Part shown: positions 1 to 62,956 of the stretch, piece after piece
Position numbering within the stretch: the stretch's first letter is position 1
How the letters are laid out: each line of letters begins with the position of its first letter
Source of the DNA: an uncultured Prevotellaceae bacterium
GTDB lineage: Bacteria; Bacteroidota; Bacteroidia; Bacteroidales; Bacteroidaceae
Direction of reading: 5' to 3'
Assembly (NCBI GenBank): GCA_900318995.1
Contig: ONMR01000022.1
Location: 1 to 62,956 of the forward strand
DNA: 62,956 nucleotides
Translations under genes and position numbers: made by a program
The notes under the pieces: model-generated
Databases searched by the model: none
The model's input: only the letters and a program-made list of their open reading frames with translations
What the model was told of the DNA's origin: nothing

Positions 1-24
1 AGCAAATATTAACTAAATAAATCG

Positions 25-74
25 TTGGGCAACTATTTTAATAGTTACATTTGCAACGTCACTAGTTACGCTAG
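25..74 (+). promoter_or_regulatory. Promoter and likely operator of the blaI-M56 pair
   Basis: A Bacteroidetes-type -7 box TACATTTG (46-53, matches TAnnTTTG) lies 18 bases after a TTG (25-27). Between the two boxes is a perfect inverted repeat AACTAT-TTTA-ATAGTT (31-46). A weaker repeat CTAG-N5-CTAG follows at 62-74, just before the start codon. BlaI/MecI repressors bind dyads over their own promoters, so autoregulation is a reasonable inference; the operator assignment is not proven. Confidence 0.6.
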
Positions 75-78
75 CATT

Positions 79-450
79 ATGAAAGAAAAAGAGATTATCA
101 AACTCAGTGAGAAGAAGGAGGTCATAATGAACCACTTCTGGGACAAGGGAGCACTCTTTGTGCGTGAACTCCGCGAGCTCTACCCCGAGCCTCAGCCCCA
201 TTTCAACACGCTCTCCACACAGGTGCGCGAGCTGGAGCAGGACGGATTCCTGGACCATAAGGCATACGGCCCCACCTATCAGTACTTCCCCATCATCAGC
301 CGTCAGGAGTACAGCAGGTTCTCAATGGGCGGTTTCATCGGCAACTACTTTGGCTCATACCTGAATGCGGTATCGGCATTTGTGGGTGACGGCAAAGTAA
401 CGGTCGATGAACTTAAGGAACTAATACAGCATCTGGAAAACAAAAAATAA
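79..450 (+). CDS. BlaI/MecI-family transcriptional repressor
   Basis: A 123-residue protein with the length and pattern of BlaI/MecI repressors. It has an N-terminal winged helix (about residues 5-75, with the family-like stretch TLSTQVRELEQDGFL) and a short C-terminal dimerisation helix ending in VDELKELIQHLE. I start at the ATG at 79 because the in-frame upstream codons run through the promoter box and inverted repeat. It sits 13 bases before an M56 metallopeptidase gene. That pairing is classic for BlaI/BlaR1 regulation, in which the membrane peptidase senses a signal and triggers loss of the repressor. The signal and target genes here are unknown; beta-lactam sensing should not be assumed. 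Confidence 0.85.
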   Translation: MKEKEIIKLSEKKEVIMNHFWDKGALFVRELRELYPEPQPHFNTLSTQVRELEQDGFLDHKAYGPTYQYFPIISRQEYSRFSMGGFIGNYFGSYLNAVSAFVGDGKVTVDELKELIQHLENKK

Positions 451-463
451 ACTCTCTCATAGA

Positions 464-1948
464 ATGGTTGCTTTTCTGATATATCAATTGAAAGTTGCGG
501 TCATAATGGCCGTCTTCTACATATTCTTCCGTCTGCTGCTCATCAGGGATTCATGGCACAGACTCAACAGGATAGTGCTCTTGAGTACGGCTTTGCTATC
601 ACTTCTACTCCCTGTTTGCATTATTACAATCCACAAGACAGAAGTTCTGTCTATGCCGGTGGCCCAGCTCACGCAAGCCGTCTCAAGCACTCCTGCCCAG
701 CCATCCACACCCTGGTGGCACATCGCTCTCATGGCGGTCTATACCGCAGGCGTAGTCTTTGTACTGATAAGGGTTCTGGCATCGGCCCTGCGCGTACGTG
801 GTATAATAAGGCACGCACGCAAGGAGGTTATGGCCGATGGCACCACAGTCTATGTCATGCCCGGCAACGCCCCGTCATTCAGTTGGATGGGACACATTGT
901 AATATCTGAGGCCGATTGGAGCAACCATGAAACCGCCATCATCAACCATGAAAAAGCCCACGTGGCACTCCACCATTCAATAGACGTACTTATAACCGAT
1001 CTTATAGCCGCCCTGCAGTGGTTCAACCCCGCCATCTGGATGCTCCGCATAGACCTGCGCGCCGTACATGAATATGAGGCCGATGACACCGTTCTGCGCG
1101 CCGGCGCCGACATACGCAGTTATCAGTATCTGCTCATTAGCAAAGCGGCCGCAATGAACGGATACACAATAGCTAATAATTTCAATCACAGTATTTTAAA
1201 AAACAGAATTTTTATGATGGAAAAGGAATCATCAACCAGAAGGAGTCTGCTCAGAGCACTCTATCTTCTCCCCTTGGTTTGCATTTCACTGGCTCTCAAT
1301 GCCCAAACTAAGGTCAATTACGTGTATAATGATGGAAAGCAGGATTCCAGCCAGTCAACTAATGACGACAAGACTGTCACCACCAGTATGGTTGTCAATG
1401 AGTTTAAGCTTGACGGAGAGGAAATGGAAGGTATGTCGCTTGACAGTATTTTAGATCTGCTCCCGTATTTAAAGAAAGACGCCAACGGCAAAATCACTAT
1501 TGATCATGGAAGTCAAGTAAATGGAGGTCAAGTACAAAAAATCATTGTAAACGGAAAAGTACTCTATGGTCAGGAGGCAACTGCCAATGCCGAACCGGCT
1601 ATACCCAGAATAAGTGTAGTCGATTCCGGATCGGGCATGATCATAGATCTTTCCGGAAATTCCAGTGAAACAGTTGACAAAATCATCAAAGCATTACCCG
1701 GTGCAGAGTTTGATGAGGACGGCAATATCACCGTTAACGGAAAACCCGTAAAAAAGATACTTGTCAATGGGAAAGAGTATAACAGCGGTGATCCCTACAA
1801 CATCTATGTCAGCAGAATAGTAGAAGAGGTTGAGGGTGAAGTTCCGAATGGTCACAACAGGGTTACAACCGTTACAGTTAATGAAAACGGTCAGGTAACT
1901 ATAACCAACAAAGACGAGAAAGCTCCGGCCAACACATCCGATAAATAA
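464..1948 (+). CDS. BlaR1-like M56-family membrane metallopeptidase
   Basis: A 494-residue integral membrane protein. Hydrophobic helices occur near residues 1-22, 38-58 and 85-105. The M56 zinc site HEKAH is at residues 162-166, followed by a second conserved block HEYEADD at 202-208. A further helix at about 260-280 (SLLRALYLLPLVCISLALNA) precedes a ~210-residue extracytoplasmic tail with repeated 'kIiVNGk' units (VQKIIVNGKVLYG, VKKILVNGKEYNS). There is no penicillin-binding sensor domain as in BlaR1, so the ligand is unknown. It is almost certainly co-transcribed with the upstream repressor. It converges on the ABC unit at 1967 with no clear terminator hairpin in the 18-base gap. Confidence 0.85.
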   Translation: MVAFLIYQLKVAVIMAVFYIFFRLLLIRDSWHRLNRIVLLSTALLSLLLPVCIITIHKTEVLSMPVAQLTQAVSSTPAQPSTPWWHIALMAVYTAGVVFVLIRVLASALRVRGIIRHARKEVMADGTTVYVMPGNAPSFSWMGHIVISEADWSNHETAIINHEKAHVALHHSIDVLITDLIAALQWFNPAIWMLRIDLRAVHEYEADDTVLRAGADIRSYQYLLISKAAAMNGYTIANNFNHSILKNRIFMMEKESSTRRSLLRALYLLPLVCISLALNAQTKVNYVYNDGKQDSSQSTNDDKTVTTSMVVNEFKLDGEEMEGMSLDSILDLLPYLKKDANGKITIDHGSQVNGGQVQKIIVNGKVLYGQEATANAEPAIPRISVVDSGSGMIIDLSGNSSETVDKIIKALPGAEFDEDGNITVNGKPVKKILVNGKEYNSGDPYNIYVSRIVEEVEGEVPNGHNRVTTVTVNENGQVTITNKDEKAPANTSDK

Positions 1949-1966
1949 TCGGAACCGACAAATAAC

Positions 1967-2635
1967 TTAAGAAAGGATATACCCCAGACGGACCAGGTCA
2001 TCGCGGGAATGAATCTGGTAGGTGAATCCGTCCCGGAGCAGGAACAGGTCATCGGCCACACGGAGAATCTCCTCATAGACATGGTCCGTTATGATGATTC
2101 CCTTACGGGCTTTCTGTTCCTGAATCATGGCGCGGATTTTCTCATCATATACGGGTGCGATATTGGAGAACGGCTCGTCCAGGACGCAGAACTCGGCATC
2201 TGAATTAAGAATCATATAGAGTTCAGCTATGCGCCTCTCGCCGCCAGACAGCTCCTTGACCTTCTGCTCTCTCAGGCAGTCAAACTTATCATCAAACCTT
2301 ACAAGCCCCTCATAATCAACGCCATATAATTCATAGGCCTGCGGCAGAGTCATGCCGGGTGGAATGAAATGAACCTGCGGCAGATACTTGACACGCAGTC
2401 CGATATGCCCGTAGTCAGTGCGCGGCTCGTCATTGAGGCGGATATACTTGTTCTGCGGACGGATGCCGCCCATGATACATTTGAACAGGCATGATTTGCC
2501 CGTGCCGTTACGTCCCAGCACACCTGTTACCCTACCCTTGTATGAAGTCACGTATGCGCTCTGAAGTACTACGTTGTCTCCAAATCGCAGCTGTACGCTG
2601 TCAATAAGCAGTTTTCCGTTCTCGTTCTCCTCCAT
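1967..2635 (-). CDS. ABC transporter ATP-binding protein
   Basis: A 222-residue single ABC ATPase. Walker A is GRNGTGKS at about residues 41-48. The signature LSGGE, the Walker B run FCVLDEPFSN and the switch histidine in ITDH follow in order. It begins one base after the stop codon of the small membrane gene upstream (2637-2984), so the two are translationally linked and that protein is the likely membrane partner. The substrate is unknown. The Walker A and signature are intact, so it should hydrolyse ATP. Confidence 0.85.
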   Translation of the reverse strand: MEENENGKLLIDSVQLRFGDNVVLQSAYVTSYKGRVTGVLGRNGTGKSCLFKCIMGGIRPQNKYIRLNDEPRTDYGHIGLRVKYLPQVHFIPPGMTLPQAYELYGVDYEGLVRFDDKFDCLREQKVKELSGGERRIAELYMILNSDAEFCVLDEPFSNIAPVYDEKIRAMIQEQKARKGIIITDHVYEEILRVADDLFLLRDGFTYQIHSRDDLVRLGYILS

Positions 2636-2636
2636 A

Positions 2637-2984
2637 TCAGTTCAGATGCAACAGGGTAAACAATGGTGGCGCCAAATATATCAGGAACCGGAAGAATAAA
2701 AACTCAATCACGATTGGAATCACATAGTATTCGGTCCTGCTTATACCCAGATTGAGCCAAAAGTATAGGGCGCCGCTACGGTCAAATTTGCGGAACATAT
2801 ACAGGATGATGGGTATTGTCAGCAACTTGAAAATCTTACACAAAAACGACCCTTCGGACAGCCCTTCAGTATCACCTGAATGAGCGCCTACGATAAAGGC
2901 AAAGCACAATGATGCAATACCTGCAACAATCAGATATCCGCTTCCGTATCGGAATGAAAGGGTTATTTTCCGGAATAAGTTCAT
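2637..2984 (-). CDS. Small membrane protein, partner of the adjacent ABC ATPase
   Basis: An unrecognised hydrophobic protein of 115 residues from the internal ATG at 2984, or 128 residues if it starts at 3023. It has three to four likely membrane helices (YLIVAGIASLCFAFIVGA, IFKLLTIPIILYMF, YYVIPIVIEFLFF). I prefer the shorter form because a perfect TATCTTTG box on the minus strand (3013-3006) falls inside the longer form, although no good -33 element sits at the usual distance. One base separates its stop from the ATPase start. It is far shorter than a usual ABC permease, so it may act as a dimer or an accessory subunit. Confidence 0.6.
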   Translation of the reverse strand: MNLFRKITLSFRYGSGYLIVAGIASLCFAFIVGAHSGDTEGLSEGSFLCKIFKLLTIPIILYMFRKFDRSGALYFWLNLGISRTEYYVIPIVIEFLFFRFLIYLAPPLFTLLHLN

Positions 2985-3091
2985 CGGCACTAAATTGAGA
3001 ATATTCAAAGATATGTAAATCATCCTGTATGTGTTAACAAATACACTATCTTTACGTCATCTATACAAATATTAACCAATTGAGTCCTTTT

Positions 3092-3619
3092 ATGATGAAA
3101 GAAATAATCAGAAAGAGTCTGAGCAGAGCATTCTGCCTCATCGCTCTCATTTGCATTTCAACCACAGCCCAAGCAAAGAACACCGCAATCAATGATTACT
3201 CACAGTCTGGAGATACAATCAATTCAAGTTTCAGTTTCAATAATCCCAAATTCGGCCAGATTCTGAAATCCCTGCAGCAGTTTGCCGATGACCTGCAGCA
3301 AAAATTCCCGGACGGTATTCAGGAGCCCGTTGACCTGAATCTTAAGTTTGATTTCAATCTTGATCTTACTTCCTCTCAGCCATTCCTGCTTATTAAGGTA
3401 ATTTACAACACTCTGGCAGGTGACGACGGAATGGTTAACCAACTCAAAGACAAAGAGATAAAGAAGTTTGACCAGAAGACTCTCAACAAGCTCAAAAAAC
3501 AGTTCCGCAAAAGGTCAAACAAGGAGATAAAGAAACTCTGCAAGGGAGACCGCCAAACCCAGAAAGAACTCAAGCACAAGGTCCAAAAACTCCTGGACGG
3601 CATCCAGATCAAAGAATAA
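3092..3619 (+). CDS. Exported hypothetical protein with a signal peptide resembling the M56 membrane helix
   Basis: A 175-residue protein of unknown function. It starts with a signal peptide (RKSLSRAFCLIALICIST, cleavage likely after AQA). A mostly hydrophilic body is followed by a strongly basic C-terminal half rich in Lys (about residues 110-175). The N-terminus closely matches an internal stretch of the M56 protein upstream (RRSLLRALYLLPLVCISLAL, residues ~257-276), including the preceding Met-Met and the following Ala-Gln. It may therefore derive from the tail of an M56 gene. Start chosen at ATG 3092 (a second ATG is at 3095). No domain recognised. Confidence 0.65.
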   Translation: MMKEIIRKSLSRAFCLIALICISTTAQAKNTAINDYSQSGDTINSSFSFNNPKFGQILKSLQQFADDLQQKFPDGIQEPVDLNLKFDFNLDLTSSQPFLLIKVIYNTLAGDDGMVNQLKDKEIKKFDQKTLNKLKKQFRKRSNKEIKKLCKGDRQTQKELKHKVQKLLDGIQIKE

Positions 3620-3639
3620 AAAAAGTTTGTCCTTTTTCC

Positions 3640-3666
3640 AACCTTTTGAAACCCGCTTACGTCTAA
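3640..3666 (+). promoter_or_regulatory. Candidate ECF-sigma promoter
   Basis: An AACC element (3640-3643) is followed after 16 bases by CGTCTAA (3660-3666). AAC and CGTC are the usual -35 and -10 hallmarks of ECF sigma promoters. This lies upstream of an operon encoding its own ECF sigma factor, so autoregulation is inferred. No TAnnTTTG box is present in the 104-base gap. Confidence 0.5.
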
Positions 3667-3723
3667 CGTATGAAACCGCCCGGAAAAGCGGTGTAAACGT
3701 TAAACAATAAAAACTTAAGCATT

Positions 3724-4155
3724 ATGATGAATTCAATTTTTTTGATCGGTGTTTGCGTAATCATGCCTATTATCGTTGTCTGGTTGAACAATCGCACAAG
3801 TCAGAACGAGACCAACAAGAAAACAGAGATCCTTCTCAAGTCAATCGAGTCCGGTGCATCAATCGACCCTGAGTTCCTTAAATCCCAGCATAAGGAAAAG
3901 AGCCTTAAAGAGAAGCTGTTGGGCAAACTGACCGGAGCATGTATAGTAACAGCAGTAGGCATATCCCTGTGCATAGCAATTCTGGTACTCTCCTTGGTTG
4001 GTTATACCGACTCATTCATCATCACCAACTTTACAATCTTTGGCTGCGTCGCCATCGCAGTGGGCATAGGCTTGTTCATCAGCTACTTTGTAGGCAAGCG
4101 TATGCTGGCAAATGAACTCAAGGCCGAGGAAGAATCACTCAATAACGGGAAATAA
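3724..4155 (+). CDS. Small membrane protein (DUF6249-like) in an ECF sigma operon
   Basis: A 143-residue protein with an N-terminal helix (residues 4-22), a cytoplasmic-looking charged segment (23-70) and two further helices (IVTAVGISLCIAILVLSLVG and TIFGCVAIAVGIGLFISYFV). The arrangement is typical of small membrane proteins encoded directly before ECF sigma factors in Bacteroidales. The DUF6249 assignment is from memory of that context, not a search. Its stop codon abuts the sigma gene start at 4156, implying co-translation. It may belong to the signal path that controls the sigma factor. Confidence 0.65.
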   Translation: MMNSIFLIGVCVIMPIIVVWLNNRTSQNETNKKTEILLKSIESGASIDPEFLKSQHKEKSLKEKLLGKLTGACIVTAVGISLCIAILVLSLVGYTDSFIITNFTIFGCVAIAVGIGLFISYFVGKRMLANELKAEEESLNNGK

Positions 4156-4641
4156 ATGACCCGGGAACGGTTCATAGAACTAATCAGAACTGAGCAGGAG
4201 CCATTACGCAGGTTTCTGCTTGGACTGTGCAGCGGCAACCAGTCCCTGGCCGATGACATTGCCCAGGATGCCCTGGTCCGTGCGTATGTGGCATCGGGCT
4301 CATTCCTGGGACTGTCCAAGTTCAGCACATGGCTGTTCAGGATTGCCTACAACTGCTTCATAGACAACTGCAGGAAAGCGACCCTTGACACGGTCTCCAA
4401 TGATTCATTCGAGGCGCAAAGCGTCCTGTCCGATGATTCAACCGATGACTCTTTCCGTTATCAGCAACTCTATCAGGCTCTTGACAGGATACCGGACAAG
4501 GAACGCGCCGCAATAGTGCTCCACTACTTTGAGGATCACGATATAAAAGAGATTTCATCCATAATGCAAATACCCTCCGGCACGGTAAAGTACCTGCTCT
4601 CTATCGGCCGTAATCACTTAAAAGAATACCTTAGTATATGA
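4156..4641 (+). CDS. ECF-family RNA polymerase sigma factor
   Basis: A 161-residue sigma-70 family protein with only regions 2 and 4. Region 2 (about residues 10-78) has the core-binding pattern ADDIAQDALVRAY and the promoter-melting pattern FSTWLFRIAYNCFID. Region 4 (about 105-158) has IPDKERAAIVLHYFEDHDIKEIS and the recognition helix IPSGTVKYLLSIGRNHLKEYL. It directly follows the membrane gene and overlaps the next gene by four bases (ATGA), so the three form one regulatory operon. Confidence 0.9.
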   Translation: MTRERFIELIRTEQEPLRRFLLGLCSGNQSLADDIAQDALVRAYVASGSFLGLSKFSTWLFRIAYNCFIDNCRKATLDTVSNDSFEAQSVLSDDSTDDSFRYQQLYQALDRIPDKERAAIVLHYFEDHDIKEISSIMQIPSGTVKYLLSIGRNHLKEYLSI

Positions 4642-5009
4642 ACGGAAAGGACAACATAGAAGAGTTTCTGCGCAGCAACAAACCGCAACTTAAAGATGAC
4701 CCCACATTCCTGCTGGAGACAAACCGCCGACTCAAACAGGTGGAGGGCATCAAGGCCGAAGTTGACCGTCAGCGCACCCACGGACGCATGGCGCTTATCG
4801 TTACACTTATTCTTGGAATAGTTATTGGTGCAGCAGCAGTAATCATCGGCTATATCTGCCCCGTAGATCTCAATAAATTCAATCAGGGTGCGCTGGCCGG
4901 CATAATAGTTTTCCTGACCACCTGGAAAGAATACTTCCTTATCCTGGCTGCCGCTCTATCGGTGTCATTAAGTTACATACTGTCCCGCACCCGCAAAGCG
5001 GCATTCTGA
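4638..5009 (+). CDS. Putative membrane-anchored anti-sigma-like protein
   Basis: A 123-residue protein with a charged N-terminal region of about 50 residues (cytoplasmic, predicted helical) and two membrane helices (ALIVTLILGIVIGAAAVIIG and YFLILAAALSVSLSYIL). It overlaps the ECF sigma gene by four bases. Position and topology fit a membrane partner that holds the sigma factor, but no ZAS zinc motif (HxxxCxxC) is visible. Function is inferred from context only. Confidence 0.6.
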   Translation: MNGKDNIEEFLRSNKPQLKDDPTFLLETNRRLKQVEGIKAEVDRQRTHGRMALIVTLILGIVIGAAAVIIGYICPVDLNKFNQGALAGIIVFLTTWKEYFLILAAALSVSLSYILSRTRKAAF

Positions 5010-5018
5010 TCACTTTTT

Positions 5019-5162
5019 CCGCCAAAGTGTCCCACACTCACCCCGCTCAGAACACGTTCTCGCGCGGGTGGCTGTGGGACACATGCTCATACAGGGGGTG
5101 TGTCCCGCGCTCATCGGCCCCACAGCACCCAGAAAGCCATTCCTTGTGGGACACTTTGGCGG
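5019..5162. repeat. Palindromic intergenic repeat, family A copy 1
   Basis: A 144-bp element bounded by near-perfect 18-bp terminal inverted repeats, CCGCCAAAGTGTCCCACA (5019-5036) and its complement (5145-5162). The core GTGTCCCAC occurs four times in alternating orientation, starting at 5027(+), 5073(-), 5100(+) and 5145(-). The first arm also holds an imperfect ACCCCGC/GCGGGT hairpin. A second copy with the same spacing is at 62230-62373. No coding capacity is apparent. It resembles a MITE- or REP-type dispersed repeat. Confidence 0.8.
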
Positions 5163-5178
5163 GAAAGCAAAAAAATCA

Positions 5179-5186
5179 CATCTTTG
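5179..5186 (+). promoter_or_regulatory. Candidate -7 box for the second ECF operon
   Basis: CATCTTTG differs from TAnnTTTG at the first base only. It lies 78 bases before the start at 5264. An AACC at 5190-5193 could alternatively be an ECF -35 element, but the spacing to a CGTGTA at 5207 is shorter than in the operon at 3640. Confidence 0.3.
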
Positions 5187-5263
5187 CTGAACCTTTTCCG
5201 CCGTTGCGTGTATGCACTGATGAAGCGCTTCAAGAAAAAGTGTAACATATCAATCAAACTAAC

Positions 5264-6457
5264 ATGAACAGAAAAGTGTTTTCAATGATAATGCTGGCTG
5301 CCTTTTTAATGGCCGATGCATACGCAGCAACCGATAAGACAGAAACCGCAAGCAAGCCCGAACAGATTGTATCTTTTGTCAAGACCAAGCATGATGCCGG
5401 ATGGTATGCAAACCAGGCCCGACTATGGGAAGCCCAGGTCACACTGACGCCCTCTGATGACGATGCGTGGATAAACTGGTTCCACGCCACCCGATACAAA
5501 CTGATGTTTGAGAGTGAGGATGACAGTTTTGATTTTGATGATGCCCCGCTCGCAGCAATTGCCGCAAAAGTCCGCAGGGAACGCCCAGACAGTTATGCCC
5601 GCTATTGCCTGGATTACTACTGCAACATGTGGCTCAAAGAGTCCGAGAACCAGGCGGACAACATGGAGAAAGCCATAAGGATGCGCCCGGACAATGCCTA
5701 TATGTATAAGGATTACGTAGTGTATCTGCTCAGTAAAGGCAAGACAGACTTAATGGCCGATATCCTCAAGCGATGGTATAATACCGGAGAATACTCCTAC
5801 AGTCTTCTATCGTATGCATATAATCAGTTGGCGGGTATGGAGTATAACGGTATTCTTTTTGTAAACGGCGATACTCCCACATTCTCGTCTCTGATGGTAC
5901 AGTACGGAAAGGGGCTTTATACAGACAGAACGGTGATATGTGTAGGACTGCTATATTCGCCCGATTATCTCAAGAACATATGCATCCAGTTGGGTATCAG
6001 CCAGATAGAAGGCCCCACAGACTGGACCGAGCAGGGACTCAGAACCTGGGAGGAGAATCTCTACCTTACCGTAGCCCGCGAGACAGGACGCCCCATTTAC
6101 TTCTCTACCCTTATGGATCACCTTCCTTTCACAGACAAACTGTACTCTGAAGGACTGGTCTATAAATACAGCCCCAGGCGCTATGACAACCTATCCGTTA
6201 AACGTAGGAATTTTGAAGAAGTGTATCTGACTGATTATCTGTATGAGACATTCACCCCAGAGACATACGAGGCATCGGCCTACAAACTAAATCTCAACTA
6301 TATTCCATGTTTCAAGTCACTGCTGGATTTCTATAAGGAGAACGGTGACAAACGCCAGATGCGAAGGCTGTACGGACTGATGAAACGCATTGTAATCCGC
6401 ACGGAAAACTTAACCGACGAGGAACGTAAACGCTACAACGATGAGATTGACCGCTGA
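5264..6457 (+). CDS. Exported TPR-like protein linked to an ECF sigma factor
   Basis: A 397-residue protein with a signal peptide (MNRKVFSMIMLAAFLMADAYA). Helical repeat-like segments follow at residues 45-175, including an asparagine/proline-rich TPR-type phrase MEKAIRMRPDNAYMYKDYVV. A middle block ILFVNGDTPTFSSLMVQYGK resembles the 'ngD.DTf' motif in the C-terminal part of DUF2723 proteins. It overlaps the downstream ECF sigma gene by 17 bases, so both are translated from one message. It could be a periplasmic sensor or effector of that sigma factor. The biochemical role is not known. Confidence 0.6.
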   Translation: MNRKVFSMIMLAAFLMADAYAATDKTETASKPEQIVSFVKTKHDAGWYANQARLWEAQVTLTPSDDDAWINWFHATRYKLMFESEDDSFDFDDAPLAAIAAKVRRERPDSYARYCLDYYCNMWLKESENQADNMEKAIRMRPDNAYMYKDYVVYLLSKGKTDLMADILKRWYNTGEYSYSLLSYAYNQLAGMEYNGILFVNGDTPTFSSLMVQYGKGLYTDRTVICVGLLYSPDYLKNICIQLGISQIEGPTDWTEQGLRTWEENLYLTVARETGRPIYFSTLMDHLPFTDKLYSEGLVYKYSPRRYDNLSVKRRNFEEVYLTDYLYETFTPETYEASAYKLNLNYIPCFKSLLDFYKENGDKRQMRRLYGLMKRIVIRTENLTDEERKRYNDEIDR

Positions 6458-6941
6458 AACGTTCCGTACCCTCTACCTTGAGCACGGCCCCCGTGCCCAA
6501 GGTTTCTTCCTGAGGATGACCGGCTTTGACCGCGAATTGGCCCGAGACCTGACTCAGGACCTGTTTCTGCGGCTGTGGGATTCCAGACACAATTACGATG
6601 AGAGACGGCCGTTCCGGACTTGGATGTTTGCCATAGCATACAATATGCTCAAGAATGAGTACCGCCGCCGCATGACTGTGATGGAATATGCGGAAAACGC
6701 CCCGAAGGAGGAACCCGTAACAGACACCGACCATCTGGAACAGGAACAGCGGGACCGCATCCTCAGTGATGCCATCGGCCGTCTTCCAGAACCGCAAAAG
6801 GTGGTGTTCCTCTTAAGATATGAGGAGGAACTGCCCCTATCCGAGATTGCCCGGGTATGCAACATACCGGAGGGCACAGTAAAATCACGTCTGTTCACAG
6901 CGCTGACAGAGGTGCGTAACTATTGTAAAAACAATGAATAA
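6441..6941 (+). CDS. ECF-family RNA polymerase sigma factor
   Basis: A 166-residue sigma factor. Region 2 is at about residues 8-75 (LARDLTQDLFLRLWDSRHNY, FRTWMFAIAYNMLKNEYRR) and region 4 at about 105-160 (LPEPQKVVFLLRYEEELPLS, IPEGTVKSRLFTALTEVR). It overlaps both neighbours (17 bases upstream, 8 bases downstream), giving a tight three-gene unit parallel in design to the one at 3724-5009. The two sigma factors are not close copies. Confidence 0.9.
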   Translation: MRLTAETFRTLYLEHGPRAQGFFLRMTGFDRELARDLTQDLFLRLWDSRHNYDERRPFRTWMFAIAYNMLKNEYRRRMTVMEYAENAPKEEPVTDTDHLEQEQRDRILSDAIGRLPEPQKVVFLLRYEEELPLSEIARVCNIPEGTVKSRLFTALTEVRNYCKNNE

Positions 6942-7260
6942 AGATATGGATAAACTGACTGAACTTGAGAAAGAGAACCGGGAGCTGATTGCTCGGATCA
7001 AATCAAACGCCGATGCCCAGGACCGCAGCATGACACTGCCGCCGCTTGACATCACAGACAGCGAACCCGGAATGATGCGCCGCCGCATACCCTCATGGGT
7101 TGCCGTAGCAGCAATGCTTGCCGGCGTTGTCATCGGAATAGCAATGCCTAAATTAGGCAGCATCGGCAACAATGGCAATACCGCCTTCAACTATGCCGAC
7201 ACCTGCCGCAGCATCGCACAAGACGACGTAAACCTCTCCCTGCTCATCACTTCTCTCTGA
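6934..7260 (+). CDS. Small single-pass membrane protein, possible anti-sigma partner
   Basis: A 108-residue protein. It has an N-terminal charged coiled-coil-like segment (LTELEKENRELIARIKSN), a linker ending in MMRRRIPSW, and one membrane helix (VAVAAMLAGVVIGIAMPKLG, about residues 53-72). A short extracytoplasmic tail follows. The start overlaps the sigma gene by eight bases. Topology and position suggest that it tethers or regulates the sigma factor. No recognised anti-sigma motif is visible. Confidence 0.6.
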   Translation: MNKDMDKLTELEKENRELIARIKSNADAQDRSMTLPPLDITDSEPGMMRRRIPSWVAVAAMLAGVVIGIAMPKLGSIGNNGNTAFNYADTCRSIAQDDVNLSLLITSL

Positions 7261-7310
7261 CCGTTACAAAAAAAATCGCCGTGAGAGCGCACCAAATCGG
7301 ATTTTTGCAG

Positions 7311-7318
7311 TATCTTTG
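7311..7318 (+). promoter_or_regulatory. -7 box of the rho promoter
   Basis: A perfect TATCTTTG. It gives a 5' leader of about 130 bases before the rho ATG at 7455. No good -33 TTTG is seen at the expected distance. Confidence 0.6.
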
Positions 7319-7325
7319 TGCCCGT

Positions 7326-7454
7326 AAGCCGCAACACAGCCCTTCCAAGGGATTTCCAAAAGCGGCAATCAATCCGATTTTTCATTAAACATACCTTACT
7401 TAATATCAGTGTGCCCGTAGTGCATCATGGATATTGCCAAGGTTCAATAAAACA
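7326..7454 (+). promoter_or_regulatory. Structured rho leader with a 7-codon open frame
   Basis: The leader can form a nested hairpin: GCCGC (7328-7332) with GCGGC (7362-7366), enclosing CCCT/AGGG (7340-7351). Further on, an ATG at 7427 opens a 7-codon frame (MDIAKVQ, stop at 7448-7450) that ends four bases before the rho ATG. The string GTGCCCGTA occurs twice, at 7318 and about 7411. A leader that regulates rho is known in Enterobacteria; an equivalent here is only inferred. Confidence 0.35.
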
Positions 7455-9440
7455 ATGTTTGACATACTACAATTAAAGGGCAAGAGTCTGGATGAGCTCC
7501 AGGCCATTGCAAAAGAGATGGGCATCAAGGCCAAAGATGACAAGAACCAGCTGGTTTATGACATTCTTGACGAGCAGGCTATATCAGCCGCCAAGAACAA
7601 GCCCGAAAAGGAGCGCCGCGACCGCAAGAAGGTAACCCGCAAGAGCGACTCCGAGAAAGTCTATACCGCCGATGAGAACGGCCAGGCAAAATCTGTAGAG
7701 AAGAAACAGAACGCTCCCAAGCCCCAAGCAAAAGAGGTAAAGGAGGCCGATAAGCCTCAGGCTCCCAAGGAGGATAAGCCTCAGGAAGAAAACGCTCCCG
7801 CTGCTCAGGGAAAGAAAAAGCGCGGCCGCCCAAACAACAATAATAAAAAGGATAAAGCACCCGATCAGGAGGCAGCACAGCAGCAGCCTGCACAGGAGCC
7901 CGTTCAGGAGCAGCCTGCTACAGCAGCTGGTGAGCCCGCCAGGAAGGAGGAACTCCCCCAGCCTGCACCGCAGGCAGGCCAGCAAAAGCGTCGCGGACGC
8001 CCACGCAAGCAGCAGGTTGAGGTACCTCTGCCCGAGATTGACGATGAGAATGTAACCATGCCGGTTACTGACGCTTACGAGCAGGAGGAAGAGCCTGTAC
8101 GTCAGGTTGCCGAGCCCGCAGCAAGCATTCAGGAACCCGTTCAGGAACCTGTTCAGGAACCTCAGCAGGAGCAGCCCCGCCAGGAGCAGTTCCGCGGCGA
8201 GCAGCCCTACCAGCAGAACGGCCAGCGTCAGCAGAACAACCAGCGTCAGCAGAATAACCAGAACCAGAACAACCAGCAGAATCAGAACCGCCGTCAGATG
8301 CAGGAGGAGCGTATGTACGATTTCGGTGACGCGCTCCGCGGTGAGGGCGTGCTGGAGATCATGCCCGATAACTACGGATTCCTGCGTTCATCGGACTACA
8401 ACTATCTGGCATCGCCCGATGACATATACGTATCACAGTCACAGATCAAACTCTTCGGCCTTAAGACCGGCGATGTTGTGGAGGGCGTTATCCGTCCGCC
8501 GCGTGAAGGTGAAAAGTATTTCCCGTTGGTTAAGGTGTTCCGCATAAACGGTCTGGAGCCCTCCGTGGCACGTGACCGCGTTCCGTTCGAGCATCTAACA
8601 CCGTTGTTCCCGGATGAGAAATTCACCCTGTGCAACGGCCATAATGACAACCTGTCGGCCCGCGTGGTTGATATGTTCGCACCCATCGGCAAGGGACAGC
8701 GTGCCCTGATAGTAGCCCAGCCCAAGACCGGTAAGACCATACTGCTCAAGGATATAGCAAACTCAATTGCCGCCAATCATCCCGAGGCATACATGATAAT
8801 GCTGCTCATTGATGAGCGCCCCGAGGAGGTTACCGATATGGCCCGCAGCGTAAAGGCCGAGGTCATTGCATCAACATTCGATGAGCCCGCCGAGCACCAC
8901 GTAAAGATAGCCAGCATCGTAATAGAGAAGGCCAAGCGCATGGTTGAGTGCGGACACGATGTTGTGATATTCCTTGACTCAATAACCCGTCTGGCACGCG
9001 CCTACAACACCGTTGCACCTGCATCAGGCAAGGTACTCTCAGGTGGTGTCGATGCCAACGCACTGCACAAGCCCAAGCGTTTCTTTGGTGCCGCACGTAA
9101 CATTGAGAACGGAGGTTCACTCACAATCGTGGCAACCGCCCTTATCGATACCGGCTCCAAGATGGATGAGGTTATCTTTGAGGAATTCAAGGGTACAGGT
9201 AACATGGAGCTCCAGCTGGACCGCAACCTGAGCAACAAGCGCATATTCCCGGCCGTGAACATCGTGGCATCAAGCACACGCCGCGACGATTTGCTGCTTG
9301 ACCAGACCACTCTGGACCGCATGTGGATACTGCGCAAGTATCTTAGTGACATGAATCCCATCGAGGCCATGGAGTTTGTCAAGGACCGCCTTGAAAATAC
9401 TCAAGACAACGCGGAGTTCCTGGCCAGCATGAATTCATAA
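7455..9440 (+). CDS. rho: Transcription termination factor Rho with a large disordered insertion
   Basis: A 661-residue Rho hexameric RNA helicase, about 240 residues longer than E. coli Rho. An N-terminal helical domain (residues 1-45, [19 protein letters not shown]) precedes a low-complexity region (about 46-285). That region is rich in Lys, Glu, Pro, Gln and Asn and carries two AT-hook-like RGRP motifs (near residues 122 and 180) and PVQEP repeats. The RNA-binding fold starts near residue 287. Walker A PKTGKT is at 423-428, and [13 protein letters not shown] is the Walker B region. The start at ATG 7455 matches the usual Bacteroidetes N-terminus; the frame is open back to a TTG at 7434. 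The insertion corresponds to the disordered region linked to phase separation of Bacteroides Rho. Confidence 0.95.
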
Positions 9441-9473
9441 AAAAATCCCGCTCAAACCGAGCGGGATTTTTTA
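9441..9473. terminator. Bidirectional rho-independent terminator
   Basis: A 13-bp perfect stem (AAAAATCCCGCTC with GAGCGGGATTTTT) around a 5-base loop, with a T-run on each strand. It ends rho (+) and the DUF3127 gene (-), whose stop codon is at 9475. Confidence 0.9.
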
Positions 9474-9474
9474 T

Positions 9475-9861
9475 TTAGAACGGTAAGTCGTCTTTCTCGT
9501 TGCTGGGTGCAAAGGGGTCCGGTGCGGCAGCAGCGGGAGCTGCGCCAACGGGAGCGTAGGGCTGGGCTGCAGGGGCGGCGCCGTTTACGTCGTGACTTAC
9601 GCGCCATGCGCGGATGTCGTTGTACCAGCGGCCGTTGAACTCGCGGGCGTTGATATCGAAACTGACCACTACCTCATCACCTATATTGATGGCGGCCTGC
9701 TGTATCTTGTCCTCACCGAAGATGCTGAACATCATCTTCTTGGGATACTGCTCGCCGATAGTCTCCAATACGTACTCCTGAATTTTCCACGGATTGCCTG
9801 ATGCCTTGGCCACACCTGAACGGGGCTCAAGGACTGCGATAATTTTTCCTGTAATATCCAT
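9475..9861 (-). CDS. DUF3127 domain protein (OB-fold-like)
   Basis: A 128-residue protein beginning MDITGKIIAVLEPRSG, the usual start of Bacteroidetes DUF3127 proteins. The domain spans residues 1-90, with alternating strands (EYVLETIGEQYPKKMMFSIFG, GDEVVVSFDINAREFNGRWY). The tail is Ala/Pro-rich and ends DDLPF. That architecture, OB-like domain plus acidic DDLPF tip, recalls single-stranded DNA-binding protein tails, which recruit partner proteins. The parallel is an inference. I reject the in-frame extension to 9954, because it crosses the promoter region and is basic and unlike the family. Confidence 0.8.
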   Translation of the reverse strand: MDITGKIIAVLEPRSGVAKASGNPWKIQEYVLETIGEQYPKKMMFSIFGEDKIQQAAINIGDEVVVSFDINAREFNGRWYNDIRAWRVSHDVNGAAPAAQPYAPVGAAPAAAAPDPFAPSNEKDDLPF

Positions 9862-9964
9862 TATTCCTGATGTGTTTAAAATGTTTTGCGCGAATTTAAG
9901 ACATTTCCCTTTTTTCCCCCATATTTTTCCAAGCAATTTTTTCCACATTACCATTAGTTTTCCC

Positions 9965-9972
9965 TATCTTTG
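9965..9972 (+). promoter_or_regulatory. -7 box of the dnaN operon promoter
   Basis: A perfect TATCTTTG 40 bases before the dnaN ATG at 10012. The -33 region is T-rich and lacks a clear TTTG. Confidence 0.65.
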
Positions 9973-10011
9973 TAAGACGCACAAAACGTATAAAAACAAA
10001 AAGGAATATAT

Positions 10012-11136
10012 ATGAATTTCACAGTATCCAGTTCGGCCCTTTCAAGCCGTTTGCAGGCTATAAGCCGCGTTATTAACCCTAAGGCCATCTACCCTATTCT
10101 TGAGGATTTCCTGTTCCGTATTGAAAACGGCAAGCTCACCGTTACCGCTGCCGACAATGATACCACACTGGAAACTATCATTGATATTGTGGAGTCAAGC
10201 GCCGACGGACAAATAGCTCTTCCCGCCAAGACTCTTCTCGATGCTCTCAAGGAAATACCTGAGCAACCACTCACCTTCAATATCAACGAGAGCAGCTATG
10301 AGGTTGTTGTCAATTATCAGAACGGTGAATACAAGATGGTTGGACAGAACCCCGACGAGTACCCGACTCCCGCAGTACTCAAGGAGGATGCCGTAAGTCT
10401 GCAGATTTCAGCCCAGATACTTTCTGACGGTCTGGCACGCACTATTTTCGCTACAGCCGATGACGAACTCCGTCCCGTCATGAACGGAATATTCTTTGAC
10501 ATCAATGAGGAGGGTGCAACATTTGTGGCATCCGATGGTCACAAGCTGGTATGCAACCGCAACACCACGGTTCATGCCGACGGAAAGTCATCATTTATAC
10601 TTCCCAAAAAGCCGGCTTCACTGTTCCGCTCACTCATAAGCAAGGAGGCAGAGAATATTACAATTGAGTTTGACAGCCGTATAGCCCGTTTTTCACTGCC
10701 TGAATTCCGTATGGTATGCCGCCTGATCGATGGCCGTTATCCCAACTACGGTTCAGTAATACCTCAAAACAACCCGCATCACCTTATCATTGACCGCCAG
10801 ACACTGGTAACCGCATTGCGCCGTGTATCCGTATTTTCACCGGCCAGCAGCGGTCTTATCAAGCTGCGCATTGAAAAGGACAAGGTGGATATTTCGGCTC
10901 AGGACATTGATTTCTCAACGTCTGCCAAGGAGAGTCTTACTTGCCAGTATGACGGAACATTCATGAGTATCGGTTTCAAGGCAGGTTTCCTGATTGATAT
11001 ACTTAACAATATCCCAAGTCAGGAAATAACCCTGCAGCTTGCCGATCCTTCACGCGCCGGCGTGATTGTTCCCACCGAGCAGGCCGAGGGCGAGAATCTG
11101 CTCATGTTGCTCATGCCTATGGTTCTGAACGACTGA
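10012..11136 (+). CDS. dnaN: DNA polymerase III subunit beta (sliding clamp)
   Basis: A 374-residue beta clamp of standard length, carrying the three repeated clamp folds. It starts MNFTVSSSALSSRLQAISRV and contains conserved phrases such as PILEDFLFRIENGKL, FVASDGHKLVCNRN and VCRLIDGRYPNYGSVIP. The last segment (LLMLLMPMVLND) is the hydrophobic C-terminal strand. It encircles DNA and holds the replicative polymerase. Its TGA overlaps the ATG of the exonuclease gene by one base, starting a five-gene operon of replication, cofactor and repair genes. Confidence 0.97.
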   Translation: MNFTVSSSALSSRLQAISRVINPKAIYPILEDFLFRIENGKLTVTAADNDTTLETIIDIVESSADGQIALPAKTLLDALKEIPEQPLTFNINESSYEVVVNYQNGEYKMVGQNPDEYPTPAVLKEDAVSLQISAQILSDGLARTIFATADDELRPVMNGIFFDINEEGATFVASDGHKLVCNRNTTVHADGKSSFILPKKPASLFRSLISKEAENITIEFDSRIARFSLPEFRMVCRLIDGRYPNYGSVIPQNNPHHLIIDRQTLVTALRRVSVFSPASSGLIKLRIEKDKVDISAQDIDFSTSAKESLTCQYDGTFMSIGFKAGFLIDILNNIPSQEITLQLADPSRAGVIVPTEQAEGENLLMLLMPMVLND

Positions 11137-11900
11137 TGAAACTCAATCTTGACAAACCGGTAGTGTTCTTTGACCTGGAGACCACAGGCACCAACACTGT
11201 ACAGGACCGCATAGTGGAGATCTCTTATCTCAAGGTCTCACCCAACGGCAGTGAGGATATGCATACCCGCCGCGTAAACCCCGAGATGCATATCCCCGAA
11301 CAGGCATCGGCCGTACACGGCATCTATGATGACGATGTAAAGGACTGCCCTACATTTAAAGAGATTGCCAAGGAGATTGCCCGTGACTTTGAGGGCAGCG
11401 ATATAGCAGGTTTCAACTCCAACCGTTTTGACGTTCCGCTGCTGGCCGAAGAGTTTCTGCGCGCAGGCGTGGACATTGACCTGAGCCGTCACCGCTTTAT
11501 CGATGTGCAGGTGATATTCCACAAGATGGAGCAGCGCACCCTTACGGCTGCCTACAAGTTCTACTGCGGCAAGGACCTGACCGATGCCCACAGCGCCGAC
11601 GGCGACACCCGCGCCACCTATGAGGTACTGATGGCCCAGCTGGACCGCTATCCCGATGACCTTAAGAACGATATGGGTTGGCTCTCGGAGTTCTCATCGT
11701 TCACACGCAACGTGGATTTTGCCGGCCGTATAGTCCTGAATGACAAAGGCCAGGAGGTATTCAATTTTGGAAAATACAAGGATATGCCTGTAATTGAGGT
11801 GTTCCGCCGCGATCCCGGTTATTATTCATGGATACTCCAGGGAGATTTTGCACTCAACACCAAGCAGGTACTCACAAGAATAAAACTGCAATCCAGATAA
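11136..11900 (+). CDS. DnaQ-type 3'-5' exonuclease with a C-terminal DUF3820 domain
   Basis: A 254-residue protein. The DEDDh exonuclease domain (residues 1-180) shows ExoI FFDLETTG (near 10-17), ExoII in AGFNSNRFDVPLL and ExoIII in AHSADGDTRAT with its catalytic His and Asp. The C-terminal ~55 residues (VFNFGKYKDMPVIEVFRRDP, then a YYSWIL phrase) match DUF3820. It lies directly after dnaN with a one-base overlap and overlaps the next start by one base. A proofreading role with the clamp is a natural inference, but it is not a typical stand-alone epsilon subunit. Confidence 0.9.
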   Translation: MKLNLDKPVVFFDLETTGTNTVQDRIVEISYLKVSPNGSEDMHTRRVNPEMHIPEQASAVHGIYDDDVKDCPTFKEIAKEIARDFEGSDIAGFNSNRFDVPLLAEEFLRAGVDIDLSRHRFIDVQVIFHKMEQRTLTAAYKFYCGKDLTDAHSADGDTRATYEVLMAQLDRYPDDLKNDMGWLSEFSSFTRNVDFAGRIVLNDKGQEVFNFGKYKDMPVIEVFRRDPGYYSWILQGDFALNTKQVLTRIKLQSR

Positions 11901-13978
11901 TGGAAGTTCTGAACGGTAAACATATTGTCCTGGGAGTGACCGGAAGCATAGCAGCCTATAAGGCCGCCTTTCTGGTACGTCTGCTCATCAAAAAGGGAGC
12001 TGAGGTCCAGGTGGTCATGACACCCTCCGCAAAGGAGTTCATAACTCCACTCACACTCTCTACCCTTACCCGCAAGCCCGTGGTAAGCGAGTTCTTTGAC
12101 CGCCGCGACGGCTCATGGAACAGCCACGTGGACCTGGGCCAGTGGGCCGATGCCATGCTGATTGCCCCCTGCACAGCCGCTACTCTGGGTAAGATGGCCA
12201 GCGGAGTTGCAGACAATATGCTTATTACCACCTACTTCTCAATGAAGGCACCGGTATTCGTCGCACCCGCAATGGATCTGGATATGTACAGCCACCCCGT
12301 TACACAGCGTAACATAGAGACTCTTACATCCATAGGAAATATATTCATTGAGCCTGCCAGCGGTGAACTGGCCAGCCAACTGATAGGCAAAGGCCGCATG
12401 CAGGAGCCGGAGGTAATAGTTTCAGCACTTGAGGATTATTTCTCAAAGCAGTCTCAGCTTTCAAAAAAAAAAGTCCTGATAACGGCCGGTCCCACCTATG
12501 AGGCCATAGACCCAGTACGTTTCATTGGCAACTACTCTACCGGCAAGATGGGATTCGCGCTGGCCGAGGAGTGTGCCGCACGCGGTGCCGATGTAACCCT
12601 GATTGCAGGACCTGTTAATCTAAAGACTGTAAATCCCGGGATAAACAGAATTGACGTAACATCGGCACAGCAGATGTACGAGGCCGCAATGGAGCATTTC
12701 CCTGGGTCCGATGCCGCCATACTCTGTGCCGCCGTGGCAGATTTCACTCCTGCCCAGACATCGGACACCAAGATAAAGCGCAAGGGAGAGATTACGCTCA
12801 CGCTCAAGCCCAATCCTGACATAGCAGCATCACTTGGTGCAATAAAGCGCCCCGACCAGCGTATGGTGGGTTTTGCGCTTGAGACCAACGATGAGTTCAG
12901 CAACGCGCAGGACAAGCTGGAGCGCAAGAACCTGGATTTCATAGTGCTCAACTCACTTCGTGACGAGGGCGCAGGATTCGGATATGATACCAACAAAGTC
13001 ACGCTGATAGACCGCAACGGGAGCGATGAACTGCCCCTGCAGTCCAAGAAGGATGTGGCCAAAGCTATCATCACAAAACTGGCAGGCCTTTTGTTCTGCC
13101 TTGCTTTCCTGTTCATGCCGTTTGCTGCCCAGGCACAGGAACTCAACCCCACCTTGGCCATTAACACTTCAAAGATTCAGGGTACAGACAAGGATGTTTT
13201 CAGTTCTCTGGAGAGCGCCGTCAAGCAACTGCTTACAAATCAGACGTGGACAGACTACCATTTTACCGAAAAGGAACGCATCCAATGCAATTTTAATCTG
13301 GTAATCAACAAGTATGACTCCCAGACCGGTAAGATGGAGTGTGAACTCACCGTGCAGAGCAGCCGTCCTGTATACGGATCCACATACAACACTACTGTTT
13401 TCAATTTCCGTGATGCAGAAGTGGATTTCACATACAATGAACAGGACCGGATTGAGTATACGCCGGGTATAACTCCCGACAATAATCTTACGGCTATACT
13501 GGCATATTACAGTCTGCTGATAATAGGATTGGATTTTGATACGATGTCACCGAACGGGGGTACTGATATACTCAGGCAAGCCGAGAATATTGCAGCAAGT
13601 TCACAGTCTTTGGGGGGAGGATGGCGTTCTTTTGACAGCAAAGCCAACCGATACTCCATAATCAATGACTATATGAATGGTACGCTGTCATCATTCCGGA
13701 AATTGCAGTATGACTATCACCGCAAAGGTTTGGATGACATGTCTGCCAATGCAGACCGCGGACGTGCAACTATCACAGAGAGCCTCAATCTGCTATCAGA
13801 GGCATATCAGGCCAAAAGTACATCGGCACTGCCCACTCTGTTTACCGAAATCAAGAAGAATGAACTGATTAACATATACTCTTCCGGTATCAGCAGTGAA
13901 CGCAGCAAGGTTGTGGAACTGCTTATCCGCATCAACCCGTCACTTTCCAATGACTGGACTACCATTATGACACAATAA
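11900..13978 (+). CDS. coaBC: CoaBC fused in frame to a DUF4835 exported domain
   Basis: One uninterrupted 692-residue frame. Residues 1-~385 are CoaBC, the enzyme making 4'-phosphopantetheine for coenzyme A. CoaC has GVTGSIAAYKAA, His in NSHVDLGQWAD, APAMDLDMY and a PASGELASQLIGKGRM loop that has Ser where E. coli has the catalytic Cys. CoaB has ITAGPTYEAIDPVRFIGNYS and AAVADFTP. Residues ~386-412 form a hydrophobic signal-peptide-like segment (LAGLLFCLAFLFMPFAAQAQ). The rest matches DUF4835, normally a separate exported protein encoded next to coaBC. An internal GTG at 13055 could start a separate exported product. Start chosen at ATG 11900, overlapping the exonuclease stop. Confidence 0.85.
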   Translation: MEVLNGKHIVLGVTGSIAAYKAAFLVRLLIKKGAEVQVVMTPSAKEFITPLTLSTLTRKPVVSEFFDRRDGSWNSHVDLGQWADAMLIAPCTAATLGKMASGVADNMLITTYFSMKAPVFVAPAMDLDMYSHPVTQRNIETLTSIGNIFIEPASGELASQLIGKGRMQEPEVIVSALEDYFSKQSQLSKKKVLITAGPTYEAIDPVRFIGNYSTGKMGFALAEECAARGADVTLIAGPVNLKTVNPGINRIDVTSAQQMYEAAMEHFPGSDAAILCAAVADFTPAQTSDTKIKRKGEITLTLKPNPDIAASLGAIKRPDQRMVGFALETNDEFSNAQDKLERKNLDFIVLNSLRDEGAGFGYDTNKVTLIDRNGSDELPLQSKKDVAKAIITKLAGLLFCLAFLFMPFAAQAQELNPTLAINTSKIQGTDKDVFSSLESAVKQLLTNQTWTDYHFTEKERIQCNFNLVINKYDSQTGKMECELTVQSSRPVYGSTYNTTVFNFRDAEVDFTYNEQDRIEYTPGITPDNNLTAILAYYSLLIIGLDFDTMSPNGGTDILRQAENIAASSQSLGGGWRSFDSKANRYSIINDYMNGTLSSFRKLQYDYHRKGLDDMSANADRGRATITESLNLLSEAYQAKSTSALPTLFTEIKKNELINIYSSGISSERSKVVELLIRINPSLSNDWTTIMTQ

Positions 13979-13982
13979 TACT

Positions 13983-15653
13983 ATGCTTAACCAAGTACAC
14001 ATCCGTAATTATGTTCTCATTGACCGTCTGGACATTCAGTTCAGGGAGGGATTCTCAGTTATGACCGGTGAGACAGGTGCAGGAAAATCAATTATCCTGG
14101 GTGCCTTGAACCTATTGCTGGGAGGCAGGGCCGATTCCAGGACAATCCGTCAGGGTGCAGACAAATGCACAATTGAGGGCACTTTCGCAATTGCCGGCTA
14201 CGGACTGGAACAGTTTTTCAGCGACAACGGGCTGGATTATGACCCGAATGAAACAATAATGCGACGTGAGCTCTCTGCATCGGGCAAGAGTCGCGCATTC
14301 ATAAATGACACTCCTGTTACGCTGACACAGCTGCGTGACTTGGGATGCCACCTTATAGATATTCACTCACAGCATCAGAATCTGGCTCTGGGCACGCAGC
14401 CGTTCCAACTTGACGTTGTGGATACCATAGCAGCCAACAGTAAGGTCAAGACAGAATATGTGCAGAGTTTTGCCAAGTGGTCAGAACTCAAGACACGCCT
14501 GGCCAGACTGAAGGCGGAATTTGACTCCGACAACACCGATCGCGAGTATCTGGAGTTCCAACTGGAAGGTCTGGAGAGCGCCAGACTGGTTAGCGGCGAG
14601 CAGGAAGAGCTTGAACAGGAAGCAGATATCCTGAGCCATGCCGAAGAGATAAAACAGGAACTGTTCACTGCGGCGCAGATTTTGTCGGGCGATGAAAGCG
14701 GTTGTATCACTAAACTGCGCAGTGCCTTGCAGTACTTCCGCTCTGCCCAGAAAAAATATCCCCAGGCACAGGAGCTTGCAGATCGCCTGGACAGTTGCCT
14801 TATTGAGCTCAAAGATATAGCCGAAACTGCAGATAACGCACAGGAGGAGATAAATTATGACCCAGCTCGCCTGGAGCAGGTCAATGAGCGTCTGGACCTT
14901 ATATATTCGCTACTCAAGAAACATAAGAAAGAGAGCATTGCCCAACTTCTGGAACTTGCCGGCAACATCCGTACACGTCTGGACCGCTCCAGCTCATATG
15001 AGTTTGAAATTGAGCAACTTACCATTCAGACTGAGAGTGCCCGCGTGGAGATGGAGAAAAAGGCTTCCGGACTTACCCAAACCAGGAAGAAAGCATCTGA
15101 TACAATAATCAGAGACATCAAGGAACTGCTTGCTCCGCTGGGTATACCAAATGTTAAGTTCAGCATTGAAATACAGCCGTCAACCATCTATGATCGCAAT
15201 GGACACGATGATATCAGGTTCATGTTCTCGGCCAACAGATCGGTCCCCATGCAGGAGATATCACAGGTTGCTTCAGGCGGTGAGATAGCCAGGGTAATGC
15301 TCTGCATCAAATCACTTATGGCCGGAGCACGCGCTCTGCCCACAATCATATTCGATGAGATTGACACAGGCGTTTCGGGTGCTGTGGCTGAGCGTATGGC
15401 AATGCTGATGAAACAGATGTCCGACGGTAACCGTCAGGTGCTGGCCATAACCCATCTGCCGCAGATAGCTGCTATTGGACAAACCCATTACAAAGTATTC
15501 AAGACCGATGATCAGGATGCCACACATACCCGGATTGCCGTACTTGAAGACGATGACCGCATACGTGAGATTGCCGGAATGATGAGCGGTTCAACCCTCA
15601 CCCAGGCTGCTCTTGACAACGCAAAAGCACTGATTGAAAACAATGGAAGATGA
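13983..15653 (+). CDS. recN: DNA repair protein RecN
   Basis: A 556-residue SMC-like ATPase. Walker A GETGAGKS is near residue 30, followed by a long coiled-coil middle (about 150-380, EEIKQELFTAAQ, ARVEMEKKASGLTQ). The C-terminal half-site has the signature VASGGEIARVMLCIK, the Walker B run TIIFDEIDTGVSG and the switch His in LAITHLPQIA. RecN helps hold broken DNA ends in recombination repair. It is four bases after the fused coaBC gene and overlaps rlmB by 11 bases. Confidence 0.95.
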   Translation: MLNQVHIRNYVLIDRLDIQFREGFSVMTGETGAGKSIILGALNLLLGGRADSRTIRQGADKCTIEGTFAIAGYGLEQFFSDNGLDYDPNETIMRRELSASGKSRAFINDTPVTLTQLRDLGCHLIDIHSQHQNLALGTQPFQLDVVDTIAANSKVKTEYVQSFAKWSELKTRLARLKAEFDSDNTDREYLEFQLEGLESARLVSGEQEELEQEADILSHAEEIKQELFTAAQILSGDESGCITKLRSALQYFRSAQKKYPQAQELADRLDSCLIELKDIAETADNAQEEINYDPARLEQVNERLDLIYSLLKKHKKESIAQLLELAGNIRTRLDRSSSYEFEIEQLTIQTESARVEMEKKASGLTQTRKKASDTIIRDIKELLAPLGIPNVKFSIEIQPSTIYDRNGHDDIRFMFSANRSVPMQEISQVASGGEIARVMLCIKSLMAGARALPTIIFDEIDTGVSGAVAERMAMLMKQMSDGNRQVLAITHLPQIAAIGQTHYKVFKTDDQDATHTRIAVLEDDDRIREIAGMMSGSTLTQAALDNAKALIENNGR

Positions 15654-16377
15654 AATGATATTCGGCATCCGTGCCGTAATTGAGGCCGTAGAGGCCGGAA
15701 AGGAGATTGACCGTCTGCTTATCAAGAAGGATATGCAGGGAGACCTTTCAAGGGAACTGTTCGCCGCTGTCAAAGGATTGGATATTCCGGTACAGCGAGT
15801 TCCTTTGGAAAAGTTAAACCGCATAACCCGCAAGAACCATCAGGGTGTTATTGCATTCACTACACAAATAACATATCAGCACGTTGAAGACCTCATCCCC
15901 ACTCTTTTTGAGCAAGGAAAAGATCCGTTTTTCATATTATTGGACGGAATAACCGATGTCCGTAATTTCGGAGCCATCGCCCGCACCGCCGAGTGCGCAG
16001 GCGTGGATGCCATAATCATACCCTCCCGCAACAGCGTAAGCGTCAATGCCGATGCCATCAAGACATCGGCCGGCGCACTCCATACCCTGCCTGTCTGCCG
16101 TGAGAACAATATCAGCCAGACCATAAAGTTACTTAAGAACAGCGGTATCCGTATTGTGGGAGCCACCGAGAAGGGCGACAAGGATTATACCAAAGGTGAT
16201 TACACCGGTCCCGTATGTCTCATAATGGGAGCCGAAGACAAGGGTATTCCGCAGGAGCATCTGGCACTGTGTGACGAATGGGCACGCATCCCAATCCTTG
16301 GCAAGATTGAATCACTCAATGTTTCTGTAGCAGCCGGAGTGCTTATGTATGAGATAGTTAAGCAAAGACTGTCGTAA
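15643..16377 (+). CDS. rlmB: 23S rRNA (guanosine-2'-O)-methyltransferase RlmB
   Basis: A 244-residue SpoU-family (trefoil-knot) methyltransferase. An N-terminal substrate-binding domain (1-75, with VPLEKLNRITRKNHQGVIAF) precedes the SPOUT domain. The three motifs are visible: DGITDVRNFGAIARTAECAG, LIMGAEDKGIP and ESLNVSVAAGVLMYE. It methylates the peptidyl-transferase loop guanosine of 23S rRNA. Start at ATG 15643 (MEDEMIFGIRAV), as in relatives; the frame extends to a TTG at 15634. It is the last gene of the dnaN operon, before a strong terminator. Confidence 0.93.
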   Translation: MEDEMIFGIRAVIEAVEAGKEIDRLLIKKDMQGDLSRELFAAVKGLDIPVQRVPLEKLNRITRKNHQGVIAFTTQITYQHVEDLIPTLFEQGKDPFFILLDGITDVRNFGAIARTAECAGVDAIIIPSRNSVSVNADAIKTSAGALHTLPVCRENNISQTIKLLKNSGIRIVGATEKGDKDYTKGDYTGPVCLIMGAEDKGIPQEHLALCDEWARIPILGKIESLNVSVAAGVLMYEIVKQRLS

Positions 16378-16396
16378 GCCATCCGCATATTATCTT

Positions 16397-16436
16397 AAAG
16401 CGCTGATTGTCAATCTGTCAGCGCTTTTGTTTTTTT
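16397..16436 (+). terminator. Rho-independent terminator of the dnaN-rlmB operon
   Basis: A 10-bp perfect stem AAAGCGCTGA/TCAGCGCTTT with an 11-base loop, followed by GTTTTTTT. Confidence 0.9.
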
Positions 16437-16441
16437 GTTCG

Positions 16442-16452
16442 GACAAATTGTC
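16442..16452. promoter_or_regulatory. Short perfect palindrome upstream of clpB
   Basis: GACAA-A-TTGTC, 63 bases before the clpB ATG, in a gap with no clear TAnnTTTG box. It may be a regulator site for heat-shock control of clpB. No known operator (not CIRCE) is matched. Confidence 0.3.
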
Positions 16453-16514
16453 GCAAAAACGTCTCTGGCTTGCTTGTTGCGTGTCATTCCATAGAAATAA
16501 AAATTAAAAAGACT

Positions 16515-18662
16515 ATGGAATACAATCAGAACAAACCGCAGAACCTGGAGCAGTTCGCCATCAACTTGAACGAACGGGCACGCCAGGGCAAACTCGATCC
16601 GGTGATAGGCCGTGACGAGGAGATAAGGCGGGTCCTGCAGATTCTGAGCCGCCGTACCAAGAACAACCCTATCCTGATAGGTGAGCCTGGAACCGGCAAG
16701 ACCGCTATAATAGAGGGTCTGGCACAGCGTATAGTACGCGGTGACGTCCCTGAGAACCTTAAATCAAAGACAGTCTATTCACTTGACATGGGCGCACTTG
16801 TAGCCGGAGCCAAGTACAAGGGTGAATTCGAGGAGCGTCTCAAAGGCGTAATAAACGAGGTTATACAGTCCGATGGCAATTTCATCCTCTTTATAGATGA
16901 GATTCACACCCTGGTGGGTGCCGGAGCAGGCGAAGGCGCAATGGATGCCGCCAACATACTTAAGCCTGCCCTGGCCCGCGGTGACCTGCGTGCCATAGGT
17001 GCTACCACCCTGAACGAGTATCAGAAATACTTTGAGAAGGACAAGGCACTGGAGCGCCGTTTCCAGACCGTTATGGTGGATGAGCCCGATGTGCAGAGTT
17101 CAATCTCCATTCTGCGTGGCCTTAAAGAGCGCTATGAGAACCACCACAAGGTGCGTATCATGGATGAAGCCGTGATTGCCGCCGTGGAGCTCTCCAACCG
17201 TTACATAACAGAGCGTTTTCTGCCCGATAAGGCTATCGACCTTATGGATGAGGCAGCCGCCAAACTCCGTATGGAGCGCAACTCGGTACCGGAAGAGCTG
17301 GATGAGATAACCCGCCGCCTCAAGCAACTGGAGATAGAGCGTGCAGCCATAAAACGCGAGAACGATACTGTAAAACTCAAGCAGCTCAATGCAGAGATTG
17401 ATGACCTGCAGAAACAGGAAAAAGCTGTCCGCGAGAAATGGGAGTCCGAGAAAGCACTTGTAAGTAAGATCCAGCAGGACAAGCAGCATATAGAGCAGCT
17501 CAAGATTGAGGCCGACAACGCCGAGCGTGACGGCAACTACGGCCGGGTGGCCGAAATCCGTTACGGCAAACTCAAGGAGCTGGAGGCCGATATTGCCCGC
17601 ATACAGGAGGAACTCCATTCCAAGCAGGGTGACAGTGCCCTTGTCAAGGAGGAGGTTACCGCCGATGATATTGCCGAGGTGGTATCCCGCTGGACCGGAA
17701 TACCTGTAAACCGTATGCTGGAGAGCGAGCGCGAGAAACTGCTGCACCTTGAAGATGAGTTGCACAAGCGTGTTGTAGGTCAGGAAGAGGCCATCAGCGC
17801 CGTAGCAAACGCAGTACGCCGCAGCCGCGCCGGACTGCAGGACCCCAAACGTCCAATAGGCAGTTTCATATTCCTGGGTACCACAGGCGTAGGTAAGACC
17901 GAGCTTGCCAAGGCGCTTGCCGAGTATCTGTTCAATGATGAGAAGCTGATGACCCGTATCGATATGAGTGAGTATCAGGAGAAATTCTCGGTGACACGTC
18001 TTATAGGAGCCCCTCCCGGATACGTAGGTTATGATGAAGGCGGACAGCTGACAGAGGCCGTAAGACGTAAGCCCTACTCCGTTGTACTGTTCGATGAGAT
18101 TGAGAAAGCTCACCCCGACGTGTTCAACATCCTGCTGCAGGTTCTAGACGACGGCCGTCTTACCGATAACAAAGGCCGTACTGTCAATTTCAAGAACACC
18201 ATTATAATAATGACCAGCAATCTGGGCAGTGACTACATACGTGAACGTTCGGCACAGGTGGGTTCTACCGACGAGAGCCGCCGTCAGTGGCTGGACGAGA
18301 CCAGGAAGCATCTGCTTGACATGCTTAAGCAGACCATCCGTCCGGAGTTCCTGAACCGTATCGATGAGACAGTGGTATTCATGCCGTTGCGAGAGTCAGA
18401 GATACGTCAGATTGTAAAGCTCCAGGCACAAGGTGTATGCCGCATGCTTGCCGAGAGCGGAATCAACCTCACGATCGATGATTCTGCAATAGACCTGATT
18501 TCCGGCGCCGGATATGATCCGGAGTTCGGAGCCCGTCCGGTAAAGCGTGCTTTGCAGACTCTGCTGCTGAACAGGTTATCAACCATGATCCTTTCAGGAG
18601 ATGTAGACCGCAACAAGCCCGTTACGGCTTCGGCACAAGACGGTGTTATTGTTTTCAGTTAA
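16515..18662 (+). CDS. clpB: ClpB-type AAA+ disaggregase lacking the N-terminal Clp_N domain
   Basis: A 715-residue protein, about 145 shorter than full ClpB. It begins [20 protein letters not shown] and enters AAA domain 1 at once. The first Walker A is GEPGTGKT (near residue 55) and the first Walker B is [10 protein letters not shown]. The ClpB-specific coiled-coil middle domain is complete (about 270-385, with [15 protein letters not shown] and [14 protein letters not shown]). AAA domain 2 has GTTGVGKT and [11 protein letters not shown], then the D2 C-domain. No Clp_N coding remains upstream; the gap holds the previous operon's terminator. ClpB resolubilises aggregates with DnaK. The N-domain assists some substrates but is dispensable in E. 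coli. Confidence 0.92.
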
Positions 18663-18713
18663 GTTTTTAGAAATAAAAACAGACATATTATAAGGAGGTA
18701 TCAAAAAATCCAT

Positions 18714-18721
18714 TACCTTTG
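18714..18721 (+). promoter_or_regulatory. -7 box of the tRNA-Cys promoter
   Basis: A perfect TACCTTTG 18 bases before the tRNA 5' end. Confidence 0.65.
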
Positions 18722-18738
18722 CAACCGCAAAAGCAAAT

Positions 18739-18812
18739 GGTACCTTGACCGAGCGGCTAGGTATCGGTCTGCAAAACCGAGTACGGCGGTTCGAGTCCGC
18801 CAGGTACCTCCA
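18739..18812 (+). tRNA. tRNA-Cys (anticodon GCA), CCA encoded
   Basis: A full cloverleaf: acceptor GGTACCT/AGGTACC, D arm ACC/GGT, anticodon stem TCGGT/ACCGA with loop CTGCAAA (GCA at 18771-18773), and T arm GGCGG/CCGCC with TTCGAGT. The discriminator is U (18809), the identity base for cysteine tRNA. CCA is genomic at 18810-18812. Confidence 0.97.
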
Positions 18813-18868
18813 GAGTAAAAATCCAGTCCCAAGGGCTGGATTTTTGCTTTGGAGGTACCTGGACGGAC
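18795..18868 (+). terminator. Extended hairpin: terminator plus inverted copy of the tRNA-Cys 3' end
   Basis: The inner part, AAAATCCAG(T)CCC/GGGCTGGATTTT around AA with a T-run, is a normal terminator. The stem continues outward. Bases 18795-18817, which are the tRNA T-arm 3' strand, the acceptor 3' strand, CCA and GAG, pair with 18848-18868 (CTTTGGAGGTACCTGGACGG plus AC). The ~36-base arms differ only by two small bulges and two positions that become G-U pairs in RNA. Confidence 0.8.
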
Positions 18869-18886
18869 CTTTCCTTATATTTTTTG

Positions 18887-18894
18887 TAACTTTG
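18887..18894 (+). promoter_or_regulatory. -7 box of the menA promoter
   Basis: A perfect TAACTTTG 20 bases before the menA ATG, after the tRNA hairpin. Confidence 0.6.
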
Positions 18895-18913
18895 CTGTAC
18901 TTATAATAAGTTC

Positions 18914-19810
18914 ATGACTTTAAAAGCTGTAATACGTTCCATGAGATTAAGGACTCTCCCCCTTTCTACGGCGGGGATTGTTCTGGGTATTATGCTGGCT
19001 TGCGCTGAGCACAGAGTACCATGGTATGTCATTTTACTCACCGTACTGACCACAATATCACTGCAGATTCTCTCCAATATGTCGAATGAGTTGGGTGACT
19101 GGCTGAGCGGTGTGGACGGCAAAGGGCGCGAAGGGCCCAAATATGGCATCGAAGGAGGTGGTCTCACGGAGGATGAGATGCGTTCATGCATCAGGATAAT
19201 GGTACTGGTATGCTGCATTCTGGGACTTGGAATGATACGGGCATCATTCAGGACAATCCTATGCATTGAATCCGAAAGCCTTGTTGTGCTGGGTGCAGCA
19301 GCAATCTGGGCCGCCATGCACTACACGCTCGGAAACAAGCCTTACGGGTACCGTGGTCTGGGCGATATATTCGTATTCATATTCTTCGGACTTGTTCCTG
19401 TTGCCGGAGGTTTTTTTGTCTGTTCACACATGATAGATTACAGCACACTCCTTCCCGGTGCAGCCATAGGCCTGTTCAGCGTAGGCGTACTCAACGTAAA
19501 CAACATCCGCGACATGAAATCAGATGAAGGAACACGCGTAACCGTACCTCTCAAACTGGGCGAGCACAGGGCCAGGATTTACCATACAATCCTTATTACA
19601 GGCGGATGGATCCTTATGATCGTATACACAATTCTTTTCACCGATGGCTGGATGCCGTTCCTGTTCTGTTTAACCCTGCCACTCTATACAAAGCATCTCA
19701 TCGGAGTCTGGAAACGTTCCGGACGTGAATTGGACCCGATGCTCCCCATGCTTGTTATATCGACATTCATATTCTCCCTGCTTGCAGGAGCAGGCTATAT
19801 ACTTCAGTAA
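18914..19810 (+). CDS. menA: 1,4-dihydroxy-2-naphthoate polyprenyltransferase
   Basis: A 298-residue UbiA-superfamily membrane prenyltransferase with about eight hydrophobic helices. The two aspartate-rich sites that bind prenyl diphosphate through Mg are NELGDWLSGVDGKGREG (near residue 57) and NNIRDMKSDEGTRVTVP (near 196). It attaches the prenyl tail to DHNA, making demethylmenaquinone. The methyltransferase for the next and last step follows two bases downstream, so the pair completes menaquinone synthesis. Confidence 0.93.
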   Translation: MTLKAVIRSMRLRTLPLSTAGIVLGIMLACAEHRVPWYVILLTVLTTISLQILSNMSNELGDWLSGVDGKGREGPKYGIEGGGLTEDEMRSCIRIMVLVCCILGLGMIRASFRTILCIESESLVVLGAAAIWAAMHYTLGNKPYGYRGLGDIFVFIFFGLVPVAGGFFVCSHMIDYSTLLPGAAIGLFSVGVLNVNNIRDMKSDEGTRVTVPLKLGEHRARIYHTILITGGWILMIVYTILFTDGWMPFLFCLTLPLYTKHLIGVWKRSGRELDPMLPMLVISTFIFSLLAGAGYILQ

Positions 19811-19812
19811 TT

Positions 19813-20502
19813 ATGCCAAAGAAAGAAGGAATAAGGAATCTGTTTGATGACATCGCCACTAAGTATGACCGGTTCAACCATATATCATCATTCGGTGCCG
19901 ACCGTTCATGGCGACGCAAGGCTGTCAAGGCTATTGCCGATACAGATCTGCCAATCAGGGTACTTGACGTAGCAACCGGTACAGCCGATTTTGCCTTAGC
20001 GGTCATAAAGAAAGCGGCATACGGATCAAGTGTCACAGGCATAGACCTTTCAGAGGGCATGCTTGAGGTGGGACGGCGCAAATGCCAGGGACTTCCTATA
20101 CACCTTGAAAAGGGTGATGCCGAAGACATTTCTTTTAAGGATGGCACGTTTGACCGCGTATGCGTAGCTTTCGGAGTACGTAATTTTGAGAATCTGATGA
20201 AAGGCCTGGAGGAGATGCGCCGTGTGCTCAAGCAAGGCGGCAAGTTGGTAATACTGGAGCTGTCCTATCCCAAGAACAGATTCATATTCAGCCTCTACAA
20301 ATTCTATTCACTTAAAATACTACCCAGGATAGGAGCTGGTATGACCGGTAATACGGGCGCTTACACCTATCTGCCTGATTCAATACTGAAATTCCCGCTT
20401 CCCGAAAAGTTCATACCGATGCTCAAGGAGGCTGGTTTTACTACGGTCAATGCCCGACAGTTCATGTTCGGAGTCTGCAGAATGTATTGTGCCATAAAAT
20501 GA
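19813..20502 (+). CDS. menG: Demethylmenaquinone methyltransferase (UbiE/MenG family)
   Basis: A 229-residue class I SAM methyltransferase. Motif I VLDVATGTADFALA is near residue 50, and the family signatures FDDIATKYDRFNHISSFG and VCVAFGVRNFENLMKGLEEM are present. The end FMFGVCRMYCAIK fits the family. It methylates demethylmenaquinone to menaquinone. It lies two bases after menA and is surely co-transcribed with it. Confidence 0.93.
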   Translation: MPKKEGIRNLFDDIATKYDRFNHISSFGADRSWRRKAVKAIADTDLPIRVLDVATGTADFALAVIKKAAYGSSVTGIDLSEGMLEVGRRKCQGLPIHLEKGDAEDISFKDGTFDRVCVAFGVRNFENLMKGLEEMRRVLKQGGKLVILELSYPKNRFIFSLYKFYSLKILPRIGAGMTGNTGAYTYLPDSILKFPLPEKFIPMLKEAGFTTVNARQFMFGVCRMYCAIK

Positions 20503-20559
20503 ATAACGAATGTACTTTTTTTCTAAATTCGCATCCAAAACCTTAAATTGATAACAAAA

Positions 20560-21360
20560 ATGAGAATCAACCCGTTGTCTGCAACTGCCATTTGCGCTGC
20601 TTTTTCAGTCCTGTTCCTTACCGGATGTGGTAATGATGATGACAAGAACTCCATTTCCATGAGTAAGGTAAACCAAGGAGTGGAAATTCAAGAAGGCACT
20701 GATTATGAATTCGTTGACCTGGGTTTGCCATCCGGTACCCTCTGGGCAAAATGCAATATTGGCGCCACCAGTCCAGAAAAGCCGGGCAGTTTCTTTGCAT
20801 GGGGCGAGACCCAGACCAAGGATATTTTCAACACTAACAACTACAAATGGTGTAATGACGGAATCCTTCATAGGATAACTAAATACAATGTAGATCCGGA
20901 CAGCGACCTGCGCGATGACAAGAGAGATCTTGAGTTGGCCGATGATGCCGCCAATGTCATCATGGGAGAAGGCTGGCAGATTCCGACAGTACGTCAGTTC
21001 AGGGAACTGATGAACTCAATGTACTGCACATCCAAATGGTGTAAGCTCAACGGAACCGGCGGTTACCTGTTTACAAGCGTTGTAGAAGGATACGAGGGTC
21101 GCAGCATATTCATCCCAATTGTTGGATATAAGGATGTTGATAGGCTCCGTTTCGCCGATGAGCGCGGTTATTACTGGTGCAATTCTCTCTATGAGGACAA
21201 AACCTTTGATGAGAAAAAGAAAGAATTCGTAACCTCAATCAAAACCTTGGAAGCCAGCACATTCTGCATGGAGCATCTTGATGTCGACAATCGTATAATC
21301 GACTCCAGGACCAGGTATCTCGGCCTGCCGATACGTCCGGTACTTGTATCCGGTAAATAA
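20560..21360 (+). CDS. Lipoprotein with a FISUMP-type (Fibrobacter paralogous) domain
   Basis: A 266-residue protein from the ATG at 20560. A type II signal peptide ends in the lipobox LFLTGC (Cys23). The body carries YEFVDLGLPSGTLWAKCNIG, the hallmark of a domain common in secreted Bacteroidetes proteins, with WGETQTKD and EGWQIPTVRQFRELMNS later. A beta-rich surface domain is likely; no enzyme activity is assigned. A TAAATTCG near 20524, one mismatch from TAnnTTTG, may be its promoter. Confidence 0.8.
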   Translation: MRINPLSATAICAAFSVLFLTGCGNDDDKNSISMSKVNQGVEIQEGTDYEFVDLGLPSGTLWAKCNIGATSPEKPGSFFAWGETQTKDIFNTNNYKWCNDGILHRITKYNVDPDSDLRDDKRDLELADDAANVIMGEGWQIPTVRQFRELMNSMYCTSKWCKLNGTGGYLFTSVVEGYEGRSIFIPIVGYKDVDRLRFADERGYYWCNSLYEDKTFDEKKKEFVTSIKTLEASTFCMEHLDVDNRIIDSRTRYLGLPIRPVLVSGK

Positions 21361-21371
21361 AAAACTGAACA

Positions 21372-21953
21372 ATGGCAATAGATATTAAAGAGATAGCCGG
21401 TGCGTTTGTAGTCCTGTTCGCCATTCTGGATATCACAGGATCCATACCAATAATCATTGACCTTCAGCACAAGACCGGCAAGGTTCCCGCGCTCAAGGTA
21501 ACATTGATCTCATGGATCATGCTTTCCATTATCTATTTCCTGGGAGATGGAGTACTCTCCCTTTTTGGTGTGGACATCGAGTCATTCGCCGTAGCCGGCT
21601 CCATCATTATCCTGGCCATCGGATTTGAAATGACATTTGACATCACCATATTCAAGTATGATGCCGGCCCCAAGGAGGTGTCATCATTCGTACCTCTGGT
21701 ATTCCCCCTTATTGTGGGTGCAGGTTCATTCACTACCCTGCTCTCACTCAAGGCTGAATACTCGGCAATCAACATCATGATTGCTCTGGCGCTCAATATG
21801 CTTTTCATATTCGTGGTACTCAGGTCAATAGACCGTATAGAGAAGATTCTTGGCCCGGGACTCATCTATGTACTGCGCAAGTTTTTCGGCATAATCCTGC
21901 TTGCAATCGCGGTCAAACTCTTTACCTCAAATATTGGTCATCTTATAGGATAA
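21372..21953 (+). CDS. MarC-family integral membrane protein
   Basis: A 193-residue protein with six predicted helices. It matches the MarC family at FVVLFAILDITGSIPIIIDL, FVPLVFPLIVGAGSFTTLLS and FGIILLAIAVKLFTSNI. The family's function is unsettled; an early link to multiple antibiotic resistance was not upheld. It lies 11 bases after the lipoprotein gene. Confidence 0.88.
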   Translation: MAIDIKEIAGAFVVLFAILDITGSIPIIIDLQHKTGKVPALKVTLISWIMLSIIYFLGDGVLSLFGVDIESFAVAGSIIILAIGFEMTFDITIFKYDAGPKEVSSFVPLVFPLIVGAGSFTTLLSLKAEYSAINIMIALALNMLFIFVVLRSIDRIEKILGPGLIYVLRKFFGIILLAIAVKLFTSNIGHLIG

Positions 21954-21958
21954 TTTGG

Positions 21959-21966
21959 TAACTTTG
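21959..21966 (+). promoter_or_regulatory. -7 box of the phoH-purC promoter
   Basis: A perfect TAACTTTG, with TTG at 21934-21936 as a plausible -33. It is 21 bases before the phoH start. Confidence 0.6.
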
Positions 21967-21986
21967 CGGAACTATACGGAATCCGC

Positions 21987-22970
21987 ATGATAGAGAAGCA
22001 TCTTGTCCTTAATGAAGCCGATCCTGCAGTATTTTACGGGGTCAACAACACCAATCTGCAACTGATCAAAGCCCTGTTTCCCAAGTTACGTTTAGTAGCC
22101 CGGGGGAATGTCATGCGCATAATGGGTGACGAGGATGAGACCGCCCGGTTTGAACAGGCCATGCGACAGCTTGAGATGTATTGCGCCAAGTACAATTCAC
22201 TCAAGGAAGAGGTCATCGTTGACATTGTGAACGGTCAGGATCCCGGTGGAGAGAAGAGCTCGGATGTGATACTATTCGGAGTGACCGGACGCCCCATCCT
22301 GCCCCGAAGCGTCAACCAGAAGAAACTAGTTACCGAATATGAGACACACGATATGCTCTTTGCCATAGGACCGGCCGGTTCGGGCAAGACATACACGGCA
22401 ATTGCACTGGCTGTCAGGGCACTCAAGAACAAGGAGGTCAAGCGCATAGTACTGTGTCGCCCGGCCGTTGAGGCTGGCGAGAAACTGGGGTTCCTGCCCG
22501 GCGATATGCGTGAAAAGATAGATCCTTTCCTACAGCCTCTCTATGATGCCCTGCAGGATATGATTCCCACTGCCAAGCTCAAGGAGTACATGGAACTCAA
22601 CATCATTCAGATTGCCCCGTTGGCATTCATGCGAGGACGTACACTTAATGATGCCGTGGTTATTCTTGATGAGGCTCAGAATACCACGCCGCAGCAGATC
22701 AAGATGTTCCTCACACGTATGGGATGGAACACCAAGATGATTGTTACGGGTGACCTTACTCAGATTGACCTTCCGCCTACACAGATATCAGGACTTGTCC
22801 AAGCACTTGATGTACTGGAAGGAATTGAGGGGCTCAGCATCATCCGCATGACTAAGAAGGACATAGTACGCCACAAACTCGTCACCCGTGTGGTTGATGC
22901 CTATGACCGATATGAGCAGACACATAAGGAGAAAAAAAGAACAATTAAAAATAAAGACGATAATGAGTAA
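21987..22970 (+). CDS. PhoH-family ATPase
   Basis: A 327-residue protein. A ~110-residue N-terminal KH-like region ([20 protein letters not shown]) precedes the PhoH ATPase domain. That domain has Walker [12 protein letters not shown] (near residue 130), [20 protein letters not shown] (Walker B) and [11 protein letters not shown]. PhoH-like proteins are implicated in RNA metabolism. Its last eight bases overlap purC, as in other Bacteroidales. Confidence 0.93.
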
Positions 22971-23910
22971 CGCACTTACAAGAACTGACTTCAGTTTCAA
23001 AGGACAGAAGAGTGTCTATCACGGCAAGGTTCGTGACGTTTATAACATTGATGATGACCTGATGGTCATGGTTGCCACAGACCGTATATCGGCCTTTGAC
23101 GTTATCCTGCCCAAGGGTATTCCTTTCAAGGGGCAGGTACTCAATCAGATAGCTGCAAAGTTCCTGGACGCCACCGCTGATATATGCCCTAACTGGAAAC
23201 TGGCTACCCCCGACCCTATGGTAACCGTAGGCCTCAAATGTGAGGGTTTCCGCGTTGAGATGATCATCCGCGGATATCTGACCGGATCTGCATGGCGTGA
23301 CTACAAGAATGGATGCCGTAACCTTTGCGGAAACATCCTGCCAGAGGGCATGAAGGAGAACCAGAAGTTCGCCGAGCCTCTGATCACCCCTACTACCAAA
23401 GCCGAGGAGGGTCATGATGAGAACATCTCCAAGGAGGAGATCATTGCCCAGGGTCTGGTAAGCAAGGAGGATTACGAGGTTATGGAAAAATACACTCGTG
23501 CACTCTTCAAGCGCGGTACCGAAATAGCAGCACAGAAAGGACTTATCCTGGTTGACACCAAGTATGAGTTCGGCAAGCGTGACGGTAAGGTATATCTTAT
23601 TGACGAGATCCACACCCCCGACAGCTCACGTTACTTCTACGCCGACGGCTATCAGGAGAAATTCCTTAAGGGTGAGCCCCAGAAACAGCTCTCCAAGGAG
23701 TTTGTCCGCCAGTGGCTCATTGAGCACAACTTCATGAACCAGCCCGGTCAGGTGATGCCCGAGATAACAGACGCTTACGCCGATACGGTATCAGAGCGTT
23801 ACATTGAGCTGTATGAGCACATAGTAGGTGAAAAATTCGTCAAGGAAAGCGGCACTGACCTTGCAGCACGTATTGAAAAGAACGTAACCGACTGGTTGGC
23901 AAATAAGTAA
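22963..23910 (+). CDS. purC: Phosphoribosylaminoimidazole-succinocarboxamide synthase
   Basis: A 315-residue SAICAR synthetase of purine synthesis, ligating aspartate to CAIR with ATP. Conserved phrases are [53 protein letters not shown] and [17 protein letters not shown]. The start at ATG 22963 overlaps phoH; the longer frame from 22888 is only phoH shadow. Confidence 0.96.
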
Positions 23911-23915
23911 TCACC

Positions 23916-24938
23916 ATGGCTTTTCCTTTCCTGTTTGTTCTTGCCGCGATATTTATCATCCTGGTCAAGAATGTCAATTCCAAGCTCAATAATCCTGATG
24001 ATTCATTGGGGAGTGATACCGTCTCGTCCAATCCGACAGAGAAGGACCCTGATTTTCCGCCTGTAGATGAGGTTTTCAATGAACACAAAGAACCGGAAAC
24101 AGAACCTCAACCGGAACCTGTATTTACTCAAGCCGCAAAACCTCAGCCTGAACCGGCAGAACCGGCGCCCTCACAGCCCCAGAAGTCTTATGACAGGCTT
24201 TACGGACTTATTGGCAAGCCTCTTGCCCACTCCACATCCATGATCCGCTTCAACAAGTTCTTCCGGGAGCAGCATATAAACGCCCACTACAACAACTATG
24301 AGTTGGAGAGTATTGGGGATGTGGCCAAACTGGTAGAGAAATATCCCAACCTGTGCGGTTTCAACGTAACGATACCCTACAAGCAGGATATCATCCCCTA
24401 TCTTAACCGTCTTGACGATACAGCACAAGCTATCGGCGCTGTCAACACCGTCAAGGTTCTGCACCGTGACGGAGGCGTTGAACTTGTGGGATACAACACA
24501 GACTGGACCGGGTTCACAAAATCATTCGCTGGTCTGCTTGAAGGCCACAGCAAAGCGCTCATTCTGGGAACAGGAGGCGTATCAAAGGCAGTCAAGTACG
24601 CTCTTGACAAGATGGGCATAGAGAACAGGTTCGTGTCACGCAGTTCCGATTTTGAGATTATGGGCTATTATGAGCTCTCACCATCAGTAATGGAAGAGTA
24701 TGACGTCATAGTTAACTGTACTCCCATGGGAATGTGGCCTGAGACCAATCAGTGCCCGGACATTCCATACGGTTTTCTGTCCGAAAAGCACCTGCTTCTG
24801 GATGTGATAGCCAACCCTGATGAGACACTGTTCATGAAGAAAGGCCGCGAACACGGAGCTACCGTCAAGGGAGGAAAGGATATGCTGGAACTACAGGCGG
24901 AAGCCGCATGGGAAATCTGGGACAGAATAGGAGAATAA
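23916..24938 (+). CDS. aroE: Shikimate dehydrogenase with an N-terminal membrane anchor and acidic linker
   Basis: 340 residues. Residues 1-20 (MAFPFLFVLAAIFIILVKN) form a membrane helix. About 21-90 is a Pro/Glu/Gln-rich linker (EPETEPQPEPVF, PQPEPAEPAPSQPQ). From residue 91 on is a complete AroE of about 249 residues: YGLIGKPLAHSTSM, NVTIPYKQDIIPYLNRLD with the catalytic Lys, GAVNTVK, the NADP loop LILGTGGVSKAV and NCTPMGMWP. AroE reduces 3-dehydroshikimate to shikimate for aromatic amino acids and is normally soluble with no extension. No start codon is available at the domain boundary, so the extension is probably translated. It is five bases after purC. Confidence 0.9.
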   Translation: MAFPFLFVLAAIFIILVKNVNSKLNNPDDSLGSDTVSSNPTEKDPDFPPVDEVFNEHKEPETEPQPEPVFTQAAKPQPEPAEPAPSQPQKSYDRLYGLIGKPLAHSTSMIRFNKFFREQHINAHYNNYELESIGDVAKLVEKYPNLCGFNVTIPYKQDIIPYLNRLDDTAQAIGAVNTVKVLHRDGGVELVGYNTDWTGFTKSFAGLLEGHSKALILGTGGVSKAVKYALDKMGIENRFVSRSSDFEIMGYYELSPSVMEEYDVIVNCTPMGMWPETNQCPDIPYGFLSEKHLLLDVIANPDETLFMKKGREHGATVKGGKDMLELQAEAAWEIWDRIGE

Positions 24939-24940
24939 GA

Positions 24941-25846
24941 ATGAAAAGAATTGCACTCGTAACAGTTCTGTTATTAGGCTGTCTGACGGCTATAGCCAAG
25001 GTTTATAAGCCGACTGATATAATGCCCGTTCACCTGGAAGACAGAAACCGTTACGTTTGCAACCCTGACGGAATACTCTCACAATCTGCCGTCGACCGCA
25101 TTGATGCGCTTTTCCGAACCATTGAGGACAGCACCGGAATTCAAACTCTTGTAGCTGTAGTTACAGATATCGACCCGGATGACTGCTTTGAGTTTGCCCA
25201 TCAACTGGGTGAGACCGTAGGTGTTGGCCGGTCAAGTTCTGACAACGGTCTTGTAATCCTTCTCAGCACAGGTGAGCGCTGTGTGCAGTTTGCAACCGGT
25301 TACGGCATAGAAGGAATACTTTCTGACGCCTTATGCAAGCGCGTCCAGGTAAGATACATGAACCCCCATTTTGCAGATGACAATTGGGATGAAGGTATGG
25401 TTGCAGGCACCGAAGCGCTGAAAGAGATTCTGCTCAACAGCGAGTATGAGAACGACGATGATGAGATGGACAAGATGGCGGTGATAGCAGGACTCATCAC
25501 CATAATAGGCTTTTTTATTGTCGTTGCAGGATTAGTTATATTATTTGACCGCAGGAGCCGTAAATGTCCCAGATGCGGACAGATTGCGCTCAAGCAGGTT
25601 GGCATATCAACATTATCAAAGCATAATGGTGTCAAGAAGGAACTCATTACCTTCAAATGTACTCACTGCGGATATATAATGTCCAGGAACCGCACATCGT
25701 ACTACTCTACCGGTAATAGCGGCGGAGGACATATTGGAGGCGGTCCACACATCGGAGGAGGCGGATTCGGAGGCGGAGGAGGCCATTTTGGCGGAAGTTA
25801 TGGAGGTGGTCATTTTGGCGGCGGAGGTGCCGGTTCGCGTTTTTAA
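24941..25846 (+). CDS. TPM-domain protein with zinc ribbon and Gly-rich tail
   Basis: A 301-residue protein. Signal peptide MKRIALVTVLLLGCLTAIA; TPM domain (about 30-170, NPDGILSQSAVDRIDALFRT, VILLSTGERCVQFATGYGIE); membrane helix (VIAGLITIIGFFIVVAGLVI); a cytoplasmic zinc ribbon with two CxxC pairs (CPRCGQ and CTHCGY); and a Gly/His-rich tail ending GGGGAGSRF. The longer frame from 24908 is rejected, because the signal peptide starts here. Paired with lemA, as is common; the pair's role is undefined. Confidence 0.88.
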   Translation: MKRIALVTVLLLGCLTAIAKVYKPTDIMPVHLEDRNRYVCNPDGILSQSAVDRIDALFRTIEDSTGIQTLVAVVTDIDPDDCFEFAHQLGETVGVGRSSSDNGLVILLSTGERCVQFATGYGIEGILSDALCKRVQVRYMNPHFADDNWDEGMVAGTEALKEILLNSEYENDDDEMDKMAVIAGLITIIGFFIVVAGLVILFDRRSRKCPRCGQIALKQVGISTLSKHNGVKKELITFKCTHCGYIMSRNRTSYYSTGNSGGGHIGGGPHIGGGGFGGGGGHFGGSYGGGHFGGGGAGSRF

Positions 25847-25877
25847 ACAGAAAGTAAACTGATAAAACTATAGAAAG

Positions 25878-26462
25878 ATGAAAAAGAAAAGTACTTGGAT
25901 TATCATTGGTGTAATCATTCTGGTTGTTATCTGGGCTATCGGCATCAACAACAAGATGGTGACAATGGAGGAGAACGTAAGTAAGGCATGGGGCAACGTG
26001 GAGAACGTATACCAGCGCCGCGCCGACCTTATCCCCAACCTTGTAAACACTGTAAAGGGCTACGCAGCACATGAGACATCGACATTTGAGGCTGTAGTCA
26101 ATGCACGCGCCAAGGCAACATCAATCACGGTCAACCCGGAGGATATGACAGCCGATCAGCTTAAGGAGTTCCAGAAAGCCCAGAATGAGGTTGGAGGTGC
26201 TCTGGGCAGACTGATTGCCATCAGCGAGTCATATCCCGAACTCAAGGCCAATGAGAACTTTAAGGAACTGCAGGCACAACTTGAGGGTACCGAGAACCGT
26301 ATTGCCGTAGAGCGCCGCAACTTCAACGAGTCGGCCAACGGTTACAACACTTTTATCCGCAAATTCCCGCAGAGCATCATAGCTGGTATGCGCGGCTTTG
26401 AGAAAAAGCCCTATTTCGAGGCCGAGGAAGGTGCAAACAAGGCTCCCAAAGTAGAATTCTGA
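25878..26462 (+). CDS. lemA: LemA-family protein
   Basis: 194 residues with one N-terminal membrane helix (WIIIGVIILVVIWAIGIN) and the LemA four-helix region. Signatures are VSKAWGNVENVYQRRADLIP, NLVNTVKGYAAHE and VERRNFNESANGYNTFIRKF. It overlaps purM by one base and follows its TPM partner by 31 bases. Confidence 0.93.
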   Translation: MKKKSTWIIIGVIILVVIWAIGINNKMVTMEENVSKAWGNVENVYQRRADLIPNLVNTVKGYAAHETSTFEAVVNARAKATSITVNPEDMTADQLKEFQKAQNEVGGALGRLIAISESYPELKANENFKELQAQLEGTENRIAVERRNFNESANGYNTFIRKFPQSIIAGMRGFEKKPYFEAEEGANKAPKVEF

Positions 26463-27631
26463 TGGAATCAAACGAACGTTATATGCTGCGTGGCGTATCG
26501 GCATCCAAGGAGGATGTCCACAACGCCATCAAGAACATTGACAAAGGTCTTTATCCCAAGGCCTTCTGTAAGATCATTCCTGATATCCTGGGCGGTGACC
26601 CCGAGTACTGTAACATAATGCATGCCGACGGTGCAGGTACAAAGTCTTCATTGGCATACGCCTACTGGAAAGAGACCGGCGACCTGTCCGTATGGAAAGG
26701 TATTGCACAGGATGCCCTTATCATGAATATCGATGACCTGCTCTGCGTTGGTGCTGTCGATAACATACTGGTAAGTTCAACCATCGGACGCAACAAAAAC
26801 CTTGTTCCGGGCAGCGTGATCAGTGCCATCATTAACGGTACCGACGAGCTTCTGGCCGAACTCCGCGAGATGGGTGTGGGAGCCTATGCCACAGGCGGTG
26901 AGACTGCCGATGTAGGTGACCTGGTACGTACCATAATCGTGGACAGTACAGTTACATGCCGCATGAAACGCAGTGACGTGATCAACAATGCCAACATCCG
27001 TCCGGGTGACGTGATTGTAGGTCTGGCATCGTTCGGAAAGGCTACATATGAGAAGGAGTACAACGGCGGTATGGGCAGTAACGGTCTTACCAGCGCCCGC
27101 CACGATGTATTCAATAAAGAGATTGCAAACAAGTATCCGGAGACTTTTGACCACGCAGTCCCTGAGGAGCTTGTATATTCAGGCGGTCTGAGTCTGACTG
27201 ATAAGGTACAGGACTCACCTCTGGATGCCGGCAAACTGGTACTCTCTCCCACCCGCACATACGCACCCGTGGTAAAGAAACTGCTCGATGCACTGCGCCC
27301 GCAGATTCACGGAATGGTACACTGCTCAGGTGGTGCCCAAACCAAGATTCTGCACTTTGTTGACGGAGTACACGTAATCAAGGATAACCTCTTCCCCATC
27401 CCGCCGCTGTTCCGCACCATCCAGGAGCAGAGCAAGACAGAGTGGAAAGAGATGTACAAGGTATTCAACTGCGGTCACCGCTTTGAGGTCTACCTGCCTG
27501 GGGAATTCGCCCAGCAGGTAATAGACATCAGCAAGTCATTCGGTATCGATGCCCAAATTATCGGCCGCATCGAACAGTCTGATCATACGCATCTGACAAT
27601 CCACAGCGAATACGGAGTATTTGAATATTAA
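26462..27631 (+). CDS. purM: Phosphoribosylformylglycinamidine cyclo-ligase (AIR synthase)
   Basis: A 389-residue PurM of the Bacteroidetes type. It has HADGAGTKSSLAYAYW (nucleotide-binding entry), AQDALIMNIDDLLCVGA, YATGGETADVGDLVRTI and GMVHCSGGAQTKILHF. It makes aminoimidazole ribotide in purine synthesis. As I recall, in Bacteroides it usually sits next to prfA and pyrF. Here those lie 25 kb downstream (52583-54535), beyond a block of mostly minus-strand genes. Confidence 0.93.
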   Translation: MESNERYMLRGVSASKEDVHNAIKNIDKGLYPKAFCKIIPDILGGDPEYCNIMHADGAGTKSSLAYAYWKETGDLSVWKGIAQDALIMNIDDLLCVGAVDNILVSSTIGRNKNLVPGSVISAIINGTDELLAELREMGVGAYATGGETADVGDLVRTIIVDSTVTCRMKRSDVINNANIRPGDVIVGLASFGKATYEKEYNGGMGSNGLTSARHDVFNKEIANKYPETFDHAVPEELVYSGGLSLTDKVQDSPLDAGKLVLSPTRTYAPVVKKLLDALRPQIHGMVHCSGGAQTKILHFVDGVHVIKDNLFPIPPLFRTIQEQSKTEWKEMYKVFNCGHRFEVYLPGEFAQQVIDISKSFGIDAQIIGRIEQSDHTHLTIHSEYGVFEY

Positions 27632-27676
27632 ACAATAAAAACGGCTGACGGAATTCCGTCAGCCGTTTTTATTGTT
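27631..27676. terminator. Perfect 46-bp palindromic bidirectional terminator
   Basis: Two exact 23-base arms meet without a spacer (centre GGAATTCC), with A/T runs at both ends. It lies between convergent purM and the GIN-domain gene. Confidence 0.93.
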
Positions 27677-27689
27677 TATTGTCAAACTA

Positions 27690-28493
27690 TTACCAATCTA
27701 TATCACCGCTACCGGAACGGGATTTGGAGATATTGTCATATTTGAGGCGGCCCGAGATATCGCCCGATCCGCCAACTCTGGCTATCACATTGCTTGCATA
27801 ACCGCTGACATCTATGTCGCCGCTACCTTTCACGCTTGCATTAAGAGTACCGTCAATATCCACTTTTGTTATCTCAACATCCCCGGATCCGGACACTACT
27901 ATATTCAGGTCTTCTGATTCAATCCGGGCAGCATCCCAGTCTCCGCTTCCTGCAACACTGACATTCACCTTATCGGCCTCTACATATGACACCTTTATCA
28001 CACCTGATCCTGACACCGAAGATTCAAGAATGTCGCAACTGATATTATCGGCAAATATGTCACCGCTACCCGAAACCTTAATAGTCAGTTCTCCATCAGC
28101 CTCAATATCCGTCTTGCAGAAAATGCTACCGCTGCCGGACATACTGATATGACTGATCTCGGGACATCCCACCTTTACTCTAAGGCGTACGTTACGGTAA
28201 CGGCCACTCTCAACCGAAACCTCAAGGATTCCTTTACTTACATCCGTATGCAGACGGTCAAAATACTCCTTATCACCCTCCACAACCACATACCGCTCAT
28301 CGGACTGCTCAAAAATAACATCAAACGGACAAGTATTGGCAATTCCGTCAAATCCTTCTACCCGACGCTCCTCGCGGTCGCAATCAGTAAAATCCATGTT
28401 CTTGGTAGAAAGCCATACAACCTGAGCATCAGAAAACACACAAGAATTAAACAAAGCACAAACAGCAAAAACCAAATAAGATCCTATCTTCAT
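27690..28493 (-). CDS. Exported GIN-domain (DUF2807) beta-solenoid protein
   Basis: A 267-residue protein with a signal peptide (MKIGSYLVFAVCALFNSC; Cys18 could be lipidated, though the lipobox is poor). A repetitive body follows in which GSGDI-type turns recur about every 20-25 residues (SMSGSGS, KVSGSGDIFA, SVSGSGVIK, SVAGSGDWD, VVSGSGDVE, SVKGSGDID, RVGGSGDIS, SRSGSGDIDW). This is the 'head GIN' fold common in Bacteroidetes envelopes. Function unknown. It starts about 100 bases from repeat B1. Confidence 0.88.
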   Translation of the reverse strand: MKIGSYLVFAVCALFNSCVFSDAQVVWLSTKNMDFTDCDREERRVEGFDGIANTCPFDVIFEQSDERYVVVEGDKEYFDRLHTDVSKGILEVSVESGRYRNVRLRVKVGCPEISHISMSGSGSIFCKTDIEADGELTIKVSGSGDIFADNISCDILESSVSGSGVIKVSYVEADKVNVSVAGSGDWDAARIESEDLNIVVSGSGDVEITKVDIDGTLNASVKGSGDIDVSGYASNVIARVGGSGDISGRLKYDNISKSRSGSGDIDW

Positions 28494-28593
28494 ATTGAAA
28501 AAGTATTAAGTTTCATCAAATACACCCAATAGACGAAACCCAAAGAGAATTGTTACAAAAAACAGAGCAAAACTTTCCTGTTGCAGTAGCTGA

Positions 28594-28781
28594 ACTATCC
28601 CCTTTGGGGACCATCAGTGAAGTGGCGTTAAGCGGAGCGCCCCGAAGGATCCCGTTAAGAACGCCGCTTTGTTTGACGAAGGTTAGACACCGTCAGGTGG
28701 CTAAGACTGAGGAGTTCGGAGTTTAGGGTCCGTAGGGGTTGCGGAGTAGCCACGGAACGTTGCGTCCCCAAAGGGGATAGT
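28594..28781. repeat. Palindromic intergenic repeat, family B copy 1
   Basis: A 188-bp element bounded by ACTATCCCCTTTGGGGAC (28594) and its complement ending at 28781. Each end is itself a palindrome around CCCCTTTGGGG. Internal hairpins include GGCGTT/AACGCC enclosing GCCCCGAAGG. Its first ~60 bases, in reverse complement, match family B copy 2 at 62393. It abuts the 3' end of metA. No coding signal. Confidence 0.75.
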
Positions 28782-28787
28782 AAAGCG

Positions 28788-29601
28788 TTATTGGATCTCC
28801 TGTAGATTATAAGGAGTCTCCTGATAAACGTAATAGTTGAGCCAGTTGGCGTAGAAAAGGTTTGCATGGGCGCGCCAGCGGTCCAAAGGTTTCTGAGCCG
28901 GATCATCATTGCGGTAATAATGCTTAGGCATGGCAATGGGCAGCCCCTTATCCAAGTCACGCCTGTACTCCTTGTCCAGAGTATCGGGAGAGTACTCCAT
29001 GTGACCGGTAATGAAAATCTCGCGTCCGCCCCGCGCCGAAACCATAAACACCCCCGCCTCATCAGACTCCGACAGAATCTTGAGCTCCGGATGAGCAAGT
29101 ATATCCACCCTGTGAACTTCCGAGTGACGGCTGTGCGGAGCATAGAACTCATCGTCAAACCCGCGGAAAATAGGCAGCGGCTCCGGGATAGTGTTATGCT
29201 TGAAAATGCCGAACATCTTTTCGGCCAGCGGATACTTGGGAACGCCGTAGAAATGATACAGAGCAGCCTGTGCAGCCCAGCAAATATATAAGGTCGATGT
29301 CACATGAGTGCGTGCGCATGCTCTCAAAAGTCTCATAGAACACCTTCATGTGCTCCACAGGAGTATTCTTGGAAGTATGGCTGCGCAACTTCATCAGTTT
29401 GAGTTCAATCTGCAGGGGCGTGTTGGAGAGCAGACGTATCAGGTCCGTCTCAGTAGTAATCTTGATGGGCATCAGGTTGAGCACCACAATGCGCAGCGGA
29501 CGTATATCCTGACTGGTGGCGCGGCTGGTGTCCATCACAAAGATATTCTCCCCTTTCAGGATTTCTATTGCAGGCAGTTTATCGGGTAATTTAAGAGGCA
29601 T
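28788..29601 (-). pseudogene. metA: Broken homoserine O-acyltransferase (metA) with internal deletion and frameshift
   Basis: The N-terminal part reads from 29601 ([20 protein letters not shown] ... [17 protein letters not shown]) and the C-terminal part ([41 protein letters not shown]-like VSARGGREIFITGHMEYSP) reads in another frame to 28788. The junction is near 29309-29322. From family knowledge, about 35-38 residues normally between these blocks (the DGMIVTGAPVE region) are missing. The catalytic Cys (YICWAAQ) is thus out of frame with the start. MetA activates homoserine for methionine synthesis with MetY upstream. An assembly error is possible. Confidence 0.85.
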
Positions 29602-29624
29602 AACCAGACTGATAATTATAAAAC

Positions 29625-29675
29625 CGAAATATCCACAGCCCCCCGAAAGGGACTGTGAATACAACGGCAAATTTA
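29625..29675 (-). promoter_or_regulatory. metA promoter and leader hairpin
   Basis: The minus strand carries a perfect TAAATTTG at 29675-29668. The leader contains CACAGTCCC paired with GGGGCTGTG around a short loop (about 29630-29652). No SAM-II or SAM-I consensus was recognised. Confidence 0.5.
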
Positions 29676-29704
29676 GTTAAACTTAAAACAACTTGTTTTT
29701 ATTA

Positions 29705-30991
29705 TCATATTTTGGCAAAAGCCTGATCAAGATCAGCAATAATGTCGTCAACATGCTCAACACCTATTGAAAGACGTACCGTTGTGGGGGTTATGTGCTG
29801 CTCGGCCAGCTCCTTGGAGGTCATCTGAGAGTGTGTGGTGGTGTAAGGATGTATCACAAGGCTCTTTACATCGGCCACATTGGCCAGCAGTGAGAAAATC
29901 TGCAGAGAGTCAATGAACTTCCATGTATCCTCCTGGGTGCCGTTAACCTCGAATGTAAAGATAGATCCGCCACCGTTAGGGAAATACTTCCTGTACAGCT
30001 CATGGTCAGGATGATCCGGCAGTGAGGGATGATTGACCTTGGCCACCTTGGGGTTCTTAGCCAGGTAATCCACTACCTTGAGCGCGTTCTCCACGTGACG
30101 CTCAATGCGCAGAGGAAGTGACTCCACGCCCTGCAGCAGAATCCATGCGTTGAAGGGGCTGATGGCGGCACCGGTATCGCGCAGTATGACGGCGCGGATA
30201 CGGGTTACAAATGCGGCTGCACCGGCTACATCGGCAAAAACTGCGCCGTGATAAGAGGGATCGGGCTTGGCAAGTGTGTGATACTTGTCGGGGTTGGCTT
30301 TCCAGTTGAATGTACCGCCATCTACTATTACGCCGCCCAATGAACTTCCGTGACCGCCTATGAACTTGGTTGCGGAGTGCACCACAATGTCTGCTCCATG
30401 CTCCAGCGGACGGATAAGAATAGGTGCAAATGTGTTGTCCACGATGAATACTATTCCGTGCCTGTGGGCAATCTCGGCTACAGCCTCCAGGTTGGTGACA
30501 TCGCTGTTGGGGTTACCGAATGTCTCGGCATAGATAGCCTTGGTGTTGGGGCGGATGGCTGCCTCAAGAGCCTCCAGGTCATTCACCTTAACGATGGTGT
30601 TGCTTATGCCCTGGGTTGAAAGTGTGTGTGTTATCAGGTTGAATGATCCGCCGTACAGATTGTCGGCTGCCACGATGTGGTCACCGGCCTGGGCAATGTT
30701 CTGCAGGGCGTATGTTACTGCGGCGGCACCCGATGCCACTGCCAGACCGGCCACACCACCCTCAAGGGCTGCTATGCGCTTCTCCAATACATCCTGTGTG
30801 GAGTTGGTCAGACGACCGTAGATGTTACCGGCATCGCGCAGGCCAAAACGGTCGGCGGCGTGCTGTGAGTTGCGGAACACATAGGATGTGGTCTGATAGA
30901 TAGGTACTGCGCGTGCATCGGACGCGGGATCGGGCTGCTCCTGGCCTACATGAAGTGCCAGAGTCTCAAGATGAAGTCTGTTGTTTGCCAT
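29705..30991 (-). CDS. metY: O-acetylhomoserine sulfhydrylase
   Basis: A 428-residue PLP enzyme of the Cys/Met metabolism family. Family blocks are [60 protein letters not shown], the PLP lysine in [11 protein letters not shown] and [20 protein letters not shown]. It converts O-acetylhomoserine and sulfide to homocysteine. It lies upstream of metA on the same strand and diverges from an Lrp-type regulator. Confidence 0.95.
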
Positions 30992-31036
30992 AGTTGTATG
31001 TTATTTTTTTGTTTGTTTCCTTTCTGATTTCCGATG

Positions 31037-31068
31037 CAAAGTTACGGTCGATAGAAAATTCCACCAAA
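31037..31068 (-). promoter_or_regulatory. metY promoter
   Basis: TAACTTTG on the minus strand (31044-31037), with TTTG 20 bases upstream; both elements match the consensus. It diverges from the regulator promoter at 31097. Confidence 0.7.
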
Positions 31069-31072
31069 CACA

Positions 31073-31104
31073 TTGCATTATTAAGGAAAAACTTCCTACC
31101 TTTG
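31073..31104 (+). promoter_or_regulatory. Promoter of the Lrp-family gene
   Basis: TACCTTTG (31097-31104) with TTG at 31073-31075. It lies back to back with the metY promoter. Confidence 0.6.
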
Positions 31105-31147
31105 CGCAAAATCAAAGAAAATAAACCAACAATTTCAATGATAAACT

Positions 31148-31648
31148 ATGGAAAAGGAGAATATTTCAACTCTGATTGAGCCAAAATCAGGTGAACTGGA
31201 TGCCACAGACATCAAAATCCTTACCTGCCTGCAGGATAATTCACGTCTTACCACCAAGGAACTTGCAGCCAAGGTGCACCTGTCCACCACCCCCGTATTC
31301 GAGCGTCAGAAACGTCTGGAGCGCGAGGGCTATATAAAGAAGTATATAGCGGTGCTGGACCCCGAGAAACTCAACCTGGGATTCGTGGTGTTCTGCTGCG
31401 TAAAACTCCGTGAGATGACACGCGATACCGCCCACAGCTTTGAGGAGGCCGCGCGTAATATGAAAGAGGTGGCAGAGTGCTACAACATATCCGGCGAGTT
31501 TGACTACCTGCTCAAGGTCTACTGCCCCGATATGCGCTCCTACAAGGAGTTCATCATGAACGTACTGGGCACAACCGATACCGTAGGCTCCATCCAGTCC
31601 ATGTTCGTAATGAGTCCCATCAAAAAGACCTTCGGCCTCTCAATTTAA
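31148..31648 (+). CDS. Lrp/AsnC-family transcriptional regulator
   Basis: A 166-residue protein. An N-terminal extension (1-15) precedes the helix-turn-helix (LDATDIKILTCLQDNSRLTT, KELAAKVHLSTTPVFERQKR, about 17-62). The RAM ligand-binding domain follows (VVFCCVKLREMTRDTAH, ECYNISGEFDYLLKVYCPDM). It is divergent from metY with promoters about 50 bases apart, so control of methionine synthesis is a sensible inference. Confidence 0.9.
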   Translation: MEKENISTLIEPKSGELDATDIKILTCLQDNSRLTTKELAAKVHLSTTPVFERQKRLEREGYIKKYIAVLDPEKLNLGFVVFCCVKLREMTRDTAHSFEEAARNMKEVAECYNISGEFDYLLKVYCPDMRSYKEFIMNVLGTTDTVGSIQSMFVMSPIKKTFGLSI

Positions 31649-31655
31649 TACTCAG

Positions 31656-31786
31656 CGGAAATTGGGGTTATTGACGTAGAAACTACGGGCCTTCGGCCCT
31701 ATCCCTCCCACCGCTTCGCGGCGGGCCCCTCCCTCTAACGCGCCGAGGGTGGCGACGGTTTCTACTGCCAACAACCCCAATTTCCG
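31656..31786. repeat. Palindromic intergenic element, family C
   Basis: A 131-bp element with ~29-bp imperfect terminal inverted repeats: CGGAAATTGGGGTT then GTAGAAAC on the left, the complement on the right. Inside are two UUCG-type hairpins, GGGCCTTCGGCCC and CCGCTTCGCGG. A separate terminator follows. Only one copy seen here. It could be a small mobile repeat or a structured RNA. Confidence 0.7.
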
Positions 31787-31822
31787 AAAAAAAACTCGGG
31801 CCTTTCGGTCCGAGTTTTTTTT
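31787..31822. terminator. Bidirectional terminator
   Basis: ACTCGGGCC-TTTC-GGTCCGAGT stem (one G-T pair) with A- and T-runs on both sides. It ends the Lrp-type gene (+) and pepD (-), whose stop codon overlaps the T-run. Confidence 0.85.
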
Positions 31823-33302
31823 ATTTGGCAGGTATGGCAGCGAGAACTGCTTTCAGGTAGTCCCAGACTTTCTGGACTGAGGGGATGTAGCAGCGCTCAT
31901 CGGGTGAATGGGGGCTCATGAGTGTGGGGCCGAACGATACCATATCCCAGTTGGGGTATGCACCGCTTAGGATACCGCACTCCAGACCTGCATGGATAGC
32001 CATTACCTTGGGCTCGGTGCCGAACATCTTCTTGTACTCCTGCTTCATGACATGCAGGATGGGTGATGCGGCGTTGGGTGCCCAGCCTGAGTAGCCTCCG
32101 GTAAGCTCAACCTTGCAGCCTGCAAGCTCGGCTACGCTGCGAACACGCAGAGCCAGAAGTTCCTTGGCACTATCAACAGAGCTGCGCAGCAGGTTACCGA
32201 TAAAGAACTCACCTTTATATATCTTGACCATAGCCATATTGTTGGATGTCTCCACAAGGCCGGGCATCTGGTCGCTCATGCGCTCCACGCCGTCCGGGCA
32301 AGCCAGGATAGCCTGGATATAACGCAATGCAGCAGACTCCTCCACGTACAGGCACTCGTCGGGATCACATGTCTCACCCGGAGCACATTGGTAAGGCTCA
32401 AATACGTAGTTGCAGCCGGGATCAGTTGCAGCATACTCGGCCTTGACCTCGGCAAATACATCGGCCACTACCTTCTTGGCAACATCCAGCTTGGCAGGAT
32501 CAACGTAAACGGTTGCAAAGCACTCACGCGGAATAGCGTTGCGCAGTGTGCCGCCCTCCATATCAATCAGTTTGACATCGGCCTTGGTAAGCAGAGCGTA
32601 CATTACGCGCGCGCCTACCTTGTTTGCATTGGCGCGGCAGAGTATGATATCCATACCTGAGTGACCGCCCTGGAATCCCTTTACGGCCAGACTGTAGCAG
32701 AGCCAGTCCTTGGGCTCGGGCTTACGCTCATAAGTACCCTTGATTGATGCATCCAGACCACCGGCACAGCCCACGTAAATCTCACCCTCGGTCTCTGAGT
32801 CAAGATTGAGCAGGATCTCACCCTTAAGCACACCCGGCTTGAGAGCCTGTGCACCGGTCATACCTGTCTCCTCATCATAGGTAACCAGCAGTTCCAGCGG
32901 GCCGTGCTTGATATCGTCCGATTCCAACACTGACAGAGCCAGAGCAACACCCAAACCGTTATCGGCACCAAGAGTTGTGCCCTTAGCCTTGAGCCACTCG
33001 CCATCAACCCAGGTCTCGATAGGATCATTCTCAAAATCATGCTTGACATCGGCATTCTTCTGGGGAACCATATCCATATGGCCCTGCATGATAACGCCCT
33101 TCAGGTTCTCCATACCCGGAGTAGCTGGCTTGCGCATAATCACGTTTCCTGTCTCATCGGCAAAAGCCTCAATATTATGCTGCTTTGCCCAGTCCAGAAG
33201 CCATGCACGAATCTTTTCCTCATGCTTTGAAGGACGTGGCTGACGCGTAATACCGTAAAAGTTATCCCAAACGATCTTGGGCTGTAAATCCTTGATAGTC
33301 AT
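31821..33302 (-). CDS. pepD: Aminoacyl-histidine dipeptidase (M20 family)
   Basis: A 493-residue PepD-type metallopeptidase. Metal and catalytic blocks: MQGHMDMVPQ (His), GADNGLGVALAL (bridging Asp), TYDEETGMTGA (Glu-Glu), NLDSETEG (Asp) and MAIHAGLECGIL (His) near the C-terminus. The lid dimerisation domain lies between (about 190-390). It cleaves dipeptides such as beta-Ala-His in the cytoplasm. Single gene with its own promoter. Confidence 0.95.
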   Translation of the reverse strand: MTIKDLQPKIVWDNFYGITRQPRPSKHEEKIRAWLLDWAKQHNIEAFADETGNVIMRKPATPGMENLKGVIMQGHMDMVPQKNADVKHDFENDPIETWVDGEWLKAKGTTLGADNGLGVALALSVLESDDIKHGPLELLVTYDEETGMTGAQALKPGVLKGEILLNLDSETEGEIYVGCAGGLDASIKGTYERKPEPKDWLCYSLAVKGFQGGHSGMDIILCRANANKVGARVMYALLTKADVKLIDMEGGTLRNAIPRECFATVYVDPAKLDVAKKVVADVFAEVKAEYAATDPGCNYVFEPYQCAPGETCDPDECLYVEESAALRYIQAILACPDGVERMSDQMPGLVETSNNMAMVKIYKGEFFIGNLLRSSVDSAKELLALRVRSVAELAGCKVELTGGYSGWAPNAASPILHVMKQEYKKMFGTEPKVMAIHAGLECGILSGAYPNWDMVSFGPTLMSPHSPDERCYIPSVQKVWDYLKAVLAAIPAK

Positions 33303-33336
33303 ATTCTCAAATCTTTAATTGGTTATACAACAAAAA

Positions 33337-33374
33337 GCATATCAGCCACAATTGTGACTGATATGCCAAAGTTA
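33337..33374 (-). terminator. Inverted repeat joined to the pepD promoter
   Basis: A 30-bp repeat GCATATCAGccACAAT/ATTGTgaCTGATATGC (one mismatch) is followed on the minus strand by CTTTTTG. It can terminate the transport operon. A perfect TAACTTTG (33374-33367) touches its upstream edge, so the same hairpin starts the pepD leader and could act as an operator or attenuator. Confidence 0.6.
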
Positions 33375-33403
33375 ATATTTACTGGAATATTATCCAAATA
33401 ATT

Positions 33404-34120
33404 TTACCCCAGGAACTTGCCTCTGTTCTGAAGGCCAAGCAGGCCGGACATCAGGAAGACTATGGCGGCTACCCCCATCAGGATGCGGTTCTTTAGCAGG
33501 ATCATGCTCCAAATGGCGGCATTGATGTTCTCCGGCTCCTCATAGGGATTGATGGTCAGGTCCCACACCTTGTTCTCAACCAGCTGGACATTCCCCAGCA
33601 CCAGCGCCAGTATTACTGTCAGCACTGAGAGAACGGCAGCGGCATTTCCGTTGCGGATTAGTGTGGAGTACAGGAATGCCAGATTGCCAAAGAGCATGAC
33701 GGGTAGCATCAGCTGGGCTGCCATCGTGAACGGTTGCACCGGATAGAGCAATATCCTGCCCAGGAAAGCATATGCCACAAGAATCAGATATACCTCAACG
33801 TAAATCATCAAGAGTCTGAAAAGCCACACCTTATACATGTAGTTGGGGATGCCGAACAGCAGTTCCAGTATGCGGTGATCGGCATCATTCTGAATGCCGA
33901 AGCATGCAGGATAGAACACCAGTAGCAGCCCCGGTATGATAAGCTGGTTGTATACCATACCATGGCTCAAAGTAGTTCCCCTGGCTGCGGCTGTATACAT
34001 CAGGAAGAAAAACAGCGCCAGGCCAACCAGCAGGAACCAGATGAACTTGCCTGAGAATATTATCCTCATGTTGTATACGCACAGACGGGCGTAAGATTTC
34101 ACTGTATTGAATACCGACAT
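33404..34120 (-). CDS. ABC-2 type permease
   Basis: A 238-residue membrane protein with six predicted helices (FIWFLLVGLALFFFLMYTA, LIIPGLLLVFYPACFGI, LLMIYVEVYLILVAYAFLG, LMLPVMLFGNLAFLYSTL, AAVLSVLTVILALVLGNV, ILMGVAAIVFLMSGLLGL). The pattern fits an ABC-2 permease subunit. It lies 12 bases after the RND-ABC fusion and is the last gene of the operon, so it is the probable permease partner of that fused ATPase. Substrate unknown. Confidence 0.75.
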   Translation of the reverse strand: MSVFNTVKSYARLCVYNMRIIFSGKFIWFLLVGLALFFFLMYTAAARGTTLSHGMVYNQLIIPGLLLVFYPACFGIQNDADHRILELLFGIPNYMYKVWLFRLLMIYVEVYLILVAYAFLGRILLYPVQPFTMAAQLMLPVMLFGNLAFLYSTLIRNGNAAAVLSVLTVILALVLGNVQLVENKVWDLTINPYEEPENINAAIWSMILLKNRILMGVAAIVFLMSGLLGLQNRGKFLG

Positions 34121-34132
34121 AATGACAACTGT

Positions 34133-37100
34133 TTATAAATTCTTCAATAGGCACAGATAAGCATCCTCCAGATTGGGTTCTGCCGGCTCAGCGCCCGGGA
34201 ACGGACAGGTTGGTGATATATAACGCACCTTGACCTTGTCGCCGTCCTGGATATGGTTGGCAATGAGTTTCTCGTCCAGTTCACCCAGACGTGAAGCCTC
34301 TATGTCAAACAGCCAGACCTTGTCCTTGGCCAGGTTAACCATGTCATTAGGCTCTCCAAAGTACTTGAGCGAGCCCTTCTCAATGACCACAACCTGGTTA
34401 CATGAACTGGCTATATCCTCAATGATATGGGTTGAGAATATCACGATACGGTCACGACTCAGCTCTACCAGCAGGTTACGGAACCTGATACGCTCCCTGG
34501 GATCAAGACCTGCGGTAGGCTCGTCGACAACAAGGATACGCGGCAGGTTAAGCAGTATGAGAGCAATACCTATACGCTGCTTCATACCGCCCGAGAACGA
34601 GCCTATCTCAGAGTTTCTCTGCTCATACATGTGTACCGATGTGAGCACATACTCCAGTCTCTCTTTACGCACCTTTTCATCGGTAATACCCTTGAGTATT
34701 GCCTGATAATCCAGGAAATCCCATGCGCTCATGGACTCGTACATACCGAACTCCTGAGGCAGGAATCCGATAAGGCTCTGTAGCTCCTCCCTGTACTTGA
34801 GGGTGTCCATACCGTTGATGAAAACAGTTCCATAACTCTGCTTAAGAATTCCGGTTACAATACGCATGAACGTGGATTTACCGGCTCCGTTGGGGCCCAG
34901 CAAACCGAACATTCCGCTGTGAATCTCGAACGATACGCCACGCAGTGCCTTGAACGGTTTCTTGCGTTTGCCAATGATAGGAATACTCTTTACAAACAGG
35001 AACCATGCACGTCTCAACTTGGCTGTCTCACCATCCAGACGCTCCACATTGATGTTGTTGTCATAGAGATAATCCGATGTCTTGCGGATCAACAGGCCAA
35101 GCAACCAGACTGCCGCAATGAATATCACGAATCCCTTACTCTCAATGCGGGTATTCAGGAACAGTACGGCACATATAGGCAAAACCCAATATAGTATCTT
35201 CCTGATTATCGCTGTTATTTCCTTGCCTTTCCTGAAATTAAAATCAATATACTCAAGAATGGCCCTTATAATATTCTTCAGACCGGCCAGAGTAATGATT
35301 GTCATGAGCAAGATCCAACCCTGTTTCTCAAAATACCATCCTGCCATATAGCCTGTGTATGCAAACACAACCACCTGCCATATAAGGCTCACAAAGTCCT
35401 TAGCGTGACGGAAGCTGCGCGACAGTCCCAGACGGCGGCGGATATTGAGTCCACTACGCCACTGACGCAGGAACAGACTGTACCAGTCATATACCTTGAC
35501 CAGGTTACGTACCTCTATCACTATCGGCTCATCAGGCTTGACAATATCCTTGCGTGCAATCCTGACGGAGCTCTTGATGAAGTATGTCACTCCCGGTATA
35601 ATCAGAGCCAGAAGAATTATGTAAAGCAATATCTTGAATATACCCCTGACTCCTGATATAATCGCAATTACACCTACCACAAATATTACAATGTGTAAAA
35701 TATGGGTGTATCGGCCAAGTCCCTTATACCAGGCTCTCATGTTCTCAAACGATATGTAGAGCGTAGGAATAAGAAGCAGTGTCAGTATTGCCGAGAAGGT
35801 AAGACCTCCGATTACGGTCAGCGCAAACGGAGCACCTATCGCACCTGCATACTCATTGTCACCCATAGCCATAGGGATGAGCGTGACTATGGTGGTGATG
35901 GTAGTTATGCAGATAGGTCTCAGACGCGAGTATCCGCTGGTCATGATAGCCCTCATGCGACCGTAGCCCCTTCGACGCAGTGTAGATGAGTAGTCTATCA
36001 GTATGATTCCGTTGTTTACCACAATACCAAGCAAGATAAGGAATCCGGTCAATGTATTGGCATTCATCAGGTTATTGCCCGACAATAGCAATGCCAACAG
36101 CGAACCGATGGCAGCCAACGGTATCGAGAACAACAGGACCACCGGTGTGGTGAGTGACTCGAAAGCCGATGCCAGTATCATGAATATCAGTATGATGGAT
36201 GCCAGAATCAGGAACTTGAACTCACTTGTGGAGTCATCGCCTCGCTGAACTTCGAGAGCCAAACCTGACGGGAGATTGTAGTTGGCAATCAGGTCATCAA
36301 TCTGGTCATGGTAGCCGTCCAGTACATCCTTGGGCAGATCCTCACTCTGAGATATCGAATAGGTTACGTTGACACGGCGGTCACGATTGACGCGGCGTAC
36401 CTCCGACGGTCCGCGGCTCAAACGGATATTTGCTATCTGCTGCAGCTCATGAGTGCCGCCGTTAGCATCTGTCACTATGACACGGCGCAGATCATCCATG
36501 GTCTTTTCCCAACGTCCGGCTTCCTCCTCTTCTTCTGTGAGGTCATCCATTATGACAATGTCATATTCATCGGTTCCGACCTTGAAACTGGCTCCGGTGC
36601 TTGTGGAACGGTTAAGCGACCCCAATGCTGAGGTCACAGCCTGGTTGCTGATGTTGTAAGACGCCATAGCCACCGGGTCAAAGGTAAGTTGTACCTCACG
36701 CCGGCCACCGGGATTATCAACCCTGACATTACGTATAAAATCCAACTGTTCAAGATAGTACCTGAGGTTGTTGGATACTACGCGCATAGTCTCGGTATCG
36801 GAACCCTTCACCACTATCCTCTCCGTGTTATCTCCCACACCAAGAACGCTCATGAACCGGGTAATTGAACTCAGTCCGGATGCATTCTGATTTCCTCTGG
36901 CATAGCCCGGAGTTACACGGACATCTATCTCATTCTCAAGTGCAAGTTCTTCGCCCAACTGCTCTACAATCTGGCTTATGGTCATGCCGCCCTTCTTGTT
37001 GTAACCGTCCTGGAGAGTCACTGTGATTGATGCCTGTTCCTCCTGGATACGGCTCATGACATCCTTCTTCAGGGCAAAACTGTCCAGACGGGCCTCAAGC

Positions 37101-38836
37101 ATGGCTGTTGCCTGATCCGTGTCGTCAAGTGTGCTGCCGCTGGGCATGGTGATGTCCACATTTATCCGGTCACTGTCCACCTGTCGGTTCTGGCCTGTAT
37201 TGCGGGAGAGAGCGAATATGAATGCAATAACCAGAACGGCAACCGCTGTACCCACTGTCGGTCCCGGCTTACGCAAAGCGGTTTTAAGCAACGTGGAATA
37301 CATCTGCAACGGACGGTCATGGATAGACATTTTCTTGAAGAAAACGCTGTTCCCGCCGCCTCCGCGCTCCATCATGGCTGCTGTTGCCATCGGAATGAAG
37401 GTGACAGCCACCAGAAGTGAGAATATCAGCGTCGATATGATAGAGAATCCAATGTTCCTGCCCAGCAGTTTTATCATCGGCTCATCAGAGAACACAAACG
37501 GAAGAAAAACCGTTATTGTGGTGAGCGTAGATGCGATAAGTGCCTTGCGGACCTCCTTCACGCCTTGCAATGCCGCCAGTCGCGGTGGCATTCCCATAGA
37601 GGCCAGACGATAGATGTTCTCCAGCACAACTATACTGCTGTCCAACAACATACCTATAGCCAACGCAATACCCAACAGAGTCAGGGTATTGATGGAGATT
37701 CCGGCTGCATAGAATATATTGAATGCCGATAATACTGAGACCGGAATTGACAATGCTATGAAAAATACAAGGCTCAGGTTGCGCAGGAAGAACCACAAGA
37801 CCAGAATTGCCAGCAATCCGCCTATAAGCGCCAGTTTAACTATCTGGGATATGTTGTTGCTGATCTGGTCTGCCGAGTTGGACTGGACTACAAGCTGAAG
37901 GTCCTGGGCTGCCACCTCCCGGTTAACCTCATTGATACGTTTAAGGGTCCTCTTGGAGAGGTCCAGCAGATTCTCGCCGGCTCCATTGACCAACGATACC
38001 GAGATGGCATCCATGCCGTTCACACGGCTTATGGTAGTCTCCTCCTTGTAGTCAAAGAATACAGTGGCTACATTCTTCAGGTATACAGGTCCCTGGGCAA
38101 CTACCAGATTCTCCACCTGTGACACATCGTCATAGTTGGCATCCAACTGAACATAGTATTTCTTGTCCGGCTCACTGATGAAACCCAGGAACGTACGCTC
38201 CTGATTATACTGGCTAAGTGCCTGGCTTATCTGTGAGTTGGATATGTGCAATGCGCTCATGGCCTCAGGATTGGAGCGGATCTCGATGGATTTGACCCTA
38301 CCTCCATAGACCGTAACGCCTGCAATACCGTCTATGCTCTCCAGACGAGGTACCACATCCTTATCCACAATGGCCCTCAAGCGGTCCACGCCACCCGATC
38401 CGCGAACCTGAAGTGACATAAACTGGTTGCTTATACCGTTGACATTGGCCTGTTGCACATTTACCGACACATCAGACGGGAAATCAGACCTTATGGAGGC
38501 GATTTTCTCCTGAAGTTTTACGGTGGTCATCTTAAGGTTGGTACCTCTCTTGAAATCGACCCTTATGGAGCCCTGTCTGCCGGATACTGTCGATTCCATA
38601 TTCTCAACACCACCCACTGCACTTATAGCCCCCTCAAGCGGGATAATAACCTGCTGCTCCATATAAGCCGGACTCAGATCGCTGCGCGATGATGCTGAGA
38701 CATAAAGCTGAGGTAACTCGGTATTGGGCAGCAGCTCAACCGGCAACTGCTTATACGAGAAATAGCCCAGCAGTGTCATGGCCACCAGAAGCATGCAGAT
38801 AGTTACCCTCCTGTCAATAAATGACTTGGAATTCAT
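34133..38836 (-). CDS. RND efflux permease fused to an ABC ATPase
   Basis: A 1567-residue inner-membrane chimera. Residues 1-~1030 are a full RND permease: start MNSKSFIDRRVTICMLLVAM; porter-domain phrases; TM4 LLDSSIVVLEN with Asp399 and Ser where AcrB has its second Asp. Residues ~1035-1085 add two helices. A strand typical of an ABC domain N-terminus (IVIEVRNLVKVY) is at 1105-1116. About 180 residues with three or more helices interrupt, and the ABC domain resumes at 1296 (KALRGVSFEIHSG). It has Walker A GPNGAGKS 1314-1321, signature FSGGMKQR, Walker B ILVVDEPTAGLD and switch His STH. It overlaps the first RND gene by four bases. Confidence 0.92.
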   Translation of the reverse strand: MNSKSFIDRRVTICMLLVAMTLLGYFSYKQLPVELLPNTELPQLYVSASSRSDLSPAYMEQQVIIPLEGAISAVGGVENMESTVSGRQGSIRVDFKRGTNLKMTTVKLQEKIASIRSDFPSDVSVNVQQANVNGISNQFMSLQVRGSGGVDRLRAIVDKDVVPRLESIDGIAGVTVYGGRVKSIEIRSNPEAMSALHISNSQISQALSQYNQERTFLGFISEPDKKYYVQLDANYDDVSQVENLVVAQGPVYLKNVATVFFDYKEETTISRVNGMDAISVSLVNGAGENLLDLSKRTLKRINEVNREVAAQDLQLVVQSNSADQISNNISQIVKLALIGGLLAILVLWFFLRNLSLVFFIALSIPVSVLSAFNIFYAAGISINTLTLLGIALAIGMLLDSSIVVLENIYRLASMGMPPRLAALQGVKEVRKALIASTLTTITVFLPFVFSDEPMIKLLGRNIGFSIISTLIFSLLVAVTFIPMATAAMMERGGGGNSVFFKKMSIHDRPLQMYSTLLKTALRKPGPTVGTAVAVLVIAFIFALSRNTGQNRQVDSDRINVDITMPSGSTLDDTDQATAMLEARLDSFALKKDVMSRIQEEQASITVTLQDGYNKKGGMTISQIVEQLGEELALENEIDVRVTPGYARGNQNASGLSSITRFMSVLGVGDNTERIVVKGSDTETMRVVSNNLRYYLEQLDFIRNVRVDNPGGRREVQLTFDPVAMASYNISNQAVTSALGSLNRSTSTGASFKVGTDEYDIVIMDDLTEEEEEAGRWEKTMDDLRRVIVTDANGGTHELQQIANIRLSRGPSEVRRVNRDRRVNVTYSISQSEDLPKDVLDGYHDQIDDLIANYNLPSGLALEVQRGDDSTSEFKFLILASIILIFMILASAFESLTTPVVLLFSIPLAAIGSLLALLLSGNNLMNANTLTGFLILLGIVVNNGIILIDYSSTLRRRGYGRMRAIMTSGYSRLRPICITTITTIVTLIPMAMGDNEYAGAIGAPFALTVIGGLTFSAILTLLLIPTLYISFENMRAWYKGLGRYTHILHIVIFVVGVIAIISGVRGIFKILLYIILLALIIPGVTYFIKSSVRIARKDIVKPDEPIVIEVRNLVKVYDWYSLFLRQWRSGLNIRRRLGLSRSFRHAKDFVSLIWQVVVFAYTGYMAGWYFEKQGWILLMTIITLAGLKNIIRAILEYIDFNFRKGKEITAIIRKILYWVLPICAVLFLNTRIESKGFVIFIAAVWLLGLLIRKTSDYLYDNNINVERLDGETAKLRRAWFLFVKSIPIIGKRKKPFKALRGVSFEIHSGMFGLLGPNGAGKSTFMRIVTGILKQSYGTVFINGMDTLKYREELQSLIGFLPQEFGMYESMSAWDFLDYQAILKGITDEKVRKERLEYVLTSVHMYEQRNSEIGSFSGGMKQRIGIALILLNLPRILVVDEPTAGLDPRERIRFRNLLVELSRDRIVIFSTHIIEDIASSCNQVVVIEKGSLKYFGEPNDMVNLAKDKVWLFDIEASRLGELDEKLIANHIQDGDKVKVRYISPTCPFPGAEPAEPNLEDAYLCLLKNL

Positions 38837-41800
38837 TTTCCAGTAATTCTAACTTTAGCGCTCTCAAACACATAATACACACAGGGTATCACCACAAGAC
38901 TCAGCAGAGTCGAGGTGAACAGACCACCTATCACGGCAATGGCCATAGGGGAACTCAGGGATGCTCCGTCTCCAAATCCAAGTGCCATAGGTACAAGCGC
39001 CAGAATTGTGGTAAGACTGGTCATCAGAATTGGTCTGATACGTTGTTGCCCTGCCTCTGCTATGGCATCGGTCAGGCTCAGACCGCTCTCCTTGAGCTGT
39101 CCTATGCGGTCCACCAGAATGATGGAGTTGTTTACTGCAATACCGGACAGCATAACCATACCAATGATACCCATGATATTGACCGTTATGCCCGTTGCGA
39201 GGAACATCAGAACCGCACCTACCAGAGCCAGAGGAATTGTAAGCAGTATTGTGAACGGATGAAGCAGTGATTCAAACTGCGAAGCCATTACCATATACAC
39301 CAGTACTATTGACAACACCAGTGCCAGCAGAAGGCTGTTCATTGATTCGGCACGACGCTCCTCCTCACCTGTCACAGTTATGGAGTAGTTCTGCGGCAGT
39401 TCTATACCCGATACGGCCTCACGTGTACGCTGTGCAGCCTTATCCAGCGATACCGACTCTGCAATATCTGCTGTTACGCGTGTCACGCGGTTCTGATTGA
39501 GGCGGTAAATCTCCTTGGGGGCTGTGCTCTCACTAATCCTGGCCAGCTCCGCAAGACGGTAATCCTTCTGACCCGATGTTATAACCATGCTGTTCAACTC
39601 TGCCAGCGACACGCCGGGAACCTTGATGCTTATATCCCTCATATCACCCTTGTAATCCATCTGTCCTGCCGAACGGCCGTCAAGATGTTGCTGTATCTGA
39701 GTAATGATTGTGGATACGTTTATGTTATTCATACCCGCCAGTGCACGATCAACTGTGATGATAATCTCGGGAGCTCCACCTGCCAGCGAACTCTCAATAT
39801 TATAAAGACAGTCTATAGAATCCACAGCAGTCTTGACCTGATTGGTGATCACAGCCAGCAGGTCCAGGTCCTCACCCTTAACCTCCACTACCAGCGGAGC
39901 GTCTTCGGAGCCCATCATCGAGCTCAATGAGTTGTCATCCTGCGCGAATGTAAGTTCCATTCCCTCTACACCATCCACATATGATGACAGTATCTCGGCA
40001 AGCTGATCCGGAGAAACAGCCGATGAATTGGAGAGCTGAATCTTCATAGAAGCGGTATTCTCACCCTCAAAGTCCATATTCTGGGATGATGCACCGGGGC
40101 CCACATGCGTATAGATTACGCAACCGCTGTCTTGAGACAGGTCAAACACCAGATTCTCAAGACTCTCAAGCGTAGACGATGTACGTTCAAGACTTGTACC
40201 CTCGGCCATACGTACCTTTACGTTAATGGTGTTGTCCTCGGTCTTGGGCATGAATTCCGTACCCACGTAAGGCAGCAGGAATACTGTTCCGGCCACCAGG
40301 ATAACAGATGCTGTAATAACCCACCAACGCTTTTGTACAAGTTTCTTTAGGAATGAGCTGTAGCCTTTGATATTGACCGAACTGAAGTTCTTAAGAGGAA
40401 CAGCCTTTTTGCGTCCGAATATCTTGTCATACAGCGTGGGTATAACCAGAATGGCCACAAACAGTGATGAAAGCAGTGAGAACGTTACAGTCCACGCCTC
40501 ATCTTTGAAAAGTTCACCGGTAGCTCCGTGCAGATAGACTATCGGCAGGAACACTACAATGGTAGTAAGGGTTGATGCCGATACCGCACCGGCAACCTCG
40601 GAAGTTCCGGTGACAGCAGCATCACGTACGGACAGTCCACGCTCCTGATTCCTGAATATGCTTTCAATTACCACTATGGCATTATCCACCAGCATACCCG
40701 CACCCAATGCAAGTCCGCCCAGTGTCAGGATATTTATGGTCAACCCGCTGAAAAACATCAGGTTGAAGGTAGCTATTATGGAAACCGGTATTGATACGGC
40801 CACGATAAGGGTGGTCCCTATCCTGCGCAGGAACACGAACAGCACGATTACCGCCAGAAGTATTCCAAGCAATGCGCTGTTCTTTACCTCGCCTATGGAG
40901 TTGTTGATAAAGGTAGCCTGGTCACTGATCACGATAAAATCATACCCCGGAAGAGACTTACGTATCTTGGCAAGGCTTGTCTTGATACCATCCACGGCTT
41001 TTACCGTATTGAAATCCATCTCCTTGAATACCGATATGCCTATGCTCCGGTTGCCATTCACCCTGACTATATTTTCAGGGTCTCGGTTCTCAAAGTGGAT
41101 TGTAGCCACATCGCGCAGGTAAATGGGAGCCATGCTGGCCGATGCGAATTCGCCCACCTGTCCCTGCTGGGTCTCAGTGTTCTTATATCCGACTATGATA
41201 TTGCCGAACGCGACCTCATCAGTAAGAGTATTGGATCCGGTAACAAGATACTGGAAACCCTGTTCGGATATTCTTCCGCCCGATACCCTCTGGTTGCTTT
41301 CCTGAATGCGTGACGATATATTGTCTACGGTGATGTTGAATGCCTTCAACTTATACGGATCTGCCTCTATGACCAGATTCGTAAACTCATCGCCGGCCAG
41401 CGAAACATCAGCTACACCCTCCACTCTCATCAGCTCATTGCTCACATAGGAGTCCGCCACCTTGCGGAGTTCGGCCATATCGGCAATGTCAGGATTTGAG
41501 AAACCTATTATCATGATAGGTGCAGTGGTGGGGTCTTTCTGTGATATACGGAGGTCCGTAATACGGCTGTCCTGAGAGAAGCTGCTCATAGCTTTCTCAA
41601 GGTCCAGGAACGCCTCGTCCATATTCTTTCGCCAGGCGTACTCAACAGTTATCCTGGCCGTACCTACCTTTACTACCGATGAGACATTGCGCACGTCGCT
41701 CTGACGGGCAATCTGAGACTCCATACTGCGCACAAACTGCTTCTCAATCTCTTCGGGGGGACGCTCTCCGGCGTCTATCTCAACGAATAGACGGGGGCTG

Positions 41801-41925
41801 TTCATGCTTGGGAGCAACTCCACGCTCAGCCTGTCATATGATATCTTTCCGAGCAGCAGTATAGCCAGCACCGCCATTGTGACAGTAACCGGATTCCTGA
41901 CCGCCCAACTTACCAGTCTTTTCAT
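38833..41925 (-). CDS. RND-family efflux permease
   Basis: A 1030-residue RND transporter of the AcrB/HAE class, with twelve expected helices and two large periplasmic loops. Features: MKRLVSWAVRNPVTVTMAVL at the N-terminus; TM4 GMLVDNAIVVIESIF with Asp414 and Asn415 (AcrB has Asp-Asp); PVSIIATFNLMFF; GIAVNNSIILVDRIGQLKE. It uses the proton gradient to expel substrates through the TolC-type channel. With the next gene it gives two non-identical RND subunits, as in heteromeric pumps such as MdtBC. Confidence 0.93.
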   Translation of the reverse strand: MKRLVSWAVRNPVTVTMAVLAILLLGKISYDRLSVELLPSMNSPRLFVEIDAGERPPEEIEKQFVRSMESQIARQSDVRNVSSVVKVGTARITVEYAWRKNMDEAFLDLEKAMSSFSQDSRITDLRISQKDPTTAPIMIIGFSNPDIADMAELRKVADSYVSNELMRVEGVADVSLAGDEFTNLVIEADPYKLKAFNITVDNISSRIQESNQRVSGGRISEQGFQYLVTGSNTLTDEVAFGNIIVGYKNTETQQGQVGEFASASMAPIYLRDVATIHFENRDPENIVRVNGNRSIGISVFKEMDFNTVKAVDGIKTSLAKIRKSLPGYDFIVISDQATFINNSIGEVKNSALLGILLAVIVLFVFLRRIGTTLIVAVSIPVSIIATFNLMFFSGLTINILTLGGLALGAGMLVDNAIVVIESIFRNQERGLSVRDAAVTGTSEVAGAVSASTLTTIVVFLPIVYLHGATGELFKDEAWTVTFSLLSSLFVAILVIPTLYDKIFGRKKAVPLKNFSSVNIKGYSSFLKKLVQKRWWVITASVILVAGTVFLLPYVGTEFMPKTEDNTINVKVRMAEGTSLERTSSTLESLENLVFDLSQDSGCVIYTHVGPGASSQNMDFEGENTASMKIQLSNSSAVSPDQLAEILSSYVDGVEGMELTFAQDDNSLSSMMGSEDAPLVVEVKGEDLDLLAVITNQVKTAVDSIDCLYNIESSLAGGAPEIIITVDRALAGMNNINVSTIITQIQQHLDGRSAGQMDYKGDMRDISIKVPGVSLAELNSMVITSGQKDYRLAELARISESTAPKEIYRLNQNRVTRVTADIAESVSLDKAAQRTREAVSGIELPQNYSITVTGEEERRAESMNSLLLALVLSIVLVYMVMASQFESLLHPFTILLTIPLALVGAVLMFLATGITVNIMGIIGMVMLSGIAVNNSIILVDRIGQLKESGLSLTDAIAEAGQQRIRPILMTSLTTILALVPMALGFGDGASLSSPMAIAVIGGLFTSTLLSLVVIPCVYYVFESAKVRITGK

Positions 41926-41940
41926 CCCTTTAAGTGTAGT

Positions 41941-43002
41941 TTATCTCTGTATCTTAACCTTTGAACCGTCTCTCAGGGTCTCAAAACCACGTATGACCAA
42001 CTGATCGTCCTTATCAAGACCACTCAGCACCTCAACGCTATTCTTTTCCTCAAGACCCAATTTGATCTGCTTTGCTCTGGCAATACCCTGATCAACAACG
42101 AATACTATGCGTCTGTTCCGCTCGTTACGGACAATGTTCTTAGGTATCACGATCGTTGAGCTGTGGCTCTCGGTTACGATATCGGCCTTTACGAACATAC
42201 CCGGTCTTATAAGAAGGTCTTTATTGTTTATTACAAGTTTGCCCTTGAACGTACGGGTCTCGGCACTGATAGCCGGTGACAGTTCTGTTATCTCACCTAT
42301 GATTGTATCCTTGGGAAGTGTATAATGGGTGATGAATGCCTTCTGACCCACCTTGACCTCATTGATTGCACTCTCAGGCAGGTTGATCTCAAGCAGCATG
42401 GAGCTGTAGTCCATGACAGTAGCCACCGATGTACCGCTATTTACCTTTGCCTCGTTAGAGAAATGAGGAAGATTGACAATAACACCGTCAAACGGGGCAC
42501 GGATATTCATCTTCTCCAGATTCATCTGGGCGTTCTCATAGTCCAGACGGGAGTTCATGATCTTGATATCGGAGTTCTTGACTTCCGTCAATGTGGCACC
42601 ACCCTTCTCATAGAGCGATTTTGTCTTGGCCTGTTCCTGCTCGGCAAGCTCCAGGTTAAGACGCTTGGACTCAATCGAGATACCGTTCTCATACGATTTG
42701 TCCTCAATACGTACAATGAGAGCTCCCTTCTTGACCCTGTCACCAAGTTTGTAAGGTTTACCGGTTGCGGGGTTTTTCTGAAGATGATACTTGCCGGCCA
42801 TCTCTGTTGACAACTCAGCCTCGGCATTCGATATGGCGGTACTGTTTGTGGTGAATATCCTGCTCACAGAACCATAGGTAATGTCAGAGACGGATACCGG
42901 TGTGGGTATCTCATTACGATTCATAGTGTTCTCTTGTCTGCACCCTGCCATCAGAAGGACAGAAAGCGCTGTTAGCGAAAGTACGCTGATTCCTGATTTC
43001 AT
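41941..43002 (-). CDS. RND periplasmic adaptor (HlyD/AcrA family) lipoprotein
   Basis: 353 residues. Type II signal peptide with lipobox LLMAGC (Cys21). The biotinyl-lipoyl-like halves (KLGDRVKKGALIVRIEDKS and MNIRAPFDGVIVNLP) flank a coiled-coil hairpin (SKRLNLELAEQEQAKTKSLY ... ENAQMNLEK). Beta-barrel and membrane-proximal domains follow (FKGKLVINNKDLLIRPGMFV). It bridges the RND permeases to the outer membrane channel. It lies 15 bases upstream of the first RND gene. Confidence 0.93.
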   Translation of the reverse strand: MKSGISVLSLTALSVLLMAGCRQENTMNRNEIPTPVSVSDITYGSVSRIFTTNSTAISNAEAELSTEMAGKYHLQKNPATGKPYKLGDRVKKGALIVRIEDKSYENGISIESKRLNLELAEQEQAKTKSLYEKGGATLTEVKNSDIKIMNSRLDYENAQMNLEKMNIRAPFDGVIVNLPHFSNEAKVNSGTSVATVMDYSSMLLEINLPESAINEVKVGQKAFITHYTLPKDTIIGEITELSPAISAETRTFKGKLVINNKDLLIRPGMFVKADIVTESHSSTIVIPKNIVRNERNRRIVFVVDQGIARAKQIKLGLEEKNSVEVLSGLDKDDQLVIRGFETLRDGSKVKIQR

Positions 43003-43018
43003 ATCTGTTGCTTTTTAT

Positions 43019-44527
43019 TTATTTCTTCTTATTCTTTTCGTTGCTCTGCTCATACACAATGGGGACAACCGGCTCATCCTTTTCAAAGTCATAAAGGGTC
43101 AGGACCTTGATATTAAGAAGCTGGACCTTATAGTTTATGATGGCCTGAGTGTATGACATCTTGCTGTTTGACAGCTGATTCTGGAACTGGTTCATCTGCA
43201 GTCCGGTCAGCTCGCCGTTGCGGTAGCGCTCCTCATTGAGGTCATATGTAAGCTGGGCGTTACGCTGGCTCTGCTCGGCTATAGAGATCTGTCCTACCAG
43301 ATTATCCAGGCTGCGACAGGTGCTGCGTACGTTCATCTCTATGCTCTTGAGTTCCTCCTCGGCGTTCAGCTCAAATATCTGCTTTCCTATCTCCGCTGCC
43401 TTGATGCGTGCCTTGCGTGCACCCCAGTCATAAAGCGGAACGCTGAATGAAACAGACACGCGGGGATTGTTGGTAGGATTATCATACAAGTGGTTGAATT
43501 CCGGATTATCGCCCATGATACCGAGCGAAAGCGATATGCTTCCGTTGAAACTGTCATTGTCCTTGACCTGAATCAAAGACATCTCCTGCTGTTCCCTTGA
43601 TATCTGACGCTGCCTTAACTCAAGTCTGGTTGTCATTGCACTCTCAAGTGCTTTGTCAAAATCCACATATACCGGTTCGGCCTCAATGTCGCACACCACA
43701 ATTATATCCTCCTCCAGAGGTATTCCCAGAACCTGCTTGAAATTATCCTTGGCGTTCTCAAGACTCACCCTCTGGTTCTCCAGGCTGGAACGTGACTGGG
43801 CCAGGTTAAGCTCTGCCTGATAGTATTCATCCTTGGTAGTCAGGTCTGCCTCCACCTTGTCCTTTATTATATTGAAGTTCCTCTCGGCGTTCTCAAGTTC
43901 CGATTCGCTGATGGCAAGGTTCTGCTGTGACATGAACAGGCTGTAGAACTGGCTTGTTATGTTACGCTCCACGTTAAGCCTCTGCAGGGCGTAACTTATG
44001 CGGGCGTTCTCATAGTCCATCTCTATCTGACGCATATTCATCTTGGTCCTGTTATATGTAAACAGGGGCTGGTTCAGACTCAGATAAAGACTGTTACTGA
44101 AAGCGCGGTTGGTGTTGGTCTTACCGCCTACGGTAGATTCGTTGCTCTGCCATGACAGATTGTTGTTGAGAGACAGCGTGGCATCGGTCCAGATTATGGG
44201 CTGCGATATGCTGAACGTACCTGACGATGACAAAGAACGGTTTGTGTACCAGTCTGAGTAACGGCTGTCAAACTGACGTGACTGAGAGTACGAAAGCGGC
44301 TGCAGGTTAAGTGAGAACCTTGATTTCAGCGATGCCCTCTGGGCAATCAGGTTCTGCTCGTAGCGCTCCATGCTCATGCGGGAGTTTTTAAGATCCGGAT
44401 TATGCTCTGCACTATACTCCAGAGCCTGCTCCATGGTAAGTACAATCTGTGCCCTGGCTCCGGTTCCAAAGGACGCGGTTAACCCCAAAACGACAATTGC
44501 TGTAATCAAAGATTGTTTTTTAATCAT
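43019..44527 (-). CDS. TolC-family outer membrane efflux protein
   Basis: 502 residues with a signal peptide (QSLITAIVVLGLTASFGTGARA). The duplicated OEP pattern of long helices is seen in EQALEYSAEHNPDLKNSRMS and SELENAERNFNIIKDKVEAD, then SIEMNVRSTCRSLDNLVGQI and LNEERYRNGELTGLQMNQFQ. It forms the trimeric exit duct. The tail FDKDEPV-like FEKDEPVVPIVYEQSNEKNK is basic and hydrophilic. 16 bases separate it from the adaptor gene. Confidence 0.92.
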   Translation of the reverse strand: MIKKQSLITAIVVLGLTASFGTGARAQIVLTMEQALEYSAEHNPDLKNSRMSMERYEQNLIAQRASLKSRFSLNLQPLSYSQSRQFDSRYSDWYTNRSLSSSGTFSISQPIIWTDATLSLNNNLSWQSNESTVGGKTNTNRAFSNSLYLSLNQPLFTYNRTKMNMRQIEMDYENARISYALQRLNVERNITSQFYSLFMSQQNLAISESELENAERNFNIIKDKVEADLTTKDEYYQAELNLAQSRSSLENQRVSLENAKDNFKQVLGIPLEEDIIVVCDIEAEPVYVDFDKALESAMTTRLELRQRQISREQQEMSLIQVKDNDSFNGSISLSLGIMGDNPEFNHLYDNPTNNPRVSVSFSVPLYDWGARKARIKAAEIGKQIFELNAEEELKSIEMNVRSTCRSLDNLVGQISIAEQSQRNAQLTYDLNEERYRNGELTGLQMNQFQNQLSNSKMSYTQAIINYKVQLLNIKVLTLYDFEKDEPVVPIVYEQSNEKNKKK

Positions 44528-44542
44528 ATGCTGTTCTTTATT

Positions 44543-47500
44543 TTATCTTTCCCTTTTAACCATCCTCACGGCATCGGCAATAATCACGCTTATGCTTGAC
44601 CTGTTGTTGAGACTGATCCTCACCGTATCCGCTTCAAACCTGAATGTACCAAGCAGGTTCCAGCCTTCGTCGGCACGCCACATGTTCATAGACACATGGT
44701 CCTTCATGTTGAACTGTTCAATCTCAAAATTATAGTCGCTGGTTACCCTACGGCCGTTGTTATTATTATTGTTATTGTTGTTCCATCTGCGGTTCCGGTT
44801 ATCGTTGCTGTACAGGGATGGAGATGCATAGAAATATACATCATACACGCCTGCAACAGAAAGAGGTACGCTCCAGCGAGCATACTGGGAACCGTCACCC
44901 GGAGATATGATATATGATGACCGGATGTAATCTCCATACAGGTTCTGGTCTGTCACCAGAGTCCACTGGCTGTAAGTTCTCCAGTCGGAGAATCCCTCAT
45001 ATATGAATTCATTGTCATTCTCCTTCGCCTTGTCTATCCATTTGGACAGATAACCGGTTCTGAGCGGCCTTGAAAGAGAGAACAGTCCTCTGTCCTCATT
45101 ATCGACGATAATCTCACCCGGAAGCGTATTATCCACACCGCCGTTCAATGTATAGACACCTTCTTCCTCAAGTTCTGTGCCCTCATATGTACTCCAGTCC
45201 GAATTGTCCAGATTTACATCATGTGGAAGGTTTGAAGAAAGCATCGTGTTTACACTTATCCTGCCGGGAATATTGAACCAATGTGTAACAAGCCTTCGTG
45301 TCTCATGTGCGCCGACGCTCACCATCATACTCTTGGGTTTATCCTCATCACCCGCATTCTCAATCTCATAGAACATGAATTCAACGTTTACGTAACCGGG
45401 ATTGTCGGATATATTCTCAAACGAAATCTCAGCCTGGTATATATCTGCCGTATCGGTGGTGACAGTAGTTATTGTTGGAGTTCCAACCTTGTAGCAGGCC
45501 AGTCGGGCAGTGTCATTCCAGCCTTCAATCTTGTCCTTAAGGCTTATACCCGAATAACTCTGGACCCAATCCAGAATTGAGTCAAATGAGACGTTGGCAA
45601 ATTCTCTCTCTCTTGTCTTGGCAGATATGGAGTCTTCCAAAGACTCATAGCCCACAGCCACCGAAACCGGAGCAAAGAAATCCTTGGTCTTGATTGCCAG
45701 GGCATTGTCTGCAAGATCCTCCCACTCCGGATCTGACATTATGCGGTCAAAACTGTATTTGCTCATCAGTATCAGCGCCTTCTCATCTTCGGACAGTCCG
45801 TTCATCCTCCTCATCCATGCCGATCCGTTGTTTTGGGTTCCTCCCGTCATAGCCTCCACCATTCTGTTGGCCATTGGCCAGGATGACGAGTAGACATTAT
45901 ATCTGAAATTGTAGAACAATGGCCGGTAAAAGTAAGGATTGTCCACCTGGGTCATGGTCCATTGTCCGTTCCTGCTGTTGCCACTGTAATTACCGGATTC
46001 CATAAGGAAATATATGGAGTTGTTGAGAATGCTGAGCAGAATCTCCTTTTCCGACATGTTTCCGTTTCTGCTGTTCCAGTTGTTACGGCCATTGCCGAAA
46101 TACATACGTTTCTGGTTACGGAACTGGAATCTGCCCATATCAAAACCTCTCTCGTGAACGAGTGCCATCTCAGGCTGCAACTGTTCATATACCGATGTCC
46201 ATACCCGTTTGTATGATGTAAACTGTACCGGCACCTCCACAATCGAGAAACGCTTGAACGGATACTTCATATCAGCACTATACTCCATACTCCGGCGCAT
46301 ATTCCTGATAATATACGGAACAGTATCACGTATTGAATCAAACACCTCGAACTGATCATCCCATTTTCCCAACTCCCATACGGTATATAAGGTAGAGTCA
46401 ACCGTTATTGATTTGGGCCTGTAATCACCTATCAGGAGCGATATGGACGGTAGTGATGACTCAGGTTTGAAAGTATACATACTGGAGTCGGCATTTGCCG
46501 TACACAACCCCTGCGAAATTGGCACCATTCCGGGATTGGGAATTACATTAATCTTGAAATCAGTAAAGTAAGAGATCTGCCATTCAGGACTCTCGTTGCT
46601 GTATGCCACACCCGGACGCGGATACCAGTAGCTTTCAGGGGTCAGCATGGTGAAATCCTTATCCTGGAAAAGATAACGCTTCCCGACATTGAGCATAGAG
46701 AGGACCTTGCTGTTCTCAAGCATCTTCTCTGACGTGATGTCCAGGAAACAGATGCGCTCATCGGCCTTACCGCCATACTCCATAACCAGACTTACAGGTT
46801 CACCTCCGGAAAGTGTCCTGTCAAAAGACAGAACTATCAGATGCATCAGACGCTCCCACTTCATGCCGTGTCCTGAAGTTCTGATACTACTGACATTGAA
46901 CCCCGGGTTCAGAGTGAACACCAGTTGTGAAGTGCTTACCTTGGGCCTTACCGTAATCTCTGCAGTCACGCTCAAGGAATCACCGCTTTGTGTCACCGAA
47001 AGCGTACATGAATCTGCCACAGCACCTCCGATGTGCACATATCTGTTGTCCAGTTCCACCATGTCGGCCCTGAATCTCTCATCCACTTTATATAAATGGA
47101 CATGCCTGAAACCGGCAAATAAACCTGAAGCCAGGAACAATGCGGCAGCAATACGCCAAGGCAGCAGGCTATACCTGGAATTAGGCAGACGATGGAACAG
47201 CGATACATCAGTCAGAATAAGCCCTATGCCCAGCAACACATAGCACATCCTGTGATTGATCAGTCTGGAGAGTCCGCTGAAACCGGTTACCACGGACTTT
47301 AGCATGGGCAAGTTGAAACCTATATAATCAAAAAGGTAATAATAGACATTGTCTATGTAGAACAGGGTCACGCCAATATAAGCCAGCAGGACAACCATAG
47401 TTATGGCCTGGTTGTTAAGCAGCAGCATCAGAGTGGTGGACAGTCCTACTATGAATACAAGTGTAGGAACGCAAAGCAGCAGGAAATACCACAGATAACT

Positions 47501-47932
47501 GAGATAATCCAGTGCAAATCCGTACTTAATCAGGCTCATTACCAGAGCTATAAGCGCTACCGCCACATCAAGTACAAAAAATACTTTCAGTGTGGCCCAC
47601 ATCTTGCCCAACAGATATTCGGCATTTGTAAGCGGACGGGTGTAGAACACCTCTGACGTATCAAGTTGCTTGTCCCTCTTGAGATATTCCGATGCCAGGA
47701 ACACAGAGACCACAGCCTGTCCCAGATTCATCACAAGCATGAACATGTATGGTATGACAGACCTGTTTACCATCTGAGCCTGCTGGTAAGGCGACAGGAT
47801 ATATATGGAGCCGAGAATCACCGATGCAAGCAGTGACAAGAAAGCAAAAACTTTGAAGAACCAGCCACGGACAAGCAGTTTTGTCTCGTATCTGGATACT
47901 ATGCGTATGTTAGTTAATCCTATCCTCATCAA
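44543..47932 (-). CDS. ABC-2 permease fused to M1-peptidase-like and golvesin-like domains
   Basis: 1129 residues. Residues 1-~295: ABC-2 membrane domain with seven or so helices (VFAFLSLLASVILGSIYILS, FFVLDVAVALIALVMSLIKY, ITMVVLLAYIGVTLFYIDNV). About 300-900: periplasmic region shaped like the M1 aminopeptidase/ABC fusions of Bacteroidetes, but the place of the zinc motif reads ALVHERGFD (His593-Glu594), without HExxH, so it is probably not a peptidase. About 990-1129: a golvesin C-terminal-like carbohydrate-type domain (GWNLLGTFRFEADTVRISLN, IADAVRMV), interrupted by nine consecutive Asn (near 1050). It overlaps the ATPase gene by four bases. Confidence 0.85.
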   Translation of the reverse strand: MMRIGLTNIRIVSRYETKLLVRGWFFKVFAFLSLLASVILGSIYILSPYQQAQMVNRSVIPYMFMLVMNLGQAVVSVFLASEYLKRDKQLDTSEVFYTRPLTNAEYLLGKMWATLKVFFVLDVAVALIALVMSLIKYGFALDYLSYLWYFLLLCVPTLVFIVGLSTTLMLLLNNQAITMVVLLAYIGVTLFYIDNVYYYLFDYIGFNLPMLKSVVTGFSGLSRLINHRMCYVLLGIGLILTDVSLFHRLPNSRYSLLPWRIAAALFLASGLFAGFRHVHLYKVDERFRADMVELDNRYVHIGGAVADSCTLSVTQSGDSLSVTAEITVRPKVSTSQLVFTLNPGFNVSSIRTSGHGMKWERLMHLIVLSFDRTLSGGEPVSLVMEYGGKADERICFLDITSEKMLENSKVLSMLNVGKRYLFQDKDFTMLTPESYWYPRPGVAYSNESPEWQISYFTDFKINVIPNPGMVPISQGLCTANADSSMYTFKPESSLPSISLLIGDYRPKSITVDSTLYTVWELGKWDDQFEVFDSIRDTVPYIIRNMRRSMEYSADMKYPFKRFSIVEVPVQFTSYKRVWTSVYEQLQPEMALVHERGFDMGRFQFRNQKRMYFGNGRNNWNSRNGNMSEKEILLSILNNSIYFLMESGNYSGNSRNGQWTMTQVDNPYFYRPLFYNFRYNVYSSSWPMANRMVEAMTGGTQNNGSAWMRRMNGLSEDEKALILMSKYSFDRIMSDPEWEDLADNALAIKTKDFFAPVSVAVGYESLEDSISAKTREREFANVSFDSILDWVQSYSGISLKDKIEGWNDTARLACYKVGTPTITTVTTDTADIYQAEISFENISDNPGYVNVEFMFYEIENAGDEDKPKSMMVSVGAHETRRLVTHWFNIPGRISVNTMLSSNLPHDVNLDNSDWSTYEGTELEEEGVYTLNGGVDNTLPGEIIVDNEDRGLFSLSRPLRTGYLSKWIDKAKENDNEFIYEGFSDWRTYSQWTLVTDQNLYGDYIRSSYIISPGDGSQYARWSVPLSVAGVYDVYFYASPSLYSNDNRNRRWNNNNNNNNNGRRVTSDYNFEIEQFNMKDHVSMNMWRADEGWNLLGTFRFEADTVRISLNNRSSISVIIADAVRMVKRER

Positions 47933-48810
47933 TCCTTATCCCTTATCTCTGTAAAATAAACATATGCATGTTCCAGGTTTGGCGGATAACTGACCGCATC
48001 GTAACCGGGAAGACTCTTTGCCACCACCTGAATATCCCATCCAAGACCATCCGGTATGGTAGATATCACGGCATATTTCTGATTAATCTCAGCATACTGA
48101 TCATTCGTTACTTTCAGACGCCAGACTTTACCTTCGGTCTCCTTGAGCATACCGGCAGGCGATCCGCGGAACATCACCTCTCCCTGATTGAGCATTGCCA
48201 TCTCCGTACATGAACTGGAAATATCTCCTACGATATGGGTTGACAGGATAATAGTGGTGTCCTTGGAACTGGCCTCACTCAAAAGATTCCTGAATCTGAT
48301 TCGTTCCTCAGGATCAAGTCCTGTGGTAGGTTCATCCACGACCAATACCAAAGGCTTATGAATCAGAGCCTGAGCTATGCCGAGACGACGTTTCATACCG
48401 CCTGACAGATTCTGAGCGAACCTGTCACGGGCTTCATATAGTCCGACCTGCTCCAGCATGGCGTCAACTGCCTTGCCGCGCTCCGCAGAGTTGGTCATAC
48501 CCGAAAGCGCAGCGGCATAATCCAGAAACTCACGAACTTTATACTTGGCAAAAAAACGGAAATCCTGAGGCAGATATCCCAATATCCGCCTTACCTCCTG
48601 ACGCTGAGTGCGAATATCGTATCCGCACACATCGATCTGGCCCTCGGTTGGTTCCATAAGGGTTACCAGAATACGCATTAGAGTGGACTTTCCGGCTCCG
48701 TTGGGCCCCAAAAGGCCGAACATACCCGAAGGTATCTCAAGATTGATGTTGTTTAACGCTTTCTTACCGTTAGGGTAATAATGACTTAAGCCTTTGATTG
48801 AAATTGACAT
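47929..48810 (-). CDS. ABC transporter ATP-binding protein
   Basis: 293 residues. Walker A LLGPNGAGKST (near 35), Q-loop YLPQDFRFF, signature NLSGGMKRRLG, Walker B VLVVDEPTTGLDP, switch His STHIVGD. The C-terminal ~75 residues (KVWRLKVTNDQYAEINQKYA) are an extension shared in style with the end of the RND-ABC fusion (KVWLFDIEASRLGELDEKL), suggesting related ATPases. The partner permease is the overlapping 1129-residue protein. Confidence 0.93.
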   Translation of the reverse strand: MSISIKGLSHYYPNGKKALNNINLEIPSGMFGLLGPNGAGKSTLMRILVTLMEPTEGQIDVCGYDIRTQRQEVRRILGYLPQDFRFFAKYKVREFLDYAAALSGMTNSAERGKAVDAMLEQVGLYEARDRFAQNLSGGMKRRLGIAQALIHKPLVLVVDEPTTGLDPEERIRFRNLLSEASSKDTTIILSTHIVGDISSSCTEMAMLNQGEVMFRGSPAGMLKETEGKVWRLKVTNDQYAEINQKYAVISTIPDGLGWDIQVVAKSLPGYDAVSYPPNLEHAYVYFTEIRDKD

Positions 48811-48824
48811 GATGTACTACTTCA

Positions 48825-51464
48825 TCATTTGTTGATTGCCGCAGCAATCTCCTCAGCACCGATTGACAATGTTACATATGACGGAACCGTGCGGGTGCAG
48901 CATTCGTTCTCACCCCACAGGAACGGATAATCATCCTTATGCTCCAACAGGTCTGGCTGCAGAAGCACCAGTCCGGGAGCTATACCGCCCGGAATGAAGG
49001 TATAGTCGGCACGGTTGTTTCCGTAAGCCACTTTCTTTGTGTTGACACCAACAGCCGTAACGAAAGAGACATTTGAATACGGATGGTTTCCGTATATGAA
49101 ATTCAGTCCCGAAAGGACCAGCTCAGGATCAATCAGATCGGGATAATAACGCCATACCATATAGTTATTCTGAGCCCAACTGATGACACGCTCGCTGCCT
49201 CCCCATGATCCTCCAGCCACGGGAACGCCGTAAGGAGTTGACTCCGCTGTACGCTTGGCATCCTCAACGAATACGGGAATGACCTCCCGAAGCTGAGCCT
49301 TGAAATCATCATCCATATAAGGCAGGAGTGAGAGAGCAGTGGTGATGTTTACCCTTGGGGCACGCATAGCGCTTCCACCACCTGTGCGGTTATCCTCGGC
49401 CCCCTGCGGAGCATTACGGGCAGCCTCAATCTGACGCATGACGCCGGGCAGGAACATATCCTTGTACTTCTGATCGCCTGTCAGGAGCCACAGCTGGATG
49501 GCTGCGCTGGAGCGGTCACCGCCAAAACCGCGGTTGCCACGCTGTCCGTTGCCCTGTTGCTGCTGCTGAGGCCGGTTGGCCATTCTGGCCTGATAGTCAT
49601 CCATCTCCTTCCAAAGTTTCAGAGCATTCTTCTTGCAGCGCTCTGCTGTTTCCGGGATATACGGAGCAAGAACACGAGCCGCATGTGCCAAAGCAGCGCA
49701 AACGTTCACGTTACTCATAGGATTACCGGCATTGTTGGTAAATGCGAAACGGTCATCCAGTGTGCCGGAACGGTTGCCGCGTACCTCATAAGGCTTGAGG
49801 CTGGGGTCATATATATAACCGTCGGTAATGGTCACGGCATCGCCCAAATGATGGTATTGATGCATGTTGCCCTGTACAATACCACCTGCAATAAATCCGA
49901 TGTTCTCAATCTGTGCGCAAAGATTAAGTGCACCGTGTTCTACCTGCTGAATCATATCGGGCAGACCATCCGGACGGTGAATGTCAACGAACTGGGTCTT
50001 CTGGTCGATGAATGTCTCGTCACGCTCGGGACGCAGAACATCCCAAACCTCTGCCAGCTGGTTGGTCAGACCGATAACGGTACCGGACTGGATATCAAAG
50101 TCTCCGGCATCATACCATGCTCCGACTGCCAGACCGGGTATATGCTCGTACGGTTTGTACTTGGTGTTGGTGCTGTTTCCCATGCGATAACCGTCATGCT
50201 GCTGATAGTTGGTAGGAGCCTGAACTGCATCGTCCATGTGTGAGCGGCCATGCCATACACGGTAAGCTTCGTTCACAAGCATGTGGTCCATCTGTACAGG
50301 AAGCCAGACATCCATAGTGTTGTGCCACTTGCCGTCGTATACGTTCTTGTTGATCGGGAACGGATTGGTCCTGAAACCGTTGTATTCTATGTAATAGGTA
50401 CCGGGATCGGTCACTGCACTGAAATCACACTGGGCATAATTGTAGCGGTTGTAGAATACGCCCCACTCCTTTACGGCGGGCTCCAGGACCAACGTATGGC
50501 TGCCGTCGGCATTCACACGGAATATCTTGGCTTTGGATACCACCCTATCGTTGCGGTCCAGTTCTATGACAGCCACCTTTTTCTGAGCCGGAGTATAACC
50601 GATCTGTGAAAATCCGATGTTTGGCTCACGTATCCATCCGGCATCGGGAGTAGGCTCCACGTACCACTCTAGAACGGTGCCTTTCTTTCCGGCAGGAATC
50701 ATGGAACGTACCACGAAAGTACCGTTCTGTGACAGGTTGCGTCCGTCAAACAGGTTCAGTTCAGTATCAGACTGGAACAGGACACGCAGTGACTCATCCT
50801 CGGGAGCCATTACAATGGTGTGTCCTTTGGATATCGGTTTTGCAACGATGAATTCGTCACGTCCGCGGTCATCAAATGTGGAAAGGCCCCAGAACTGATT
50901 GATCTTCTCTGATTTGGGACGCATTTCAGTGTCGCTTGACGGATAGCGCGGAAATATCTCGGACTGACCGTCAACAAGATAGGTCTTGCCGTAATAGGTT
51001 GCAGGAAAGAACTCCATATTGAGTCCGGCCTTACCGGCCAGCTCGGCAGGAAGCGGATCATCCAATTCAACCGACATGCGGAAACCTTTACCCTCCTGCC
51101 TTACGGTTATCCCGTAACGGAAATTATAGTCAGGATAATTGAACCTGCAACTTATTACGCCGCCCAATGTATCGATGGTACGTTCCGTGAGGCTTGCATA
51201 GATATCCCATTGCTCCGGAGTGTTCATGAGACGTACTGCACCGCCTGTAGCGATACGGACTCCGCGCTGCACTATTTCCACGCCTGCAGTCTTTTCATCA
51301 CAGAATACTCCCTGATAGTTGTTTGAGTAAACCAACACGTTTACACCACGGGTCTCGAAATACCCCCTTTCGTTGATCACTAACTTTCCCGCATCCTTAC
51401 TGTCTGTGGCACAAGAAACGAATCCACATATCAATGCGGTAATAATTGGCAGTAATTTTTTCAT
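48825..51464 (-). CDS. GH9-family glycoside hydrolase-like lipoprotein
   Basis: 879 residues. Lipoprotein signal with Cys at about residue 19 (GFVSC). A beta-rich N-terminal region of ~290 residues precedes an Ig-like cellulase-N module (IGFSQIGYTPAQKKVAVIEL, about 285-385). The (alpha/alpha)6 GH9 domain has DAGD at residues 452-455 (catalytic base pair) and the acid Glu in GENECC (854). A Gln/Gly/Arg-rich insert (RPQQQQQGNGQRGNRGFGG, near 640) breaks the domain. GH9 enzymes mostly cleave beta-1,4-glucans. It is the first gene of the export operon, 14 bases before the ABC ATPase; the functional link is unknown. Confidence 0.85.
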   Translation of the reverse strand: MKKLLPIITALICGFVSCATDSKDAGKLVINERGYFETRGVNVLVYSNNYQGVFCDEKTAGVEIVQRGVRIATGGAVRLMNTPEQWDIYASLTERTIDTLGGVISCRFNYPDYNFRYGITVRQEGKGFRMSVELDDPLPAELAGKAGLNMEFFPATYYGKTYLVDGQSEIFPRYPSSDTEMRPKSEKINQFWGLSTFDDRGRDEFIVAKPISKGHTIVMAPEDESLRVLFQSDTELNLFDGRNLSQNGTFVVRSMIPAGKKGTVLEWYVEPTPDAGWIREPNIGFSQIGYTPAQKKVAVIELDRNDRVVSKAKIFRVNADGSHTLVLEPAVKEWGVFYNRYNYAQCDFSAVTDPGTYYIEYNGFRTNPFPINKNVYDGKWHNTMDVWLPVQMDHMLVNEAYRVWHGRSHMDDAVQAPTNYQQHDGYRMGNSTNTKYKPYEHIPGLAVGAWYDAGDFDIQSGTVIGLTNQLAEVWDVLRPERDETFIDQKTQFVDIHRPDGLPDMIQQVEHGALNLCAQIENIGFIAGGIVQGNMHQYHHLGDAVTITDGYIYDPSLKPYEVRGNRSGTLDDRFAFTNNAGNPMSNVNVCAALAHAARVLAPYIPETAERCKKNALKLWKEMDDYQARMANRPQQQQQGNGQRGNRGFGGDRSSAAIQLWLLTGDQKYKDMFLPGVMRQIEAARNAPQGAEDNRTGGGSAMRAPRVNITTALSLLPYMDDDFKAQLREVIPVFVEDAKRTAESTPYGVPVAGGSWGGSERVISWAQNNYMVWRYYPDLIDPELVLSGLNFIYGNHPYSNVSFVTAVGVNTKKVAYGNNRADYTFIPGGIAPGLVLLQPDLLEHKDDYPFLWGENECCTRTVPSYVTLSIGAEEIAAAINK

Positions 51465-51484
51465 AAGTTTTCAATGCTGATTTA

Positions 51485-51492
51485 CAAAAGTA
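51485..51492 (-). promoter_or_regulatory. -7 box of the large transport operon
   Basis: Minus-strand TACTTTTG (51492-51485) matches TAnnTTTG and lies 21 bases before the GH9 gene. All downstream gaps are at most 16 bases or overlaps, so it may drive the whole operon to the hairpin at 33337. Confidence 0.6.
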
Positions 51493-51578
51493 GCAAATGG
51501 TTTTTATAAAAAACCCTTTGGAGATTTTTTTTGAGTATATTTAAGCTTTGCTATGAGATGTACACATTCCGTAATGCT

Positions 51579-51586
51579 TATCTTTG
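51579..51586 (+). promoter_or_regulatory. -7 box of the dehydrogenase-prfA-pyrF operon
   Basis: A perfect TATCTTTG 20 bases before the ATG at 51606. Confidence 0.6.
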
Positions 51587-51605
51587 CATTCAAAATTGGA
51601 GCGAC

Positions 51606-52583
51606 ATGAAAAAACGTGTTCTTGTGACATACAACATGTTCCGCACCGGATATGCGGAACTTATCCGAAAGTATGATGTTACATTTCCACCTGAAGGACG
51701 AGAGTCTTTCACTTATGATGAGGTATACGATATGCTCCCGGAATATGACGTCCTGCAGTCCATGTTCAACTTCCCTGTTGACCGCAAGCTTATGGAACGA
51801 GGCCTGCCCCGTCTTGAACTGGTAAGCAACTATGCAGTCGGATTTGACAACATAGATATCCCTACGGCTACTGAGCTTGGAATTGCCGTAACAAATACTC
51901 CCGGACCGGTAACAGAACCTACCGCCGACCTGGCCTTTGGACTCATGCTGGCCGTAGCACGCCGGATAACAGATGTAGACCGCCGCTTGCGTATTCCTGG
52001 AGCTTTGGAATGGACACTTCTGGCCAATCTGGGCTACTCCCTTGGCGGCAAGACATTAGGTATCATAGGCATGGGACGCATTGGCCAGGCGCTAGCACGT
52101 CGCGCCAAAGCCAGTTGTATGAATATCATCTATCATAACCGTCATCGTGTAAGCCCCGGTATTGAGCAGCAGTACGATGCCACATACGTTGATTTTGACG
52201 AACTACTCAAAACCTCAGATTTCATATCGGTCAACGTCCCCTACTCCAAGGATACCTGGCACCTCATCGGCAAGGAGCAGCTGGAGCTGATGAAACCCAC
52301 GGCAATACTGGTAAATACAGCACGTGGACCTATTGTTGATGAGCTTGCCCTGGCCGATGCCCTTAAGAGCAGGCGTATCTGGGGTGCCGGACTGGACGTA
52401 TTCGAGTTCGGAGACAAGGTGAGTCCCGAGATACTGGCATGTGAGAATGCCGTTATCACCCCGCACGTGGGCACTCAGACCTACGATGTGCGCAACGAGA
52501 TGGCAGAATTCGTATCACGCAACATTATCAACTTCTATGAGGGTGGTCCTGTTGCTTTTGTAAATGACGTAAAACGCAAATAA
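51606..52583 (+). CDS. NAD(P)-dependent D-2-hydroxyacid dehydrogenase
   Basis: 325 residues. Substrate domain residues (VSNYAVGFDNIDIPTATELG), Rossmann loop TLGIIGMGRIGQALARRA and the catalytic triad: Arg in NTARGPIVDE, Glu in LDVFEFG and His in ITPHVGTQT. It reduces 2-oxoacids such as glyoxylate, hydroxypyruvate or phenylpyruvate; the exact substrate cannot be read. Start at ATG 51606; the frame extends to a TTG at 51531 across the promoter. Its stop overlaps the prfA start by one base. Confidence 0.9.
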   Translation: MKKRVLVTYNMFRTGYAELIRKYDVTFPPEGRESFTYDEVYDMLPEYDVLQSMFNFPVDRKLMERGLPRLELVSNYAVGFDNIDIPTATELGIAVTNTPGPVTEPTADLAFGLMLAVARRITDVDRRLRIPGALEWTLLANLGYSLGGKTLGIIGMGRIGQALARRAKASCMNIIYHNRHRVSPGIEQQYDATYVDFDELLKTSDFISVNVPYSKDTWHLIGKEQLELMKPTAILVNTARGPIVDELALADALKSRRIWGAGLDVFEFGDKVSPEILACENAVITPHVGTQTYDVRNEMAEFVSRNIINFYEGGPVAFVNDVKRK

Positions 52584-53692
52584 TGGCCGCATCAGAGAGT
52601 CTGCTTGATAAACTCGACGGTCTGGAGGCCCGTTTCCAGGAGGTGAGTCTGCTCATAACAGACCCTTCAGTTATTGCTGACATGAAACGGTTCGTCAAAC
52701 TGAACCGTGAATACCGGGACCTGGAGCTGGTGGTTGCAGCACGTAAGGAGTACATCCAGCTTCAGAATAACATAGAAGAAGCCCGCGAGCTGCTCTCAGA
52801 GAATGACCCGGAAATGCGCCAGATGGCACGTGATGAACTTGACGCCGCAAACGAACGTCTGCCGCAACTTGAAGAAGAGATAAAACAACTGCTAATACCC
52901 GCCGATCCTCAGGATGAAAAGGACGTCATCATGGAGATACGCGGCGGTACAGGAGGCGACGAGGCCGCCATATTTGCCGGAGACCTGTTCCGCATGTACA
53001 GCAAATATTGTGAGTCCAAAGGCTGGAAGACTGCAGTCTCATCATGCTCGGAAGGCGCATCAGGAGGATATAAGGAGATAATTTTCACCGTGACAGGTGA
53101 GAAAGTATACGGAACACTGAAATACGAATCCGGTGTTCACCGGGTCCAGCGCGTCCCTGTAACCGAAACTCAGGGTCGGATCCATACATCCGCCGCTACG
53201 GTTGCCGTCCTGCCTGAAGCCGATGCCTTTGAAGTTGAGATAAATGAAGGTGAGATAAAGTGGGATACATTCCGCAGCGGCGGTGCCGGCGGCCAGAACG
53301 TAAACAAGGTCGAGTCTGGCGTAAGGCTCCGTTATAATTGGAAAAATCCCAACACCGGAGCTGTTGAGGAGATACTGATTGAGTGCACCGAAACCCGTGA
53401 CCAGCCCAAGAACAAGGAACGTGCATTATCCCGCTTGCGCACTATGATATATGACCGGGAGCATCAGAAATACATGGATGATATTGCCGCCCGCCGCAAG
53501 ACTATGGTATCTACAGGTGACAGGTCGGCCAAGATACGCACATACAATTACCCGCAGGGCCGCATAACCGACCATCGGATAAATTATACCATTTACAATC
53601 TGCCGGCATTCATGAACGGTGACATCCAGGAGTGCATAGACCAACTGACAATAGCAGAAAACGCAGAGCGGATGAAAGAGGCTCAAATGTAA
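52583..53692 (+). CDS. prfA: Peptide chain release factor 1
   Basis: 369 residues. N-terminal helical domain; the GGQ motif in SGGAGGQNVNKVESGVRLRY (near residue 235) that triggers peptide release; EIRGGTGGDEAAIFAGDLFR; and the C-terminal block KIRTYNYPQGRITDHRINYT. It recognises UAA and UAG. Overlaps the dehydrogenase gene by one base; 24 bases before pyrF. Confidence 0.96.
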   Translation: MAASESLLDKLDGLEARFQEVSLLITDPSVIADMKRFVKLNREYRDLELVVAARKEYIQLQNNIEEARELLSENDPEMRQMARDELDAANERLPQLEEEIKQLLIPADPQDEKDVIMEIRGGTGGDEAAIFAGDLFRMYSKYCESKGWKTAVSSCSEGASGGYKEIIFTVTGEKVYGTLKYESGVHRVQRVPVTETQGRIHTSAATVAVLPEADAFEVEINEGEIKWDTFRSGGAGGQNVNKVESGVRLRYNWKNPNTGAVEEILIECTETRDQPKNKERALSRLRTMIYDREHQKYMDDIAARRKTMVSTGDRSAKIRTYNYPQGRITDHRINYTIYNLPAFMNGDIQECIDQLTIAENAERMKEAQM

Positions 53693-53716
53693 AGAAATTT
53701 TTAATAATCAGCACAT

Positions 53717-54535
53717 ATGACAAGAGAAGAGTTGTATCAGAACATACTGCGCAAGAAATCGTTTCTGTGCGTAGGTCTTGACACCGATATCAGCAAAATC
53801 CCGCAGCATCTGCAGAACGGGGAGGATCCGATATTCACCTTTAACAAAGAAATAATTGACGCCACGGCCGATTTCTGCATTGCATACAAGCCCAATCTGG
53901 CTTTTTATGAGAGCAACGGGCTCAAGGGCTTGCAGGCACTTTACAAGACGATAGACTACTTACACACCAACTATCCTGACCAGTTCATCATAGCCGATGC
54001 CAAACGCGGCGACATAGGCAATACCTCAAAGATGTATGCGGAGAGTTTCTTTGGTGAGATGAATGTGGATTCAGTAACCGTAGCACCTTATATGGGCCAG
54101 GACAGCGTAACCCCGTTCCTGGGACATGACGGAAAGTGGGTGATACTGCTTGCCCTTACCAGCAACAAGGGTGCCGATGATTTCCAGTACATCAAGGACC
54201 CGGAAGGCACGCCTCTGTATCAGAACGTTCTTCGCAAGTCACTTGAGTGGGGCGGAAACGCTGACAACATGATGTATGTGGTAGGTGCCACCCGTGCAGA
54301 GATGCTTTCCGATATCCGCAGGACCGTCCCAGACAGTTTTCTGCTTGTTCCGGGCATAGGAGCACAAGGCGGTTCATTGGCAGATGTTTGCAAATACGGC
54401 ATGAACAGCAAATGCGGTCTTATCGTAAACAGCAGCCGTGCAATCATTTATGCCGACAGCACAGAGAACTTTGCCTCTGTTGCACGCGCAAAGGCTGCCG
54501 AAGTTCAGAAGGAAATGAGCGCTTATTTAAAATAA
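53717..54535 (+). CDS. pyrF: Orotidine 5'-phosphate decarboxylase
   Basis: 272 residues, the long PyrF type 2. [17 protein letters not shown], the catalytic [11 protein letters not shown] (Asp-x-Lys), [13 protein letters not shown] and [14 protein letters not shown]. It decarboxylates OMP to UMP. Follows prfA, a pairing usual in Bacteroidales. Confidence 0.96.
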
Positions 54536-54540
54536 TACTT

Positions 54541-54548
54541 TATATTTG
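54541..54548 (+). promoter_or_regulatory. -7 box of the lpx operon
   Basis: A perfect TATATTTG six bases after the pyrF stop and 26 bases before the lpxD start. Confidence 0.65.
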
Positions 54549-54573
54549 CAGATTAAAGTGCAATTATACAAAA

Positions 54574-55617
54574 ATGGAATTTACAGCAAAACAGATAGCG
54601 GATTTTCTGGGCGGCACCGTTGACGGCGATGAAAACGCCTCCGTCCATACTTTCGCCAAGATTGAAGAGGGTGTACCGGGTGCACTCTCTTTTCTTTCTA
54701 ATGTCAAATACACCCAGTATCTGTATTCGACCAAGTCAAGTATCATACTGGTTAACAAGGATTTCAAACCGGAACAGCCTGTAAGCGCAACTCTCGTCAG
54801 AGTAGACAATGCATATGATTCTTTGGCCAAACTGATGTCACTTTACGCATCCATGAAACCGGCCAAGACCGGAATAAGTTCATTGGCATCTGTTTCCGAA
54901 AAGGCCAGGATCGGAAGCAACGTATACATAGGTCCGTTTTCAGTCATTGAGGATGGTGCAGTCATCGGCGACAACACACAGATATATCCTTCAGTCACAA
55001 TAGGCGAAGGCGCAACCGTGGGTTCAGACTGCATTCTGTATCCCCACGTTACCGTTTATTACGGCTGTAAGATAGGCAACCGCTGCATTCTTCATGCAGG
55101 TAGCGTTGTAGGTGCCGACGGATTCGGATTCGCTCCGACCCCCAACGGTTACAACAAGATTCCGCAGATAGGTATCGTAGAACTGGAGGACGATGTCGAG
55201 ATAGGCGCAAACACATGTGTCGACCGTTCAACTATGGGCCGTACAATAGTCCGTAAGGGCGTAAAACTGGACAATCTGGTCCAGGTGGCACATAACGTCG
55301 AAGTTGGTGAAAACACCGTAATCTCAGCTCAGACTGGAATAGCCGGCTCCAGCAAGATAGGCTCGTGGTGCATGATAGGAGGCCAAAGCGGTATCTCCGG
55401 ACACATCACAGTAGGCAATAAAGTTAACATAGCTGCCAAGACTGGAGTCATAAGCAGTATCAATGACGGGGATACGATAATGGGATACCCGTCCATCGGT
55501 TACCGCAACTTCCTGCGCTCTTCACTCATTTTCAGGGAACTGCCAGAGATGAACAAAACGATCCAGAAGCTTCAGAAAGAGATAGAAGAACTGAAAGCTA
55601 AACTTGAAGAAAAGTAA
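54574..55617 (+). CDS. lpxD: UDP-3-O-acylglucosamine N-acyltransferase
   Basis: 347 residues. An N-terminal uridine-binding domain (1-100) precedes a left-handed beta-helix of hexapeptide repeats ([20 protein letters not shown] onward). The catalytic His lies in [10 protein letters not shown], with GADGFGFAP earlier. It adds the second 3-hydroxyacyl chain in lipid A synthesis. The C-terminal helix ([18 protein letters not shown]) is a coiled coil. The earlier in-frame ATG at 54388 lies inside pyrF and is rejected. Confidence 0.96.
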
Positions 55618-55623
55618 CTTAAC

Positions 55624-57012
55624 ATGTACAAACAAAAGACTTTAAAGAGTAGTTTCTCACTTAGCGGAAAAGGGCTTCACACCGGTCTTGAACTGACCGT
55701 GACATTCAACCCTGCCCCCGCGGACTACGGATACAAGATACAGAGAACAGACCTTGAGAGCCAACCTGTAATCGAGGCTTTTGCAGAGAACGTTCGTGAG
55801 ACCCAGCGCGGTACCGTACTGTTCAAAGGCAATGTAAAGGTAAGCACAGTTGAGCATGGCCTTGCTGCCCTTTACGCCGCCGGTATTGACAACTGCCATA
55901 TTGAGGTGAACGGCCCCGAATTCCCGATACTGGACGGCAGCGCAATAGAGTATGTTGAGAACATTCAGCGTGTTGGAATTAAAGAACTGGACGCCCTCAA
56001 GGATTTCTACGTAGTCAAGAACAAGATTGAGGTCAAGGATGAGCAAACAGGCTCGTCAATCATTCTGCTTCCTGACAATGAATTCAGCGTAAACGTACTC
56101 ATCTCTTATGATTCCAAGATTCTCTACAATCAGTATGCATCCCTGGATGACATGCGTGATTTCCCCACAGAGATAGCAAAGAGCCGTACTTTCGTGTTCG
56201 TCCGTGAGATAGAACCGCTTCTGGAGGCAGGTCTCATCAAGGGTGGTGACCTGGACAACGCCATAGTAATCTATGAACGTGAGATGTCGCAGGAGCGATA
56301 TGACAAGATCTGCGAAGTGATGGGAGTACCCAAGATGGATGCCACACGCCGCGGATACATAATGCATAAGCCTCTACAGTGGGACAATGAGCCTGCACGT
56401 CATAAACTATTGGATATCATAGGAGACCTGGCATTGGTAGGTAAACCGATAAAGGGTCGTATCATAGCCACCCGTCCCGGCCACACCATCAACAACAAGT
56501 TTGCACGCATACTGCGCAAGAACATAATACTGAATGATGTTCAGGCTCCGGCTTATGATCCGTCCGTTCCGCCGGTAATGAACCTGCAGCAGATTCAGGC
56601 AGTAATGCCACACCGTTTCCCCATGCAGTTGCTGGATAAGGTCATAACACTGACCGACCTCTACGCCGAGGGAGTCAAGAACGTAACCAACAACGAGTTC
56701 TATTTTACAGGTCATTTCCCCGAGCACCCCATCATGCCCGGTGTACTCATCATTGAGGCAATGGCCCAGCTTGGAGGTACTCTTGCCCTCCAGATAACGG
56801 GTGAGCCAAAGGATTATGAGGCTATGTTCATCAAGATTGACAACACCCGTTTCCGTCAGGCCGTGGTACCCGGCGACACTCTTCTGATGCGTGTCGTAAG
56901 GACTGCTCCTATACGTCATAACATATTATCAATCAAGGGATACGCCTTTGTAGCCGACAAGCTGGTTGCAGAGTCGGAATTTATGGTTCAAATAGTTAAA
57001 AGAGAAAACTGA
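55624..57012 (+). CDS. lpxC/fabZ: Bifunctional LpxC deacetylase / FabZ dehydratase
   Basis: 462 residues, the fused form characteristic of Bacteroidetes. LpxC (1-~305): GKGLHTGLELTVTFNPAP, VSTVEHGLAALYAAGIDN with zinc His, HKLLDIIGDLALVG with zinc His/Asp. FabZ (~315-462): MPHRFPMQLLDKV with catalytic His and HFPEHPIMPGVLIIEAMAQ with Glu. LpxC performs the committed lipid A step; FabZ dehydrates 3-hydroxyacyl-ACP, the acyl donor pool. It overlaps lpxA by one base. Confidence 0.97.
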   Translation: MYKQKTLKSSFSLSGKGLHTGLELTVTFNPAPADYGYKIQRTDLESQPVIEAFAENVRETQRGTVLFKGNVKVSTVEHGLAALYAAGIDNCHIEVNGPEFPILDGSAIEYVENIQRVGIKELDALKDFYVVKNKIEVKDEQTGSSIILLPDNEFSVNVLISYDSKILYNQYASLDDMRDFPTEIAKSRTFVFVREIEPLLEAGLIKGGDLDNAIVIYEREMSQERYDKICEVMGVPKMDATRRGYIMHKPLQWDNEPARHKLLDIIGDLALVGKPIKGRIIATRPGHTINNKFARILRKNIILNDVQAPAYDPSVPPVMNLQQIQAVMPHRFPMQLLDKVITLTDLYAEGVKNVTNNEFYFTGHFPEHPIMPGVLIIEAMAQLGGTLALQITGEPKDYEAMFIKIDNTRFRQAVVPGDTLLMRVVRTAPIRHNILSIKGYAFVADKLVAESEFMVQIVKREN

Positions 57013-57788
57013 TGATTAGTCCTCTGGCATACGTTGACCCTTCTGCACAGATAGGCAAGAACGTTGAGATAGGTCCGTTCTGTTTCATAGACAAGAACGT
57101 GGTGATAGGTGACAACAATATCCTGATGCCGCATGTAAGCGTCATGTACGGCTCACGTATCGGTAACGGCAACACCATACATCCGGGAGCCGTTATCGGA
57201 GGAATACCGCAGGACTTGAAGTTTATAGGTGAGGAGACTACTGCTGAGATAGGCGACAACAACCGAATACGTGAGAACGTTACCATCAACCGTGGTACCG
57301 CTTCTAAAGGCAAGACTGTGGTTGGCAGCAACAACCTGCTCATGGAAAGCATGCATGTGGCCCACGACTGCATTGTAGGCAGCTACTGCATTATTGGCAA
57401 CAGCACTAAGCTTGGCGGAGAGGTTGAGGTTGAGGACCACGCTACAATCAGTGCCGGAGTGCTCATCCACCAGTTTACGCATATAGGCGGCTATGTTATG
57501 ATACAGGGTGGAACCGGCGTGAGTCAGGATGTCCCACCATTCACCATGTCAGGCCGCAACCCACTCACTTATATGGGTATCAACCTGGTACGCCTGCGCC
57601 GTGAAAAGTTCAGTGCCGAGACTATCGAAGCCATCCACAACGCATACCGTATCATATATCAGCAGGGCCTGAATGTATCCCAAGCCGTAGCAGCCCTTAA
57701 GGAGAGTGATATTGCAGATGATCCGCAGGTAAAGTACATAATAGACTTTATCTCCAGGTCTGAGAGAGGCATAATACGAGACAGATAA
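57012..57788 (+). CDS. lpxA: UDP-N-acetylglucosamine acyltransferase
   Basis: 258 residues. Left-handed beta-helix from the N-terminus (AYVDPSAQIGKNVEIGPFCF); the catalytic His in SMHVAHDCIVG; HQFTHIGGYVMIQGGTGVSQ; and a C-terminal helical domain (FSAETIEAIHNAYRIIYQQG). First acyl transfer of lipid A synthesis. Out of pathway order but grouped with lpxD and lpxC-fabZ. Confidence 0.97.
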   Translation: MISPLAYVDPSAQIGKNVEIGPFCFIDKNVVIGDNNILMPHVSVMYGSRIGNGNTIHPGAVIGGIPQDLKFIGEETTAEIGDNNRIRENVTINRGTASKGKTVVGSNNLLMESMHVAHDCIVGSYCIIGNSTKLGGEVEVEDHATISAGVLIHQFTHIGGYVMIQGGTGVSQDVPPFTMSGRNPLTYMGINLVRLRREKFSAETIEAIHNAYRIIYQQGLNVSQAVAALKESDIADDPQVKYIIDFISRSERGIIRDR

Positions 57789-57800
57789 ATAAGTAACAAT

Positions 57801-58370
57801 ATGATTTACAGATTTATTTTCATTTCTGATGAGGTTGATGATTTCTATCGTGAAATCCAGATCAGTTCATCGGCTTCATTCCTGGATTTCAGCAATGCCA
57901 TCCTGAAATCTGTAGGTTATCCCGACGACCAGATGACCTCATTCTTCATCTGTGAGGACAACTGGGAGAAACGTGAGGAGATAACCCGTGAGGAGATGAA
58001 TACCAGCTCAGAGGTTGACAACTGGGTAATGGCAGACACCCCGCTGGATGAGCTGATTGAAGATGAGAAGCAGCGTCTGATCTACATCTTCGATCCTTTA
58101 ACAGAAAGATGTTTTTTCATTGAGTTAAAGGAGATTATCACCGGAAAAACACTTTCCGAAGCAGTCTGCACAGCCAGCCAGGGAAATCCGCCCAAACAGA
58201 CCGTTGATTTTGATGAATTCGCCAAGGCCAATCCTGTCCTGGACGTTGATGAGAATTTCTACGGAGATGAAGGATTTGACTCCGATGAGATTGACGAGGA
58301 AGGTTTCGGAATGGAAGGCGGCGAAGGCGGTGATACTGTAAGCCTTGATTCCATTGACGACCTTTACTGA
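57801..58370 (+). CDS. pRiA4b ORF-3-like (IS1096 TnpR-type) protein
   Basis: 189 residues. The N-terminal ~110 residues match this family: MIYRFIFISDEVDDFYREIQ, FLDFSNAILKSVGYPDDQMT, FFICEDNWEKREEI and RLIYIFDPLTERCFFIELKE. The tail is very acidic (GDEGFDSDEIDEEGFGMEGG). Despite the name this is not evidence of a mobile element; such genes occur next to lpxA and miaA in Bacteroidales as I recall. Function unknown. Its TGA is immediately followed by the miaA GTG. Confidence 0.8.
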   Translation: MIYRFIFISDEVDDFYREIQISSSASFLDFSNAILKSVGYPDDQMTSFFICEDNWEKREEITREEMNTSSEVDNWVMADTPLDELIEDEKQRLIYIFDPLTERCFFIELKEIITGKTLSEAVCTASQGNPPKQTVDFDEFAKANPVLDVDENFYGDEGFDSDEIDEEGFGMEGGEGGDTVSLDSIDDLY

Positions 58371-59268
58371 GTGAAGAACCTGGTTGTGATATTAGGACCT
58401 ACCGGCGTGGGGAAGACTGAATTGTGCCTGACCCTCGCCGATTTGTTTCATACACCTGTCATATCGGCCGATTCAAGACAGATGTATGCAGACATTCCGA
58501 TATGCACAGCTGCACCAACACCTGATGAAAGAGCACGTGCGGAACATTACCTGGTAGGCAATCTCTCACTTGATGACTATTACAGTGCGGCAAGATACGA
58601 AGAGGATGTCATGGTGCTTGCAAATAGACTATTCGCAGATCACGACATCCTGCTGGTCACAGGTGGATCAATGATGTATATAGATGCCCTCTGCTATGGT
58701 ATAGACCAGATTCCCACCATTTCGGACGATATACGTCTGCCCCTTTTGGAGCGTTATGAGAAGGAGGGATTGGACAATCTGGTACAGGAACTCAAGATTC
58801 TGGATCCGGAGTACTATAAACAGGGTCCTGCATGCTCTTGAAGTCTGCTATATGACCGGGCACCCCTACTCCGACCTGCGCAAGGGAAAGAAGGCAGAGC
58901 GACCGTTCAACATCATCCGCATCGGACTTACCCGCCCGCGTGAGGAGCTCTACAACCGCATCAACCGCCGCGTTGACAAGATGATAGAGAACGGTCTTAT
59001 TGACGAGGCTCGGCGCATGTATCCGCACCGCGGGCTAAACTCGCTCAACACAGTGGGCATGAAAGAGCTTTTCAGCTGGATAGACGGTGCTCTTACCCCC
59101 GACGGCAAGCCCTGGACGCTGGAGTTTGCCATAGAGAAGATAAAGCAGAACACACGAATCTACTCCCGCAAGCAGATGACGTGGTTCAAGCGCGATGAGA
59201 ACACCAGCTGGTTTAACCCGGACAATGTAGACGCTATAGTAAATTATATAAAGCAGAAGTCATGCTGA
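58371..59268 (+). pseudogene. miaA: tRNA dimethylallyltransferase (miaA) with a frameshifting deletion
   Basis: The first frame (GTG 58371) gives [20 protein letters not shown] with Walker A 9-16, SADSRQMYADIPICTAAP and VTGGSMMYIDAL, then runs into TGA at 58839 after EYYKQ. The rest continues in another frame from about 58822: [54 protein letters not shown] and [13 protein letters not shown], ending at 59268. Compared with the family, about seven residues (the VDLKNP region) are missing at the junction 58821-58824. MiaA makes i6A37. It either is inactivated or marks a sequence error. Confidence 0.85.
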
Positions 59269-59873
59269 TCAGACTATACGACAAAAATCCCAGCCAGCGC
59301 GACATTGACCGCGTGCTGGACATCCTGAACGGAGGAGGCGTCATTGTTTTCCCCACAGATACGGCTTATGCGCTGGGATGCCATGCTCTAAAGGAGCGCC
59401 CCATTGAGCGTATCTGTAAAATAAAGGGTATGGACCCCCGCAAACACCGTTTCTCCATAGTCTGCTATGACCTGAGTGACATCAGTCAGTACGTGCAGAT
59501 AGATAATGCCACGTTCAAGACAATGAAACGCAACCTGCCTGGTCCGTTTACCTTTGTGCTGCGTGCCGGCAGCCGTCTGCCCAAGATATTCAGCAACCGA
59601 AAGGAGGTGGGAATCCGCGTGCCAGACAATGATATCACACGTGAGATATGCCGACAGTTGGGTGCTCCCCTGCTCTCCACCACCGTTCCGTATGATGAGT
59701 CCGATGACATCGGATACCTGACAGACCCAGAACTTATCGATGAGCGCCTGGGCGATGATGTGGACTTGGTAATCAACGGCGGGGCAGGCGGTTTTGAATA
59801 CTCCACCGTGGTTTATTGCGTTGACGGGGATCAGGAGATAATACGTCAGGGCAAGGGCGTACTTGACAATTGA
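59262..59873 (+). CDS. Sua5/YciO/YrdC-family threonylcarbamoyl-AMP synthase-like protein
   Basis: 203 residues. YrdC fold with [57 protein letters not shown] and VGIRVPDN. The family makes threonylcarbamoyl-AMP for t6A37, another modification of the same tRNA position that MiaA targets. It is shorter than Sua5 (no Sua5 C-domain). The length and sequence style (PRKHRFSI) resemble the YciO branch, whose activity is weaker or different. Overlaps the miaA remnant by seven bases. Confidence 0.87.
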
Positions 59874-59875
59874 AA

Positions 59876-59934
59876 ATTCTTGGAGCAGCGAGAGGAGAGA
59901 TAGTTTACTTTCTATCCCGAGTCGCGACAAGAAT
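59876..59934. repeat. Isolated imperfect palindrome D
   Basis: ATTCTTG (59876) pairs with CAAGAAT (59928), and GATAG with CTATC at the centre around TTTACTTT; the middle pairs only partly. There is no T-run, so it is not an obvious terminator. Confidence 0.45.
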
Positions 59935-59959
59935 CATGGAACGAAGTGACATAATTGAG

Positions 59960-60000
59960 AATTATAATTAATTTTGTGACAATTAATTAAGTATAATTAT
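59960..60000 (+). promoter_or_regulatory. AT-rich dyad with -7 box before the dipeptidyl peptidase gene
   Basis: TAATTTTG (59969-59976) matches TAnnTTTG. It lies in an AT-rich imperfect palindrome (ATTATAATTAAT ... AATTAATTAAGTATAATTAT) that ends at the ATG. Confidence 0.5.
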
Positions 60001-62202
60001 ATGAAGCGATTGATAATACTTGTTGCAGCAGTGACAGCAGCCTTTTCACTGGGTGCCCAAAACAGGAAACTAACCCTGGATGACGTGATCGGAGGTTCAT
60101 TCTACGGAAACACTGCTCCAAGCATAACACCTATGGCAGACGGAGAGAGCTATCTGGCTGCCGACGGAGACTGCATATTGAAATACTCATTCAAGAACGG
60201 AGCAGTTACTGACACCATACTTAACCTGAGGACCGTCAAGGGGGACAAGCCTTTTGCGTTGGGCCGTTTCATACTCTCTCCAACCGAGGATGTGATCTTG
60301 CTTGAAGAGTATGTCAGCAAGATATTCCGCCGGTCATATACCGCCAACTATTACATATTCACTATCCGTAACAATAGGGCCGAAAAGCTTACCGACGGAG
60401 GTCCTGTCCAGGTTCCTTCATTCTCACCTGATGGTCATAACATAGCATTCGTCCGTGACAATAACATATTCTTAGTCAAGATGTTATTCAATAATGCCGA
60501 AGTACAGGTTACTAAAGATGGAGAGTTGGGAAAGATACGTAACGGCATTCCCGACTGGGCATACGAGGAGGAGTTCGGACTTGTTCGTGCATATGAGTTC
60601 AGCGCCGACAGCCGCATGCTGGCCTGGATCCGTTTTGACGAGTCACAGGTGGGCAGTTATGAACTTCCGTTCTTCCTGTCAAACCCTGACCGCAACGCAT
60701 ATTCCCAGGAACTGGTATCATATCGTCCCCAGCAATATCCCACTGCAGGCGGCACCAACTCAAAGGTATCGGTCCACTCATTTGACATTAAGAGTTCAGT
60801 CATCCGCGACATGGATCTGAAGTTGGACAGCACCACATACATTCCGCGCATCAAATTCATTGATAATGAAGATAATACCTTATTCATATTTACTCTCAAC
60901 CGCCCTCAGAACAAGTTGGAGATATACTCTGCAAATCCCCGTTCAACCGTATGCAAGCTTACCCTACGTGAGCAGGACGAGCGTTACATTGACGAATTCA
61001 GCTACATGGATACCAAATTCTACGGCACACAGTTCATAATGCAGAGTGAGCGTGACGGCCACCGCCACCTATATCTTTATGAGCTGAACGGCCAACTTAA
61101 GCGACAGATAACCAAAGGTGATTTTGATGTCCTTGCCCTCCATGGATATGACCCCAAATCGGGTACCGTTTATTATGAAAGCAATGAATCCGGCATATAT
61201 GACTGCGCTGTTTGGAAGATTGACGGCAAAGGCAAGAAGACCAGACTGACTCCTGAGCAAGGCACCAGCCACGCCAGTTTCAGCACCGGCTGCAAGTATT
61301 TCATCAACACCTGGTCCGATATGTCTACTCCATATCTTGTAACACGTCACGATGCCAGCGGCAAACAACTGGGAGTGATTGATGACAACGCCGATATCAA
61401 ACTGGCCGCATTGGAATACGGACTGCCGCGCAAGGAGCAGTTCTCATTCAAGACTGTCGACGGCACCACTCTCTACGGCTGGATGGTAAAACCGTCCGGT
61501 GCCGATGAGTCCCACCCCTGCCCCGTCATCCTTTACCAGTACAGCGGTCCCGGATCAAACGAAGTGCTCAATGAATGGGGTGCCGGATTCTATCCCGGAG
61601 CTGCTTTCGAAGCCCTGCTCACTTATAAAGGTTACGCAGTTGCAGTGGTTGATGGTCGCGGCACCGGACGTCGCGGATCGGACTTCAAGAAACAGACCTA
61701 CAAGCACTTGGGTGTAATGGAAAGCCAGGATCAGGTGGCTGCGGCCAAGTACTTGGGCTCACTCCCCTACATCGATGCAGAGCGCATTGCCATCTGGGGC
61801 TGGAGCTATGGCGGCTACAACACGCTGATGTCAATGAGTGAGGGTACTCCGGTGTTCAAGTGCGGCGTTGCGGTTGCTCCTGTAACCGATTGGCGCTACT
61901 ATGACGCTCCCTACACCGAACGTTTCATGCAGGAGCCCAAGCAGAATGCCGACGGCTACCACGATGCATCGGCCATTGACCGCATCAACCGCCTACACGG
62001 CCGCCTGCTCATAGTTCACGGCCTTGACGATGACAACGTATTCTTCAGCAACACTGCTTCATACATCGAGGCTCTGATAAACGCAGGAGTGGATTTTGAT
62101 ATGCAGGTCTACCCCGGCAAGGAGCACAGCATAACCGGCTTCTCCCACCGCAAGCACCTCTTTACCCGCATTCTCCGCTTCTTTGACGACAATCTCAAGT
62201 AA
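60001..62202 (+). CDS. Dipeptidyl peptidase IV-type serine peptidase (S9B)
   Basis: 733 residues. Signal peptide (LIILVAAVTAAFSLGAQ), an eight-bladed beta-propeller (about 40-480) carrying the Glu pair in DWAYEEEFG that holds the substrate N-terminus, then an alpha/beta hydrolase. Catalytic residues: Ser602 in GWSYGG, Asp676 or 677 in HGLDDDNV, His709 in GKEHSITG. It removes Xaa-Pro dipeptides, probably in the periplasm, for peptide nutrition. Stands alone, followed by repeats A2 and B2. Confidence 0.94.
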   Translation: MKRLIILVAAVTAAFSLGAQNRKLTLDDVIGGSFYGNTAPSITPMADGESYLAADGDCILKYSFKNGAVTDTILNLRTVKGDKPFALGRFILSPTEDVILLEEYVSKIFRRSYTANYYIFTIRNNRAEKLTDGGPVQVPSFSPDGHNIAFVRDNNIFLVKMLFNNAEVQVTKDGELGKIRNGIPDWAYEEEFGLVRAYEFSADSRMLAWIRFDESQVGSYELPFFLSNPDRNAYSQELVSYRPQQYPTAGGTNSKVSVHSFDIKSSVIRDMDLKLDSTTYIPRIKFIDNEDNTLFIFTLNRPQNKLEIYSANPRSTVCKLTLREQDERYIDEFSYMDTKFYGTQFIMQSERDGHRHLYLYELNGQLKRQITKGDFDVLALHGYDPKSGTVYYESNESGIYDCAVWKIDGKGKKTRLTPEQGTSHASFSTGCKYFINTWSDMSTPYLVTRHDASGKQLGVIDDNADIKLAALEYGLPRKEQFSFKTVDGTTLYGWMVKPSGADESHPCPVILYQYSGPGSNEVLNEWGAGFYPGAAFEALLTYKGYAVAVVDGRGTGRRGSDFKKQTYKHLGVMESQDQVAAAKYLGSLPYIDAERIAIWGWSYGGYNTLMSMSEGTPVFKCGVAVAPVTDWRYYDAPYTERFMQEPKQNADGYHDASAIDRINRLHGRLLIVHGLDDDNVFFSNTASYIEALINAGVDFDMQVYPGKEHSITGFSHRKHLFTRILRFFDDNLK

Positions 62203-62229
62203 GCGCTCCACTCCTCCGCCGCGCTATCG

Positions 62230-62373
62230 CCGCCAAAGTGTCCCACATCGAACCCCGCCACAGCCCTTGTAGCGGGGTTCGTTGTGTTACATCCCCTCAT
62301 CCAGAGCCCGTGTCCCACACGAACCAGCCTCCCAGCCTACTCTGGGGCCGATGAGCGTGTTACACTTTGGCGA
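62230..62373. repeat. Palindromic intergenic repeat, family A copy 2
   Basis: Bounded by CCGCCAAAGTGTCCCACA (62230-62247) and a degraded complement TGTTACACTTTGGCG (ends 62372). The four alternating GTGTCCCAC-type cores start at 62238, 62283, 62310 and 62356, offsets 0/45/72/118 against 0/46/73/118 in copy 1. The first arm has a perfect 10-bp hairpin CGAACCCCGC/GCGGGGTTCG. In the last arm GGGGCCGATGAG is the reverse complement of CTCATCGGCCCC in copy 1. Confidence 0.78.
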
Positions 62374-62392
62374 GATTCTTTAAGCACCGCCG

Positions 62393-62503
62393 TACTATTC
62401 CCTTTGGGGACACAACGTTCCGCGACTACTCGAGCTCCCTCCAAGGCCTAAACATCGATCTCCTCCTTTTTAATCCCCTTCGGGGCTTAACAGTATTCTA
62501 AGA
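62393..62503. repeat. Palindromic intergenic repeat, family B copy 2 (partial)
   Basis: ACTATTCCCTTTGGGGACAC, then CAACGTTCCG and CTACTC and CCTAAAC in the same order as copy 1 (reverse complement), then TTAATCCCCTTCGGGGCTTAA (62470-62490), which corresponds to copy 1's inner hairpin. The far terminal repeat is missing. Confidence 0.6.
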
Positions 62504-62519
62504 CTTTTCCAAATATTTT

Positions 62520-62814
62520 TGGACGTTTTTTTAGAAACTGTTATCGTTGAGTTTGTTACAATACGGATATCGCGGGGGACGCTTTCTAATGGTGTCCCTC
62601 GTTTCCGATATTATCAACTGAGTAAACCCTTCTTTATAGTTTTGTTACAAGAAGGGATGATTATAGTTTCAGGCCGGTCTTTGCTATCCGGATCATATAG
62701 TTAACAGGAGTGGAGCGATACTATTACTTTGATTAGACCCGTGTCTATTACTCTAATTTGTTGCATCTCCTGCAATCTGGCACTAAAGAAAAGGATAGTT
62801 CAACCGATTGTATG
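62520..62814 (-). other. Structured non-coding flank of the transposase
   Basis: A ~295-base stretch with no credible gene. Stem-loops: GATATCG..CGGGGGAC with GTCCCTCG..CGATATT (62566-62613); CCCTTCTT with AAGAAGGG (62627-62656); CCGG/CCGG (about 62673-62692); CAGGAG with CTCCTG (62704-62772). AGTTTGTTACAA and AGTTTTGTTACAA form a direct repeat (about 62550 and 62639). It follows the transposase stop, where IS1111-type elements encode their guide RNA. Confidence 0.45.
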
Positions 62815-62956
62815 TCAATAGTTAAGTACTTTATAAGGTTCTCCGGAACGGACGACAGCAAACATTCTGAGGATGATTTTAAACTTGACGGCATTAAGGA
62901 CAACACCATGAGCCTCCTTTGCTCCGCCTTTTTCTTTCATCTTTCTCAGATAGTAT
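62815..62956 (-). mobile_element. C-terminal end of an IS110-family-like transposase (runs off the window)
   Basis: The minus-strand frame is open from the window edge to a TGA at 62815-62817. The visible C-terminal 46 residues include the run YYLRKMKEKGGAKEAHGVVL and the run NAVKFKIILRMFAVVRSGEP, ending YKVLNY. The pattern 'YY.RK..EG ... NAV..K.i.r.FAV.r.g.pY' is that of IS110-family transposases in Bacteroidetes. Identification rests on this short stretch only. Confidence 0.65.

Follow-up and report, generated by a model that had tools for sequence, protein, structure and literature searches.

RND and ABC transporters are regarded as belonging to two distinct superfamilies, each with its own source of energy. 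To our knowledge, the RND systems MdtABC and MuxABC contain neither an ATPase nor an ABC permease, and the ABC system MacAB-TolC contains no RND permease. Published accounts describe MdtB and MdtC as forming an MdtB2C1 heterotrimer, which is a precedent for a mixed RND trimer (PMC7015380), and MacAB-TolC as an ABC transporter that works with a membrane fusion protein (MFP) and TolC (PMC5985334, PMC8277102), the ATPase of MacB being located at the N-terminus of its own permease (PMC8277102). The locus that we describe here brings the two kinds of transporter together in another way. Judged from its sequence and from its relatives, the window (the whole stretch of 62,956 nucleotides that was analysed) encodes an RND permease and a split ABC ATPase in one real, conserved polypeptide chain. 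The component parts are of known kinds; what appears to be new is the covalent join. A search of the open-access literature by titles and the starts of abstracts found no description of a covalent RND-ABC join or of an ATPase split by membrane helices. The open-access literature likewise yielded no description of the seven-gene export system to which the fusion belongs.

The seven genes lie on the reverse strand in the order ABC1, PERM1, TolC, MFP, RND1, RND2-ABC2 fusion, PERM2. ABC1 (47929..48810) is a separate ABC ATPase of 293 residues (ABC_tran, E 6.2e-33) that is 42% identical to the ATPase of the fusion (hereafter ABC2) and keeps the ATPase motifs, as read by eye. PERM1 (44543..47932) appears to have an ABC-2-like N-terminus, an M1-peptidase-like middle that lacks HExxH, and a Golvesin_C end. 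This assignment comes from a Golvesin_C match and from relatives, one of which (L072) matches ABC2_membrane_2 just over the cut-off and two of which (L113, L117) show weak M1 traces; in a further relative (L144) the contig stops about 300 bases beyond the end of the PERM1 frame. The TolC-like outer membrane channel (43019..44527; OEP, E 3.7e-48) and the MFP (41941..43002; HlyD_D23, E 2.9e-21) come next, so that both partners of the RND permeases are encoded in the operon, and both are conserved among relatives. They are followed by RND1 (38833..41925), a permease of 1030 residues (ACR_tran, E 1.6e-213). The start codon of the fusion overlaps the stop codon of RND1 (ATGA), and 12 bases separate the fusion stop from the PERM2 start. 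The order from ABC1 to PERM2 is kept in all 21 neighbourhoods where the sequence reached ABC1 (partly read in six of them), and these include other families, another order and another class. The sequence-only reading makes no mention of this conserved set, with its second ATPase, second permease and second RND permease.

The first gene of the run in the window lies outside this conserved core. It encodes a GH9-like protein with a lipoprotein-like leader (48825..51464; Glyco_hydro_9, CelD_N). The gene, on the reverse strand too, also adjoins the operon in the one other genus member read that far (L081), and it is unmatched in the fetched loci of other families, some of which do not reach that far. 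Because it is found beside the operon only within the genus, it is a weak clue to the substrate.

The fusion is a single intact chain. Its open reading frame (34133..38836, reverse strand) encodes 1567 residues with no internal stop, and its Pfam matches are ACR_tran at residues 4-1030 (E 1.6e-163; full-length, 546.3 bits against a curated cut-off of 28) and ABC_tran at residues 1298-1442 (E 5.5e-25). The sequence-only reading had claimed that a complete RND permease and an ABC ATPase share one polypeptide, with the ABC domain split by membrane helices. The open reading frame, the Pfam matches and conservation in relatives bear out the first part of this claim, and the second is supported, the helices being predicted. 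Among the best 60 of 588 solved-structure matches to the fusion, all are RND pumps or ABCA transporters by name, and none is both.

Five segments make up the chain. The RND permease part (residues 1-1030, 35747..38836) is followed by a post-RND stretch (residues 1031-1104, 35525..35746) with two predicted membrane helices, which AlphaFold places at model residues 12-32 and 36-60; hydropathy alone gives one helix for this stretch in the window. ABC strand 1 with the A-loop Tyr (residues 1105-1116, 35489..35524) contains a modelled strand at 77-83. It is succeeded by an insert with four predicted membrane helices (residues 1117-1289, 34970..35488; model helices 115-138, 142-170, 174-200 and 204-229) and finally by the remainder of the ATPase with the stop codon (residues 1290-1567, 34133..34969).

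The ATPase is interrupted, and its motifs are preserved. The A-loop Tyr (Tyr1116), Walker A, Q-loop, SGG, Walker B Glu, D-loop and switch His are invariant in 64 of 64 aligned rows, save for S/T in Walker A, and the Walker A Lys is covered by a pattern that matches all 64; these rows, like those used for the RND permeases below, are not independent, as 63 loci hold 60 different C-termini. The A-loop Tyr is 197 residues from Walker A, with the four predicted helices in between, and the nucleotide-binding domain is therefore not uninterrupted. According to the AlphaFold model, the split domain would fold normally, with residues 1105-1116 as strand 1 of a normal nucleotide-binding domain and within the range that aligns to known ATPases. 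The model thus places inside the ABC fold a segment that might have lain outside it. Confidence around strand 1 is middling (block means of 84 for model residues 71-80 and 59-62 for residues 61-70 and 81-110), and the whole-model pTM is 0.55.

The insert is far more variable. The model predicts four helices, and the count of four rests on the model because hydropathy gives fewer segments in some rows: from 2 to 4 where the insert has its usual length, just 2 for L079 and for L116, and a single one for L129. Insert length also varies. The inserts of L128 (7535-12079) and L129 (7337-11944) are shorter, and apparently have two membrane segments rather than four between ABC strands 1 and 2; with two segments instead of four, the ATPase would stay on the same side of the membrane. 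The insert of L130 (7060-11940) has an extra low-complexity stretch of some 50 residues, rich in Gly, Ser and Asp. A search for a known membrane domain in the insert gave matches to five Pfam families, each in 1 of 15 members (best E 0.0018), which we rejected as scattered and weak. We compared the segments with those of the window in the 38 divergent rows, whose RND part is under 70% identical to that of the window. Mean identity there is 70% for the ABC remainder, 67.5% for strand 1, 49% for the RND part, 35% for the post-RND stretch and 33% for the insert. By this measure, the ATPase is the best-conserved part of the fusion.

Relatives keep the fusion in one frame. The sequence-only reading had allowed that relatives might carry two separate genes; we looked for these and did not see them. 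A first survey covered 101 genomes and used the last 535 residues of the fusion as query. A full-length match was found in 26 of the 37 genus genomes, this one counted, and a full or nearly full match in four genomes of other families (G067, G071, G082, G083). The other 11 genus genomes gave no full-length match to this query, and PERM2 is absent from 10 of them and partial in one (G024). The fusion frames in the 30 matching genomes are 1569-1595 residues long, except in G010 (1476 residues), G026 (865 residues), G071 and G082; these four frames start where the contig does (judged from coordinates for G071).

The fusion also extends well beyond the genus. In an order-wide sample the C-terminal module is present in 52 of 393 genomes (23 families, 33 of 207 genera), and 44 of these 52 carriers have frames of at least 1500 residues. 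The remaining eight matches have frames of 504-1334 residues, and the join to a whole RND part is therefore not established for these; the frame was seen to begin at the contig start for G082 and is inferred from coordinates to do so for G071, G538, G709 and G729, the other three being G586, G707 and G725. A class-wide sample contains the fusion module in 5 of 395 genomes and a phylum-wide sample in 6 of 395, this genome counted, two of the six (G216, G444) being listed outside the class. The fusion also occurs outside the order, with G164 and G258 belonging to another order and G216 and G444 to another class. Its distribution is patchy, but because carriers are scattered in other families, another order and another class, the fusion is probably old.

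We also scanned all genomes with peptides from the fusion itself, a search that reaches near relatives only. This returned 40 loci, of which 38 are the system described here and two are other ABC genes (L070, L071); the named loci are mostly drafts of rumen or gut Bacteroidales. The frame of L057 is broken in the RND part. L069 is a second fusion copy, broken into several frames, and the same draft genome holds an unbroken copy (L042) that is cut by the contig start. Separately, a 1432-residue frame in G443 (L118:5598-9893) was rejected as a fusion: its ABC match covers only residues 1153-1297, it lies amid many overlapping long frames, and it is probably a chance open frame.

The ATPase tree, which has long branches, agrees with the fusion having arisen once. 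All 59 rows of fused ATPases group as a clade (100/99) that excludes the 14 rows of the ABC1 group (99/100). The unity of the ABC1 group is partly built in because its rows were labelled by at least 55% identity to the window ABC1.

The gene downstream of the fusion encodes a predicted ABC-2 permease. PERM2 (33404..34120, reverse strand) is 238 residues long, and its predicted fold is that of ABC-2 permeases, as had been claimed for this adjacent gene. By sequence, the window protein matched no Pfam ABC-2 family above cut-off and gave no useful solved-structure match; four ABC2_membrane families reached E 0.1-0.51, each in 1 of 25 PERM2 members. No MacB row is present in the list of fold matches, a list that does not by itself exclude a MacB fold. 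The family has a conserved loop, D-x-R-x-L-E-x-x-F-x-x-P-x-Y-x-x-x-V-W, which we take to resemble the coupling loop of ABC-2 permeases.

Moreover, the presence of PERM2 tracks that of the fusion. In the order-wide sample PERM2 is found in 51 of 52 fusion-bearing genomes and in 0 of 341 genomes without the fusion. In the lone exception (G775) about 360 bases lie between the fusion and the start of the contig, the end at which PERM2 would be expected. PERM2 follows the fusion in all 37 loci from L032 to L068, although in L057 it was read in part. Upstream of the fusion, RND1 is present in 34 of the 37, the contig beginning first in L032, L042 and L057.

Both RND permeases belong, as far as their residues tell, to the RND superfamily and lack an AcrB-type relay. 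The TM4 Asp, presumably the proton-binding residue, is invariant in RND1 (65 of 65 rows) and in RND2 (64 of 64 rows), as is the TM11 Arg. In both proteins the second TM4 position is N, S or T, and the TM10 position is Asn (Ser in one RND1 row). The AcrB relay includes a second TM4 Asp and a TM10 Lys; neither RND permease here has this Lys, and the proton path would therefore not be AcrB-like. The equivalog level of the NCBIfam MdtC and MdtB models was not reached (293.1 versus 1774 bits and 279.4 versus 1584 bits, respectively).

We propose that the fusion serves as one subunit of an exporter that spans the envelope and links a tripartite RND pump with an ABC-2 transporter, ATP and proton force being used in series. 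We would put the probability of this reading at roughly 0.55. RND1 and RND2 would assemble into a mixed trimer like that of MdtB and MdtC, with the MFP and TolC above it. ABC2 would hang below the RND trimer by the six extra helices, and the insert may hold the ATPase in place under the pump, by anchoring it in the membrane or by offering a docking surface. Pairing with a second ATPase copy, ABC2 would drive PERM2, which would take up the substrate in the cytoplasm or the inner leaflet and carry it to the periplasmic face, and the RND-MFP-TolC conduit would then expel it by proton force. The tether would keep both steps adjacent, so that ATP and proton force could act in series. The coupling of ABC2 to PERM2, the stoichiometry, the substrate and the direction of transport are all parts of the scheme that we infer; likewise, PERM2 may be the partner of ABC2 rather than of ABC1, a pairing that shared presence in the operon does not prove. 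Our most far-reaching suggestion is an obligate doubly energised machine: a covalent union of an ABC-2 exporter powered by ATP with an RND-MFP-TolC pump powered by protons, the two acting in series on one substrate, and with a nucleotide-binding domain that tolerates membrane helices between its first two strands. We advance this tentatively, and consider it somewhat short of an even chance.

The alternative that survives best is a single mixed exporter. Here an ABC1-ABC2 heterodimer would sit under a PERM1-PERM2 heterodimer, the whole being docked on an RND trimer with RND1 in two copies and RND2 in one. Such a trimer would supply exactly one tethered ATPase, and the stoichiometry fits equally well. 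Both ATPase-permease pairs are present in 21 of 21 neighbourhoods that reach ABC1, the motifs are intact in both ATPases, and in the stand-alone loci L119, L123 and L125 a single ATPase is paired with a single M1-peptidase permease, with no RND1 or RND2 match in the stretch fetched. In the tree, the ABC1 and ABC2 rows group with a stand-alone row on a long branch (L126) at 96/77, but this grouping does not reach the starred level and involves long branches. In addition, profile comparison detects no relation between PERM1 and PERM2 (E 0.2, not significant), and the contact between ABC1 and ABC2 is one that we infer. We regard the mixed exporter as possible but doubtful.

A second alternative is that ABC2, by hydrolysing ATP, drives the RND part itself, which would then be doubly energised, with PERM2 a minor or assembly factor. 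The sequence-only reading had offered double energising alongside that of a tethered ATPase serving the adjacent ABC-2 permease. The covalent link through six predicted membrane helices would suit direct driving, as would the key residues kept in both engines. However, the evidence favours the tethered ATPase, because PERM2 has a predicted ABC-2 fold and its presence tracks the fusion. Furthermore, the link is the least conserved part of the protein (33-35% identity) and is variable in length, which argues against a finely tuned force path. The linker being the most variable part, direct driving of the RND permease by ATP is unlikely.

We give even less credence to ABC2 as a regulatory or assembly ATPase that recruits or gates the pump and does not itself transport. 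FtsE-type proteins are precedents for such ATPases, and ABC2 would sit at the cytoplasmic end of the pump, but a conserved permease of predicted ABC-2 fold adjoins it. An artefact, in which two genes were fused through a stop codon lost in sequencing or assembly, is ruled out: the window does come from a draft genome (2.5 Mb, 42 contigs, 86.81% complete) and frames are broken in two relatives (L057, L069), but one frame recurs within the genus, in other families and in the order-wide sample and is kept even by relatives whose RND part is as little as 41% identical, with strand 1 and the ABC remainder flanking the insert in 64 of 64 aligned rows.

Serial, doubly energised working, if true, would define a kind of transporter that bridges two superfamilies. 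Lineages scattered over the whole phylum have kept the fusion, which suggests that there is a use for joining RND and ABC. The fusion is also a ready system in which to ask whether ABC and RND transporters hand substrate over, something that is hard to prove with separate parts. Finally, the split domain suggests that membrane helices can be inserted beside the ATP-binding A-loop without loss of motifs.

How does the locus compare with known systems? As in MdtABC and MuxABC, two tandem RND paralogues and one MFP are encoded in an operon, and MdtB is the best solved-structure match by sequence (9lyq_B, E 3.1e-70); unlike in those systems, RND2 carries an ABC domain. In ABC-2 exporters such as NosFY the ATPase is a separate, uninterrupted chain, whereas four predicted helices divide the ATPase described here, which is also joined to an RND permease. 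ABC2 also matches the GldA-type gliding ATPase model TIGR03522 (E 7.5e-52), but far under its cut-off (176.6 versus 402.6 bits). ABC1 and PERM1 look like a derived version of the Bacteroidota pairs of an ABC ATPase and an ABC-2/M1-peptidase permease represented by the stand-alone loci L119, L123 and L125 (41-47% identity to ABC1). Unlike the permeases of those pairs, PERM1 has no HExxH (absent in 26 of 26), carries Golvesin_C and sits with RND genes.
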